From Chelativorans xinjiangensis (GTDB lineage: Bacteria; Pseudomonadota; Alphaproteobacteria; Rhizobiales; Rhizobiaceae), in the NCBI RefSeq assembly GCF_009812055.1, contig NZ_WQNH01000034.1:1-53319 (forward strand): a stretch of DNA of 53,319 nucleotides. The letters run 5' to 3'. The notes under the pieces were generated by a model that did no database searches, had not been told where the DNA came from, and was given only the letters and a program-made list of their open reading frames with translations. Numbering within the stretch: position 1 is the stretch's first letter; every line of letters starts with the position of its first letter. The translations under genes and the position numbers were made by a program. Shown here one piece after another: positions 1-53,319 of the stretch.

Positions 1-53
1 CTCTCAAGAATCCATCCAAACCTTCTTGGCAATAAAGAAAATACTGATATGCG

Positions 54-107
54 ATTCCCCTGCCCTTGCGGGGGAGATGGCCGGCAGGCCAGAGGGGGCG
101 TGAAGGG
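54..107. repeat. Short GC-rich intergenic repeat-like segment
   Basis: A stretch with the CCCCTGCCC-TTGC-GGGGGAG hairpin followed by GGCCGGCAGGCC, another palindrome. This wording resembles the short palindromic units that litter intergenic DNA of Rhizobiales. No second full copy is in this window, so the family call comes from memory of such genomes. The rest of bases 1-253 shows no gene. Confidence 0.3.
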
Positions 108-167
108 GCGGAGACTTTTCCTGCAACTGGATGCCCAGACATGCTAGCGTTCCGGCGCTGTGAAAAA

Positions 168-196
168 TTGTGGCCGGCGCCGCGCTGCGGTATGCC
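168..196 (+). promoter_or_regulatory. Candidate sigma70-type promoter for upp
   Basis: TTGTGG and TATGCC are separated by exactly 17 bases and would start transcription near 203, about 50 bases before the upp start codon. The -35 box is a fair match and the -10 box a weak one. GC-rich alphaproteobacterial promoters often look like this, so it is only a candidate. Confidence 0.3.
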
Positions 197-253
197 GCTT
201 GCCGCGCCGACGTTAGTATCGCCGACGGATCAGGAGTTCGTGGAGTGAAGCAT

Positions 254-883
254 ATGCAGGGCGTGACCGTCGTCGACCACCCGCTTGTCCAGCACAAGCT
301 GACAATCATGCGCGACCAGAAGACGTCGACCGCCAGCTTCCGTCGGCTCTTGCGCGAGATCTCGCTGCTTCTGTGCTACGAGGTGACGCGCGACCTGGAA
401 CTGACGACGCGCACCATAGAAACGCCGCTGACGACCATGGAAGCGCCGACGCTGGAGGGCAAGAAGCTGGTCTTCGCTTCGGTGCTGCGTGCCGGCAACG
501 GCCTGCTCGACGGCATGCTGGACCTGGTGCCGGCGGCCCGTGTCGCCCATGTCGGGCTCTACCGCGACCACGAGACACTGGAGGCAGTGGAATATTTCTT
601 CAAGGCGCCGAGCGACCTGGAAAACCGCCTGGTTATCGTCGTCGATCCGATGCTGGCGACAGCCAACTCCGCCGTGGCGGCGGTCGACAAGCTCAAGGCC
701 CGCAAGGCCACCAACTTGCGCTTCCTTTGCCTGCTCGCCGCCCCCGAGGGCATCAAGCACTTCCGTACCGCGCATCCGGACGTGCCGGTCTTCACCGCCT
801 CCATCGACGAGCGGCTGAACGAGAAGGGCTACATCGTACCGGGCCTGGGGGATGCGGGCGACCGCATGTATGGAACGAAATAG
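254..883 (+). CDS. upp: Uracil phosphoribosyltransferase
   Basis: Converts uracil and PRPP to UMP in the cytoplasm, the pyrimidine salvage step that recovers uracil. The 209-residue product has the usual length of the family. The PRPP-binding loop reads [10 protein letters not shown] (residues 131-140), and the C-terminal uracil-binding region includes [13 protein letters not shown]. The ATG at 254 follows a purine-rich GGAGTGAAG stretch. An in-frame start at 170 would add a GC-rich leader of 28 residues that the family lacks. The gene lies head-on towards the nucleoside operon that ends at 1527. That operon produces bases from nucleosides, and Upp would reuse the uracil. Confidence 0.95.
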
Positions 884-977
884 CCCTTTACCTTCCGCTA
901 ACCATGCCGCCATCTCCCTGCCGTCGTTAAGCCGGCGGTGAGGTCGTACCGCCAGCATGCATTTCCGGAAACGGACA

Positions 978-1523
978 ATGTCGATCCTGCGCAATTTCAT
1001 CCTACTGGGTGCCGTCGTGGGAATTTTCGCCGCGATCCCGGCCATCTATCAGCAGAACCCGCAGGCTTTCGACGGGATGCTGCGCCGGGTGCTGGAGGAA
1101 GAGGCGCCGCGGGATGTGGCCGCTCCCGTCAAACGTGCCGAGCCGCTTCCGGGCAGGAAGGTGCGCATTCCCTCCGATGGCCGCGGCCACTACTCGGCCG
1201 AGTTCAAGCTCAACGGCCGCACGATCCATGCGATGGTGGACACGGGGGCGACCTTCGTCGCCATCAACGAATCGACCGCCCGGCGCATCGGCCTGAAGCT
1301 CTCGCAATCCGATTTCCGTCACCTGGTCGACACCGCAAACGGCACGACCGCCGCGGCGGCCGCTACCATCGGGAACCTGCAGATCGGCCGCATCTTCGTC
1401 GAGGAGGTGCAGGCGGTGGTTCTCGGGGACGAAGCCTTGAGCGGCACGCTGGTGGGCATGAGCTTCCTCAACCGGCTCTCCCGCTTCGAGATGGAGAACG
1501 GCGCGCTGCTCCTGGAGCAGTAG
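978..1523 (+). CDS. Membrane-anchored retropepsin-like aspartic protease (TIGR02281 family)
   Basis: A 181-residue protein with an N-terminal hydrophobic segment (about residues 4-22) that should anchor it in the inner membrane, a short linker rich in Glu and Pro, and a clan AA aspartic protease domain. The catalytic motif is VDTGATFVAIN with Asp at residue 88. Such single-domain proteases work as homodimers like retropepsin, and their bacterial substrates are mostly unknown. I chose the ATG at 978 because GGAAACGGA precedes it and the hydrophobic segment then begins almost at once. An ATG at 957 is possible. The stop lies only three bases from the stop of the convergent deoA. Confidence 0.8.
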   Translation: MSILRNFILLGAVVGIFAAIPAIYQQNPQAFDGMLRRVLEEEAPRDVAAPVKRAEPLPGRKVRIPSDGRGHYSAEFKLNGRTIHAMVDTGATFVAINESTARRIGLKLSQSDFRHLVDTANGTTAAAAATIGNLQIGRIFVEEVQAVVLGDEALSGTLVGMSFLNRLSRFEMENGALLLEQ

Positions 1524-1526
1524 GCT

Positions 1527-2855
1527 TCACCCGTCGGCAGTCACCTTCCGCAGGATCGCCGGGCGGCGGCGCGGCCGCTCCTCGACGATCTCGAAGGCCT
1601 TCGATACGGCCTTGGCCGCCTGCCGCGCATCGGCTTTCGTGCGGGCATGCACGGTCGCCAGCGCCTCGCCGCGCTGCACGGCGCTGCCCGCCGGCGCGAT
1701 ACCGTCGAGGCCCACCGCGTGGTCGATCGCATCTTCCGGTATGCGCCTTCCGCCGCCGAGCTCGACCACGGCGATGCCGAGGCCGCGCGTATCGATGCGG
1801 CCGACGAAGCCGTCGCGATCCGCCTTCACCGTCATCTGCTCCGGCGCCTCCGGCAGGTGTTTGCGGACGTTCTCGATAAAGTCGGCGGGGCCGCCCAGCA
1901 CCCGCACCATCCGGCCGAACCGCTCTGCCGCGCTGCCGCTATCGAGTGCCGCGCGCGTGCGGTCGTAGGCTTCGCGCGTGGACGTGGCGATGCCGGTCGA
2001 AAGCAGCATTTCGGCGGAAAGCGCCAGGGTAACCTCTTCCAGGCGCCGGTCGCGCCTCTTGCCGGTGAGGAAATCCACGGCGTTCAGGACCTCGATGGCA
2101 TTGCCGGCGCACGAGGCCAGCGGCTCGTTCATGTCGGTGATCAGCGCGCTGGCGGAAAGTCCCGCGCCCTCGGCAACCTGCACCAGGCTTTCGGCGAGCT
2201 TGCGCGCCTCGCGGCCGCTCGCCATGAAGGCGCCGTTGCCGGATTTCACGTCGAGCACCAGCGACTGCAGCCCCGCCGCCAGCTTCTTCGACAGGATGGA
2301 AGCGGTGATCAGGGGGACGGACTCCACCGTGCCGGTGACGTCGCGCACGGCATAGAAGCGGCGGTCGGCCGGCGCCAGATCCTCTGTCTGGCCGATGATG
2401 GCGCAGCCGGCCTCGCGCACCGCCTTAGCGAACAGCGCGCGGTCCGGCTGGCTTTTATAGCCGGGAATGGCGTCCATCTTGTCGAGCGTTCCGCCCGTGT
2501 GCCCGAGGCCGCGGCCGGAGATCATCGGCACATAGGCGCCGCAGGCGGCGACGATGGGTGCAAGCATCAGGGAGACGTTATCGCCCACGCCGCCGGTGGA
2601 GTGCTTGTCCGTGATGGGGCCGGAGAGCGAGGACCAGTCGAGCACTTCGCCCGTAGCGCGCATGGAAAGCGTCAGCGCGACGGTCTCCTCGCGGCTCATG
2701 CCCTTGAGGAAGATCGCCATGCCGAGCGCGGCGATCTGCCCTTCGCTCCAGCGCCCCTTGGCAAGGCCTGCCGCGAAATCGCCGATCTCCGCCGCCGAGA
2801 GCACCGCCCCGTCGCGCTTCTTGCGGATGATCTCCTGCGGCAGCGGCACGGTCAA
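1527..2855 (-). CDS. deoA: Thymidine phosphorylase
   Basis: Phosphorolysis of thymidine (and deoxyuridine) to base plus deoxyribose-1-phosphate. The 442-residue length matches DeoA. KHSTGGVGD (residues 84-92) is the phosphate-binding loop, and SGRGLGHTGGTLDKMD (113-128) is the family signature. The gene is last in a minus-strand operon and its ATG overlaps the punA stop by four bases, which suggests translational coupling. The base it releases can be reused by salvage enzymes such as upp next door. No fault is visible in the reading frame. Confidence 0.95.
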   Translation of the reverse strand: MTVPLPQEIIRKKRDGAVLSAAEIGDFAAGLAKGRWSEGQIAALGMAIFLKGMSREETVALTLSMRATGEVLDWSSLSGPITDKHSTGGVGDNVSLMLAPIVAACGAYVPMISGRGLGHTGGTLDKMDAIPGYKSQPDRALFAKAVREAGCAIIGQTEDLAPADRRFYAVRDVTGTVESVPLITASILSKKLAAGLQSLVLDVKSGNGAFMASGREARKLAESLVQVAEGAGLSASALITDMNEPLASCAGNAIEVLNAVDFLTGKRRDRRLEEVTLALSAEMLLSTGIATSTREAYDRTRAALDSGSAAERFGRMVRVLGGPADFIENVRKHLPEAPEQMTVKADRDGFVGRIDTRGLGIAVVELGGGRRIPEDAIDHAVGLDGIAPAGSAVQRGEALATVHARTKADARQAAKAVSKAFEIVEERPRRRPAILRKVTADG

Positions 2856-3451
2856 AGCTCGGCCGGGCCGTCACGCATGAGCCGGGCGAGGAGCTTTGCC
2901 AGCTTCTCCCCGCCCACCGGCGCCATGTCCTTGGTTTCTTCGTGCGACAGCTCTCCCGCCGCCATGCCGGCGGCAAGGTTGGTGATTACGGAGCAGGCCG
3001 CCACCTTAAGGCCGAGGAAGCGCGCCAGGATCACCTCCGGCACGGTCGACATGCCGACGGCGTCGGCGCCCAGCGTCCGCGCCATGCGGATTTCCGCCGG
3101 AGTCTCGAAGTTGGGGCCGGAGAACCACATGTAGACGCCCTTGTGCAACGTCACGCCGGCCTTGCCGGCCGCCTGTTCGAGCGCCGTCTGCAGGCCCGCG
3201 TCATAGGCCTCGCTCATACCGACGAAGCGGCCCAGCACGATCACCGGCCTTCCGGCCAGGTTGCCGGCGACGAGCGTGCCGGCGTGGCCTGTCACGCCGC
3301 TTTGCGGGAAACCGGGCAGCTCGGCATAGGGGATGCGGACGGGATCCGCCACCTCGTCCACAAGGCCGCCGAGGCCGGAGCCGAGCACCAGTGCCAGCCG
3401 CGGAGCGCGCCCGTTCAGCCGCTTCGTCAGAAGGTCTACCGCTTCCTTCAC
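2852..3451 (-). CDS. punA: Purine nucleoside phosphorylase with a large internal in-frame deletion
   Basis: Related to PunA/PNP-I enzymes, which split inosine and guanosine with phosphate. This product has only 199 residues; the family usually has about 260-275. Both ends are well preserved: the GSGLG phosphate loop (24-28), GPNFETPAE (112-120), VGMSTVPEV (132-140) and ITNLAAGM with LSHEET (156-173). The middle is missing: VIVLGRF (70-76) runs straight into VGMSEAYDAG (77-86). That removes the R-x-H-x-Y-E loop and the TNAAG strand that hold phosphate and purine ribose. The frame is intact. The start is GTG, overlapping the cdd stop by three bases. Activity is doubtful unless the deletion is an assembly artefact. 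Confidence 0.8.
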   Translation of the reverse strand: MKEAVDLLTKRLNGRAPRLALVLGSGLGGLVDEVADPVRIPYAELPGFPQSGVTGHAGTLVAGNLAGRPVIVLGRFVGMSEAYDAGLQTALEQAAGKAGVTLHKGVYMWFSGPNFETPAEIRMARTLGADAVGMSTVPEVILARFLGLKVAACSVITNLAAGMAAGELSHEETKDMAPVGGEKLAKLLARLMRDGPAEL

Positions 3452-3843
3452 CTGTTCGCCTCCAGATCGAATGCGCGTGGAAAGACGGCCGAGAAGGGCA
3501 CCGTCTCCACCACGCCGTCAAGGTCGCACAGGTGCAGCCTGGCGTCCGCCGTCACGAATTCCGACAGGCGCTGGCGGCAGCCGCCGCAGGGCATGATCTT
3601 CGGCATCTTCTCCGCCACCACGGCGATCTCCGCTACCTTGCCGCCGCCGGCCATGATCATGTGGCCGAGCGCCGTCGTCTCGGCGCACCAGCCTTCGGGA
3701 TAGGATGCGTTCTCGATGTTGCAGCCGGCATGCACCGCGCCTGTCTCGGTGCGGATTGCCGCGCCCACGGGAAAGCGCGAATAGGGCGCATAGGCCCGGC
3801 TCATCGCCGCCTTTGCGGACTTGAAAAGATCGTTCGCGTTCAT
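3448..3843 (-). CDS. cdd: Cytidine deaminase
   Basis: Hydrolytic deamination of cytidine and deoxycytidine to uridine and deoxyuridine. The 131-residue, single-domain form is the small tetrameric class. Visible motifs are CNIENASYPEG for substrate binding, WCAE with the zinc ligand Cys53 and catalytic Glu55, and MPCGGCRQ with zinc ligands Cys86 and Cys89. The ATG shares one base with the stop of the upstream permease (TGATG), and the stop overlaps the punA GTG. The operon order fits uptake, deamination, then phosphorolysis of nucleosides. Confidence 0.95.
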   Translation of the reverse strand: MNANDLFKSAKAAMSRAYAPYSRFPVGAAIRTETGAVHAGCNIENASYPEGWCAETTALGHMIMAGGGKVAEIAVVAEKMPKIMPCGGCRQRLSEFVTADARLHLCDLDGVVETVPFSAVFPRAFDLEANR

Positions 3844-4814
3844 CAACGCTCCTTCACATAAGGCACGCCGCCGGCGCGCGGCGGGATGGCCCGGCCGATG
3901 AAGCCGGCCAGAAGCACAACGGTGAGGATATAGGGCAGCGCCTGCATGAACTGCACCGGCACCCGGCCGATGAGCGGCAGCGGCGTGCCCTGGATGCGGA
4001 TGGAAAAGGCGTCCAGGAAGCCGAACAGCAGGCAGGCGAACATCACCGGCACCGGCCGCCATTTGGCGAAGATGAGGGCGGCAAGCGCGATGAAGCCGCG
4101 GCCGGCCGTCATGTCCTTCACGAAGCCGGCGTTCTGCGCCAGCGCCAGATAGGTGCCGGCAAGGCCGGTCAGCACGCCGGTGCAGATGACGGCGCGGTAG
4201 CGTAGCCATTGGACGGAGATGCCCGCCGTGTCCACCGCCGCCGGGTTCTCGCCCACCGCGCGCAGCCGCAGCCCGAAACGCGTGCGGAACAGCACCCACC
4301 AGGTGAACGGCACCAGCAGGAAGGCCAGATAGACGAGCAGCGAATGGCCGGACAAAAGCTGCGAATAGAGCGGCCCCAGCACCGGCACGCCGCTCAGCGC
4401 ATCGGCGAAGGGCAGGTGGATGGCGCCGAAGCGGCCGGCCGCACCGACAAGCGGCGTGCGGCCGCCCTGGCTGAACCAGGCCTGGCCGAGGATGATGGTG
4501 GAGCCGGCGGCGATGAAGTTGATCGCCACGCCCGACACGATCTGGTTGCCGCGGTGTGTGATGGAGGCGAAGCCGTGCACAAGGGCCATGAAGACGGAGA
4601 CCAGCACCGCCGCCATAAGCCCGACCCATGCCGAGCCCGAAACGGCGGCCGCAGCGCCGGCCGCAAAAGCGCCCGCCAGCATCTTGCCCTCGAGGCCGAT
4701 GTCGAAGACGCCCGAGCGTTCCGAATAGAGGCCGGCGAGAGCGGCGAAAAGCAGCGGCACGGAAAGCCGCACGGTGGAATCCAGAAGGAGAACGAGCGTG
4801 TTGAACAGGTCCAT
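3843..4814 (-). CDS. Nucleoside ABC transporter permease (second subunit)
   Basis: Inner-membrane permease of 323 residues, in the branched-chain/ribose-type permease superfamily and the BmpC/NupQ-like branch. It has about eight to ten hydrophobic helices. The segment GLYSERSGVFDIGLEGKML near residues 28-46 is the conserved cytoplasmic loop of this group. It pairs with the permease encoded just upstream, whose stop it overlaps by one base, and with the fused ATPase at 5950-7482. The link to cdd, punA and deoA supports nucleosides as cargo; this is inferred from context. Confidence 0.88.
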   Translation of the reverse strand: MDLFNTLVLLLDSTVRLSVPLLFAALAGLYSERSGVFDIGLEGKMLAGAFAAGAAAAVSGSAWVGLMAAVLVSVFMALVHGFASITHRGNQIVSGVAINFIAAGSTIILGQAWFSQGGRTPLVGAAGRFGAIHLPFADALSGVPVLGPLYSQLLSGHSLLVYLAFLLVPFTWWVLFRTRFGLRLRAVGENPAAVDTAGISVQWLRYRAVICTGVLTGLAGTYLALAQNAGFVKDMTAGRGFIALAALIFAKWRPVPVMFACLLFGFLDAFSIRIQGTPLPLIGRVPVQFMQALPYILTVVLLAGFIGRAIPPRAGGVPYVKER

Positions 4815-5953
4815 CAGGCGCTCTCCCCCTGCTTGGCTTCAGCCCCCACCGCTCGCGGGCTGAAACTGGCGAACAGCGCCTGCAGGCTGGGCCGGAACAT
4901 GTGTTCGAGCGCGCCGGCGAAGAGGATCACCAGGCCCTGGATGATGACGATCATGTCGCGCGAGATGCCCGGCATCTCGAAGGCGAGCTCGGCGCCGCCC
5001 TGGTAGAGCATGCCGAACAGTATGGCCGCCGGCACGATGCCGGCTGGGTGCGAGCGGCCCATCAGCGCAACGGCGATGCCGACGAAGCCCGCGCCGGTGA
5101 CGAAGTCTATCTGTAGGCGGTTCTGGTCGCCCATCACCGGGTTGAGCGCCATCATGCCGGCGAGCGCGCCCGAGATGAGCATGGTGACGATGATGACGCG
5201 CACCTCGCTCACGCCGGCATAGCGCGCCGCCTTGGGGCTGTGACCGCGCATGCGGATTTCGTAGCCGAGCCGCGTGCGCCAGATCAGCACCCAGACCAGG
5301 AAGGCGGCGACAAGGGCCAGCAGGAAGGACACGTTCAAGGGCGCCGAGCGCACCGCAAATCCCATCGCCTCCAGCATCCAGTTGAGCTTGGGCAACTGCC
5401 CGCCCTCCAGGAAGGTACGCGTCTGCGGCGCCTGGCTTCCCGCAGGCTTCAAGACCTCGACCAGCAGATAGACCATCAGGCTGGCGGCGATGAAGTTGAA
5501 CATGATGGTGGTGATGACGATGTGCGAGCCGCGCTTGGCCTGGAAATAGGCGGGAATCAACGCCCACGCGGCGCCGAACAGCGCCGCGCCCAGGATGGCG
5601 AGCGGAAAGGTGAGCCACCACGGGAGCACGCTGTCGAAGGCGAGGCAGACGAGCGCCACGCCCAGCCCGCCGACATAGGCCTGCCCCTCGCCGCCGATGT
5701 TGAACAGGCTTGAGTGAAAGGCAACGGCAACGGCAAGCCCGGTGAAGATGAAGCTCGTCGCATAATAGAGCGTATAAGCGATCGCCTGCCCACGCCCGAT
5801 CGCCCCGTCGACGAGGATGACCGCCGCGCGCAGCGGGTTCTCGCCGATGAGCAGCACGACCAAACCCGCGACGATGAACGCAACCGTGAGGTTGATGAGC
5901 GGGATCAGCCCGTAATCGGCCCAGGCAGGCAGCTTTGCATAGGGTGCGCTCAC
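4814..5953 (-). CDS. Nucleoside ABC transporter permease (first subunit)
   Basis: Inner-membrane permease of 379 residues, the NupP/YufP-like partner of the downstream permease. Hydrophobic segments alternate along its length. The loop SSLFNIGGEGQAYVGG (about residues 81-96) is the family hallmark and aligns with DIGLEGK in the partner. The start is GTG and overlaps the ATPase stop (GTGA), so the three transport genes are translationally coupled. Together they should form a heterodimeric channel powered by the double-domain ATPase. Confidence 0.88.
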   Translation of the reverse strand: MSAPYAKLPAWADYGLIPLINLTVAFIVAGLVVLLIGENPLRAAVILVDGAIGRGQAIAYTLYYATSFIFTGLAVAVAFHSSLFNIGGEGQAYVGGLGVALVCLAFDSVLPWWLTFPLAILGAALFGAAWALIPAYFQAKRGSHIVITTIMFNFIAASLMVYLLVEVLKPAGSQAPQTRTFLEGGQLPKLNWMLEAMGFAVRSAPLNVSFLLALVAAFLVWVLIWRTRLGYEIRMRGHSPKAARYAGVSEVRVIIVTMLISGALAGMMALNPVMGDQNRLQIDFVTGAGFVGIAVALMGRSHPAGIVPAAILFGMLYQGGAELAFEMPGISRDMIVIIQGLVILFAGALEHMFRPSLQALFASFSPRAVGAEAKQGESA

Positions 5954-7482
5954 TCGGCGGCCTCCTTCTCTTCCACGCCGGCCATCAGGAGCCCGAGTTC
6001 GCCTTCCGTCGCGTCCGGCCCGCGCTCGCCGACGATGCGGCCGGCGAACATGACGAGGATGCGGTCGGAAAGCGAGCGGATCTCGTCGAGCTCGACCGAG
6101 ACGAGGAGGACCGCCTTGCCCTGGTCGCGCATGTCGATAAGGCGTTTATGGATGAACTCGATGGCCCCCACGTCGACGCCGCGCGTCGGTTGGCCGACGA
6201 TCAGCACCTTCGGGTCCTGCTCCATCTCGCGGGCGAGAACGATCTTCTGCTGGTTGCCGCCGGAGAAATTGGCGGTCTTGAGCCGGGCGTCGGTGGGGCG
6301 GATGTCGTATTTCTCGATCTTCTCCTGCGCATCGCGGCGGATCGCCTCGATATCGAGGAAGGGGCCGTTCACGTATTTGTCCTGCCAGTGGTAGCCGAGG
6401 ATGGCGTTCTCGTTCTCCTCGAAGGGTAGCACTAGGCCCATATTGTGCCGGTCCTCCGGCACATGAGCCATGCCGCGCCGGCGCAGGTCCGTCGGGTCGG
6501 CCTCCCCCGTCAGCTCCACCGGCGCGCCGTCCAGGGTGACGGTGCCGGAGACGGCCTTGCGCATGCCGGTGATGGTTTCCAGAAGCTCCGTCTGGCCGTT
6601 GCCGGCCACACCGGCGATACCGACGATCTCACCGGCGCGCACGTCGAGGGAAACGTCGTCGACCATTTTCACGCCGCGCATGTCCTCTACCGTCAGGTTC
6701 TTCACCGACAGGACGAAGTCGCCCGGGTGGGCGTCGCCCTTCTCGACGCGCAGGAGAACGCGGCGGCCGACCATCAGCTCGGCCAGCTCCTCCACCGTGG
6801 TCTCCTCCGTCTTCCGCGTGGCGACAAGCGCGCCCTGGCGCATCACCGAGACGTTGTCGGTGACGGCCATGATCTCGCGCAGCTTGTGCGTGATGAGAAC
6901 GATGGTCTTCCCTTCGTCCTTGAGCTGGCGCAGGATGCGGAAGAGGTGCTCGGCCTCGGCAGGCGTCAACACACCGGTGGGCTCGTCGAGGATGAGGATA
7001 TCGGCGCCGCGGAAAAGCGCCTTGAGGATTTCCACCCGCTGCTGCAGGCCCACCGGCAGGTCCTCGATCACCGCGTCGGGATCGACCTCCAGCCCGTAGT
7101 CGCGCTCCAGCCGCTCCAGCTCCGAGCGCGCCTTGGCGATGGAGGTCTTCAGAAGCGGCTCACCCTCCGCCCCGAGGATAACGTTCTCCAGCACCGTGAA
7201 ATTGTGCACCAGCATGAAGTGCTGATGCACCATGCCGATGCCGCGAGCGATGGCATCGTTGGAGGCATGGATGACCGCACGCTCGCCGTTGACGAAGATC
7301 TCCCCTCGGTCGGCCTGGTAGAAGCCGTAGAGGATCGACATCAGCGTCGACTTGCCGGCGCCGTTCTCGCCGATGATGCCGTGGATGGTGCCGGGCGCGA
7401 TCTTCAGGTCGATGTCGCGGTTGGCGCGCACTGAACCGAAGTTCTTGCTGATGCCCTTGAGTTCGATTGCAGCTTCCGCCAT
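5950..7482 (-). CDS. Nucleoside ABC transporter ATP-binding protein with two fused nucleotide-binding domains
   Basis: A 510-residue protein with two ABC domains in tandem, as in sugar and nucleoside importers of this type. Domain 1 has Walker A GENGAGKST (38-46), a variant signature LPVGLQQR and Walker B ILILDEPTG (162-170). Domain 2 has a degenerate Walker A GVAGNGQTE (291-299), signature FSGGNQQK (406-413) and VGQPTRG in place of a normal Walker B. These asymmetries are usual for the group, where one ATP site is weakened. It is the first gene of the operon. No BMP/Med-type substrate-binding protein gene lies beside it, which is unusual. Confidence 0.92.
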   Translation of the reverse strand: MAEAAIELKGISKNFGSVRANRDIDLKIAPGTIHGIIGENGAGKSTLMSILYGFYQADRGEIFVNGERAVIHASNDAIARGIGMVHQHFMLVHNFTVLENVILGAEGEPLLKTSIAKARSELERLERDYGLEVDPDAVIEDLPVGLQQRVEILKALFRGADILILDEPTGVLTPAEAEHLFRILRQLKDEGKTIVLITHKLREIMAVTDNVSVMRQGALVATRKTEETTVEELAELMVGRRVLLRVEKGDAHPGDFVLSVKNLTVEDMRGVKMVDDVSLDVRAGEIVGIAGVAGNGQTELLETITGMRKAVSGTVTLDGAPVELTGEADPTDLRRRGMAHVPEDRHNMGLVLPFEENENAILGYHWQDKYVNGPFLDIEAIRRDAQEKIEKYDIRPTDARLKTANFSGGNQQKIVLAREMEQDPKVLIVGQPTRGVDVGAIEFIHKRLIDMRDQGKAVLLVSVELDEIRSLSDRILVMFAGRIVGERGPDATEGELGLLMAGVEEKEAAE

Positions 7483-7509
7483 AGGCCCCGCTGTTCCCCA
7501 TTTTTTATC

Positions 7510-7521
7510 GTTTGGTCAAAC
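7510..7521. promoter_or_regulatory. Candidate operator upstream of the nucleoside operon
   Basis: GTTTG-GT-CAAAC is a short interrupted palindrome 28 bases before the ATPase start codon. Its position suits a repressor site of the GntR or DeoR kind controlling the salvage operon, but no regulator gene is nearby and the site is short. Low certainty. Confidence 0.2.
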
Positions 7522-7621
7522 AGGTATCACGCCGCCTTGCGCGTGCCAACCGACGCCAGCTTACACTCGACAAAGGCTAAGGGAATTGTCAATTCTCAAG
7601 CTGCAAGCGGAGACGGAAATC

Positions 7622-7825
7622 ATGGATGACAAGCGGCTGGAAAGACTCGAGATCCTGGTCGCCGAGCAGGAAAAGACGATCGAGGAGTTGTCGGGACAGA
7701 TCAACGAACAGTGGGCCGAGATCGAACGGCTGCGCAAGACGCTCGAACGGCTGACAGAGCGCTTCCTGGCCCTGGAAGAGCAGACCGCCCCCGACGTGCC
7801 GGTGACCAAGCCGCCGCATTGGTAG
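7622..7825 (+). CDS. slyX: SlyX family protein
   Basis: A 67-residue protein that is almost entirely a heptad-repeat coiled coil (about residues 3-52), followed by the conserved tail PVTKPPHW. This tail and length are diagnostic of SlyX, a small protein of unknown role first seen next to slyD in enterobacteria. The ATG at 7622 is the only start that gives the family length; the open frame continues upstream without homology. It is transcribed away from the nucleoside operon. Confidence 0.88.
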   Translation: MDDKRLERLEILVAEQEKTIEELSGQINEQWAEIERLRKTLERLTERFLALEEQTAPDVPVTKPPHW

Positions 7826-7950
7826 GTAATTGGAGCGCCGTGCGTCCGTTCGGACGCTACACAAGGATGCGCTAAGGTTAGCTGCCTTTGCGAAGAGCGA
7901 ATTGGGAAAGCAGGCCGAAATCCTGGCTTAAAAAGCGAAAGGAACACGCA

Positions 7951-8415
7951 ATGGCAAAGAATACGATTTGCCTCTGGTACGATAAGGATGCCGAGGCTGC
8001 CGCCCGCTTCTACGCCGAGACCTTTCCTGACAGCGTGGTGAGTCGTGCACCGTGCACCCAGCGACTACCCGGCAGGCAAAGAGGGCGACGTATTGACGGT
8101 CGACTTCACGGTTGCGGGCATTCCTTGTCTCGGTCTCAACGGGGGTCCCGCGTTCAAGCATAACGAAGCCTTCTCGTTCCAGATCGCCACCGACGATCAG
8201 GAGGAGACCGACCGCTATTGGAACGCCATCGTCGGCAATGGCGGCGAGGAGAGCGCGTGCGGCTGGTGCAAAGACAAGTGGGGGATCTCCTGGCAAATCA
8301 CCCCACGCGTACTGATTGAGGCGCTGGCGGCGAGGAAGCAAAGCGCGCGTTTGATGTCATGATGACCATGGGGAAAATCGACGTCGCCGCGATCGAGGCG
8401 GCGCGGCGCGGTTGA
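7951..8415 (+). pseudogene. VOC/PhnB-like glyoxalase-fold protein, broken by two frameshifts
   Basis: The start MAKNTICLWYDKDAEAAARF, with a good AAAGGA site before the ATG at 7951, is typical of the 3-demethylubiquinone-9 methyltransferase-like VOC proteins. Near 8036-8046 the homologous reading passes from this frame to the +1 frame (VHRAPSDYPAG onward, through SACGWCKDKWGISWQ). Near 8322-8335, after ITPRVLIEALAA, it passes back to the first frame, ending KRAFDVMMTMGKIDVAAIEA and a TGA at 8413. So two compensating length changes leave the ends in one frame and the middle in another. It is either a young pseudogene or two sequencing errors. Without them it would be a cytoplasmic protein of about 155-160 residues. 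Confidence 0.75.
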
Positions 8416-8456
8416 CGCTCCATCGCGTCTTGCCGCCAATTGCTGACGGAGCGTAG

Positions 8457-8493
8457 CAAAAGAAAAGCCCCGCGGCCTGAGGCGCGCGGGGCT
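8457..8493 (-). terminator. Rho-independent terminator of rpsA
   Basis: Read on the minus strand, AGCCCCGCG and CGCGGGGCT form a 9-bp stem with a 10-base loop (8466-8493), followed by CTTTTCTTTT. It lies 27 bases after the rpsA stop, the expected place. Confidence 0.8.
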
Positions 8494-8520
8494 CTTGTGG
8501 TATCGCGGATGGCGCGGGGG

Positions 8521-10227
8521 CTACTCCTCCTTGCCGCCCTGCTTCTTGAGCGCGGCGCCCAGGATGTCGCCGAGCGAGGCGCCGGAGTCGGTCGAGCCGA
8601 ACTGGGCCACCGCCTCCTTCTCCTCGGCGATTTCCAGCGCCTTGATGGAGACGTTGATCCGGCGCGTCTTCTTGTCGAACATCGTCACGCGGGCATCGAC
8701 CTTCTGGCCCACGGCGAAGCGCTCGGGGCGCTGCTCGCCGCGGTCGCGGGAAAGGTCGGAGCGCTTGATGAACGATTCCAGGTCGTGGTCGACCAGGCGC
8801 ACTTCCAGGCCGCCGTCCTTGACGCCGGTGACCTCGCAGGTGACGACGGCGCCCTTGCGCAGTTCGCCGGAAGCGGCCGCTTCACCCACGACGTCACGAC
8901 CGAGCTGCTTGATGCCGAGCGAGATGCGCTCCTTCTCGACGTCGACGTCGAGAACCTGCGCCTGCACCACGTCGCCACGGTTGTACTCCTCGATCACCTG
9001 CTCGCCCGGACGCGTCCAGTCGAGGTCGGAGAGGTGGACCATGCCGTCCACGTCGCCTTCCAGGCCGATGAACAGACCGAACTCGGTCTTGTTCTTGACC
9101 TCGCCCTCGACGACCGTGCCGGCTGGATGGGTGCGGGCGAAGGCCTCCCACGGGTTCTCCAGCGTCTGCTTGAGGCCGAGAGAGATGCGGCGCTTGACCG
9201 GATCGACCTCGAGCACCACGACCTCGACCTCCTGCGTGGTGGACAGGATTTTGCCGGGGTGCACGTTCTTCTTGGTCCACGACATCTCGGAGACGTGGAT
9301 GAGGCCCTCGATGCCCGGCTCCAGCTCCACGAAGGCGCCGTAGTCGGTGATGTTGGTGACGCGGCCCTGAACCTTCTTGCCCAGCGGATACTTGCCGCCG
9401 ATGCCTTCCCAGGGGTCGGCCTCGAGCTGCTTCATGCCGAGCGAGATGCGGTGCGTCTCCTGGTTGATGCGGATGATCTGCACCTTCACCGTCTGGCCGA
9501 TATTGAGGATCTCGGTCGGATGGTTGACGCGGCGCCATGCCATGTCGGTGACGTGCAGCAGGCCGTCGATGCCGCCGAGGTCGACGAACGCACCGTAATC
9601 GGTGATGTTCTTGACCATGCCCTCGACCACCTGGCCTTCCTCGAGATTCTGCACGATCTCCGAGCGCTGCTCGGCGCGGCTCTCTTCGAGCACGGTGCGG
9701 CGCGAGACGACGATGTTGCCGCGGCGCTTGTCCATCTTGAGGATCTCGAAGGGCTGCGGCGTGTGCATCAGCGGCGAGACGTCGCGGATCGGGCGGATGT
9801 CCACCTGGGAACGCGGCAGGAAGGCCACGGCGCCGTCGAGGTCGACGGTGAAGCCGCCCTTGACCTGGTTGAAGATCACGCCTTCGACGCGCTCGCCGTT
9901 GTTGAACTTCTCTTCCAGCTTGACCCAGCTTTCCTCGCGGCGCGCCTTCTCGCGCGACAGCATGGCCTCGCCCAGCGCGTTCTCGATGCGCTCGACATAG
10001 ACCTCGACCTCGTCACCGACATTGAGCTGGCCATCTTTCGCCTTGGCGCCGAACTCCTTGAGCGGCACCCGGCCTTCGACCTTCAGGCCGACGTCGATGA
10101 TGGCCATGTCCTTTTCGATGGCCGTGACGATGCCCTTGACGACAGAGCCTTCGCTTGCGTCGCGCTCGGAAAAGGATTCTTCGAGAAGGCTGGCGAAATC
10201 GTCGCGAGACGGATTGAGTTGTGACAT
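8521..10227 (-). CDS. rpsA: 30S ribosomal protein S1
   Basis: A 568-residue protein with six S1 RNA-binding repeats at about 28-94, 112-176, 197-266, 284-353, 371-440 and 458-530. The central repeats carry the typical ITDYGAFV and GLIHVSEM/GLLHVTDM motifs. S1 binds mRNA leaders and brings them to the 30S subunit; it is essential in most Gram-negative bacteria. The ATG at 10227 follows CAGGAG at good spacing. It is the last gene of the conserved aroA-cmk-rpsA cluster and is followed by a strong terminator. The 215 bases before it could hold its own promoter, but I could not pick out a convincing one. Confidence 0.98.
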   Translation of the reverse strand: MSQLNPSRDDFASLLEESFSERDASEGSVVKGIVTAIEKDMAIIDVGLKVEGRVPLKEFGAKAKDGQLNVGDEVEVYVERIENALGEAMLSREKARREESWVKLEEKFNNGERVEGVIFNQVKGGFTVDLDGAVAFLPRSQVDIRPIRDVSPLMHTPQPFEILKMDKRRGNIVVSRRTVLEESRAEQRSEIVQNLEEGQVVEGMVKNITDYGAFVDLGGIDGLLHVTDMAWRRVNHPTEILNIGQTVKVQIIRINQETHRISLGMKQLEADPWEGIGGKYPLGKKVQGRVTNITDYGAFVELEPGIEGLIHVSEMSWTKKNVHPGKILSTTQEVEVVVLEVDPVKRRISLGLKQTLENPWEAFARTHPAGTVVEGEVKNKTEFGLFIGLEGDVDGMVHLSDLDWTRPGEQVIEEYNRGDVVQAQVLDVDVEKERISLGIKQLGRDVVGEAAASGELRKGAVVTCEVTGVKDGGLEVRLVDHDLESFIKRSDLSRDRGEQRPERFAVGQKVDARVTMFDKKTRRINVSIKALEIAEEKEAVAQFGSTDSGASLGDILGAALKKQGGKEE

Positions 10228-10442
10228 TGATGCTCCTGAAAATGCCTCCGATGGTCGGAGGCGGGCGCCGGTGGGTTCGTGTTGCGTCAGGCCTGCCGCA
10301 CGTCCGAGCTTTGTCCAAGCTCAAAGCCGCCCCTCGGGGCGGCAAATCCGGCGCATGGGAACGCGCGCAGGCCGATTATCCATCCAACGCAAAAATGCGC
10401 TTTGCCGCTTCCCCCTGGAAAGCCACGAAGCGCCCCTTTGCT

Positions 10443-12605
<2,163 letters not shown>

Positions 12606-12700
12606 GTCCGAAAATTCTTGGCAGAGGATCCTCCCGGTTTCGGCACGCCCGAGGACGCCGGGGGCCGGGCCCAGCCCTTAAGAGACGATGAGGCAATACG

Positions 12701-13081
12701 GTGGCTAAACCCCAACTCGGCACCAAACGCATCTGCCCGGAGACGGGCCGCAAATTCTACGATCTGAACAGAGATCCGATCGTATCGCCCTATACGGGCC
12801 AATCCTATCCGCGCAGCTATTTCGATTCGGAAGCGGAAATCCTGGCTGCCGAAAAAGAGGAGGTGGAGGACAAGGAACTCAGCGAAGAGGGTCCCGAGAT
12901 CGTCTCGCTGGAGGATGCCGACGAAGAGACGAAGGGCGGCGACACCGACCTGCCGGACATCGACGACGAGGACGTCGACATCGACACCGATGGAGACGAC
13001 ACCTTCCTCGAGGAGGAGGAAGAGGAAGAAGACGACGTTAAGGGCATCATCGGCGTCGGGGAAGACGACGAGGAAAGATAA
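12701..13081 (+). CDS. TIGR02300 / FYDLN acid domain protein
   Basis: A 126-residue protein found across alphaproteobacteria, with no established function. The first 45 residues are conserved: GTKRICPETGRKFYDLN and DPIVSPYTGQSYPRS. The rest is an extremely acidic tail dominated by Asp and Glu, including a run of seven Glu followed by two Asp. The tail is probably disordered and could bind basic proteins or metals. The start is GTG at 12701, with GATGAGG seven bases before it. The gene is divergent from aroA and lies upstream of tRNA-Ala. Confidence 0.9.
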   Translation: MAKPQLGTKRICPETGRKFYDLNRDPIVSPYTGQSYPRSYFDSEAEILAAEKEEVEDKELSEEGPEIVSLEDADEETKGGDTDLPDIDDEDVDIDTDGDDTFLEEEEEEEDDVKGIIGVGEDDEER

Positions 13082-13236
13082 GCTTGGGACGCCCGTGCGG
13101 CGTCTTGTCCGGCCACATGCTCGCGGGGCTTGATTCTGCGGCCGGGCAGGTTTAGAAGCCGCGAGCACGACGACGGCGAGCGATCGCCGAAGACCTCTTC
13201 GCCGACAACGGCGGCGGCTCGCAGGAGCCGAAGTGT

Positions 13237-13312
<76 letters not shown>

Positions 13313-13382
13313 CCTAACTTCTCTTCCGGTGCATTTATACCTCAGCGGCCTTTTGTGTTTGACCGCTGGTGGCGTATCAATG

Positions 13383-13425
13383 TTCAGGCAGGATCCTCTG
13401 GCTTGACCGGCGGATCCATGCCTGG
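13383..13425. repeat. REP-like palindromic element (GGATCC type)
   Basis: CAGGCAGGATCC and GGATCCATGCCTG face each other around TCTGGCTTGACCGGC. The same core, with TC(A/T)GGCTTGACC in the middle, recurs as a perfect hairpin at 31255-31299. This is a dispersed intergenic palindrome. It sits between the tRNA and the AT-rich gene. Confidence 0.55.
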
Positions 13426-13550
13426 GCCGTTCCAATAGACAAAACGGCTCCCTCCAGAGATTCAGCATCCGTTTATTAGTACATAAGATTAAATGGTATT
13501 ATTTTTTTAGAACGCGCTATTTATTTGATTAGATAAGAGAGAATTGCACA

Positions 13551-14054
13551 ATGAATTTTATCAATGATGGGGAGTTGGCGAGGAGGTTCAGAGAAAATGA
13601 AGTTCCTTCATCAGAGCGTCTATTTTATTTTATTATGTATACGGCAATAGCTTTCATATTTGCAGCTATTTTGCGTTTTGACAGAACATACCCCGACATC
13701 TGGGTTGTTGGGAGAGACATATTTTACGCTATTTTAAATTTATTTGCGATATGTATTCTGCACAATACTAACTCAAAAGGAGATAATAGAGAATTCATTG
13801 AGAGGTATATATGTATTGGATTTCCAGTTTTTGTGCAATCTTCATTAATTTACTTATCATTTGTCGTGATAATTATTATTTCTGATTCCCTGGGGATCAT
13901 GCCGCATGAGATTGTATCTTCTGATAGTGGCGTTTTTGCAGCTACTATTATGGTCACGGCGTACCTATACTTTCGTCTAAATCGATGTCTCAAGATTGCT
14001 TCGGGAATATCGAAACCCAAATCCCCATCCCCCACCCGCGCTGGTTCGGCCTAG
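13551..14054 (+). CDS. AT-rich predicted membrane protein of unknown function
   Basis: I do not recognise this 167-residue protein. It has about four hydrophobic helices (roughly residues 24-41, 57-70, 90-110 and 127-141), so it is probably an inner-membrane protein, with a polar tail ending in KSPSPTRAGSA. Its DNA from about 13450 to 14000 is strikingly AT-rich and uses A/T-ending codons, unlike every neighbour. The last codons return to GC-rich DNA, as if the frame runs out into host sequence. An AAGAGAGAA site precedes the ATG. Its place just after a tRNA and its composition suggest horizontal gain. No integrase or flanking tRNA duplication is visible. Confidence 0.65.
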   Translation: MNFINDGELARRFRENEVPSSERLFYFIMYTAIAFIFAAILRFDRTYPDIWVVGRDIFYAILNLFAICILHNTNSKGDNREFIERYICIGFPVFVQSSLIYLSFVVIIIISDSLGIMPHEIVSSDSGVFAATIMVTAYLYFRLNRCLKIASGISKPKSPSPTRAGSA

Positions 14055-14085
14055 GTCTGACTAGATTAGCAGCCCTCTTCCACCG

Positions 14086-14192
14086 CTAGGCCAGTTCATC
14101 GATTCATGGAATCGATGAACTGGCCTAACTCTTTGTTTTGTCTTGATTCCGGACGGAAAAACCGGTTTCCACTTTTCCTGGAATTGCTCTAT
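14086..14192 (-). repeat. Mosaic intergenic repeat, copy A
   Basis: Begins with a perfect 19-bp inverted repeat (14087-14105 and 14109-14127) around three bases. The body that follows contains ATTCCGGACGGAAA, CCGGTTTCCACTTTTCC and TGGAATTGCT. The same element recurs at 38719-38815 in this orientation and at 22462-22564 in the opposite one. It resembles the RIME-type elements of Rhizobiales. The far end runs into the neighbouring gene and supplies its stop codon. Confidence 0.8.
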
Positions 14193-14707
14193 TCACCAGC
14201 CGCGCCCGGCGCTTCGCTTCTCAGTTCCGGGTTGCGGTGGTAGCCGGGGCCGATGGTGAGGGGCTTCCGCGGCATCATGCGGTCGCTGATCTGGCTCTCG
14301 TAGCTGCGCTCCGCTTCCCACAGAAGCGCCTTGCGCTCGCGGTCGTAGACCTTGATGGCCACCTGATAGGGCTTTCCCGGCTCGATGTTGCGGACCGGCG
14401 GCGAGCGCAGGGCGTAGCGGTCGGTCATGGTGCTCACCCGTTCCGAAACCACGTGCGGCAGGCCGCCTGCGGGATCCTCGAAGGTTGCTTCGATGATCGA
14501 CCCGCTGGCGAGCGGACGCATCACCTGCGCCGTGAAGCCGTAGAAGATCTCCGCTTCGCGGTAATTGAACATGAAGCCCCCGCCCATGACGTGCAGATAG
14601 GGATCGTCGGAAGGGTCCTCGCGCGTCAGCCATCCGATGGCGAACAGCACCGCCACCAGGGCGATGGCGATTCCCAGAACATTCCTTTCCGACCACTGCC
14701 AGCGCAT
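14189..14707 (-). CDS. Conserved hypothetical protein with one N-terminal membrane helix
   Basis: A 172-residue protein with a short basic N-terminus, a transmembrane segment at about 9-27 (VLGIAIALVAVLFAIGWL) and a soluble domain facing the periplasm. I recall similar proteins in other Rhizobiales but no known function. Notable stretches are GGGFMFNYREAEIFYGF, SIIEATFEDPAGG and the C-terminal MPRKPLTIGPGYHRNP. The ATG at 14707 comes right before the hydrophobic helix. The TAG stop is formed by bases at the edge of repeat copy A, so the last residues may have changed when the repeat arrived. Next upstream is a NIPSNAP gene, 65 bases away. Confidence 0.75.
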   Translation of the reverse strand: MRWQWSERNVLGIAIALVAVLFAIGWLTREDPSDDPYLHVMGGGFMFNYREAEIFYGFTAQVMRPLASGSIIEATFEDPAGGLPHVVSERVSTMTDRYALRSPPVRNIEPGKPYQVAIKVYDRERKALLWEAERSYESQISDRMMPRKPLTIGPGYHRNPELRSEAPGAAGE

Positions 14708-14772
14708 CGTTCTTGCCTTCCGAAGGGCGATGCCTCCGCAGCCGTCGATGATCTTCCGGCGCAAAGCGTCCG

Positions 14773-15117
14773 TCAAGCGCCGGCCTGGCCGGATGGAGGC
14801 GCGCCATGGGGTGCGGAGGCGAGCTTCAGGAAGATGCGGTCCTCCTTCAGGATGAAACGTTCGCGCCGGGCAAATTCGTAGTTCTCGCGTCCCAGCGGAT
14901 CGGCGGCGAGCCGGGCGCGGTAGGCCTCGTAGGCAGCGAGGGTGTCGATCGTGTAGACGCCGTAGGCGGTCGTGGCTGAGCCCTCGTGCGGCGCGAAATA
15001 GCCGATGAGGTCGGCGCCCGCGCGCGGGATCGCCTCGCCCCAACTGCGAGCGTATTGCTCGAAGGCCTCGCGCTTGAACGGATCGATCTCGTAGCGGATG
15101 AAGCAGGTGATCGGCAT
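14773..15117 (-). CDS. NIPSNAP family protein
   Basis: A 114-residue protein with the ferredoxin-like fold of the NIPSNAP/dimeric alpha-beta barrel group: CFIRYEIDPFKREAFEQYA at the start, and LIGYFAPHEGSATTAYGVY and RRERFILKEDRIFL further on. Members are cytoplasmic and poorly understood. The ATG at 15117 follows CCGGAG. It is on the same strand as the DUF1127 gene, 88 bases further on, and both diverge from the ArsR-like regulator at 15487. This arrangement suggests the regulator controls them. Confidence 0.82.
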   Translation of the reverse strand: MPITCFIRYEIDPFKREAFEQYARSWGEAIPRAGADLIGYFAPHEGSATTAYGVYTIDTLAAYEAYRARLAADPLGRENYEFARRERFILKEDRIFLKLASAPHGAPPSGQAGA

Positions 15118-15205
15118 GGGTTCTCCGGGTCCTTTCATGGTTCGCTCATGGTTCGATTGCGATCGAAATGTCTGTCTCCCGGCAATGGCAGAATGGCCGG
15201 GTCGG

Positions 15206-15421
15206 TTAACGCCAGAACGGGCTCGCGCATTCGCGGCGTACGTCCTCGCGCGTAAGGCCGACGTCGGCCAGGAGATGGTCGTCAAGCTCGGAGAGGTGCA
15301 GGCGCTGGCGTCGGCGCTCCTCGATGCGGAGCACCGGGGCGAGCGCGGCGACAGCCAGGCGGCCCAGGGCGTTGCGCCAGGCTGCAGGGCGATCTCGCCG
15401 ATGGGTGGTAATATCTTGCAT
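15206..15421 (-). CDS. DUF1127 small protein
   Basis: A 71-residue basic protein. Its C-terminal half carries the DUF1127 motif: LSELDDHLLADVGLTREDV with flanking Arg-rich segments. Small DUF1127 proteins in other alphaproteobacteria have been linked to RNA turnover and to phosphate or stress physiology, so RNA binding is possible here; that part is inference. The ATG at 15421 has an excellent AAGGAGGTGA site; a GTG six bases upstream overlaps that site and is less likely. It is the first gene of the minus-strand arm facing the ArsR-like regulator. Confidence 0.85.
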   Translation of the reverse strand: MQDITTHRRDRPAAWRNALGRLAVAALAPVLRIEERRRQRLHLSELDDHLLADVGLTREDVRRECASPFWR

Positions 15422-15451
15422 GCTCACCTCCTTCAGGAGGAGTGATAGCAG

Positions 15452-15480
15452 TTGTCGCGCGAAGATAGTTTGCTTATGAT
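15452..15480 (+). promoter_or_regulatory. Sigma70-type promoter giving a probable leaderless mRNA for the ArsR-like gene
   Basis: TTGTCG, 17 bases, then TATGAT. The expected start of transcription, about seven bases after the -10 box, falls on or next to the A of the ATG at 15487. No Shine-Dalgarno sequence precedes that ATG. The 65-base intergenic region must also hold the promoter for the divergent DUF1127 gene. Confidence 0.55.
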
Positions 15481-15486
15481 CGAAGT

Positions 15487-16167
15487 ATGAAAGCAGGAAC
15501 GGACCTAGCGCAGATCGGCAGCCTGGTGGGCGACCCGGCGCGCGCCAACATGCTGGCGGCGCTCATGGGAGGCACGGCGCTGACGGCCAGCGAGCTGGCG
15601 CTGGAAGCGGGGGTGGCGCTGCCCACCGCGAGCGCCCATCTGGCCAAGCTTTCCGATGGCGGGCTCGTCAGCGTGGCACGGCAGGGCCGGCATCGCTATT
15701 ACGCGCTGGCCGACCACCGCGTGGCGGCGATGCTGGAAAATATCATGGGTGTTGCGGCCACACTCGGGCCGAAGCGCGTCCTGCCGGGCCCGCGCGATAA
15801 AGCGATGCGCGATGCGCGCGTCTGCTACGACCATCTGGCGGGGGAGATGGGGGTAGCCATGCTCGACAGCTTCATCGGGCGCGGGCTGATCCGGGTCGAT
15901 GGCGAGCGGGCGGAGATGAGCAGCGCCGGCGCTTCATACTTCGCCGGCCTCGGTATCGATCTCGATGCCATGGGCCGCAAGCGGCGGCCCGTCTGCCGCA
16001 CCTGCCTCGACTGGAGCGTGCGCCGGTCGCATTTGGCCGGCGGTCTGGGCGCGGCGATGCTGGAGTGCATCCTGACCAGAGGCTGGGCACGGCGGGAGAA
16101 GGACAGCCGCGTCATCCGCTTCACCCCTATGGGGCGGCGCGAATTCGAGATGATGCTGCGCGGCTGA
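15487..16167 (+). CDS. ArsR-like winged-helix regulator with a long C-terminal domain
   Basis: A 226-residue protein, twice the length of classical ArsR/SmtB proteins. Residues 8-90 form the winged helix: LVGDPARANMLAALM, LTASELALEAGVALPTASAHL as the recognition region and GRHRYYAL as the wing. The remainder contains two related segments, CYDHLAGEMGVAMLDSFIGRGL (from Cys113) and CLDWSVRRSHLAGGLGAAMLECIL (from Cys173), preceded by CRTC at 170-173. The Cys pair could bind metal or sense redox state; this is inference. The start at 15487 matches the family N-terminus and the nearby promoter. It is divergent from DUF1127 and NIPSNAP, which it probably regulates along with itself. Confidence 0.85.
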   Translation: MKAGTDLAQIGSLVGDPARANMLAALMGGTALTASELALEAGVALPTASAHLAKLSDGGLVSVARQGRHRYYALADHRVAAMLENIMGVAATLGPKRVLPGPRDKAMRDARVCYDHLAGEMGVAMLDSFIGRGLIRVDGERAEMSSAGASYFAGLGIDLDAMGRKRRPVCRTCLDWSVRRSHLAGGLGAAMLECILTRGWARREKDSRVIRFTPMGRREFEMMLRG

Positions 16168-16222
16168 TCCCTCTCCGCCCCCGGAGCCGGTGACGGGACG
16201 GAGAGGAGGCGCGCACGCAGAA

Positions 16223-16738
16223 CTATGGGCGCGCTTCTTCGGCGGCCAGGTTGATGCGGCTTTCGGCCATTTGGGTGAGTTTTTCGTCGGTCGCCTTCTC
16301 GTCGGCGAGGTTGCGCTTCATGATCTCGCCGCAGTCGTTGCGGCCAAGCTCCTTCGCCCATGTGATCAGCGTGCCGTAGCGCGTGATCTCGTAGTGCTCC
16401 ACAGCCTGCGCGGCGGCGATAAGCGCGGCGTCGAGCATCTTCTTGTCGTCGACCTCGCCGGCCACTTCTTCGGCTTCCTCGATGATGCCGTCGATCGCCG
16501 GGCAGTCGACGCCGCGCGGCTCCGTCTTCATCAGCTGGAAGACCTCCTCCAGATTGCGCACGTGCCCTTCGGATTCCTTCAGGTGCTTGTCGAAGCCGTT
16601 CTTCAGCTCGGGGTCGCTCGCCTTGTCGATCATTTTGGGCAGCGCCTTCACGATCTGGTTCTCAGCATAGTAGATGTCACGCAGCGTGTGGACGAAGAGA
16701 TCGTCCATCGATTTGATGTCCCTGGAAAACAAACCCAT
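16223..16738 (-). CDS. DUF892 (YciE/YciF-type) ferritin-like protein
   Basis: A 171-residue four-helix-bundle protein. LRDIYYAENQIVKALPKM (19-36), ESEGHVRNLEEVF (55-67) and AVEHYEITRYGTLITWA (112-128) show the Glu and His residues that hold a di-iron centre in this family. These proteins are induced by general or osmotic stress in many bacteria and are cytoplasmic. The ATG at 16738 is preceded by GAGGACAGGA. An EcfG-like promoter candidate lies 59-84 bases upstream. The gene ends 55 bases from the convergent ArsR-like gene. Confidence 0.88.
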   Translation of the reverse strand: MGLFSRDIKSMDDLFVHTLRDIYYAENQIVKALPKMIDKASDPELKNGFDKHLKESEGHVRNLEEVFQLMKTEPRGVDCPAIDGIIEEAEEVAGEVDDKKMLDAALIAAAQAVEHYEITRYGTLITWAKELGRNDCGEIMKRNLADEKATDEKLTQMAESRINLAAEEARP

Positions 16739-16796
16739 GATCCTGTCCTCTTGCTCTTGCGTTGCAGCCGAATGAGCCCGCCCGGCCCCGCCGCCT

Positions 16797-16822
16797 AACA
16801 CCGTCACCGGCTGCTCTGTTCC
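16797..16822 (-). promoter_or_regulatory. Candidate EcfG (general stress sigma) promoter of the DUF892 gene
   Basis: On the minus strand GGAAC is followed by 17 bases and TGTT. The alphaproteobacterial EcfG consensus is GGAAC, 16-18 bases, CGTT, so one base differs. DUF892 genes are common members of that stress regulon, which supports the reading. Confidence 0.35.
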
Positions 16823-17041
16823 AGGAAAAGCAGGCTTGCTCCGCGCTTTCGTCGAGGGGAGCGGGCTGTGGCTTTTCTGCCACAGGTGCGGAGGAAAGAT
16901 CCGCGCCACGTGGCTGCCAAGATAAATCCCATTTTCCGCCATGGACGGGTGGCTTTGTGCAAGCATGAATTCACCGAGTGTTCATGCACGGACACTACGG
17001 TGAGAGGGAAGGGACGCCCGAGAAGTGTTAGGTACGGGATC
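16823..17041. other. Intergenic region with no clear gene
   Basis: Part of a 452-base gap between the DUF892 gene and DUF1850. It contains an imperfect inverted repeat near 16958-16990 (GTGCAAGCATGAA facing TTCATGCAC). I see no tRNA-like fold, no conserved protein and no known repeat. It may hold the promoter of the small frame at 17042. Confidence 0.4.
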
Positions 17042-17185
17042 ATGGGGTTGGTTAAGCTGTTGATCGGTTGCGCGAAGGCGATCCGCAACGTCTTTGCTCC
17101 GCGCTACCATCCGGAGCGCCACTATATGCGTGGGCCGGGGCCGGCGAGCGCCCGGCGCGACGACGGCCCCTCGGCGCGCGCCTGA
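17042..17185 (+). CDS. Possible small basic protein, unrecognised
   Basis: A 47-codon frame starting MGLVKLLIGCAKAIRNVF, which could form a short amphipathic or membrane-associated helix, and ending in a Pro/Arg-rich tail. ACGGGATC precedes the ATG and would be a weak ribosome-binding site. It is divergent from the DUF892 gene and ends five bases before the DUF1850 stop on the other strand. Small basic proteins beside stress genes are common, but in DNA this GC-rich a random frame of this size is also common. Confidence 0.25.
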   Translation: MGLVKLLIGCAKAIRNVFAPRYHPERHYMRGPGPASARRDDGPSARA

Positions 17186-17190
17186 GAGTT

Positions 17191-17550
17191 TCAGGAGCAG
17201 GGCTCGAGAACGACCGGGGCGCCGGGCTCGGCGCCCAAATCGCGGCACTCCCCGCCGGCGCACAGACGCCAAGCGCTTCCCGTGGCGCCCGAGGCGGCAA
17301 GGCGCAGTTCCGGCAGGGGGCCGAGCGCCGGCGCATAGACCCACCATTCATCCTCGAGACGCGCATCCGGCGGCGGCTCCATGCCGGCGCCCGAGCCTTT
17401 CACGCGCGCTTCGACGATCTGCAGGCCCGACGGCAGCACCTGCCACGTCTCGCGCCACTCCACCTTCTCCACCGAGTGGGTCCAGGAGAGCGTGAAGAGG
17501 GTGGCGGCGACGACCGCCGTCTCGCCGCCGGCGATTATGCACAGGCTCAT
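17191..17550 (-). CDS. DUF1850 domain protein, TRAP-transporter associated
   Basis: A 119-residue protein of unknown role that regularly follows TAXI-type TRAP permease genes. After a hydrophobic N-terminus (about 2-22) it shows FTLSWTHSVEKVEWRETW, the family's best-conserved part, then VEARVKGSGAGMEPPPDA. It is probably exported or membrane-bound and may help transport. Its ATG overlaps the permease stop by four bases, so the two are translationally coupled. Confidence 0.85.
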   Translation of the reverse strand: MSLCIIAGGETAVVAATLFTLSWTHSVEKVEWRETWQVLPSGLQIVEARVKGSGAGMEPPPDARLEDEWWVYAPALGPLPELRLAASGATGSAWRLCAGGECRDLGAEPGAPVVLEPCS

Positions 17551-19676
17551 TCGGCCGCATCGCCCGCCTTGCGCCGGGCGGGCTCCGCCGGCGCCGGGCG
17601 CTTCAGGAAGAAGTTGATGCCGAAGAAGAGGGCGCAGAGCGCAAAGCCGATCTCGTCGGTGACCGGCAGCGCGGCAATCAGCGTGAAGGCGGCCACTGTC
17701 GCCAGAAGACGCTCCCACGCGGCGAGCGGCCGGCGCAGATAGCCGATGACCGCAGCACCCCACAGCGCGATGGCGAGGCTCGCCTTGACGACGATATAGG
17801 CGACGGCGAGGGCATAGCCGATGCTTTCGGCCAGCGGCCCGCCGTCCTGCAGCATGAGGGCGGGCGTATAGACCGCCATGAACGGGATGACGAAGCCGGC
17901 GGCGGCAATCTTGATCGCCTCCATGGAGATCTTCAGCCCGCTCTCGCGGGCGATCGGGCCGGCGGCGAAGCAGGCGAGCGCCACCGGCGGCGTGAGATCG
18001 GCGAGAATCCCGAAATAGAAGACGAACATGTGGCTGACGAGCAGCGGCACGCCGAGCGCCAGCAGCGCCGGGCCGGCGATGGACGAGGTGATGATGTAGT
18101 TGGGGATCGTCGGGATGCCCATACCGAGAATGATACAGGTGATCATGGTGAGCACCAGCGACAGGAACAGGCTCGTCTCGCCGACGGCGACGATGAACTG
18201 CCCGAAGGTGTTGGCTGCGCCCGTCAGCGTCATGGTGCCGATGATGATGCCGACGACGGCGCAGGCGATGCCGACCGGCAGGGCCGTCTTGGCTCCCTCG
18301 GCGAGCGAGGCGCGGCAGACGTCGAGCGTCTTGCGCCCGCCCTCGACGAAGATGTTGGCGGCAATGAGCACTAGGGCGGCGATCAGGATGGCGTTGATGC
18401 CGTAGCGGAAGAAGCTCGCTGCAACGAGGCCGAGCCCGATCCAGAAGATCACCCGCAGGACCTGGCTTGGCAGGCCGAGCGCGGCCGTGCCGCCGAGGAT
18501 TAACAAAACGGTCAGCGAAAGGCCGATAGTGCCGGCGAAGAGCGGCGTATAGCCGGTGAACAGCAGATAGACGAGCACGGCGAGCGGCAGCATCAGATAC
18601 CAGCCCTCGCGCAAGGCGCGCATCGCCGACGGCAGTTCCGCCTTCGGCAGTCCGTGCAGGCCGAACTTTCCCGCCTCCAGATGCACCATCCAGAAGGCGG
18701 AACCGAAATAGAGCAGCGCCGGGATGATGGCGGCCGTGACCACCTCGTAATATTCGATGCCCAGTGTCTCGGCCATGATGAAGGCGACGGCGCCCATGAC
18801 CGGCGGCATGAGCTGTCCGCCCATGGAGGCGGTGGATTCCACGCCGCCCGCGAAGGCGGCGCGGTAGCCGAAGCGCTTCATCAAGGGAATCGTGAACTGG
18901 CCGGTGGTGACCACGTTGGCCACGCCCGAGCCTGAGATCGTGCCCATGAGGCCGGAGGAGATCACCGACACTTTCGCGGGACCCCCGCGCGCGTGGCCGA
19001 CGAGGCCGAGCGAAACGTCCGTGAAGAGCTTGATCATGCCCGCCCGTTCGAGAAACGAGCCGAAGAGGATGAAGAGGAAGATGTAGGTGGCCGAGACGTA
19101 GACGGGGATGCCGTAGATGCCTTCGGTGCCGTAGGCCATATGGTCGATGACCTGGGAGAAATCGTAGCCGCGGTGGTTGAGCGGCGCCGGCAAATACTCG
19201 CCGAACAGGCAATAGGCGAGGAAGACGCCGGAAATGATGGGCAGCGCCGGTCCCATCAGAACGTAGGCCGCGGCAAAGACCGTGAAAAGCGCGACGACGC
19301 CGAAGAAGATGTCGAGCGGCAACGGATCGCCGGCGCGCAGGAGCAACGGTCTGTATTCGACGAACTGGTAGACGGCGACCGCAACGCCGGCGAGTGCCAG
19401 CGCCCAGGCACCGGCCTTCACGAGACGGCCCGCGTCGCGCGAGGAGGCGATCAGCGGGAAGACCAGAAGCATCAGAAAGCCGACATGGAAGGCGCGTACG
19501 ATCTGGCTCGGCAGGCTGACGAGATGCGCGGCGGTGGCGATCTGGTAGAGCGAGAAGACGACGGCGATCCACATGAGCAGCCGGCCTTCGAGCGTCGGGC
19601 GGAAGTCGGCGTGCGTCGGATCCTGAAGCTCAGCAGCCGGCAGGCTGGCAGTTGCGTCACTCTCGGCCCTGCTCAT
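17547..19676 (-). CDS. TRAP transporter fused permease (DctQ-DctM type, TAXI system)
   Basis: A 709-residue inner-membrane protein in which the small four-helix Q subunit (about residues 30-160) is fused to the large M subunit, as is usual in TAXI-TRAP systems. It uses the sodium gradient, not ATP. Recognisable parts are SSGLMGTISGSGVANVVTTG and ESTASMGGQLMPPVMGA in the first half of the M domain, and ITCIILGMGIPTIPNYIITS in the second. I prefer the ATG at 19676, with GGGAG six bases before it, over a TTG at 19688. It lies 143 bases after the solute-binding gene and overlaps DUF1850. The substrate is unknown. Confidence 0.93.
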   Translation of the reverse strand: MSRAESDATASLPAAELQDPTHADFRPTLEGRLLMWIAVVFSLYQIATAAHLVSLPSQIVRAFHVGFLMLLVFPLIASSRDAGRLVKAGAWALALAGVAVAVYQFVEYRPLLLRAGDPLPLDIFFGVVALFTVFAAAYVLMGPALPIISGVFLAYCLFGEYLPAPLNHRGYDFSQVIDHMAYGTEGIYGIPVYVSATYIFLFILFGSFLERAGMIKLFTDVSLGLVGHARGGPAKVSVISSGLMGTISGSGVANVVTTGQFTIPLMKRFGYRAAFAGGVESTASMGGQLMPPVMGAVAFIMAETLGIEYYEVVTAAIIPALLYFGSAFWMVHLEAGKFGLHGLPKAELPSAMRALREGWYLMLPLAVLVYLLFTGYTPLFAGTIGLSLTVLLILGGTAALGLPSQVLRVIFWIGLGLVAASFFRYGINAILIAALVLIAANIFVEGGRKTLDVCRASLAEGAKTALPVGIACAVVGIIIGTMTLTGAANTFGQFIVAVGETSLFLSLVLTMITCIILGMGIPTIPNYIITSSIAGPALLALGVPLLVSHMFVFYFGILADLTPPVALACFAAGPIARESGLKISMEAIKIAAAGFVIPFMAVYTPALMLQDGGPLAESIGYALAVAYIVVKASLAIALWGAAVIGYLRRPLAAWERLLATVAAFTLIAALPVTDEIGFALCALFFGINFFLKRPAPAEPARRKAGDAAE

Positions 19677-19767
19677 CACGTCTCCCAATCTGAGTGCCTG
19701 TCACGGTCCCGCATCTCCCGGCGGCCCGCAAAGCGGACTTGCGTGGGGCAGCGCCCACTTGCCCGGT

Positions 19768-19792
19768 TCCCCTCCCCACAACGGGGAGGGGA
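19768..19792. promoter_or_regulatory. Intra-operon hairpin between TAXI binding protein and permease genes
   Basis: TCCCCTCCCC-ACAAC-GGGGAGGGGA is a strong GC stem with no U-run after it. In binding-protein transport operons such hairpins often protect the upstream message and lower expression of the downstream permease. The wording also resembles short dispersed Rhizobiales repeats, so it may simply be one of those. Confidence 0.4.
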
Positions 19793-19819
19793 GTTTGCCT
19801 TGCCTTCGGCCGACCAGCG

Positions 19820-20776
19820 CTAGAGCAGACCCTGTTCCTTGTAGTAGCGCTCGGCTCCCGGATGCAGGGGAACGGGGACGCCTTGCGGGCCCTTCTCTGC
19901 CGAGATCGCCTTGGCGGCGGCGTGCGCGGCCACCATCCCGTCCAGGTTCTCGAAGAGCTGCTTGGTCATCTCGTAGGCCACGTCGTCCGAGACGTCCGAA
20001 TGGGTGACCAGGATGTTGGTGATCGCCAGCGTCGCTACATCCTCGTCCTGGCCTTCATAGGTGCCGGCGGGGATCGTCGCCGAGAGGAAGGGTGCGCCGA
20101 GGCTTTCGGCCACTTCTTCCGGCACGGCCACCATGGTCACCGGCATGGAGAGCGCCAGGTCCTTGATGGAGGCGACGCCGAGGCCCGCGGACTGCAGCGT
20201 GGCGTCGAGCTGGCGGTTCTTGATGAGCTCGACCGATTCGCCGAAGGGCAGGTACTCGGTCTGCGACAGGTCGTCATAGCTCATGCCCATGGCATCGAAG
20301 ATGCGCCTTGCATTGAGCTCGGTGCCAGACTTCGGCGCGCCGACTGAAAGGCTCCTGCCTTTCAGGTCCTCGAAATTCTGGATGCCGGATTCCTGCGAGG
20401 CGACGATCTGGATGTAGTTCGGATAGATGGCGGCGATACCGCGCAGCTTGTCGAGCTGTTGCGGGAAGCCGGCTTCCTCGTCGCCTTCCCAGGCGGACTT
20501 GACGGAATCGCCCAGCGCAAAGGCGATCTCGCCGCGGCCCTGCTGCAGGAGGTTGAGGTTCTCCACGGACGCCTTGGTGGATTGCACCTGCGTACGCACG
20601 CCCTCGATGTTGTCGCCATAGATCTTCGACAGCGCGACACCCAGCGGATAGTAGACGCCGGACGTGCCGCCTGTCAGCACATTGATGAATTCCTGCGCGT
20701 TCGCCGCGGCCACATTGAAGCCGAGGCCGATCGCCACGGCGCCGGCAGCCAGGAATTTCCCTTTCATGTGAAGCAT
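19820..20776 (-). CDS. TAXI family TRAP transporter solute-binding protein
   Basis: A 318-residue periplasmic binding protein. It has a signal peptide of about 29 residues ending in VAAANA. The mature part starts with QEFINVLTGGTSGVYYPLG, the conserved start of TAXI proteins, and includes SVGAPKSGTELNARRIFDAMG. It captures a substrate, not identifiable here but often an organic acid or amino acid, and passes it to the fused permease downstream. The ATG at 20776 follows GGAGGAG at close spacing; a second ATG at 20767 is less well placed. Confidence 0.92.
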   Translation of the reverse strand: MLHMKGKFLAAGAVAIGLGFNVAAANAQEFINVLTGGTSGVYYPLGVALSKIYGDNIEGVRTQVQSTKASVENLNLLQQGRGEIAFALGDSVKSAWEGDEEAGFPQQLDKLRGIAAIYPNYIQIVASQESGIQNFEDLKGRSLSVGAPKSGTELNARRIFDAMGMSYDDLSQTEYLPFGESVELIKNRQLDATLQSAGLGVASIKDLALSMPVTMVAVPEEVAESLGAPFLSATIPAGTYEGQDEDVATLAITNILVTHSDVSDDVAYEMTKQLFENLDGMVAAHAAAKAISAEKGPQGVPVPLHPGAERYYKEQGLL

Positions 20777-20956
20777 TTTTCTCCTCCGCTTGGATGCTTG
20801 TTGTCTGCGCGCCCTTCCGGCACGGAAGGAGGCGGAATGTAGCTCATCGCGGCACGATGCCAATAAAAATCGCGCCGGCGGCCGCACAATAGCGGCAAGC
20901 GCGCCGTTGGGAAACGGGTGCCGGACGCGACTTTCGGGGAAGGCGGAAGCGCCGCC

Positions 20957-21766
20957 TCAGTCGGCCTTCGAGAACATGTCCTGCAGCTGCGCGAAAGGCA
21001 TGATCTCGCGGGCATAGGTGAAAGTGCCCCTGGCCAGCATCTCCTGCGCCGCACGCTCCACGGCGCCGAAGGCGAGGTTGGTGAGCTTGGAGCCGAGCGA
21101 GATGCGCTTGGCGCCGGCTTCAGTGAGCGCTGCGACGGAGAAGGCGGCCGTGGCCAGCACATTCACCGGCTTGCCGAGCGCCTGGCAGACGGTGCGCACC
21201 TGCTCGATGTCGGAGAGCCCCGGCGCGTAGAGCACGTCCGCCCCCGCCTTCTCGAAAGCCTGCAGCCGGCGAATGGTGTCTTCGAGGTCCGGCCGATCCC
21301 AGAGAAAGTTCTCCGCCCGCGCGGTGAAGACGAAATCGCGCGGCAGGGCGCGCGCCGCCTCCGCCGCTGCCGCCACGCGCTCCACGGCAAGCTGGAAGTC
21401 GTAGATCGGGTTGGCGGGATCGCCGGTGGAATCCTCGATGGAGCAGCCGGCGAGCCCCGCCGCCTCGGCTGCGAAGATGGTTTCGGCGGCACTGTCCGGG
21501 CTGTCGCCCTTGCCATGCTCCAGGTCGGCCGAGACCGGAAGCGGCGTGGCGTCGACGATCTCGCGGCAATGGTTCATGCGTTCGTCGAAGGTTACGCCGC
21601 CGTCGGGCCGGCCGCGCGAGAAGGCATAGCCGGCGCTGGTCGTCGCCAGCGCCTTGAAGCCCAGCGCGGCAAGGAGCTTGGCCGTGCCGATGTCCCATGG
21701 GTTGGGGATGATGAAGGCGCTTTCGGCCTCGTGAAGCGCTCGGAAAGTGGAGCCGATGTCAGCCAT
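20957..21766 (-). CDS. Isocitrate lyase/PEP mutase superfamily protein
   Basis: A 269-residue TIM-barrel protein. FIIPNPWDIGTAKLLAALGF near the N-terminus, SADLEHGKGD and AGCSIEDSTGD are the metal- and substrate-binding segments of the ICL/PEPM superfamily. It lacks the KRCGH loop of true isocitrate lyase, so it is more likely a lyase or hydrolase acting on a 2-oxo or phosphonate-like acid; the substrate cannot be told. The ATG at 21766 gives the normal family start. It lies between dut (105 bases upstream) and the TAXI gene (180 bases downstream), all on one strand. A functional link to the transporter is possible but unproven. Confidence 0.82.
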   Translation of the reverse strand: MADIGSTFRALHEAESAFIIPNPWDIGTAKLLAALGFKALATTSAGYAFSRGRPDGGVTFDERMNHCREIVDATPLPVSADLEHGKGDSPDSAAETIFAAEAAGLAGCSIEDSTGDPANPIYDFQLAVERVAAAAEAARALPRDFVFTARAENFLWDRPDLEDTIRRLQAFEKAGADVLYAPGLSDIEQVRTVCQALGKPVNVLATAAFSVAALTEAGAKRISLGSKLTNLAFGAVERAAQEMLARGTFTYAREIMPFAQLQDMFSKAD

Positions 21767-21871
21767 GGTTCTTGCCTCTCCCAATGACATTCGTTTTGGC
21801 GATGAGGTGCTGCTGACCGTGCCGATGTCAAGGGCCAGATGGCGCGCTGCTGACAATGCAGGAAAAGCCAC

Positions 21872-22357
21872 TCAGGCCGTGCCGGTGGAGCCGAAACCGC
21901 CCGCCCCGCGCGCCGTCTCGCCGGCGCTGCCGCGCTCCTCGACCGCCGCACGGATGACCGGCGCGATAATGAGCTGGGCGATGCGCATGCCGCGCGTGAC
22001 GGCGAAATCCTCATCGCCCAGATTGACGAGCAGGATCTGAAGCTCGCCGCGATAGTCCGAATCGATGGTGCCCGGCGTATTGAGGCACGTGATGCCGTGA
22101 CGCAGCGCCAGCCCCGAGCGCGGCCGCACCTGCCCCTCGAAGCCTTCGGGAATCTCGAGGATGAAGCCCGTCGGCACCAGTGCGCGCTTGCCCGGCAGAA
22201 GGATGATCTGCCGATCCTCGGGCACGCCGGCACGCAAGTCCATGCCCGCCGCGCCGGCGGATTCGTAGGCCGGCAGCGGCAGGCCCTCGGCATGCGGCAG
22301 GCGCACGACGCCGAGGGTGGGGCCGATGACCGGCATGGAAGGGGGTACGTTGGCCAT
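21872..22357 (-). CDS. dut: dUTP diphosphatase
   Basis: Hydrolyses dUTP to dUMP, keeping uracil out of DNA and feeding dTMP synthesis. The 161-residue trimeric-type product shows motif I AGMDLRAG, motif [14 protein letters not shown], motif [14 protein letters not shown] and the C-terminal arm [12 protein letters not shown], all five motifs being present. The ATG at 22357 follows GAGGG. A longer frame continuing upstream would translate into the mosaic repeat and is not real. In many relatives dut follows ubiE-ubiB-coaBC; here it is separated from ubiB. Confidence 0.95.
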
Positions 22358-22461
22358 ACCCTCTATCTGCCGCTGCAACCCGCAAGCGTCAATTCGCCGC
22401 TCGCCCGCGAAGCGGGTTTTCCAACGCCTTTCAGGCGGCGGCTTGGTCGGCGACAGCGGCA

Positions 22462-22564
22462 TAGAGCAATTCCAGGAAAAGTGGAAACCGGCTTTCCGTC
22501 CGGAGTTGCGACAAAACAACCACTTAGACCAGTTCATCGATTCCATGAAACGATGACCGGTCTA
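22462..22564 (+). repeat. Mosaic intergenic repeat, copy B
   Basis: Same element as copies A and C in reverse orientation, starting AGAGCAATTCCAGGAAAAG and ending in an imperfect terminal palindrome (TAGACCAGTTCATCG facing CGATGACCGGTCTA, 22525-22564). It fills the middle of the 301-base gap between the divergent dut and prfC genes. The flanks (22358-22461 and 22565-22658) show no gene. Confidence 0.8.
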
Positions 22565-22658
22565 GCTGGCGAGGCCGTCCCAGCCCTCGTCGGCATCGAA
22601 GCTTTCGCTCGTCGGCGAAATGCTGTAAGAGCCCGCGTATCAAAAGGACTCCCGGAAT

Positions 22659-24257
22659 ATGTCAGCACGTTTAGCCGACGCGGTGGCGCGCCGCCGCACA
22701 TTTGCGATCATCTCCCACCCGGACGCGGGCAAGACCACGCTCACCGAGAAGCTGCTTCTGTTCGGCGGCGCCATTCAGCTTGCCGGCGAGGTGAAGGCGA
22801 AGAAGAATCGCGTGCAGACGCGCTCGGACTGGATGAAGATCGAGCGCGAGCGCGGCATCTCCGTCGTCACCTCGGTGATGACCTTCGAATATGGCGACCA
22901 TGTCTTCAACCTGCTCGACACGCCGGGACACGAGGACTTCGCCGACGATACCTACCGCACGCTGACAGCGGTGGATTCGGCCGTGATGGTGATCGACGCG
23001 GCCAAGGGCATCGAGCCGCGCACACTGAAACTGTTCGAGGTCTGCCGCCTGCGCGACATCCCTATCGTCACCTTCGTCAACAAGCTCGACCGGGAAAGCC
23101 GCGACCCCTTCGAGATCCTCGACGAGATCGAGGAGAAGCTGGCGCTCGACACCGCCCCCGTCACGTGGCCCATCGGTCGTGGCAGGAGCTTTTCCGGCAC
23201 CTATCACCTGGCGGACAACACCATCCGCCATTCCGACGAGGATGCGACGCCGGTTGCCGTCAGCGGGCCCGAGGCCGAGGCCGTGTCCGGCCTCTTGCCG
23301 GAGCATGAGCGCGAGGCTTTCCTCGAAGAGATGCTGCTGGCCAGGGAGGCTTGCCGGCCCTTCGATCTCCAGGCGTTCCGCGAGGGCCACCTGACGCCGG
23401 TCTATTTCGGCTCCGCGCTCAGGAACAACGGCGTGCGCGACCTGATCGAGGCGCTGGGCGCCATCGGCCCGCAGCCGCGCGCGCAGGCGGCGGACTCGCG
23501 CAAGGTCGAGGCGACGGAGGAGAAGATGACCTCCTTCGTCTTCAAGATCCAGGCCAACATGGACCCCAACCACCGTGACCGCATCGCCTTCGTGCGCGTG
23601 TGCTCGGGCCGGCTGGAGCGCGGCATGAAGGCGAAGCTGATACGCACCGGAAAGCCGATCAGCCTGTCGGCGCCGCAGTTCTTCTTCGCCAAGAACCGCA
23701 TCACAGCCGACGAGGCGTTCGCCGGCGACGTGGTCGGCATCCCCAATCACGGCACGCTCAGGATCGGCGATACGCTGACCGAGGGCGAGGAACTCGTCTT
23801 CCGCGGCGTGCCGAACTTCGCGCCGGAGATCCTGCGCCGCGTGCGGCTCTCCGATGCCATGAAGGCAAAGAAGCTGAAGGAGGCCCTGCGGCAGATGGCC
23901 GAGGAGGGCGTGGTGCAGCTCTTCACCCCGGAAGACGGCTCGCCGGCCATCGTCGGCGTTGTCGGCGCATTGCAGCTCGACGTGCTCAAGGAGCGGCTGA
24001 GCAACGAATACGCCCTGCCGGTCGATTTCGAGACGGCGCGTTTTTCCGTCTGCCGCTGGATCTCCGCCGGCGACCGCGCCGAGCTCGATCGTTTCATCAC
24101 CGCCCATCGAGGCGACATCGCCCGCGACCTCGACGAAGACCCGGTCTTCCTCGCCCCGCACGAATTCGGCCTCAACTACGAAGCCGAGCGCTGGCAGGCG
24201 ATCAGGTTTGACGCGGTGAAGGACTACCAGGTGGGCGGCAAGGCGAAGGCGGCGTAA
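22659..24257 (+). CDS. prfC: Peptide chain release factor 3
   Basis: A GTPase that removes RF1/RF2 from the ribosome after termination. It has 532 residues, close to the E. coli protein. G1 is SHPDAGKT (19-26), G3 DTPGHED (86-92) and G4 NKLD (140-143). RERGISVVTSVM is the switch I region. Domains 2 and 3 follow, including GVVGALQLDVLKERLSNEY. The ATG at 22659 has AAGGACTCCCGGA ahead of it. It is probably expressed alone, with a tiny frame after it. Confidence 0.97.
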   Translation: MSARLADAVARRRTFAIISHPDAGKTTLTEKLLLFGGAIQLAGEVKAKKNRVQTRSDWMKIERERGISVVTSVMTFEYGDHVFNLLDTPGHEDFADDTYRTLTAVDSAVMVIDAAKGIEPRTLKLFEVCRLRDIPIVTFVNKLDRESRDPFEILDEIEEKLALDTAPVTWPIGRGRSFSGTYHLADNTIRHSDEDATPVAVSGPEAEAVSGLLPEHEREAFLEEMLLAREACRPFDLQAFREGHLTPVYFGSALRNNGVRDLIEALGAIGPQPRAQAADSRKVEATEEKMTSFVFKIQANMDPNHRDRIAFVRVCSGRLERGMKAKLIRTGKPISLSAPQFFFAKNRITADEAFAGDVVGIPNHGTLRIGDTLTEGEELVFRGVPNFAPEILRRVRLSDAMKAKKLKEALRQMAEEGVVQLFTPEDGSPAIVGVVGALQLDVLKERLSNEYALPVDFETARFSVCRWISAGDRAELDRFITAHRGDIARDLDEDPVFLAPHEFGLNYEAERWQAIRFDAVKDYQVGGKAKAA

Positions 24258-24581
24258 GGAGAAACTTATGACAGAATACACGCAAAAGTTGTGGAAAATC
24301 CCCAGCGCCTAGCTGTGCCCCCGACGAAGATTACCGTAAATTGCACCTTTCAGTACCTGTATCGTGCGTACACGAGTAGCATCTCATGTTAGCCATGCGG
24401 GCGCGCGCTTCGCAGTATAATTCCGCCGTCTACAAAGATAAGTTGCATCGCGCGCCCCATGGCCGGCACTCTTCGCCGCCATCCCCGTCTGCACCGCCAT
24501 ACGGCCCTCCTTCAGCACGCATCGTGGGGCAGGGGCGAAATCTCCCTTTGCGAAAGCGCATCCCTCCTTTCGCCCACCTTG
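24258..24581 (+). other. Intergenic region after prfC with a 14-codon frame
   Basis: AAGGAG precedes an ATG at 24268 that begins a 14-codon frame (MTEYTQKLWKIPSA, ending 24312). It has the look of the start of a lost gene or a small coupled peptide. The rest of the region is mixed in composition. It contains an isolated TATAAT at 24416-24421 and shows no further gene. Confidence 0.4.
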
Positions 24582-24590
24582 TGGTATAAT
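24582..24590 (+). promoter_or_regulatory. Extended -10 promoter for the peroxiredoxin gene
   Basis: TG-G-TATAAT is a perfect extended -10 element. It has no good -35 box, as is usual for this class. Transcription would start near 24597 and leave a leader of roughly 90 bases before the ATG. Confidence 0.5.
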
Positions 24591-24688
24591 TTTCCCGACG
24601 CTGCCGTTTCTCGCCCATTCTGATGCTCAATACCGCAACGGACGGCGCGTATCTTATAAGAACAGCTTTCAAGCAGGGAGAGACACTC

Positions 24689-25348
24689 ATGGGCCTTCGC
24701 ATCAACGACACCGCACCTGACTTCACGGCGGAAACCACCCACGGCACCATCAACTTCCACGAGTGGATCGGCGACGGCTGGGCCGTGCTCTTCAGCCATC
24801 CGAAGAACTTCACGCCCGTCTGCACCACGGAACTCGGTACGATGGCCGGCCTCGAAGGCGAGTTCAGGAAACGCAATGCCAAGATCATCGGCATCTCCGT
24901 CGATCCGGTGGAGGATCACGACCGCTGGAAGGCGGACATCCAGAAGGCCACCGGCTTTAGCGTCGACTACCCGCTGATCGGCGACAAAGACCTGAAGGTG
25001 GCCAAGCTCTACGACATGCTGCCGGCGGACGCCGGCGATTCGTCGAAGGGCCGCACGCCGGCCGACAACGCCACCGTGCGCTCGGTCTACGTGATCGGTC
25101 CGGACAAGCAGATCAAGCTGGTGCTGACTTACCCGATGACGACGGGGCGCAATTTCGACGAGATCCTGCGCGCTATCGATTCGATCCAGCTCACGGCCAA
25201 GCACCAGGTGGCCACGCCCGCCAACTGGAAGCTCGGCGAGGACGTGATCATCACCGCTGCCGTCTCCAACGAGGACGCCATCAAGCGCTTCGGCGCCTTC
25301 GAGACCATCCTGCCCTACCTCAGGAAAACGAAGCAGCCGAGCGCCTGA
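24689..25348 (+). CDS. 1-Cys peroxiredoxin (Prx6 type)
   Basis: Reduces hydrogen peroxide and organic hydroperoxides in the cytoplasm. The 219-residue protein has the peroxidatic Cys45 in NFTPVCTTELG, with the supporting Thr and Pro. There is no other cysteine in the protein, which marks it as a 1-Cys enzyme that needs an outside thiol for recycling. The C-terminal dimer domain (about 160-219) is typical of Prx6. The ATG at 24689 follows AGGGAGAG; the frame upstream is not conserved. An extended -10 promoter precedes it and a terminator follows, so it is a single-gene unit. Confidence 0.93.
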   Translation: MGLRINDTAPDFTAETTHGTINFHEWIGDGWAVLFSHPKNFTPVCTTELGTMAGLEGEFRKRNAKIIGISVDPVEDHDRWKADIQKATGFSVDYPLIGDKDLKVAKLYDMLPADAGDSSKGRTPADNATVRSVYVIGPDKQIKLVLTYPMTTGRNFDEILRAIDSIQLTAKHQVATPANWKLGEDVIITAAVSNEDAIKRFGAFETILPYLRKTKQPSA

Positions 25349-25363
25349 TTCTCCGGACGTGAG

Positions 25364-25396
25364 GAGCGGGGCTTTAAGCCCCGCTCTTGCCTTTGC
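25364..25396 (+). terminator. Rho-independent terminator of the peroxiredoxin gene
   Basis: GAGCGGGGCTT and AAGCCCCGCTC are perfectly complementary (25364-25374 and 25376-25386), followed by a T-rich stretch TTGCCTTTG. It lies 15 bases after the stop. Confidence 0.65.
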
Positions 25397-25482
25397 GGCT
25401 GCGCGTCTCTACGTCGCTCTATTCATGAATGGCGTCGGCCCAAGCGATCGGCTATGGTCGCGCCGTTTTTTAAGAGAGAGCG

Positions 25483-26259
25483 ATGTCGCAGGAGCGTACC
25501 ACGGCCTCGGGCGGGATGGAGACCGCTTTCGGTTTCCGACAGGTCGGCGAGGGGGAGAAGCAGGGTCTCGTCGATGCGGTGTTTCACCGCGTCGCCAACC
25601 GCTACGACCTGATGAACGACGTCATGTCGGCCGGCCTGCACCGCGTGTGGAAGGACGCGATGGTGGCCTGGCTGTCCCCGCCGAAGCGGCGGGGCTTCAA
25701 GGCATTGGACGTGGCCGGCGGCACGGGCGACATCGCCTTCCGCATCGTCGAAGCGTCCGGCGGCCAGGCGGACGTGACGGTGCTCGACATCAACGGCTCC
25801 ATGTTGGCGGTCGGCCGCGAGCGGGCGGAGAAGCGCGGCATCGGCGCCAACCTCACCTTCGTCGAGGCCAATGCCGAGGAGCTGCCCTTCCCCGCCTCCT
25901 CCTTCGACGCCTATACGATCGCCTTCGGCATCCGCAACGTGCCGCAGATCGGCAAGGCGCTGTCGGAGGCCTTCCGTGTGCTCAAGCCGGGTGGCCGCTT
26001 CCTATGCCTGGAGTTCTCCGATGTCGGCATGCCGCTCCTCGACAAGGTCTACGACGCCTGGTCTTTCCATGCCATTCCGCGCATCGGCCAGGTGGTCACC
26101 GGCGACGGCGAGCCCTACCGCTATCTCGTCGAATCCATCCGCAAATTCCCCAATCAGGAGAATTTCGCAGCGATGATGCGCGAGGCCGGTTTCTCCCGCG
26201 TCGCCTGGCGCGATTATTCCGGCGGTATCGCCGCGCTGCACTCCGGCTGGAAGATCTGA
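25483..26259 (+). CDS. ubiE: Ubiquinone/menaquinone C-methyltransferase
   Basis: SAM-dependent C-methylation of 2-polyprenyl-6-methoxy-1,4-benzoquinol in ubiquinone synthesis. It has 258 residues. [17 protein letters not shown] (41-57) is the UbiE signature 1, DVAGGTGD (76-83) is the SAM-binding motif, and FGIRNV and [15 protein letters not shown] follow. The ATG at 25483 follows GAGAGCG. ubiB begins seven bases after its stop, so the two form an operon. Confidence 0.96.
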
Positions 26260-26266
26260 AGCGCCC

Positions 26267-27841
26267 ATGAGCACGCTTGGTGCATACCTTCGCCTCGTCC
26301 GCGCGGGCTGGATTCTCTTGCGCGAGGGCGTGGTGGCCGCCCTTCCCGGCGATCAGCTCGAAGGCATGCCGCGCCTTGGCTGGCGCGTGGCGAAGCTGGT
26401 CTCGCGCCGCCGCGCGGGCACGCGCGACCGGCCCGAGCGCCTGGCGATCGCCGTCGACCGCCTCGGCCCCTCCTATGTGAAGCTCGGGCAGTTCCTCGCC
26501 ACCAGGCCCGACGTGGTCGGTCACGACATGGCCTTCGACCTGGCAAGCCTCCAGGACCGCATGGAGACCTTCCCCGAAGCGCAGGCGCGCGCCGCCGTCG
26601 AGGCCTCGCTCGGCGCCTCCGTGGAGGCGCTCTACACGGACTTCGGCATTCCGGTGGCGGCCGCTTCCATCGCCCAGGTGCATCGGGCAAAGATCATGCG
26701 CGAAGGCGAAATGCAGCCGGTCGCCGTCAAGATCATCCGGCCCGGCGTGCGCCGCCGGTTTTTCAACGACCTGGAAAGCTACTTCCTGGCCGCCCGCCTG
26801 CAGGAGCGCTACATCGCCGCCGCCCGCCGCCTGCGCCCGGTGGAGGTGACGGAGACGCTCGCCCAGACCACCAAGATCGAGATGGACCTCAGGCTGGAAG
26901 CCGCCGCCATCTCCGAGCTGCACGAAAACTCGAAGGGCGACCCTGGCTTCCGGGTGCCGTGGGTCGACTGGCGGCGCACGGGCCGTGACGTGCTGACGCT
27001 GGAATGGATCGACGGCATCAAGATGTCCAACATCGAGGCGCTGCGCGCCGCCGGGCACGACCTCGAGGGGATCGCCGTCACCCTCATCCAGTCCTTCCTG
27101 CGGCATACCCTGCGCGACGGTTTCTTCCATGCCGACATGCACCCAGGAAACCTTTTTGTGGAGGCGGACGGCACCATCGTCGCTGTCGATTTCGGCATCA
27201 TGGGCCGCATCCGCCGCAAGGAGCGCCGCTTCCTGGCCGAGATCCTCTACGGCTTCATCACGCGCGACTTCCGCCGCGTGGCGGAGGTGCATTTCGAAGC
27301 CGGCTATGTGCCCGCCCACCACAACATCTCCGCCTTCGCCCAGGCGCTGCGCGCCATCGGCGAGCCGATCCATGGGCAGCCGGCCGAGACCATCTCCATG
27401 GCCCGCCTGCTCACCCTCTTGTTCGAGGTGACAGAGCTCTTCGACATGCAGACCAGGCCGGAGCTCCTGCTTTTGCAGAAGACGATGGTGGTGGTGGAGG
27501 GCGTGGCGCGCACGCTCGACCCGCATTTCAACATGTGGAAGGCCTCGGAGCCCGTGGTATCCAGCTGGATCGCCGCCAATCTGGGGCCGCGCGGCCTCAT
27601 CACCGACGCCCGCGACGGCCTCACTGCGCTCACGGCGCTGGCCCGCCAGGCGCCGGAACTGGCCGCTCGCACCGAGCGCCTGTCGCGTGAGATCGAAGCC
27701 ATGGCCGAACACGGCCTGCGCTTCGACGCGGAAACCTCCGAGGCCATCGGCCGCGCCGAAGCCCGCCACACCCGCTCCGGCCGCCTTGCGCTGTGGGTCA
27801 TCGCCCTGACGCTGCTCGCCATCGCCTGGCGGCTTTTCTAG
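26267..27841 (+). CDS. ubiB: UbiB/ABC1 atypical kinase for ubiquinone biosynthesis
   Basis: A 524-residue member of the UbiB/Coq8 protein-kinase-like family, which has ATPase activity and supports ubiquinone biosynthesis at the inner membrane. YVKLGQFLATRPD carries the KxGQ motif, AAASIAQVHRAK replaces the usual glycine loop with an Ala-rich one, and HADMHPGNLFV and VDFGIMG are the catalytic and metal-binding segments. Two hydrophobic stretches lie at the C-terminus, the last one being WVIALTLLAIAWRLF. It is co-transcribed with ubiE. coaBC, which follows in many relatives, is absent here. Confidence 0.95.
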   Translation: MSTLGAYLRLVRAGWILLREGVVAALPGDQLEGMPRLGWRVAKLVSRRRAGTRDRPERLAIAVDRLGPSYVKLGQFLATRPDVVGHDMAFDLASLQDRMETFPEAQARAAVEASLGASVEALYTDFGIPVAAASIAQVHRAKIMREGEMQPVAVKIIRPGVRRRFFNDLESYFLAARLQERYIAAARRLRPVEVTETLAQTTKIEMDLRLEAAAISELHENSKGDPGFRVPWVDWRRTGRDVLTLEWIDGIKMSNIEALRAAGHDLEGIAVTLIQSFLRHTLRDGFFHADMHPGNLFVEADGTIVAVDFGIMGRIRRKERRFLAEILYGFITRDFRRVAEVHFEAGYVPAHHNISAFAQALRAIGEPIHGQPAETISMARLLTLLFEVTELFDMQTRPELLLLQKTMVVVEGVARTLDPHFNMWKASEPVVSSWIAANLGPRGLITDARDGLTALTALARQAPELAARTERLSREIEAMAEHGLRFDAETSEAIGRAEARHTRSGRLALWVIALTLLAIAWRLF

Positions 27842-27874
27842 GGCGGGATAAGTTAAACAGGGTCAACCGACGTG

Positions 27875-27968
27875 CGTCATCCCGGAAGCTGCAGCGAAGC
27901 GGAGGCTGTCCGGGACGTCGATGTCACGGAATGGGTCCCGGCCCTCACTTCGTTCGGCCGGGATGACG
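27875..27968. repeat. Dispersed intergenic repeat with CGTCATCCCGG ends
   Basis: CGTCATCCCGG (27875-27885) and CCGGGATGACG (27958-27968) are perfect 11-bp inverted ends of a segment rich in CGGAATGGGTCCCGGCC. Segments of this wording are frequent between genes in Rhizobiales. It lies between the convergent ubiB and the EndoQ-helicase fusion and may also end transcription from both sides. Confidence 0.5.
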
Positions 27969-28019
27969 GCGGTTAGGGCGATCCGAGCTAAATTCATCCC
28001 GCTTTTGGGGCACTGAGCT

Positions 28020-31000
28020 TCAGAACAGGCTGAGCTGCCGCGCCCGCGACTTCTGCTTCGTGGCCGCATGGCTCGCCGTCAGCTTATCGGCGATATCGCC
28101 CAGGAAGGGCGAAGGCGGCAGCGCGCGGACCGCGCCGCGCCAGAACCGCTCAGTCGCGCGGGTGAGGAACAGCCTGTCCATGGCCCGCGTCATGGCGACG
28201 TAGAACAAGCGTCTTTCCTCGGCCCGTGCCTTCTCATCCTGTTCCGCGCTCGGTCCCCAGGAAAAAGGCACCAGCCCGTCCTCCATCCCGACGACGAACA
28301 CCACCGGAAACTCCAGCCCCTTGGCCGCATGCATGGTGACGAGCAAGACCCGGTCGGCGCGCGGGTCGCGGAAGTCGGCCTCGGTGGAGAGCGCCACCTG
28401 CTCGCCAAGGAGCGCCGCATCGCCGCCCACCGCCTCGGAAGCGGCGAGTGCCGTGAGCCACCCCCTTGCCTCGGCGAGCGCCGCGGCATCTGCTTCCTCC
28501 TCCTGCCTCGCCGCTTCGGCTGCTGCCGCAAGGCGCGTCGGCAGGTCCATATCGATGTGCGCCTTGCCCTCCAGTGCGCGCAGGATCGCCGCAACGCCCG
28601 CGTGCCCGGCGATCGGGGCGGGTGAGCTTTTCTTGAACGGGATGCCGGTCCGGTCGAACGCTTCTCTCAAGGCCGCCGACTGGGTGTCGGTGCGGTAGAG
28701 CACCGCGAAATCGGCAAAGCCGAGCGGCGCGCAGCCCCGCCGACCCGGCTTGCCCCCGTGCGCGGCAAGCATGTCGTGCCCGCCCAGAAGCTCCTCTATT
28801 GCTGCGGCGACGAAGGCCGCCTCCGCCTCCCCGTTCGCCGCCGTGTGCACGACAATGGGCGTCTCCATCGGCCGGGTCATGCCGTCCGGCGCCGCGCCCA
28901 TAAGCTGGGCGCTAGCGGTGACGATGGTGCCGGTGGAGCGGTAGTTGTGCTTGAGCCGCGCGGTGCGGGCCGAGGGGAAATCGCGTGCGAAGCGCGTGAA
29001 GCAGGTGGCGTCGGCCCCGCGGAAGCCGTAGATCGCCTGGTTGGGATCGCCGATCACGCAGAGATTGCCGCTCGCGCCGGCGAGAAGCTGCAACAGGCGG
29101 TATTGCCGCTCGTCAACGTCCTGGAACTCGTCGGCCACGATATGGGTGAAGCGCTCCCGCCAGCGAGTGGCGATCTCCGCGTTCCCTTCCAAAAGACCCA
29201 CGGCCAACGCCACCAGATCGTCGAAATCGACCCAGTTTCCCTCCCGTCCCAGCCGGTCGAGCGTGGCGCGCGCCTCGGCTTCCTCGCCCTCACCCGCCAC
29301 ACCCGTCCGCTTCATCACGGAAACGGCCTTGACGAACCGCACGGCCCGCCTTTCGCTGACATTCAGCGCGGCGGCGAGTGCCGCCGTCCGCTCCTTTTCG
29401 CCGGCAATACGGAAGTTCAGCGCCAGGCCGAGTTCCCCGCCATGGGCGCGCAGGATGGCAAGGCCCAGCGAATGGAAGCTGTGCACCGCCACGTCCTTCG
29501 CCGCCCCCGGCAGCAGAACGGCAAGGCGCGCCCTGAGCTCCTCCGTCGCCTTGCGCGTGAAGGTGGCGGCAAGGCAGGAGGCGGCCGGCACGCCGCACTC
29601 CACCACCAGATGTGCGATGCGGCGGGTCAGCATGCGCGTCTTGCCCGAGCCGGGGCCGGCGACGACCGTCAGCGGCCCTTCGATCATCGCGGCGGCCTGG
29701 GCCTGGTCGGCGTCAAGCGCCGCCAGCACTCCCTCGCGGCCTGAAGGTGCCGGCGTCGACGGCGCGGGCTGTGACGGCGCCTCTGCCGGCGCCGATTGGT
29801 CCGCCTGCGGCCTTACTGCCCGTTTGCGGCGGCGCACCGGCACGTCGAAGAGAAGGTCGCCCTTGGTGAAGCGGTCGAGCTCGCCCTCCTCGAACAGCCG
29901 GATCACGCCGTATTCGCCGTCATAGCCCGCCTGCCGGATCACCGCGCCGGCGCGCAGCCGCGCCACCGCCTCGCCGAGCAGGGAATCGGCGCGCCCGATA
30001 TCCTCCACCGGCACCTCGGCAAGCACGGAAAGCTCGGGCCCCAGTGCCGCCGTCGCGCGGTCGTAGGCGTGGCCGACGGCCTTCGAGGCAACACCGCTGC
30101 CGAGGATTTCCGAGAGCATCTCCGGCAAAGGCACGAGGCTCGCCACCTCTCCCGCCGTCAGTGGCGGGACGGCCTCGGCCTCGCTGCGGTCGGCCAACAG
30201 CTCAACGCGATGCGCCACGCCCACTGTCACTCGGTTACCGCAGACCGGACAGCGCCCGTCGAGCGCCAGCGTCTCCTTCGGCTCGAGCCGTACCCCGCAG
30301 GCGCGGTGCCCGTCCATGTGGTATTTCCCTTCTTCCGGGAAGAACTCCACCGTGCCTTCGTATCCCTCGCCTGTCTCCAGTGCGCGGCGGATCGCAAAAT
30401 AGTCCGGCTCGCAGGAAAAGCGCGTCGCCTCGCGGCCGAGCTTGCCCGGCGAATGCGCGTCGGAATTCGACGTCAGCCGGTAGCGGTCGAGGAAGGAGAC
30501 GCGCCAGTTCATCGCCGGGTCGGAGGAAAGCCCCGTCTCTACCGCGAAGATGTGGTGGGTGAGATCGCCGTAGCATTCCTCAATGGAATCGAAACCGGAT
30601 TGGGAGCCGAGAGCGGCGAACCACGGCGTCCAGATATGCGCCGGCACAAGATAGGAATCCGGCCCCGATTCCAGCGCGATCTCCAGAAGGTCGCGCGAAT
30701 CGAGCCCCAGGATCGGCCGTCCGTCGGAAGCGATATTGCCGATCCGCCCGAGCTGTGCGGCCAGCCGGTCGGCGGCCGCAAGGTCGGCCGCGTAGATCAG
30801 ATGATGGATCTTCCGTGTCTTCTCGCCCTTCTTGTAGATGGTCGAGATCTCCGTCGACAGCATGAAGCGCACGGGCCGCCGGCAGGCGGGCGGCAGGGTC
30901 TTCTCGATCTCCGCCTCGATCTCGGGCTTCAGGCGGAAAAGACCGCCGCCGTCGGGCACGAGCTTGTCCTTGATCTCGGCAAGCCAGGCCGGATGCACGC

Positions 31001-31127
31001 AGTCCCCGGTGCCGACCACGCCAATCCCCTTGCGCGCCGCCCACCAGGCAAGATGCTCGAGATCGAGGTCCCGGCTGGTGGCGCGGGAATATTTCGAATG
31101 GACGTGCAGGTCGGCATGAAAGGTCAT
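28020..31127 (-). CDS. Endonuclease Q-like PHP nuclease fused to a UvrD/Rep-family DNA helicase
   Basis: One uninterrupted 1035-residue frame joins two DNA-repair modules. Residues 1 to about 430 look like a complete EndoQ-type protein (TIGR00375): metal motif DLHVHSKYS (His8, His10), VVGTGDCVH, STEIS, HHLIYA, SDAHSPGKLG (222-231), then a zinc site with DGHRACGVRL and CPVCGN (Cys277, Cys293, Cys296) and GVAHRVELLADR. A Pro/Ala-rich linker covers about 434-465. The rest is an SF1A helicase: Walker A AGPGSGKT (490-497), DEFQD (666-670), GDPNQAIYGFRGAD (693-706), TMHAAKGLEFP and LFYVAMTRA. EndoQ cuts 5' of hypoxanthine, uracil or abasic sites, so the fusion could cut at deaminated bases and unwind from the nick. 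The ATG at 31127 begins exactly at the PHP motif; its ribosome-binding site is weak. It stands alone. Confidence 0.92.
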   Translation of the reverse strand: MTFHADLHVHSKYSRATSRDLDLEHLAWWAARKGIGVVGTGDCVHPAWLAEIKDKLVPDGGGLFRLKPEIEAEIEKTLPPACRRPVRFMLSTEISTIYKKGEKTRKIHHLIYAADLAAADRLAAQLGRIGNIASDGRPILGLDSRDLLEIALESGPDSYLVPAHIWTPWFAALGSQSGFDSIEECYGDLTHHIFAVETGLSSDPAMNWRVSFLDRYRLTSNSDAHSPGKLGREATRFSCEPDYFAIRRALETGEGYEGTVEFFPEEGKYHMDGHRACGVRLEPKETLALDGRCPVCGNRVTVGVAHRVELLADRSEAEAVPPLTAGEVASLVPLPEMLSEILGSGVASKAVGHAYDRATAALGPELSVLAEVPVEDIGRADSLLGEAVARLRAGAVIRQAGYDGEYGVIRLFEEGELDRFTKGDLLFDVPVRRRKRAVRPQADQSAPAEAPSQPAPSTPAPSGREGVLAALDADQAQAAAMIEGPLTVVAGPGSGKTRMLTRRIAHLVVECGVPAASCLAATFTRKATEELRARLAVLLPGAAKDVAVHSFHSLGLAILRAHGGELGLALNFRIAGEKERTAALAAALNVSERRAVRFVKAVSVMKRTGVAGEGEEAEARATLDRLGREGNWVDFDDLVALAVGLLEGNAEIATRWRERFTHIVADEFQDVDERQYRLLQLLAGASGNLCVIGDPNQAIYGFRGADATCFTRFARDFPSARTARLKHNYRSTGTIVTASAQLMGAAPDGMTRPMETPIVVHTAANGEAEAAFVAAAIEELLGGHDMLAAHGGKPGRRGCAPLGFADFAVLYRTDTQSAALREAFDRTGIPFKKSSPAPIAGHAGVAAILRALEGKAHIDMDLPTRLAAAAEAARQEEEADAAALAEARGWLTALAASEAVGGDAALLGEQVALSTEADFRDPRADRVLLVTMHAAKGLEFPVVFVVGMEDGLVPFSWGPSAEQDEKARAEERRLFYVAMTRAMDRLFLTRATERFWRGAVRALPPSPFLGDIADKLTASHAATKQKSRARQLSLF

Positions 31128-31254
31128 GGAACCCAAGAAATAGCAGCCTCCACGGGGCGGTTCAAAGGCTTGGGCGTGCCATGACGGCATTTCCACAGCC
31201 GCTGGTGCTTCGCGAACGGCCCCTTGCATTGACCGATTTGGAAGTGGGGCCCCG

Positions 31255-31299
31255 TTTCGGCATGGATCCTCAGGCTTGACCCGAGGATCCATGCCGAAA
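31255..31299. repeat. REP-like palindromic element, perfect hairpin
   Basis: Arms at 31255-31271 and 31283-31299 are perfectly complementary over 17 bp around the loop AGGCTTGACCC. The core GGATCCTC(A/T)GGCTTGACC is shared with 13383-13425. It lies upstream of the helicase-fusion gene and after the TPR gene in the 266-base gap 31128-31393, which holds nothing else I can identify. Confidence 0.7.
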
Positions 31300-31393
31300 C
31301 ATCAACGCGTTGCCGACAGTCAAATATTCAGGCCGTTGGTATAAACGAGCGCCGGACTGATACGGCGCATTCCGCCGGTTCGCAGGCCGCGCC

Positions 31394-32224
31394 TCAGTTG
31401 CCGCCGTCCTCCCTGGCAATCTGCGTCCAGCTGTCGCTCTGGGCGAGCATCGCGCGCAGGTAGCCTACGTTGGCTTCGGCCTGCTGGGGCAAGAGCTCCT
31501 GGCGGGCGATCTTTTCGGCTTCGGCGAAGCGGCCCTGCAGGCCGACGACGAGGGCGAGGTTCTGGCGCACGCGGCTGTCGGCGCCGGGCGCGGCGGCGGC
31601 TTGGCGCATGTGCGCCTCGGCTGTCTTCAGGTCGCCAGCGAGCAGGTAGGACATGCCGAGATTGGAAAGAACGGAGGGCTCGTCGGGCTTGATATCGAGG
31701 GCACGGCGATAGAGCGCGCGAGCCTGGTCGGGCTCGCCGAGCTGATCGAGGATCGCCCCTTCGGCCGACAGCAGGCGCCAATCGGGATATTCCGGCGTCT
31801 GCGCGCGGCGCACTGCGTCCAGCGCCGGCTCCAGTTCGCCGGCGGCAGCAAGGGCCTTGCCGTAGGCGGCCAGCACCTCGCGGTCCTTCGGATGGTCGAT
31901 CGCCAGCTTGCGCATGACGGCGAGCGACTGATCGGTGCGCCCGCTCATCTGCAGGATGCTGGCGTAGCGCAGCGCCACCGGCTTGTCCTTGGGGTTTTGG
32001 GTGTAGGCCTTGCCGAGGCTGGCGGCGGCGTTTTCTAGCTCGGGGCCAGACATCGAGGCCACGACGGACCGGTCGCCGCCGGCGATCGAGCCGGTGGTCA
32101 TGCCGCCGACCTTGCGGTTCTGGCCGGCGCAGCCGGCAACGGCGGCCGCCAGAAGCAGCGTCGCCGCGGTAGCGGCGAGCCTGCCGCTGCACGATCTTCC
32201 GCGACCCGAGCTATGGGTGAACAT
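31394..32224 (-). CDS. TPR-repeat lipoprotein (TadD-like)
   Basis: A 276-residue exported protein. The N-terminal hydrophobic segment ends in VAGC with Cys32, a good lipobox, so it is probably a membrane lipoprotein facing the periplasm. From about 60 to 250 it consists of tetratricopeptide repeats, for example DQARALYRRALDIKPDEPSV and AEAHMRQAAAAPG. It resembles TadD of the Flp pilus system, but no other tad gene is in the window, so it may be an orphan or work with the divergently encoded aminopeptidase. The ATG at 32224 follows AGGGG. Confidence 0.8.
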   Translation of the reverse strand: MFTHSSGRGRSCSGRLAATAATLLLAAAVAGCAGQNRKVGGMTTGSIAGGDRSVVASMSGPELENAAASLGKAYTQNPKDKPVALRYASILQMSGRTDQSLAVMRKLAIDHPKDREVLAAYGKALAAAGELEPALDAVRRAQTPEYPDWRLLSAEGAILDQLGEPDQARALYRRALDIKPDEPSVLSNLGMSYLLAGDLKTAEAHMRQAAAAPGADSRVRQNLALVVGLQGRFAEAEKIARQELLPQQAEANVGYLRAMLAQSDSWTQIAREDGGN

Positions 32225-32258
32225 GCGCGCCCCCTACGCCAATTTACCGGACAGCCTT

Positions 32259-32288
32259 TTGCGGGCTTCCCTCCTCGAGAAGTATTCT
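32259..32288 (+). promoter_or_regulatory. Candidate promoter for the leucyl aminopeptidase gene
   Basis: TTGCGG and TATTCT are separated by 18 bases in the 106-base divergent region between the TPR lipoprotein and the M17 peptidase. Transcription would begin near 32295, about 36 bases before the start codon. Confidence 0.35.
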
Positions 32289-32330
32289 GTTAACCCTAAC
32301 GGAGCGTTAATCCCCGAGGAAAGAACCGCC

Positions 32331-33692
32331 ATGCCGCTCACCCTGACCGCTCGCAAGGACACCGCCTCCCTTCCCGTCTATCTGGCATCCGGAGATGCGC
32401 TGGAGGAGACGGGGGCCGATGCGAGGGCCTGCGCCTGGGCGCGAGCGAACGGCTTTCATGGCGCGGAGGGGGCTTTGCTCACCATTCCGGGGGACGACGG
32501 GGCGCTTGGCGGAGCCTTCTTCGGCGTCGGCAAGGCCCCCTTCGGCCTCGGCAAGCTGGCGCGCGCCCTGCCGCAAGGCGCCTGGCACTTCGCCGCACCG
32601 CCGAACGACCCGAACTTGGCTGCCCTCGCGCTCAAGCTCGGCAGCTATACCTTCACCCGCTACGGCAAGAAGCCGACGCCGCAGATCAGCTTCGCCGTGC
32701 CGGAAGGGGCCGACCTCGCCGCCGTCGAACGACAGGCCGAAGGCACCTTCCTTGCCCGCGACCTCATCAACACGCCGGCGAACGATATGGGACCGGAAGC
32801 GCTGGAAGAGGCCGCGCGCGGGCTGGCGGAAAAGCATGGGGCGGAGGTACGGGTAACCGCGGGCGAGGCGCTTCTTGCGCAGAACCTGCCGATGATCCAC
32901 GCCGTCGGCCGCGCCGGCGCGCAAGCGCCGCGCCTCATCGACCTCAGATGGGGGGCCGAGACGGCGCCCAAGGTGACGCTGGTCGGCAAGGGCGTGTGCT
33001 TCGATACCGGCGGGCTCGACATCAAGTCGGCCAGCGGCATGCTGCTGATGAAGAAGGATATGGGCGGCGCGGCCAATGTGCTGGGCCTTGCCTCCATGAT
33101 CATGGCGGCGAAGCTGCCGGTGCGCTTGCGCGTTCTGATCCCGGCGGTGGAGAACGCCATTGCCGGCAACGCCTTCCGCCCCGGCGACATCCTGACGAGC
33201 CGCAAGGGTGTGACGGTGGAAGTCGGCAACACCGACGCCGAGGGCCGGCTGGTGCTGGCCGATGCGCTCGCCTTGGCCGACGAAGAGGCGCCGGAACTCA
33301 TGATCGACATGGCGACGCTGACGGGGGCCGCGCGCGTCGCCCTCGGCCCCGACCTGCCGCCGTTCTACACCCATGACGAGGCGCTGGCGGCCGGGCTCTC
33401 CGAGGCAGCGGAGACGGTCGCCGATCCCCTTTGGCGTATGCCGCTGTGGCAGCCCTACAAGGACAAGCTGCGCTCCAAGGTGGCCGACACGAACAACGTG
33501 ACGTCCGACGGCTTTGCCGGTTCGATCACCGCTGCACTGTTCCTCGAGCGCTTCGTCGAGAAGGCTTCCGCCTGGGCGCATTTCGATATCTACGGCTGGA
33601 ACCCGAACGAGAAGCCTGTCTCCCCGGTGGGCGGCGAGGCGCAGGGAATCCGCGCCATCGAACGCGTGCTGAAGGAGCGCTACGGCGCCTGA
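32331..33692 (+). CDS. M17 leucyl aminopeptidase family protein
   Basis: A zinc- or manganese-dependent aminopeptidase of 453 residues. The C-terminal catalytic domain has GKGVCFDTGGLDIKSASGM (220-238) and the M17 signature NTDAEGRLVLAD (300-311). It also has the expected Lys and Asp/Glu metal ligands (Lys220, Asp225, Asp243, Asp302, Glu304). It is shorter than E. coli PepA and may trim peptides in the cytoplasm. The ATG at 32331 follows GAGGAAAG. In related genomes it often stands, as here, just before an NlpC/P60 gene, which suggests a shared role in peptide or peptidoglycan turnover. Confidence 0.92.
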   Translation: MPLTLTARKDTASLPVYLASGDALEETGADARACAWARANGFHGAEGALLTIPGDDGALGGAFFGVGKAPFGLGKLARALPQGAWHFAAPPNDPNLAALALKLGSYTFTRYGKKPTPQISFAVPEGADLAAVERQAEGTFLARDLINTPANDMGPEALEEAARGLAEKHGAEVRVTAGEALLAQNLPMIHAVGRAGAQAPRLIDLRWGAETAPKVTLVGKGVCFDTGGLDIKSASGMLLMKKDMGGAANVLGLASMIMAAKLPVRLRVLIPAVENAIAGNAFRPGDILTSRKGVTVEVGNTDAEGRLVLADALALADEEAPELMIDMATLTGAARVALGPDLPPFYTHDEALAAGLSEAAETVADPLWRMPLWQPYKDKLRSKVADTNNVTSDGFAGSITAALFLERFVEKASAWAHFDIYGWNPNEKPVSPVGGEAQGIRAIERVLKERYGA

Positions 33693-33756
33693 CCCCCTTT
33701 GCGAACACCGGCAATCGGCGTAATGATACGGAACCGAAACGATTGCAGAGGGTTCG

Positions 33757-34104
33757 ATGGTCGCGTTGCGGTCCCTTCAGGCGCTCAGGCTTTGGCAGCA
33801 GGTATGCCTTGCCGAGGTGCGCGATGACATGCCGGACCTGACGGAGCGGCAGATGGCGATCCTGCTCACCGTTTATCTCGATCCGCCCCCGCACACGGTG
33901 CGCGGGCTGGCGGAGAAGCTGAAGGTGACGAAACCAGTGATCACGCGGGCGCTCGACACGATGGGCGCGATGAAGCTTCTCGCGCGCCACCGCGACGAGC
34001 GCGACCGGCGCAACGTTCTCATCCGGCGCACGGTGGAAGGCGCGCTGTTCGTCGAGCGTATCGGTGACGTGGTGGTCGCCAACGCGGCGGAGCTTCCCCT
34101 ATGA
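33757..34104 (+). CDS. MarR family winged-helix regulator
   Basis: A 115-residue protein with a MarR-type winged helix: LTERQMAILLTVY, then TVRGLAEKLKVTKPVITRALDTMGAMKLLARH as the recognition region and wing with the DERDRRN loop. It is shorter than typical MarR (about 140 residues) at both ends of the dimer helices. GAGGG precedes the ATG. Its TGA overlaps the NlpC/P60 ATG by four bases, so regulator and hydrolase are made together, and it may regulate its own operon. Confidence 0.85.
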   Translation: MVALRSLQALRLWQQVCLAEVRDDMPDLTERQMAILLTVYLDPPPHTVRGLAEKLKVTKPVITRALDTMGAMKLLARHRDERDRRNVLIRRTVEGALFVERIGDVVVANAAELPL

Positions 34105-34964
34105 GCGCCCTCGACCGCCGCCTCAATGCCTTCCGGCCCGACCTTGCCGACAAGCGGCTGATGGGGCGCGTGGAGGCGGAACGCTTCGTCGCCGGAGAGC
34201 CGGCCGTGATCGCCGCGCCCGTGGCGGATCTTCACTCGGCGCCGGACGCGGGCGCCAGGATCGACACGCAGCTTCTTCACGGCGAGACGATCCAGGTGTT
34301 CGAGCGGAAGGACGGCTGGGCCTGGGTGCAGGCGGCGCGCGACGGCTATGTGGGCTATGTGGACGAGGCGGCGGTCGGCCGGCCGCTCGCCGCACCCACC
34401 CACTTGGTCTGCGTGCCGCGCAGCTTCGTCTATCCCGAGCCGGAGCTGAAGGCGCCGATGACGACCGTCCACAGCATGGGCGCGCGGCTTGCAGTTGCCG
34501 GCGAGGCGGAGAAACGCGGCACCCGTTACGCGCTGCTCACCTCGGGCGAGGCGATGATCGCCCGGCACCTATGCCCCATCGGCCGGCATGCCGATGATTT
34601 CGTTTCGGTAGCGGAACAATTCCTGCATACGCCCTATCTGTGGGGCGGGACGAGCGGTTTCGGCATCGATTGCTCGGGGCTAGTGCAGCTTCCCATGCTG
34701 ATGGCGGGACGAAACGTGCCGCGCGACACGGACATGCAGGCGGAGGGGATCGGCGCCGCGCTCGATCCGGAGAACGGGTTGAAACGCGGCGACCTCGTCT
34801 TCTGGCGCGGGCACGTGGCGATCATGACCGACGGCGAACATGTCATCCACGCCAACGGCCATACGATGACGGTATCGCGCGAGCCGCTCGGCGAGGCGAT
34901 ACGGCGGATCGAGCCGCTTTATGGGATGCCGACGGGGTATCGCCGGTTGGTGGTAGCACTATAG
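34101..34964 (+). CDS. NlpC/P60 family peptidase with SH3-like domains
   Basis: A 287-residue probable murein peptide hydrolase. The N-terminal half has two SH3-like modules (about 34-92 and 100-160), the first around DGWAWVQAARDGYVGYV. The C-terminal NlpC/P60 domain has the catalytic triad Cys191 (FGIDCSGLVQ), His238 (RGHVAIM) and His250 (HVIHANGH). It cuts D-Glu-mDAP or related bonds in peptidoglycan peptides. No signal peptide is visible, so it may act on recycled muropeptides in the cytoplasm, which would fit the aminopeptidase two genes upstream. Confidence 0.9.
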   Translation: MSALDRRLNAFRPDLADKRLMGRVEAERFVAGEPAVIAAPVADLHSAPDAGARIDTQLLHGETIQVFERKDGWAWVQAARDGYVGYVDEAAVGRPLAAPTHLVCVPRSFVYPEPELKAPMTTVHSMGARLAVAGEAEKRGTRYALLTSGEAMIARHLCPIGRHADDFVSVAEQFLHTPYLWGGTSGFGIDCSGLVQLPMLMAGRNVPRDTDMQAEGIGAALDPENGLKRGDLVFWRGHVAIMTDGEHVIHANGHTMTVSREPLGEAIRRIEPLYGMPTGYRRLVVAL

Positions 34965-35031
34965 CTGTAAATTGAAATTCAAGATGGCCGGTGCGCCGCG
35001 CCAACATCCATCCGCCGTATCCGCCAAACCC

Positions 35032-36129
35032 TCACATCCGACGCAGATGATTGTCCCACGCCGGCGCCCCGGCCCTCGCGTCGGCGAGGACCCTTTGCGT
35101 CTCCGGCCCCGCGCTCACCACCGCGCCGCGTCCGCTGGTGGCAAGCACCCTTCCTTGCGCGGAAGGGGCGACGCCGCAGCCGTCGGCCAGCGTCTGGCGG
35201 CCGAGGCACCGTCCGGTTTCGGTATCCCAGAAGGCGATGAGGCCGCCGCGCGGGCTGGAGGTGGCGAGCACCGTGCCGGAGGCGTCCACTGCGAGGGAGC
35301 CGACATAGTTCTGCATGGCGTGCAGAACCTCCCGGGGGCCGGGAAAGAGCTCGATCTCGCGGCCGCGCCTGTGGCGGCCCACCAGCGGCGGGCGCTCCGC
35401 GGCCGCGCCTTCGTACTGGCAGCCGAACCAGACGTGGCCGGCCGCGTCCAGCGCCATGTGACGGATCGAGAGCCGGTTAAGCTCCGGCGCCAGCGCCGCC
35501 TTCTCCACCACCGCGCCGGAGGCGGCGTCGATATAGGCGAGGCTGGGCGCCATGGTGGCGAGGTTGAGCTTGGCGCGGCCGTAGTCCGGATGGGTGAGAA
35601 TGCCGCCATTGGCCACGCAGATGGTGCGGCCGTCGCGCAGAAGCATGGCCTCGTGCGGGCCGATGCCGTCGCTCGGAAACTCGCCGACGCGGCGGAAGCC
35701 GTCCGTCGCATCGTAGATGCCGACGACGCCGCGCCCCGCTTCGAAATCGTTCTCGGTTGCGAGCATCAGCCTGCCGTCGCGGGTGAAGACGCCGTGGCCG
35801 TGGAAGTGGCGGTCGGCCGCGGCGGCGATTGCTACCGGCTCCTTCCTGCCGGCCACGTCGAAAGCGACGGCGAAGCGGCCGGGCGAGCGGGCAAAGGCCA
35901 CGGCGCGGCGGCGCGGCGGATCGATGGCGAAGGAGTGGCCACGCGCCTCGAGCGGCAGCACCAGCCGATCGCGGCCCTTCTCGTCGATGACGGCGGCCTC
36001 GAAGCGGCCGCTGTTGAGCCTGGCGCCGAGGAAGAGCGCCTCCTCGGCGGCGTCCGCCCAGGCGAGCGCGAGCGCGGCTCCGCCGGCAAGTATAAGAAAC
36101 GTCCTGCGGTCAATCGCCGTCGAGCGCAT
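35032..36129 (-). CDS. DUF1513 domain protein with Tat signal
   Basis: A 365-residue periplasmic protein. The N-terminus IDRRTFLILAGG, with Arg8-Arg9 and a following hydrophobic core, is a twin-arginine signal, hinting at a folded or cofactor-bearing protein. The mature part is a beta-propeller-like series of repeats (HGHGVFTRDGRLMLATENDF, VGIYDATDGF, AFWDTETGR) typical of DUF1513. This family travels with imelysins and di-heme oxidoreductases in iron-related operons; its own role is unknown. It is last in the operon and overlaps the preceding imelysin by 20 bases. Confidence 0.85.
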   Translation of the reverse strand: MRSTAIDRRTFLILAGGAALALAWADAAEEALFLGARLNSGRFEAAVIDEKGRDRLVLPLEARGHSFAIDPPRRRAVAFARSPGRFAVAFDVAGRKEPVAIAAAADRHFHGHGVFTRDGRLMLATENDFEAGRGVVGIYDATDGFRRVGEFPSDGIGPHEAMLLRDGRTICVANGGILTHPDYGRAKLNLATMAPSLAYIDAASGAVVEKAALAPELNRLSIRHMALDAAGHVWFGCQYEGAAAERPPLVGRHRRGREIELFPGPREVLHAMQNYVGSLAVDASGTVLATSSPRGGLIAFWDTETGRCLGRQTLADGCGVAPSAQGRVLATSGRGAVVSAGPETQRVLADARAGAPAWDNHLRRM

Positions 36130-37189
36130 TGAAACCCATCGTCAGGCCTATGGCAGCCGAAAGCTGCTCGCTTATCGTGTGGTCGGCGCCCTCCAGCGCG
36201 ACGCCGGCATAGGAGATACGGCCACGGTCCTCCGCATCGGTGAAGGCCGTTTCCGCCGGCGCCCCCACCTCTTCCAACGTCCCGAGGGCGTGCTCCATGT
36301 CAAAAAGCACGGAATCGACGATGGCGCCGTCCGCCGCGTCGAGGTGCGTCTTGAAGTCCGCCGCGTCGACCAGCCCCATCATGCCTTCGATCTGTGTGCC
36401 GACAAGGTCGAAGGTCAGGTTGGAGCGCCAGAACGGCGCGCGTTTGCCGTTGGCTTTGTCGGGATTCGCGCCGAGAGCGGGCAGAAGCTCGGCATTGCGG
36501 GTGAACTGCAGCCCCGTCGTCAGCGCCTTGACGATCTCACCGGCCACCTCGCCCGGCGAGCGGTAGAGCGCGCTGTCGGCGGAAGGCCGCGTGAACTGGG
36601 AATGGAAGGGCGCGTCCGGCGCCCAAGCTTGCGCGAGCGCCTTGGCGCGCGCCGCCAGGTTTGTGGCGATGGCCGTGCCGTAGCGGCAACGGAAGGCGCC
36701 GTCGGCGCCCGCAAGCTCTTCTGCACCGGAGCCGAAAAGCACGAACTCGAGCGCCGGCAGGCCCTGCAGGGCCACGCTCTTCTCCTTCAGGCCCGCAGGG
36801 GCCGCGGCACTCTCATCCTCGTTCGCAAGCACGCCCTGCACCTGGCGCAGAGTGACGCCGCGCATGTCGGGCCAGAAGAACAGGTGCTCGAAACGGTTCT
36901 CTTCGACCAGAGGCCCGAAGCGCAGGATGGAGACCGGCCCCCAGGCCCGCACCGTATCGGCAAAGGTGGCGCGCGCTTCTGCCAGGGTATCGTCGCCGGG
37001 CGCCGCGCAAAGCTCTCCCATCTTGCCGTCGAGACGCCCGGTTACACCGGAAAAAGCGGCGAGACTCGGTGCGACGTAGCGCTCTGCCACGCGCTGGCCG
37101 ATGTCGGGCGGAACGGTTTCCGCCGCATCCTGCGCATGCGCCGGCAGGGCGCAGGCAAGGACGAGGCAAAGAAGCGCGTTCCTCAGCAT
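36110..37189 (-). CDS. Imelysin family protein (second of the cluster)
   Basis: A 359-residue periplasmic protein with a signal peptide ending in LPAHA at about residue 19. The mature part is the helical imelysin fold, with MRGVTLRQVQGVL and LQGLPALEFVLFG as its best-conserved sections; the classic GxHxxE motif is here replaced by GLPALEF. Imelysins are iron-regulated and thought to help iron handling outside the cytoplasm. The ATG at 37189 shares one base with the upstream stop. A much longer open frame in this phase exists upstream but is only the shadow of the di-heme gene. Confidence 0.87.
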   Translation of the reverse strand: MLRNALLCLVLACALPAHAQDAAETVPPDIGQRVAERYVAPSLAAFSGVTGRLDGKMGELCAAPGDDTLAEARATFADTVRAWGPVSILRFGPLVEENRFEHLFFWPDMRGVTLRQVQGVLANEDESAAAPAGLKEKSVALQGLPALEFVLFGSGAEELAGADGAFRCRYGTAIATNLAARAKALAQAWAPDAPFHSQFTRPSADSALYRSPGEVAGEIVKALTTGLQFTRNAELLPALGANPDKANGKRAPFWRSNLTFDLVGTQIEGMMGLVDAADFKTHLDAADGAIVDSVLFDMEHALGTLEEVGAPAETAFTDAEDRGRISYAGVALEGADHTISEQLSAAIGLTMGFNALDGD

Positions 37190-38706
37190 CACAGCGACTC
37201 CAGGAAGCGGATGAGGTTGTCGCGGTCGGATTTTTCCATCTCCACCACCTTCCGGCGTGCCGCCTCCGCCTCGCCACCGTGCCACAACACGGCTTCCAGC
37301 AGCGTGCGGGCGCGGCCGTCGTGCAGGAACCCTGCCTCGCCGCTGACGGTCTTGGCAAGGCCGATGCCCCAAAGAGCCGGCGTGCGCCACTCGTGGCCGG
37401 TGGCCGTGCCTTCCGGCCGGTTGTCGGCGAGGCCCTCGCCCATGTCGTGCAGGAGAAGGTCGGTATAGGGCCAGATGAGCTGGAAGGCGAGCGCCGGCAC
37501 CGCCGCATCGCGCCGCGTAACGTATTTCGGCGTATGGCAGTCGGCGCAGCCCGTCTCGTAGAACACCCTTTTCCCGGCAAGAACCTGGCTGTCCTCCACG
37601 CCCCGGCGGGCGGGGACGGCGAGGTTTTGCGAATAGAAGGCCACGAGTTCCAGAAGCTCCGCCGGCACCTCCTCGGCGCCGAGGTGCGGCTGGGCGCCGT
37701 GAGGCAGTTTGCGGCAGGGCTTTTGCGCCGCCGTGCACTCGCCCCAATGGTCCGGCACCAGCGGCGTGGAAAGGCCCATGTCGCCAGAGAATGCATCCGC
37801 CGTCTGCTGCTTCACACTTGCCGCGTTGCCCTTCCAGCCAAAGCGGCCAAGGCGCCATTCGCCCGTCTCGTCGCGCACCTGGCGGGCGCGGCCGGAGATG
37901 CCGTCACCGTCCACATCCTCGGGGTCCTCACGAGCGAGGATGTCGCCCTCGTCGATCGCCTCCAGGAGGCCGAGACCGATCATCGGCGGGGCGACGCGCG
38001 CCGACAGCATGGCGTCCGGATGAAGCGGTCCGTAGCCGGGGTTGTCGACGGCAATCGTCGGCTTGCGCAGCCTCACCGTCTCCCCGCCGTTGAGCCTGAC
38101 GGGGATTTCCTCGTAGTCGATGCGCACGCGGCCTTCGGCGGGCAGGCCCGCCACGGCGAAGTCCTGTAGCTGCCCGCCATAGACGGGTTCGGGGGCGCTG
38201 GAAAGATAGCCGGCGCGCACGGCCTCTTCCTGCTCCTCGCCGGGCGGCACGGAAAGGCGCACCAGCAGCGAGACGGCGGAATCCTCGGCATGCGCGGGCG
38301 GGTGGCCGCGCCCGTCCTTGATGTGGCAGGACTGGCAGGCCCGGGCGTTGAACAGCGGGCCGAGGCCGTCGGAGGCCTGGGTGGAGGACGGCGACGACAC
38401 CCATTCCTTGCGGAACAGCCCGTTGCCGAGCAGGAACCGCTGCTCCCCCTCGAACTCCAGATTGGCCGAGGGGTGGGAGAAAACGTCGGCGTTGATGCGT
38501 TTCGTGGAGGTCGCCGCCCCAGCCGGCATGCGCTCGAAGGGCTCGGCCTTGTCGAATGCCGTCGCCTGGCGAACGACCTTTTCGACCCGCGCCCGGTCGG
38601 CCTCGCTCAGATCGTCCCGCGGCGCGGGCGCACGTGCCTGAACGGCAAAGGCGGCGAGCAAGCCCGCCGCCGCCAGGGTCGAATAAAAGCGAAGAGATAA
38701 ACGCAT
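37189..38706 (-). CDS. Di-heme oxidoreductase family protein (DUF1111/DHOR)
   Basis: A 505-residue periplasmic c-type cytochrome. The signal peptide spans about residues 1-25. Two heme-binding motifs, CQSCH (124-128) and CADCH (387-391), lie in separate domains, as in the DHOR family related to MauG-like and thiol-oxidoreductase-like cytochromes. It probably carries electrons for a partner in the imelysin operon, possibly for iron oxidation or reduction; this is inference. I chose the ATG at 38706 over the GTG directly upstream. No clear ribosome-binding site precedes it, because the mosaic repeat begins 13 bases upstream. Confidence 0.88.
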   Translation of the reverse strand: MRLSLRFYSTLAAAGLLAAFAVQARAPAPRDDLSEADRARVEKVVRQATAFDKAEPFERMPAGAATSTKRINADVFSHPSANLEFEGEQRFLLGNGLFRKEWVSSPSSTQASDGLGPLFNARACQSCHIKDGRGHPPAHAEDSAVSLLVRLSVPPGEEQEEAVRAGYLSSAPEPVYGGQLQDFAVAGLPAEGRVRIDYEEIPVRLNGGETVRLRKPTIAVDNPGYGPLHPDAMLSARVAPPMIGLGLLEAIDEGDILAREDPEDVDGDGISGRARQVRDETGEWRLGRFGWKGNAASVKQQTADAFSGDMGLSTPLVPDHWGECTAAQKPCRKLPHGAQPHLGAEEVPAELLELVAFYSQNLAVPARRGVEDSQVLAGKRVFYETGCADCHTPKYVTRRDAAVPALAFQLIWPYTDLLLHDMGEGLADNRPEGTATGHEWRTPALWGIGLAKTVSGEAGFLHDGRARTLLEAVLWHGGEAEAARRKVVEMEKSDRDNLIRFLESL

Positions 38707-38718
38707 CACACCAGCACG

Positions 38719-38815
38719 TTAGACCAATTCATCGAATCGATGAATTGGTCTAACTCCTTGTTTTGTCGCAATTCCGGACGGAAAACCGGTTTCCACTTTT
38801 CCTGGAATTGCTATA
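38719..38815 (-). repeat. Mosaic intergenic repeat, copy C
   Basis: Begins with a perfect 17-bp palindrome around a single base (38719-38735 and 38737-38753) and continues with the same body as copy A. It separates the first imelysin gene from the di-heme gene in an otherwise compact operon, and its hairpin could trim or end the upstream message. Confidence 0.8.
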
Positions 38816-38853
38816 GAAAAGGCCGCCGCACCTGGCGCGACGGCCCGCCAATC

Positions 38854-40107
38854 TTACTGGAAGACCGCGTTGGGATCGTCCAGGCTGTCGGAGCCTTCGA
38901 TCGTCACGCCGGAAAGGTCAAGCGCCGCGATGACGCGCTCGATGGAGCGGGTCTGGTCAACGAGGCCGTCGATAAGCGCCTGCACGGCGGCGTTGCCGTC
39001 CGCGTTGCCCTCGCCGATCATCTGGTCGTAGGCCTCGACCGTCTCGGCACGGTCTTTAAGTGCTTCGGCGGCTTGAAGCGTGGCGGCGAGCTTGGCTTCC
39101 ATCTCGTCGGCAAGGGCCGGATCCGCCTCGCGCACCAGTTCGGCCAGGCTAGGCCCCTCCACTGTCCCGCCGCCGGTCCGCTCATAGCGGCCGAAATAGA
39201 CGTTGTTGATACCGAGAACGTCATAATAGTGGCTGTTGTGGGTGTTGTCGGAGAAGCAGTCGTGCTCCTCCTCCGGATCGTTCAGGAGCAGCCCGAGCTT
39301 CATGCGCTCGCCAGCAAGCTCACCGTAGGAGAGTGAGCCGAGGCCGGTCAGCATGGCCGTCAGCCCGGTCTCCGGCTCGCCTTCGCTGAGTGCCGTGCGC
39401 CCCTCGCCGCCTTCCTTCCAGTTGACCACCATCTCTTCCAGGTCGGCAACCAGCAGGTCCGCCGCCGCCTTGAGATATTGCGCGCGACGCTCGCAGTTGT
39501 CGCCGGTGCAGTCCTCAGTGTCGAAATCCGTATAGGGGCGGTTGCCGGCACCGGGTCCTGTTCCGTTCAGGTCCTGCCCCCACAAGAGGAACTCGATGGC
39601 GTGGTAGCCGGTGGCGACATTGGCCTCGATGCCGCCCAACTCGTGCAGGGACTGGATGAGGTCGGGCGTGATCTGCGAAGCATCGACGGTCTCGCCGGCA
39701 GCGCTCACCTCGTCGTTGGCAATGACGTTGACCGTGTAGAAGCTGTTTTCATCGGACTCGGTGCCGTAGCTGGCGTCGACGTAGTCGATCAGCCCCTCAT
39801 CCAGCGGCCAGGCGTTCACCCGGCCTTCCCACTCGTCGACGATGGCGTTGCCGAAGCGGTAAGCCTCTGTCTGCTGGTAGGGTGCGCGGGAAGCCAGCCA
39901 GGCCTCGCGGGCGGCGGTCAGCGTCTCCTCGGAAGGATCGGCAATCAGCGCATCCACCGCGCCTTGCAGGGCGCGCGCCGTCTCCAGGCTGTCCTCGTAG
40001 CCGGCGAGCGCAATGTCGGCATAGGTATTCAGAACGGCCGAGGGCTCGGCGGCATGGGCAGCGGAAACGGCCATGCCGGCCGTGGCGAAAGCAATCGTCA
40101 GCTTCAT
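38854..40107 (-). CDS. Imelysin family iron-regulated protein (first of the cluster)
   Basis: A 417-residue periplasmic protein with a signal peptide of about 19 residues ending in SAAHA. It has the imelysin motif GYHAIEFLLWG (167-177, the GxHxxE core). This is peptidase family M75 by name, but structures of related proteins argue for metal or ligand binding instead of proteolysis. Other conserved parts are EAYRFGNAIVDEWEGRVNAWP and GINNVYFG. AGGAT precedes the ATG. It is the first gene of the iron-linked operon; an 18-bp palindrome lies upstream. Confidence 0.9.
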   Translation of the reverse strand: MKLTIAFATAGMAVSAAHAAEPSAVLNTYADIALAGYEDSLETARALQGAVDALIADPSEETLTAAREAWLASRAPYQQTEAYRFGNAIVDEWEGRVNAWPLDEGLIDYVDASYGTESDENSFYTVNVIANDEVSAAGETVDASQITPDLIQSLHELGGIEANVATGYHAIEFLLWGQDLNGTGPGAGNRPYTDFDTEDCTGDNCERRAQYLKAAADLLVADLEEMVVNWKEGGEGRTALSEGEPETGLTAMLTGLGSLSYGELAGERMKLGLLLNDPEEEHDCFSDNTHNSHYYDVLGINNVYFGRYERTGGGTVEGPSLAELVREADPALADEMEAKLAATLQAAEALKDRAETVEAYDQMIGEGNADGNAAVQALIDGLVDQTRSIERVIAALDLSGVTIEGSDSLDDPNAVFQ

Positions 40108-40160
40108 TAAAAATCCTCCAAAGCAGGTTTATGGGTGCGGAGGACAAGCCTTACCCCACC

Positions 40161-40178
40161 TCACTAATTGTGGAGTGA
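40161..40178. promoter_or_regulatory. Candidate operator upstream of the imelysin operon
   Basis: TCACT-AATTGTGG-AGTGA is a perfect interrupted palindrome 54 bases before the imelysin ATG. It lies inside an AT-rich patch where a promoter is expected. It does not match the Irr or RirA boxes I know, but its place suits a repressor of an iron-regulated operon. Confidence 0.35.
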
Positions 40179-40236
40179 AAAAATCACATTTGAAGCCGCC
40201 CCGCAAGACACCATACCTGAAAGGAAAAAGAACGCC

Positions 40237-41043
40237 TTATCCCAGCAGGAAAAGCGCCGTAAGCCCCAGAACCCCGACGAGAATCCGCCACCAGCCGAAC
40301 AGCGCATAGCCGCGCCGGGAGACAAAGCCGAGCAACGAGCGCACCACGATCACGCCGGCGATGAAGGCGGCTATGAAGCCGACGGCGATGATCTCCACGT
40401 CGGCGGCGGTGAGGACGCTGTAGTTTTTGTAGAGATCGTAGGCGAAGGCGCCAGCCATGGTGGGCATGGCGAGGAAGAAGGAAAATTCCGCCGCCGCGCG
40501 CTTGTCGGCGCCCAGGATGAGCCCACCGACGATCGTCGCGCCGGAGCGCGAGGTGCCGGGGATCATGGACAGGCACTGGAACAGGCCTATCTTGAAATAC
40601 ATGGGCAGCGGAAAGCGGGTGATGTCGTCGTAGAGCGGCGCCTTGACCCAGCGGTCGACCCAAAGAAGCACGATGCCGCCCAGGATAAGCATGATGCAGA
40701 TCAGCCTTGGCGTCTCGAAGAGCACGGTCTTGATGACGGTGTAGGCGAGCACGCCGATGACGGCGGCCGGCAGGAAGGCGACGAGAATTCCGATCACGAA
40801 GCGCCGGGTTGCCGGGTCGTGCGGCAAATCGACGGCCATTTTCCACAAGCGCGCGGCATAAACGCTCAAGATCGCCAGAATGGCGCCGAGCTGGATGAGG
40901 ATCTCGAAGGCCTTGCCGGTCGACTTGAAGCCGAGGAAATGGCCTGCCAACAGAATATGCCCCGTGGAGGAGACGGGAATGAACTCGGTCAACCCCTCCA
41001 GAACGCCGAGCAGGAGGGCTTCCGCAATGGTCTGGTCCGGCAC
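40237..41043 (-). CDS. uppP: Undecaprenyl-diphosphatase
   Basis: Removes a phosphate from undecaprenyl diphosphate so the lipid carrier can be reused in cell-wall synthesis; loss lowers and excess raises bacitracin resistance. The 268-residue, multi-helix membrane protein has [14 protein letters not shown] (16-29) and PGTSRSGAT (162-170), the two active-site motifs. The start is a GTG at 41043 with AGGAGAAAGC before it, giving the normal family length; an ATG at 41166 would add about 40 unrelated residues. It lies 129 bases upstream of the imelysin operon and is divergent from the fzlA-like gene. Confidence 0.94.
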
Positions 41044-41181
41044 GCTTTCTCCTTGGCTGGGTTTGCTTGTCAGGCCCGGCGTCTGCCCGTATAGCTCGGC
41101 GGAGAACTCGGGAATCAGACCGCCTGAGGAATACCGTCGCGGCCACGAAATGACCAGAGCATTCATGTATCACGTGCAGCC

Positions 41182-41870
41182 ATGCTGACCCTGTTTCACC
41201 ATCCGCTCTACGCCTCCTGCCGATTCGTCCGCTTGGCTTTCGGCGAATACGGCGAGGAGCTCGCCCTGATCGAGGAGCGCCCCTGGGCGCGACGCAAGGA
41301 GTTTTTGTCGCTCAATCCGGCCGGCACAATCCCCGTGCTCCTGGCGGAAGGCGACCATGTCATCGTCGGCGCGACGGTGATCGGCGAGTACCTCGACGAG
41401 ACGCGCGGCGCCTTTAAGCGCGAGAAGCGGCTGATGGCCGAGGATTCCATCGCCCGGGCGGAAATCCGCCGCCTCGTCGACTGGTATCTGGTCAAGACCG
41501 AAGGCGACGTGACGCGGCATCTGGTGCGTGAGCGGGCGCTGAAGCCGCTGATGGGCGGCGAGGGTGGCGGGGCGCCCGATTCCGCAGCCATACGCGCGGC
41601 GCGGGCAAACGTGCGCCAGCACCTGAAATACACCAACTGGCTGGCCGCCACGCGCGACTGGCTGGCCGGCCCGCGCCTTTCCTATGCGGACGTGGCGGCG
41701 GCCGCGGCGCTCTCGACCCTCGATTATCTCGGCGAGATCGAGTGGCGCGAGTATCCGGCGGCGCGCGACTGGTACAGCCGCATGAAGTCGCGCCCCTCCT
41801 TCCGTTCCCTCCTGAGTGACCGCGTGCGCGGGCTTTCACCCGCCTCCCACTACGCGGACCTGGATTTCTG

Positions 41871-41871
<1 letters not shown>
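41182..41871 (+). CDS. fzlA: Glutathione S-transferase-like protein, probable FzlA
   Basis: A 229-residue protein with a thioredoxin-like N-terminal domain ([12 protein letters not shown], 43-54) and a helical C-terminal domain. The sequence matches FzlA, a GST homologue that binds FtsZ and activates septal wall synthesis in Caulobacter and is conserved in alphaproteobacteria. The ending HYADLDF corresponds to the C-terminal tail known to be important for FzlA's work with FtsW. It probably lacks GST enzyme activity. The neighbouring uppP also serves cell-wall synthesis. The stop overlaps the queG ATG by one base. The symbol is my best reading, not certain. Confidence 0.75.
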
Positions 41872-43031
<1,160 letters not shown>

Positions 43032-43039
43032 GCGGGAGA

Positions 43040-43756
43040 ATGCCGCAGAAGGCCATGATGCTCGCCGCCGGCCTCGGCACGCGCATGCGGCCGTTGACGG
43101 AGACGACGCCGAAGCCGCTCGTGCCCGTCGCCGGAAAGCCGCTGATCGACTGGGGGCTCGACGCGCTGCAACGGGCGGGCGTGGCGGAAGTCGTGGTGAA
43201 CGTCCATCATCTGCCGGATTTGATGACCGCCCATCTTGGCCGGCGCACCGCCCCCCGGATAACGATCTCCGATGAACGCGACATGCTGCTCGATTCGGGC
43301 GGCGGTGTCGTCAAGGCGCTTCCCCTTCTGGGTACGGAGCCCTTCCTCGTCCTCAACGCTGACACGTTCTGGATCGACCGGGGCGAGCCGAACCTTGGGC
43401 GCCTTGCCCTTGCATGGGACGCCGCCCGCATGAATATACTCATGCTCCTGGCGGACCCGGCTTCCGCCACAGGGCACACGGGCAAGGTGGACTTCACCAT
43501 GGATGGGGAAGGGCGGTTGGAACGCGCGCGCGAGGGGGAGGACGGCTTCATCTATGCCGGCGCCTTCATCGTCCATCCGCGCCTGTTCGCCGGCGCCCCC
43601 GCCGGCCCGCATTCCCTCAACATGCAGTTCGACCAGGCCGCCGCTTCAGGTCGGTTCTTCGGCCTGCCCCTCGACGGCCACTGGATCACCGTCGGCACGC
43701 CTGGGGCGATCGCTCCCGCGGAGGCGGCGCTGCGGCGGCTCGGCGCGGCCCCGTGA
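43040..43756 (+). CDS. Nucleotidyltransferase family protein, MurU-like
   Basis: A 238-residue sugar-1-phosphate nucleotidyltransferase. The N-terminal loop LAAGLGTRMRPLT (8-20) and PKPLVPVAGKPLI bind the nucleotide, VLNADTFW holds the metal-binding Asp, and HWITVGTPG is near the end. It is close to MurU, the N-acetylmuramate-1-phosphate uridylyltransferase of the recycling pathway that bypasses fosfomycin targets. In many relatives it is paired with an AmgK-type kinase and tsaE; here queG stands in that place. The ATG at 43040 follows GCGGGAGA. The stop overlaps addB. Confidence 0.85.
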   Translation: MPQKAMMLAAGLGTRMRPLTETTPKPLVPVAGKPLIDWGLDALQRAGVAEVVVNVHHLPDLMTAHLGRRTAPRITISDERDMLLDSGGGVVKALPLLGTEPFLVLNADTFWIDRGEPNLGRLALAWDAARMNILMLLADPASATGHTGKVDFTMDGEGRLERAREGEDGFIYAGAFIVHPRLFAGAPAGPHSLNMQFDQAAASGRFFGLPLDGHWITVGTPGAIAPAEAALRRLGAAP

Positions 43757-46700
43757 CCGCGGCGCGCACAACGCCGCGCGTCTTCTCCATCCCGCCTGGC
43801 GTGCCCTTCCTGCCGGCGCTTGCCGAGGCGCTTTTGTCCGGTGCGCTGGTGCCGGGCTTTCGCCATGACGGGGATCCGCTGGCGCTCGCCGAGGCAACGG
43901 TCTACCTGCCCACCCGCCGCGCGGCGCGGGGGCTGAGGAGCGTGCTGGTCGAGCGGCTTGGCGGCCGTTCCGCCATCCTGCCTGTCATCCGCCCCCTCGG
44001 CGAGTTCGAGGCCGACCTTGCCGATCTGGACGGCGAGGGCGGGGCCGCCATCCTCGACCATGCGCCGCCAATCGGCGAGCTCGAGCGCGTTCTGCTGCTC
44101 GCGCCGCTGGTACGGGCTTGGAAGGCGCGTGTGCCGGCGCATGTCGCCGCGCTCTTCGAGGAAGGCGTGGTCGTGCCCGCTTCGCTGAGCGACAGCCTGT
44201 GGCTCGCTCGCGACCTTGCCGCCCTGATGGACGAGATCGAGACCGAGGAAGCCGACTGGACGAGGCTCGCGGATCTGGTGCCGGAGGAGCTTGCCGGCTG
44301 GTGGCAGGTTACCCTCGACTTCCTGGACATCGTCACCGCCGCGTGGCCGGACGTGCTGGCAGAGCGCGATCGCTCGAACCCAGCCGCCCACCGCAACGCC
44401 ATGCTGGCGGCCGAAGCCGCGAGGCTGAAGCGCAATCCCGGGAGTGGCCCTGTGATCGCCGCCGGCTCCACCGGCTCGATACCCGCCACGGCTCGGCTGC
44501 TCGCCACGATCGCCCGCCTCGACAACGGCGCCGTGGTTCTGCCCGGCCTCGACCGCTATCTTGACGAGACCTCCTGGCGGGCGGTGGGTGCGAGCGAGGA
44601 GCCCGCGGCCTGCGGCCATCCGCAATTCGGCCTGAAGAAGCTCACCGCCGGCATCGGCATCGCCCGTGCCGACGTGGCCGAGCTTGCCGCGCCATCGCCC
44701 GCGCTCGCCGCGCGGCGCCGGCTGACGAGCGAGGCGCTGCGGCCGGCGGAGACGACCGAGCTGTGGGCCGGCAACAGGGAGAGCGTCGAACAGGCCTTGC
44801 GCGATGGCGCGCTGGCCGGCGTTAGCCTGGTCGAGGCGGCGAACGAGCGCGAGGAGGCGCTTGCCGTTGCCGTGGCGCTGCGCCATGCCGTCGCCCACGA
44901 AGGGAAGACGGCCGCGCTGGTCACGCCCGACCGCGCGCTGGCGCGGCGGGTGGCGGCGGAGCTGCGCCGCTTCGGCATCGAGGCCGACGATTCGGGCGGC
45001 AGCCCGCTTGCCGACAGCGTGCCGGCCACGCTGATGCGGCTCATGCTGGAGGCCGTGTGCCGGCCCGGCGAACCGGTGGCGATCATCGGCCTCCTGAAGC
45101 ATCCGCTCCTGCAGCTCGGCCTGCCGCGTCAACAGGTGCGCGGCGCAGCGGAGCTGATCGATCTGGTGGCGCTGCGCGGCGGCACGGGGCGGCCAGACGC
45201 CGCCGCGCTTTCCGCCCTGTTCGACACGCGTCACGCTGCCCTCGCCGACGCGCGCAAGCCTTTCTGGTTCGGCCGGCTGACCAAGCGGAACCTCACCGAG
45301 GCACGCGAGGTTCTAGCGGCACTCGAAAAGGCGCTGACGCCGCTCACCGCGTTGCGGGGCGAGCGCTTGGTCGGCCTCGCCGCCGCGGCGCGCGCTTCGG
45401 CCGAGGCGCTGGAGGCTCTGGCTCGCGATGCCGACGGCAGCCTGGCCACGCTTTATGGCGGCGAGGCGGGCGAAGCGCTGGCGCGGTTCCTGCGCGAATT
45501 GGTCGACAGCCTTTCCGCGCTGGAGGTGGAGCTTGCCGAGTGGCCGGACGTCTTCGCCGCGCTCATCGCCGGGCAGGTGGTGAAGCCGGCGCACGGCGCC
45601 GACCATCGCGTCGCCATATGGGGCACGCTGGAGGCGCGCCTGCAGAGTGTCGACACGCTGGTGCTGGGCGGCCTCAACGAGGGCACCTGGCCGCAGGTGC
45701 CGGCTTCCGACCGCTTCATGTCGCGCCTCATGAAGGCCGAGCTTTCGCTCGAGCCGCCGGAGCGGCGCATCGGCCTTGCCGCGCACGACTTCATGATGGC
45801 GCTGGGCGCGCCCGAGGTGGTGCTTTCCCGCTCGGCCCGCGCCGGCGATGCGCCTGCCGTCGCCTCGCGCTGGCTGCAGCGGCTGGCGGCCTGCGCCGGG
45901 CCGGCGGAGACAGACGCCATCAAGGCGCGCGGCCGCCGCTTTATCGACTGGGCGCACGCGCTGGAGACCGGCGAGGACGAGCCTTTCGCGCCACGCCCTT
46001 GCCCCAAGCCGCCACTGGAAGCGCGGCCGCAGCGCTTCTCCATCACCGAAATCGAGACGCTGCGCCGCGACCCCTACGCCGTCTACGCAAAGCGCATACT
46101 CGGCCTCTCTCCCCTTGACCCGCTCATCCGCGATCCGGGTGCGGCCGAGCGCGGTACGCTGTTCCACGACATCCTGCAGGCGTTCATCCAGTCGGGCGCC
46201 GACCCCTGCGCCGCCGACGCGTTGGACAACCTGCTTGCGGCCGGCCGGGCGCTTTTCGCCGAAGCCGGCCTTCCTGCCGATGTCGCGGCGGTGTGGTGGC
46301 CGCGCTTCGAGCGCACGGCGCACAACGTCATTGTCTGGGAGCGCGGGCGCACCGAGGGTATCGTCGCCCGCCACGCCGAAATCCGCGCCGAACCGCTCGA
46401 AGTCGGTGCCACCGGCAAGCTGCTTGCCGGCCGCGCCGACCGCATCGACACGCGCGCCGGCAACCGCGCCGACATCATCGATTACAAGACCGGCTCCAAC
46501 CCTTCCAAGGTGCAGGCGCACCGTCTGCTCGCCCCGCAGCTTGCGCTGGAGGCCGCGCTTTTGAGCCGCGGCGCCTTTGCCGGGCTGGGCAACCCCGCTG
46601 CGGACGAACTATGCTATGTGCGGCTGAAGGCGAACGGCGCTGTGGAGCCCGAATCGATCCTGAAGATCAGGGACAGCGAGAAGACGGGCCCAGCACTCGC

Positions 46701-46878
46701 GGAAGAGGCCTGGCAGCGGCTCGAACGGCTGCTCGCCTATTACGACTCTCCGGAAGCCGGCTATCTTTCCCGCGCCCTGCCCTTCAAGGAAGGCGATATG
46801 GAGGGCGACTACGACCATCTGGCGCGTGTCCTGGAGTGGTCGGCGGGAGGTGATACCGGCGAAGAGGAGGCCGAATGA
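43753..46878 (+). CDS. addB: Double-strand break repair protein AddB
   Basis: Partner of AddA in the alphaproteobacterial AddAB helicase-nuclease, which resects broken DNA ends for RecA. The 1041-residue protein has an N-terminal helicase-like region without an intact Walker A motif (IPPGVPFLPAL at about 11-21). The C-terminal PD-(D/E)XK nuclease has the core DIIDYKTGSNPSKVQ. The start is GTG at 43753, overlapping the nucleotidyltransferase stop (GTGA). The stop overlaps the addA ATG by four bases, so the two subunits should be made in equal amounts. Confidence 0.95.
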   Translation: MTAARTTPRVFSIPPGVPFLPALAEALLSGALVPGFRHDGDPLALAEATVYLPTRRAARGLRSVLVERLGGRSAILPVIRPLGEFEADLADLDGEGGAAILDHAPPIGELERVLLLAPLVRAWKARVPAHVAALFEEGVVVPASLSDSLWLARDLAALMDEIETEEADWTRLADLVPEELAGWWQVTLDFLDIVTAAWPDVLAERDRSNPAAHRNAMLAAEAARLKRNPGSGPVIAAGSTGSIPATARLLATIARLDNGAVVLPGLDRYLDETSWRAVGASEEPAACGHPQFGLKKLTAGIGIARADVAELAAPSPALAARRRLTSEALRPAETTELWAGNRESVEQALRDGALAGVSLVEAANEREEALAVAVALRHAVAHEGKTAALVTPDRALARRVAAELRRFGIEADDSGGSPLADSVPATLMRLMLEAVCRPGEPVAIIGLLKHPLLQLGLPRQQVRGAAELIDLVALRGGTGRPDAAALSALFDTRHAALADARKPFWFGRLTKRNLTEAREVLAALEKALTPLTALRGERLVGLAAAARASAEALEALARDADGSLATLYGGEAGEALARFLRELVDSLSALEVELAEWPDVFAALIAGQVVKPAHGADHRVAIWGTLEARLQSVDTLVLGGLNEGTWPQVPASDRFMSRLMKAELSLEPPERRIGLAAHDFMMALGAPEVVLSRSARAGDAPAVASRWLQRLAACAGPAETDAIKARGRRFIDWAHALETGEDEPFAPRPCPKPPLEARPQRFSITEIETLRRDPYAVYAKRILGLSPLDPLIRDPGAAERGTLFHDILQAFIQSGADPCAADALDNLLAAGRALFAEAGLPADVAAVWWPRFERTAHNVIVWERGRTEGIVARHAEIRAEPLEVGATGKLLAGRADRIDTRAGNRADIIDYKTGSNPSKVQAHRLLAPQLALEAALLSRGAFAGLGNPAADELCYVRLKANGAVEPESILKIRDSEKTGPALAEEAWQRLERLLAYYDSPEAGYLSRALPFKEGDMEGDYDHLARVLEWSAGGDTGEEEAE

Positions 46879-49800
46879 AAAAGCCCCTCCGCATCCCCGA
46901 AGATACGCTGAAGAACCAGGCTCTCGCCTCAGACCCAGCGCTCTCGGCCTGGGTGTCGGCCCATGCCGGCTCGGGCAAGACGCATGTGCTGGCAAGCCGC
47001 GTCATCCGCCTTCTCCTGAAGGGCACGGACCCCTCGAAGATCCTCTGCCTCACCTATACGCGCGCCGCCGCCGCCAACATGGCCAACCGGGTGTTCGAAA
47101 AGCTTGCCGGCTGGAGCCTGCTGCCGGACGAGAAGCTTGCCGAGGAGATCGCCGGCCTCGAAGGCCGCAGGCCGGGACCGGATAAGCTGCGCCGCGCGCG
47201 CCAGCTCTTCGCTCGTGCGCTGGAAACGCCGGGCGGCCTGAAGATCCAGACGATCCACGCCTTCTGCGAGGCGATCCTGCACCAGTTCCCGCTGGAGGCG
47301 AACATCGCCGGCCATTTCGAGCTCTTGGATGCGCAGATGGAAGAAGCGCTGTTCGGCGAGGCGCGGCGCGACCTTCTGACCGCCGTCGCCGCCGTGGGTG
47401 ATGGCCCGATGGCGGAGGCCTTCGCGCAGGTTCTGGAGCGCGGCGGCGAGGCCGGCCTGCAGCGGCTGCTCACCGAGATTGTGGCGAAACGCGAGGAGCT
47501 GCGCCTTTTCATCGATGCCACAACAGACGGCGTCTCCTGTCTGCCTGAGCTTCTCGCCGAATTCGGTTTCGCCGAAGGCGAGACCATCGAAAACCTTGCC
47601 GCCTCGGCATGGCCCGTGCCCGGCTTCGATCCGGCGGAATATGGTCGCTTTGTCGCCGCCGCCGAGGAGACGAACGCGCGCTCGGTGCTGAAAAACATCG
47701 TCCCCACCGCCTCGCTGGGCTTTGCGGAGGTCGATCCCGTGCGCCGTCTGGAACTGCTGGCCGAGGGCTTCCTCAAGGCGGGCGGCGATCCCTACGGAGA
47801 GAGCACCTTCAGGGCGGCGCTGAAGGACCGCTTGCCCGGCCTCTACGAGCGCTATCGGGCGGCGGCGGCCTTCCTGCAGCGGGCCGCCGACCGGCTGGCG
47901 CTCTATCGTATGCTGGAGGCGACAAGCGCTGCGCTCGGCATCGCCGATGCGCTGATTTCCCGCTACGAGCGGCTGAAGCGGGCGCGCGGCTTCCTCGATT
48001 TCAGCGACCTCATCATGCGCACCGTGCGGCTTCTCGCCCGCCAGGACGTCGGCCCCTGGGTGCAGTACAAACTCGACCGCGGCATCGACCATATCCTGAT
48101 CGACGAGGCGCAGGACACGAGCCCGCCTCAATGGCAGATCGTGCGGCAACTCGCGGAAGAGTTCTTTGCCGGCGAAGGATCGCGCGCGGGAGTGGAACGC
48201 ACCATTTTCGCCGTCGGCGACGAGAAGCAGTCGATCTACTCCTTCCAGGGTGCCGAGCCTGCCGCCTTCGCCGAGAGCGGCGCCGCCTTCGACAAGCGCG
48301 TTCCGCAAGGCGGCGGGCGCTTTGCGAAGGTGCGGCTGAAGCGCTCCTTCCGCTCTACCTATGACGTTCTGCGGGCGGTCGACCTGGTGTTTTCCCGCGA
48401 AGAGGCGCGCCGCGGCCTCACCCGCGATCCCGAGCTGATCGAGCATGAAGCCGTCCGCGAGAACGCGCCCGGCTATGTGGAGGTCTGGTCTCCGCTGAGC
48501 CCGCAGGTCGTGGCGGAGCCGGACGACTGGACGCTGGCCGTAGACCATGCCTCCGCCCCCGCAGCAAGGCTCGCCGAGGTGATCGCCGACAAGATCGAGC
48601 GCTGGCTGAAGGACGGCGAGATCCTGGAAGGGCAGGGCCGGCGCCTGCGGCCAGGCGACATCATGGTCCTGGTCAGGAAGCGCGACCGCTTCGTCCATGC
48701 GCTGTCGCGCAGCCTGAAAAACCGCTATATCTCCGTGGCCGGCGCCGACCGCCTGCGCCTGACGGCCCATATCGCCGTCAAGGACCTGACGGCGCTCGGC
48801 CGCTTTCTCCTGCAGCCGCACGACGACCTGTCGCTGGCGGCGGTACTCAAGAGCCCGCTCTTCGGGCTCGACGAGGAGGCGCTGTTCCGTCTCGCCTGGC
48901 CGCGCGCCGACGGGGTCTCTCTGTTCGCCGCGCTGCGCGAGAAGGCGAAGGCCGATGGCGCGCTGGGGGCGGTCCTCGAGACGCTGGTCGACTGGCAGGC
49001 GCAAGCCGCCTTCAAGCCGGTCTTCGAATTCTATGCCGGCGTGCTCGCCGGCACGCCCGAGCGCGAGGGCGTGCGCAGCCGCTTCGTCGGCCGGCTGGGG
49101 CACGAGGCGCACGATATCCTGGACGAGTTCCTTTCCTTCTGCCTGACAGGCGAGAGGACGGGCCTGGTCGGCCTGGAGGCGTTCTTGGCGACGCTGGAGG
49201 GCGCCGCCCCCGAGATCAAGCGCGAGATGGACCAGTCGCGCGACGAAATCCGTATCATGACGGTGCACGCGGCCAAGGGGCTGGAGGCGCCGGTAGTCTT
49301 TCTCGTCGACCCCGGCAGCGCGCCGGTCAGCAACAGCCACCTGCCGATACTCATGCCTTTCCCGATGCGGGAGGCCCGGCCGGTCACCGGCTATCTGTGG
49401 CGTCAGGGCAAGGATCTTTCCAATTCGCTTGCCCGCCGTTTCGAGGCGGAGGCGCGGGAGAAGGCGGAGGACGAGTACCGCCGCCTGCTCTATGTCGGCA
49501 TGACGCGGGCCGAGGACCGGCTGATCGTCTGCGGCTATCATGGCGCGCGGCCCGCTCCCGCCACCTGGCAGACGCTCGTGCGCGATGCCTTTGCCGGCCA
49601 GGCGGAGACCGAGGAACGGGACGATCCGAAGGATTGCGCGCCGGTGCTGCGCTTTCGCGTCACGCCGCTTTCAGAGGCGGGGCCGGTGGAGGCCGTTGCC
49701 GCGCCCGAAGCGACGGGCGAGCCCTTGCCGCCGGAAATGAGACGGCCGTTGCCGCCCCCGCCCGCACTGCCGCGCCCGCTGTCGCCGTCGGGGGCCGCCG

Positions 49801-50396
49801 CGTTGATCGACGGCGGCTTTGAGATAACTCCCTCGCCGCGCTCGCCCGTCCTCGACGGCTCGGAAAGGCCGGGCCTTGCCCTGGAGCGGGGCAATGCGGT
49901 GCATCGCCTGCTGCAGGTCCTGCCCGACCTGCCACCCGCCGAGCGCGAAACGGCCGCCCGCCGCTATCTGGAGCGCCTCGGCGCCGGCTGGCCCGAGGGA
50001 GAGGCGGAAGGCGCCCTCGGCTCCGTCCTGACGATCCTGCGGGATGCCCGCTTTGCGCCGCTTTTCGCCCCCGCTTCACGGGCCGAGGTCTCCGTGATGG
50101 GTGAACTGACCATCGGCGGAGCGCGCCGCGCCGTCGCCGGCAAGGTCGACCGCCTGGCGGTGACGGAGGAGGCGGTGCTCATCGTCGACTATAAGACCAA
50201 CCGTCCGGCACCCGCCGCTCCTGCCGAGGTGCCGCTGCCCTATGTGGCCCAGCTTGCGCTCTACGCGGAGCTTTTGAAGCCGCTTTATCCGGGCCGCCAT
50301 GTCTCCGCCGCGCTGCTTTTCACCGAGGTTCCGCGCCTTCTCCCCGTGAGCGAGTCGGACATGGCCGCCGCCCTTGCCCGACTCACAAGGGCGTGA
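46875..50396 (+). CDS. addA: Double-strand break repair helicase AddA
   Basis: The 1173-residue UvrD-like motor and nuclease subunit of AddAB. Walker A is AHAGSGKT (29-36). IDEAQDTSPPQW carries motif II, GDEKQSIYSFQGAEP motif III, MTVHAAKGLEAPVVF motif V and RRLLYVGMTRAEDRL motif VI. The C-terminal nuclease core is LIVDYKTNRP, so both subunits keep their catalytic Asp and Lys. The gene is followed by trxA after 75 bases. The addB-addA-trxA order is common in Hyphomicrobiales. Confidence 0.97.
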   Translation: MKKPLRIPEDTLKNQALASDPALSAWVSAHAGSGKTHVLASRVIRLLLKGTDPSKILCLTYTRAAAANMANRVFEKLAGWSLLPDEKLAEEIAGLEGRRPGPDKLRRARQLFARALETPGGLKIQTIHAFCEAILHQFPLEANIAGHFELLDAQMEEALFGEARRDLLTAVAAVGDGPMAEAFAQVLERGGEAGLQRLLTEIVAKREELRLFIDATTDGVSCLPELLAEFGFAEGETIENLAASAWPVPGFDPAEYGRFVAAAEETNARSVLKNIVPTASLGFAEVDPVRRLELLAEGFLKAGGDPYGESTFRAALKDRLPGLYERYRAAAAFLQRAADRLALYRMLEATSAALGIADALISRYERLKRARGFLDFSDLIMRTVRLLARQDVGPWVQYKLDRGIDHILIDEAQDTSPPQWQIVRQLAEEFFAGEGSRAGVERTIFAVGDEKQSIYSFQGAEPAAFAESGAAFDKRVPQGGGRFAKVRLKRSFRSTYDVLRAVDLVFSREEARRGLTRDPELIEHEAVRENAPGYVEVWSPLSPQVVAEPDDWTLAVDHASAPAARLAEVIADKIERWLKDGEILEGQGRRLRPGDIMVLVRKRDRFVHALSRSLKNRYISVAGADRLRLTAHIAVKDLTALGRFLLQPHDDLSLAAVLKSPLFGLDEEALFRLAWPRADGVSLFAALREKAKADGALGAVLETLVDWQAQAAFKPVFEFYAGVLAGTPEREGVRSRFVGRLGHEAHDILDEFLSFCLTGERTGLVGLEAFLATLEGAAPEIKREMDQSRDEIRIMTVHAAKGLEAPVVFLVDPGSAPVSNSHLPILMPFPMREARPVTGYLWRQGKDLSNSLARRFEAEAREKAEDEYRRLLYVGMTRAEDRLIVCGYHGARPAPATWQTLVRDAFAGQAETEERDDPKDCAPVLRFRVTPLSEAGPVEAVAAPEATGEPLPPEMRRPLPPPPALPRPLSPSGAAALIDGGFEITPSPRSPVLDGSERPGLALERGNAVHRLLQVLPDLPPAERETAARRYLERLGAGWPEGEAEGALGSVLTILRDARFAPLFAPASRAEVSVMGELTIGGARRAVAGKVDRLAVTEEAVLIVDYKTNRPAPAAPAEVPLPYVAQLALYAELLKPLYPGRHVSAALLFTEVPRLLPVSESDMAAALARLTRA

Positions 50397-50471
50397 GAAA
50401 AGGGGTGCTTGAACCCTTCCCCGCCCGGCCCCACATGTCGGGGCGACACTTGCCGAGACAAGGAGAGGCTG

Positions 50472-50795
50472 ATGGCCACCGTCACCGTAGACAACAGCAA
50501 TTTTCAGGCCGACGTGCTGCAGGCGAGCGAGCCTGTGGTGGTGGATTTCTGGGCGGAATGGTGCGGCCCCTGTAAGATGATCTCCCCCGCCCTCGAGGAG
50601 ATCTCCGCCGAGCTGGGCGGCAAGATCAAGGTTGCCAAGCTCAACATCGACGAGAACCCCGAACTGGCCGCGCAGTACGGCGTGCGCTCCATTCCCACGC
50701 TGATGCTGTTCAAGAACGGTGAAGTGGCCGACATGAAGGTCGGTGCCGCGCCGAAGACGGTGCTGTCGGCGTGGATCGGTGGCGCGGTTGCATAA
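50472..50795 (+). CDS. trxA: Thioredoxin
   Basis: General cytoplasmic disulfide reductase of 107 residues with the active site WCGPC (Cys31, Cys34), cis-Pro segment [12 protein letters not shown] and DFWAEW before the active site. It donates electrons to ribonucleotide reductase, peroxiredoxins and methionine sulfoxide reductases. The ATG at 50472 has AAGGAGAGGCTG ahead of it; the upstream extension is not conserved. It is followed by a strong terminator shared with the convergent folC. Confidence 0.97.
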
Positions 50796-50823
50796 CCGGC
50801 CTGAGCGGTCTTTCGATACGTGG

Positions 50824-50853
50824 AAAGCCCGGTGAAAGCCGGGCTTTTTCTTT
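50824..50853 (+). terminator. Terminator between trxA and folC
   Basis: AAAGCCCGG-TGAAAG-CCGGGCTTT is a 9-bp stem, followed by TTCTTT on the plus strand. The A-run on the other side lets it also end folC transcripts on the minus strand. Confidence 0.85.
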
Positions 50854-50868
50854 GAAGCGGTCCACCTT

Positions 50869-52197
50869 TCAATCCGGAGGCGTGCCGTTCTCCGCCAGGA
50901 CCTCGCCGACGAGGTAGAGCGAACCGCCGATGAGGATGCGTGGCGGCACCTCGCCGTCCCACGTGTCGGCCAGCAGCTTCAGCGCATTGGAGACCGAGTT
51001 TACCGGCTCCGCCGAGAGGCCGGCGCTGTTGGCGCGGGCGGCGAGCTCGCTGTTGGGCGTGCCGGCATCGCTGCTTTCCACGGGCACCGTATAGACATGC
51101 CGCGCCATGCCCTCGAAGGCGCGAAAATAGCCGGTCTGGTCCTTGGTGTTGAGCATGCCGGTAATGAGGATGAGCGGCCTCGGCCGCTTCTCCTCCGCTT
51201 CCGCCAGGGCCTCGGCGATCACCGCCCCGGCGCCGGGATTGTGCCCGCCGTCGATCCAGATTTCCGTACCCTCCGGCGCCATCGTCGAAAGCCGGCCCTC
51301 GGGCAGCCTCTGCAGGCGCCCCGGCCATGAGATGCTGGACATGGCGCGCTCGGCCGCGCGGTGGCCGATGGTGAAGCCGGCGGCCCTGACAGCGGCGATG
51401 GCCGCCGCTGCGTTGGCGATCTGATGGCGGCCGGCAAGGCGCGGCAGCGGCAGATCGAAGAGGCCGTCTTCGTCCTGATAGACCATGCGGCCGTTCTCCT
51501 CCACGGCGATGAAGTCCTGCCCGTAGACCTTGAGCGGGCAGTCGAGCCGCTCCGCCGTCTCCACCAGCACGTCGCGCGCCGCGTCCCACTCCTGCTGGCC
51601 GATAACGACGGGCGAGCCGGCCTTGATGATGCCGGCCTTCTCCGCCGCGATCAGCTCCACCCGGTCGCCCAGATAGGCTTCGTGATCGAGCGAGACCGGC
51701 ATGATGAGGCTGACGGCGGGGTGCGCGATGACATTGGTGGCATCGAAGCGCCCGCCGAGCCCCACCTCGACGATGGCCGCATCCGCCGGATGCTCGGAAA
51801 AGAGCACGAACATGACCGCGGTCAGGATCTCGAAGACCGTGATCTGCTCGCCGCGATTGGCCTCCGCCACCCGCTCCACCGCCTCGGCCAGCACCGCGTC
51901 CTCCACCAGCCGCCCTCCGCCGGGGGCGGCGACGCGGTAGCGCTCGTGCCAGTTCACCAGATGGGGGGAAGTGTGGACATGCGCTGTCTTGCCGGAAGCT
52001 TCGATAAGGGCGCGCGCGAAGGCGGCCGCCGAACCCTTGCCGTTCGTGCCGGCGATGTGGATGACCGGCGGCAGCTTCTCGTGCGGGTTGCCGAGACGTT
52101 GAAGCAGCCGCTCGATGCGCTCCAGCGCCAGGTCGAAGCCCTTCGGATGGAGCGACATCAGCCGCTCGATGGCGCGTTCGGCGGTATCCACGGTCAT
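50869..52197 (-). CDS. folC: Bifunctional folylpolyglutamate/dihydrofolate synthase
   Basis: Adds glutamate to dihydropteroate and to reduced folates with ATP. The 442-residue Mur-ligase-like protein has the P-loop GTNGKGS (50-56) and TSPHLVNWHERYRV. Its central domain holds VGLGGRFDATNVI, and the C-terminal domain IDGGHNPGAGAVI. GAGGG precedes the ATG. It lies 34 bases after accD in the conserved trpA-accD-folC order. Confidence 0.96.
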   Translation of the reverse strand: MTVDTAERAIERLMSLHPKGFDLALERIERLLQRLGNPHEKLPPVIHIAGTNGKGSAAAFARALIEASGKTAHVHTSPHLVNWHERYRVAAPGGGRLVEDAVLAEAVERVAEANRGEQITVFEILTAVMFVLFSEHPADAAIVEVGLGGRFDATNVIAHPAVSLIMPVSLDHEAYLGDRVELIAAEKAGIIKAGSPVVIGQQEWDAARDVLVETAERLDCPLKVYGQDFIAVEENGRMVYQDEDGLFDLPLPRLAGRHQIANAAAAIAAVRAAGFTIGHRAAERAMSSISWPGRLQRLPEGRLSTMAPEGTEIWIDGGHNPGAGAVIAEALAEAEEKRPRPLILITGMLNTKDQTGYFRAFEGMARHVYTVPVESSDAGTPNSELAARANSAGLSAEPVNSVSNALKLLADTWDGEVPPRILIGGSLYLVGEVLAENGTPPD

Positions 52198-52231
52198 GGG
52201 TTGCCCTCAAAGGCGAGGCAGGATGGCACGA

Positions 52232-53158
52232 TCACGCTTGCTCGGACGCTTCGGCAAGCTCCGCTTTGGCCGGCGCCGGCAGAACTGCGGGCGCGCTCTC
52301 GGCCTCTTCGTACGTCTTGAGCAGGATCTTGATGAGCCGCGCCACCGTGGCTTTCATCTCCAGCCTGGAGACCACCATGTCCACCATGCCGTGCTCCATC
52401 AGATATTCGGCGCGCTGGAAACCCTCGGGCAGCTTCTCGCGGATCGTCTGTTCGATCACGCGCGGTCCGGCGAAGCCGATCAGCGCTCCAGGCTCGGCGA
52501 TGTGTATGTCGCCCAGCATGGCATAGGAGGCGGTCACGCCGCCGGTGGTTGGGTCGGTGAGAACGACGATATAGGGGAGCCCCGCTTCCTTTAGCCGGTC
52601 GACGGCAACCGTGGTGCGCGGCAGCTGCATCAGCGAGAAGATGCCCTCCTGCATGCGCGCACCGCCGGAAGCGGCGAACAGCACCAGCGGCAGCCGCCGC
52701 TCGACGGCCGTCTCGAAGCCGCGGATAATGGCCTCGCCCGCCGCCATGCCGAGCGACCCGCCGATGAAGGCGAAATCCTGCACGGTGGCCAGCACCTCCT
52801 GACCCTCGATGCGGCCGACGGCGTTCAGCACCGCGTCTTCGAGGTTGGTCTTGGCCTTGGCGTCACGCAGGCGGTCGCTGTAGCGCCGCTCGTCGCGGAA
52901 CTTCAGCGGGTCGACCGGCGCCTTGGGGTTTCCCAGCGTCTCGTAGGCGCCGTCGTCGAAGAAGAATTTCAGCCGCTCACGCCCGCTGATCTTCATATGG
53001 TGGCCGGAGGAGGGGATGACCCACTGGTTCTCTTCCAGGTCCTTGTGGAAGACCATCTCGCCCGTCTCGGGATCCTTGATCCAGAGGTTCTCCGGCATAT
53101 CGCGGCGACCGAGCATGGAGCTGATCTTCGGCCGCACATAATTGGTGATCCAGTTCAT
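52232..53158 (-). CDS. accD: Acetyl-CoA carboxylase carboxyltransferase subunit beta
   Basis: Beta subunit of the carboxyltransferase that transfers carboxyl from biotin to acetyl-CoA, the first step of fatty acid synthesis. The 308-residue protein has the crotonase-like domain with [26 protein letters not shown] and [18 protein letters not shown]. The N-terminal zinc ribbon of the E. coli enzyme (four Cys) is absent: the two positions read KDPETGE and IPSSGHH with no cysteine at all. Rhizobial AccD proteins tend to lose this site, so it need not harm function. AAAGGG precedes the ATG. Confidence 0.96.
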
Positions 53159-53213
53159 GGGCTAGCCCTTTCCGTTTCCGTTCCGGACAGCACCTTGTCC
53201 GGCAAGAATGCGT

Positions 53214-53319
53214 TCATTGTTCGGCGGTTGCAAGACGCGCCTCTTTTACGCCCTCCGCCAGCCCGCGCACCAGTGTCGATACGGCCTCGGCGGGGTCGGC
53301 GGTGGTTTTGCCGTCGGGG
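53214..53319 (-). CDS. trpA: Tryptophan synthase alpha subunit, C-terminal end (runs off the window)
   Basis: Only the last 34 codons are in the window, ending at the TGA at 53214. The readable part is PDGKTTADPAEAVSTLV, then RGLAEGVKEARLATAEQ and stop. It fits the last helix of TrpA: a short acidic or polar segment followed by an amphipathic helix of the kind VxxLVxxLAxGV. The trpA-accD-folC order is standard in Hyphomicrobiales, which is the main support. The 55 bases between this stop and accD suggest one transcript. Confidence 0.7.
   Translation of the reverse strand, partial: PDGKTTADPAEAVSTLVRGLAEGVKEARLATAEQ

Follow-up and report, generated by a model that had tools for sequence, protein, structure and literature searches.

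The window, meaning the whole stretch of 53,319 nucleotides that was analysed, carries on its minus strand, at positions 28020 to 31127, an uninterrupted frame of 1035 residues that places an EndoQ-like nuclease and a UvrD helicase on one chain, as a reading of the sequence alone had proposed. The gene is supported by its open frame, by Pfam and NCBIfam matches and by purifying selection relative to the copy in a congener, G009 (here G000 is the window's own genome, labels G001 to G009 are congeners and L-numbers are fetched loci). The mechanically called ORF extends to 31292, but the start is likely at 31127, since the G009 copy (L039) opens with that Met too. All parts lie on the minus strand. 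The nuclease half (residues 1-430; 29838 to 31127) consists of a PHP domain, a zinc site (residues 274-296; 30240 to 30308) and a C-terminal helical part. A Pro/Ala-rich linker (residues 432-464 approximately; 29736 to 29834), recognised from the sequence and from pLDDT below 50 over residues 424-451, leads into a UvrD/PcrA-like helicase half with an apparently shortened 2B region (residues 465-1035; 28023 to 29735), whose last five residues (1031-1035; 28023 to 28037) are QLSLF. The sequence-only reading also described both halves as keeping their key residues, and this was borne out: PHP ligands, a CPVCG zinc knuckle and the helicase motifs are present, along with the linker. Between the G000 and G009 copies, dN is 0.053 and dS 0.575 in the EndoQ half (dN/dS about 0.09) and dN is 0.170 and dS 0.817 in the helicase half (dN/dS about 0.21); these low ratios indicate that both halves are under selection.

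The fusion gene sits between a TPR gene and ubiB, and this place is the same in three congeners. Its earlier description as standing alone between repeats holds for one side: an inverted-repeat search found a palindrome with 21-nt arms upstream (31254 to 31300, no strand assigned) and no inverted repeat of 12 or more on the other side, where a shorter palindromic sequence at 27870-27960 was all that could be picked out by eye. The upstream palindrome has a related copy at 13391, with 3 mismatches in the core, and is probably a dispersed repeat or a terminator that lies outside the mechanism proposed below. SOS control was considered and dropped: no GTTC-N7-GTTC, which we take to be the SOS box, lies near the fusion, and the single match in the window (at 15140) compares with 1.24 expected by chance. 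Elsewhere in the window, an intergenic repeat of about 90-105 nt that contains a palindrome is dispersed over three places (14086-14191, 22462-22565 and 38728-38815), and contig C88 of the same genome ends in a further copy, about 80% alike, adjoining the native site of UdgX, a gene taken up below. The window also contains an AddB/AddA-like pair (names by inference) on the plus strand: a PDDEXK nuclease protein at 43414-46878 followed by a UvrD-PDDEXK helicase-nuclease at 46875-50396. The DNA of the fusion's helicase forms inverted repeats with the second of these genes (28289-28342 with 49255-49308; 29616-29653 with 46966-47003).

The nuclease half is recognised at different strengths by different methods. 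At E 0.001, Pfam matched the UvrD helicase in the fusion protein and not a PHP domain. NCBIfam TIGR00375 matches residues 99-409 (E 6.2e-43) with 147.6 bits, under the curated cut-off of 326.6, which was likewise reached in none of 385 sampled genomes of the class and none of 398 of the phylum; control matches in Methanosarcina acetivorans and Bacillus subtilis suggest that this family includes EndoQ. In a phmmer search of solved structures, residues 3-414 pair with residues 3-385 of Pyrococcus furiosus EndoQ (PfuEndoQ; E 1.5e-48), with identity at 132 of 377 aligned positions (about 35%), and a structure comparison, run as a check for some other fold, left the EndoQ fold standing. PfuEndoQ D6, H8, H10, E76, H84, H139, E167, G169, S171 and the S-D-A of the SDAH motif are the same residues in the fusion, where the H of that motif is H225 (roles of the EndoQ active-site residues are described in PMC8307549 and PMC4357722). 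The H8 ligand is not absolute, since it is Gln in 3 of 48 fusions in alignment A2 (2 of 19 rows in A1); fusions with this change are L042, L043, L066 and L067. The zinc ligands Cys 249, 252, 268 and 271 of PfuEndoQ align with His274, Cys277, Cys293 and Cys296, and the first position is His in 47 of 48 fusions and Cys in the other. Given that His274 departs from a four-cysteine site with CPxCG, we file the half as EndoQ-like rather than as EndoQ. Two insertions, of 17 and 7 residues, flank its catalytic glutamate.

Such departures raise an alternative, that lesion specificity has been lost or has shifted to targets such as blocked ends, ribonucleotides or branched DNA, leaving a nick-and-unwind nuclease that does not repair uracil or hypoxanthine. 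The identity of about 35% to PfuEndoQ, the His in place of a zinc Cys, the insertions around the catalytic glutamate and the score below the TIGR00375 cut-off all fit it, while the gate residues H164, G199 and S201 (PfuEndoQ H139, G169 and S171) are invariant in 48 of 48 fusions, and we consider a shifted specificity unlikely. We favour a nuclease still directed at deaminated or abasic nucleotides.

The helicase half has motifs I, Ia, II, III, IV, V and VI at residues 490-982 and two motor domains. Its residues 465-848 and 921-1021 match PcrA in the phmmer search of solved structures, and 531 residues align to Deinococcus radiodurans UvrD by structure comparison. The span from NYRS to AKGLE is 207 residues in the fusion (728 to 935), 65 fewer than in the genome's own UvrD-like frame (272; 429 to 701), so the 2B region appears to be shorter in the fusion than in that frame, although UvrD can be aligned with most of the half. 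A literal GIG between motifs IVa and V is absent in 48 of 48 fusions; taking this as proof of a missing 2B was abandoned, because the own UvrD-like frame also has no literal GIG. Deletion of 2B activates the Rep monomer (PMC13238157), and a shortened 2B region may likewise make the fusion's motor less autoinhibited.

The QLSLF with which the chain ends lies within a low-confidence tail of the structure model. The commonest clamp-binding motif is QL[S/D]LF, or more generally QxxLF (PMC12309361), and the ending would, on the strength of this match, tether the protein to the beta sliding clamp. The motif was counted across the family. The counts cover 78 distinct fusions whose frames end inside the fetched DNA, with two duplicates of one genome merged, with the frames at contig ends (L063, L070, L071, L077, L130, L131, L133) and the broken G006 copy left out, and with L078 kept despite a frame break inside its helicase. 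Within the last eight residues, a loose motif (Q-[LMFIV]-x-[LFM]-[FLIMVYW]) is present in 61 of the 78 and a strict one (QL/M-x-LF) in 37; 17 have not even the loose form. Among 580 neighbouring frames of at least 150 residues, which are mechanical calls and in part spurious, the motif is found in 3, two of them being the separate helicase halves at L097 and L101, so the tag follows the helicase where the gene is split. It is found in the last 20 residues of none of 12 EndoQ frames without a helicase. The C-termini of archaeal EndoQ have been reported to bind PCNA, and bacterial homologues to carry a beta-clamp consensus in their C-terminal region (PMC4858679).

The fusion had at first been presented as if it were rare, and a survey across genomes overturned this impression. 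A single scan, with one genome per species, gave at least 586 confirmed stretches. Among the best 80, which were retained, 73 have the helicase in one frame with the EndoQ half (some cut by a contig end), two have it as the next frame (L097, L101), four have none in the fetched DNA (L061, L090, L112, L117), and L070 is cut by a contig end. The best 80 are those nearest to the window's protein, so the fused share is biased upward. Fusions among them come from about eleven phyla by the taxa named in the records, many of them metagenome-assembled genomes: Pseudomonadota, Binatia, Acidobacteriota, Actinomycetes, Gastranaerophilales, Elusimicrobiota, Poribacteria, Planctomycetota, Opitutae, Myxococcales and Chloroflexi. 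When genomes were sampled evenly, TIGR00375 matched 7 of the 385 drawn from the class (one of them, in G251, doubtful) and 18 of the 398 drawn from the phylum. Twenty matching regions were fetched and held 12 intact fusion frames, six EndoQ frames without a helicase (G495, G452, G467, G458, G455, G585), one broken copy (G006) and one region with no match (G251). The TIGR00375 match in G251 is weak (E 6.6e-4), lies in a region that did not match the window's EndoQ half and is probably another PHP protein.

A tree of the N-domain with 99 rows requires at least eight changes between fused and not fused; the PfuEndoQ branch is far too long to root it, so these changes are not polarised into gains and losses of the fusion. 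In Devosia nitrariae, a 444-residue EndoQ frame (L061:7001-8332) shares 84% identity with that of the window and ends shortly after the linker begins. No helicase match occurs within the roughly 7 kb fetched to either side, and the helicase half has likely been lost there. Two proposals about context were rejected. Carriage on plasmids or phages fell because the EndoQ half is unmatched at E 1e-5 in 72,556 plasmid and 50,697 phage records, and a search for conserved neighbours over the 80 loci returned three clusters of 5 loci each, made up of generic families or antisense frames of the fusion. We found no description of the fusion among the papers listed in searches of the open-licence PMC literature; Figure 9A of PMC4357722 gives domain structures of bacterial homologues.

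Within the genus the gene is patchy. TIGR00375 matches occur in 3 of 61 genomes searched, the window's own included (G000, G006, G009), and all three belong to the genus, which is represented by 16 genomes. At the TPR-ubiB site, G009 has an intact copy, G006 has a frameshifted copy that is scattered across different frames and interrupted by stops, and in G001 a 366-base deletion remnant retains the two ends of the fusion only; the fusion was not found in the other 12 of the 16. The gene is thus dispensable in the genus, being broken in two genomes and not found in 12. A tree built from four flanking proteins, of which one occurs in 13 of the 16 genomes, has the topology (G009,(G006,(G000,G001))).

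This distribution also fits a role in defence, in which the fusion would cut deaminated or modified invader DNA (uracil-DNA phages or other incoming DNA) while its helicase unwinds the nicked foreign DNA, a Gabija-like pair on one chain. Defence genes are expected to be patchy, as here in the 61 genomes and in the phylum sample, and to decay repeatedly; the helicase half matches PADLOC models of GajB (best E 9.5e-71), and a review raises the possibility that Bacillus EndoQ joins antiviral defence (PMC8307549). The PADLOC matches listed (25 of 51), however, all cover the helicase half and reflect the UvrD family. The gene, moreover, lies in a gene order shared within the genus rather than in an island; neighbour families are shared by 5 of the 80 loci at most, those that do recur being generic or antisense; the plasmid and phage records contain no match to the EndoQ half; and a clamp tag suits replication-linked repair. 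We regard defence as improbable and return to repair as the preferred reading.

As to the repair background, the sequence-only reading had placed the fusion beside or instead of base excision repair. Three UDG-superfamily genes in the genome argue for the first and against the second. Such genes are present in all 16 genomes of the genus, with three in G000 and G009 and four or five in the rest. Family-1 Ung (TIGR00628) and EndoV (PF04493) were each found in none of the 16, the window's own genome included, and replacement of Ung was discarded, since a gene found in none of them cannot explain where the fusion is present.

UdgX, which acts on uracil in DNA and has GEQPG and KRRIH as its signature (PMC10359453), behaves differently. 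It scores over the cut-off of TIGR03914 in 14 of the 16 genomes, and representatives from the genus carry both signature motifs; the two genomes without it, G000 and G009, are the two with an intact fusion. G006 and G001, with their frameshifted and deleted copies, both have UdgX, although the G001 match shows one stop in the first codons, upstream of an intact frame of 205 residues. In G002, G004, G006 and G008, the four genomes fetched for this comparison, the native UdgX site is flanked by genes that were labelled by eye as lysR-like and glxK; where UdgX is missing from it, 30 nt remain in G009 and 118 nt in G001. The G000 contig runs out 173 nt beyond lysR; of these, the first 93 nt are a dispersed repeat that also occurs at the G001 site, and the last 80 nt match neither UdgX nor glxK. 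A whole-genome search of G000 found no UdgX, and the site may be empty. The G001 gene lies elsewhere (L222:8143-8757), about 4 kb from a gene that by eye resembles a LigD-type polymerase. Parsimony on the flanking-protein tree gives two losses of UdgX from its native site, in fusion-bearing lineages; one sister regained it elsewhere and lost the fusion, and another kept it while the fusion decayed. In two of the genomes UdgX lies within a 476-residue frame (L197:121-1548 in G008; L199:168-1595 in G002), and the L197 frame joins it to a TIGR03915 domain (putative DNA repair protein).

Across the 16 genomes the association between fusion and UdgX has a Fisher p of 0.008, and only two independent pairs underlie it; both point the expected way (sign test p 0.5). 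In the phylum sample UdgX occurs in 0 of 18 TIGR00375-positive genomes versus 77 of 380 others (Fisher p 0.03, ignoring kinship), and in the class sample in 0 of 7, with G251 still counted, versus 33 of 378 (p 1.0, again ignoring kinship). The reciprocal presence of intact fusion and UdgX in the genus is a lead, not a proof; no paper naming both UdgX and EndoQ was found in a search of the open-licence PMC literature. That the halves work separately, with the fusion merely co-expressing them and the reciprocity due to chance, would accord with the EndoQ genes without a helicase (four of the best relatives and six of the fetched phylum-sample genomes), the repeated changes in the N-domain tree and the scarcity of independent contrasts, and is very unlikely in view of the dominance of the fused form among the 80 nearest relatives in many phyla and of a clamp tag that stays with the helicase end even when the gene is split.

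We think it probable that the fusion repairs uracil, hypoxanthine or abasic sites as a clamp-tethered enzyme that nicks and unwinds, and nick-and-unwind repair by this protein is plausible. It would act as a self-contained starter of nucleotide-incision repair. First, the C-terminal motif would tether the protein to the beta sliding clamp. Second, judging from the conserved residues, the EndoQ half would flip the nucleotide at a uracil, hypoxanthine or abasic site into its pocket and nick 5' of it, leaving a 3'-OH and a lesion-bearing 5'-phosphate. Incision 5' of the lesion has reportedly been shown for archaeal and Bacillus pumilus EndoQ. Third, the UvrD half would load at the nick on the intact strand and move 3' to 5', taking the lesion strand off as a 5' flap, and fourth, polymerase, flap removal and ligase would complete the repair. 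EndoQ leaves a 3'-OH and a 5'-phosphate (PMC4357722), and in archaea its nick is described as being processed further by helicase, FEN1, polymerase and ligase (PMC8438529).

A broader reading, which we put forward tentatively and hold to be possible rather than probable, is that the fusion is a widespread and overlooked bacterial machine for glycosylase-free repair of uracil and hypoxanthine at the fork, which replaces UdgX in some lineages so that one of the two is kept at a time. Should the fusion act in the way proposed, incision repair of deaminated bases would be a common glycosylase-free pathway in bacteria, its nuclease, motor and clamp tag combined in a single protein. The pattern with UdgX, should it hold up, would offer a way to approach what UdgX does physiologically, a role described by its discoverers as 'largely unknown' (PMC10359453). 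The C-terminal clamp motif of the fusions and their reciprocal pattern with UdgX are what is new here.

Several known systems share parts of this arrangement. UdgX has in common with the proposed enzyme an action on uracil in DNA; it is an unrelated glycosylase that cross-links itself to the abasic site. Gabija shares a UvrD-like helicase in GajB, whereas the fusion adjoins a TPR protein and UbiB rather than a GajA, and its nuclease is of the PHP/EndoQ type and on the same chain. With the SF1A helicases UvrD, PcrA and Rep the helicase half has motifs and fold in common; the genome's own UvrD-like frame has a tail that by eye resembles the Tudor type, where the fusion ends in QLSLF instead. The closest likeness is to EndoQ itself (P. 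furiosus structures 5zb8 and 7k30, and the enzymes of Thermococcus, Methanosarcina and B. pumilus): the fold is alike over the whole length of a co-linear chain, and the PHP ligands, the catalytic zinc ligands E76/H84/H139, the gate residues G169/S171 and the CPxCG knuckle are shared, whereas the fusion has an added helicase, a His for one zinc Cys and two insertions near the catalytic glutamate. Archaeal EndoQ binds PCNA through a C-terminal motif of its own, whereas the fusion has its clamp motif on the helicase end. For the archaeal enzyme, helicase, FEN1 and PCNA have been proposed as separate partners; in the fusion, helicase and clamp tag are on the nuclease's own chain.
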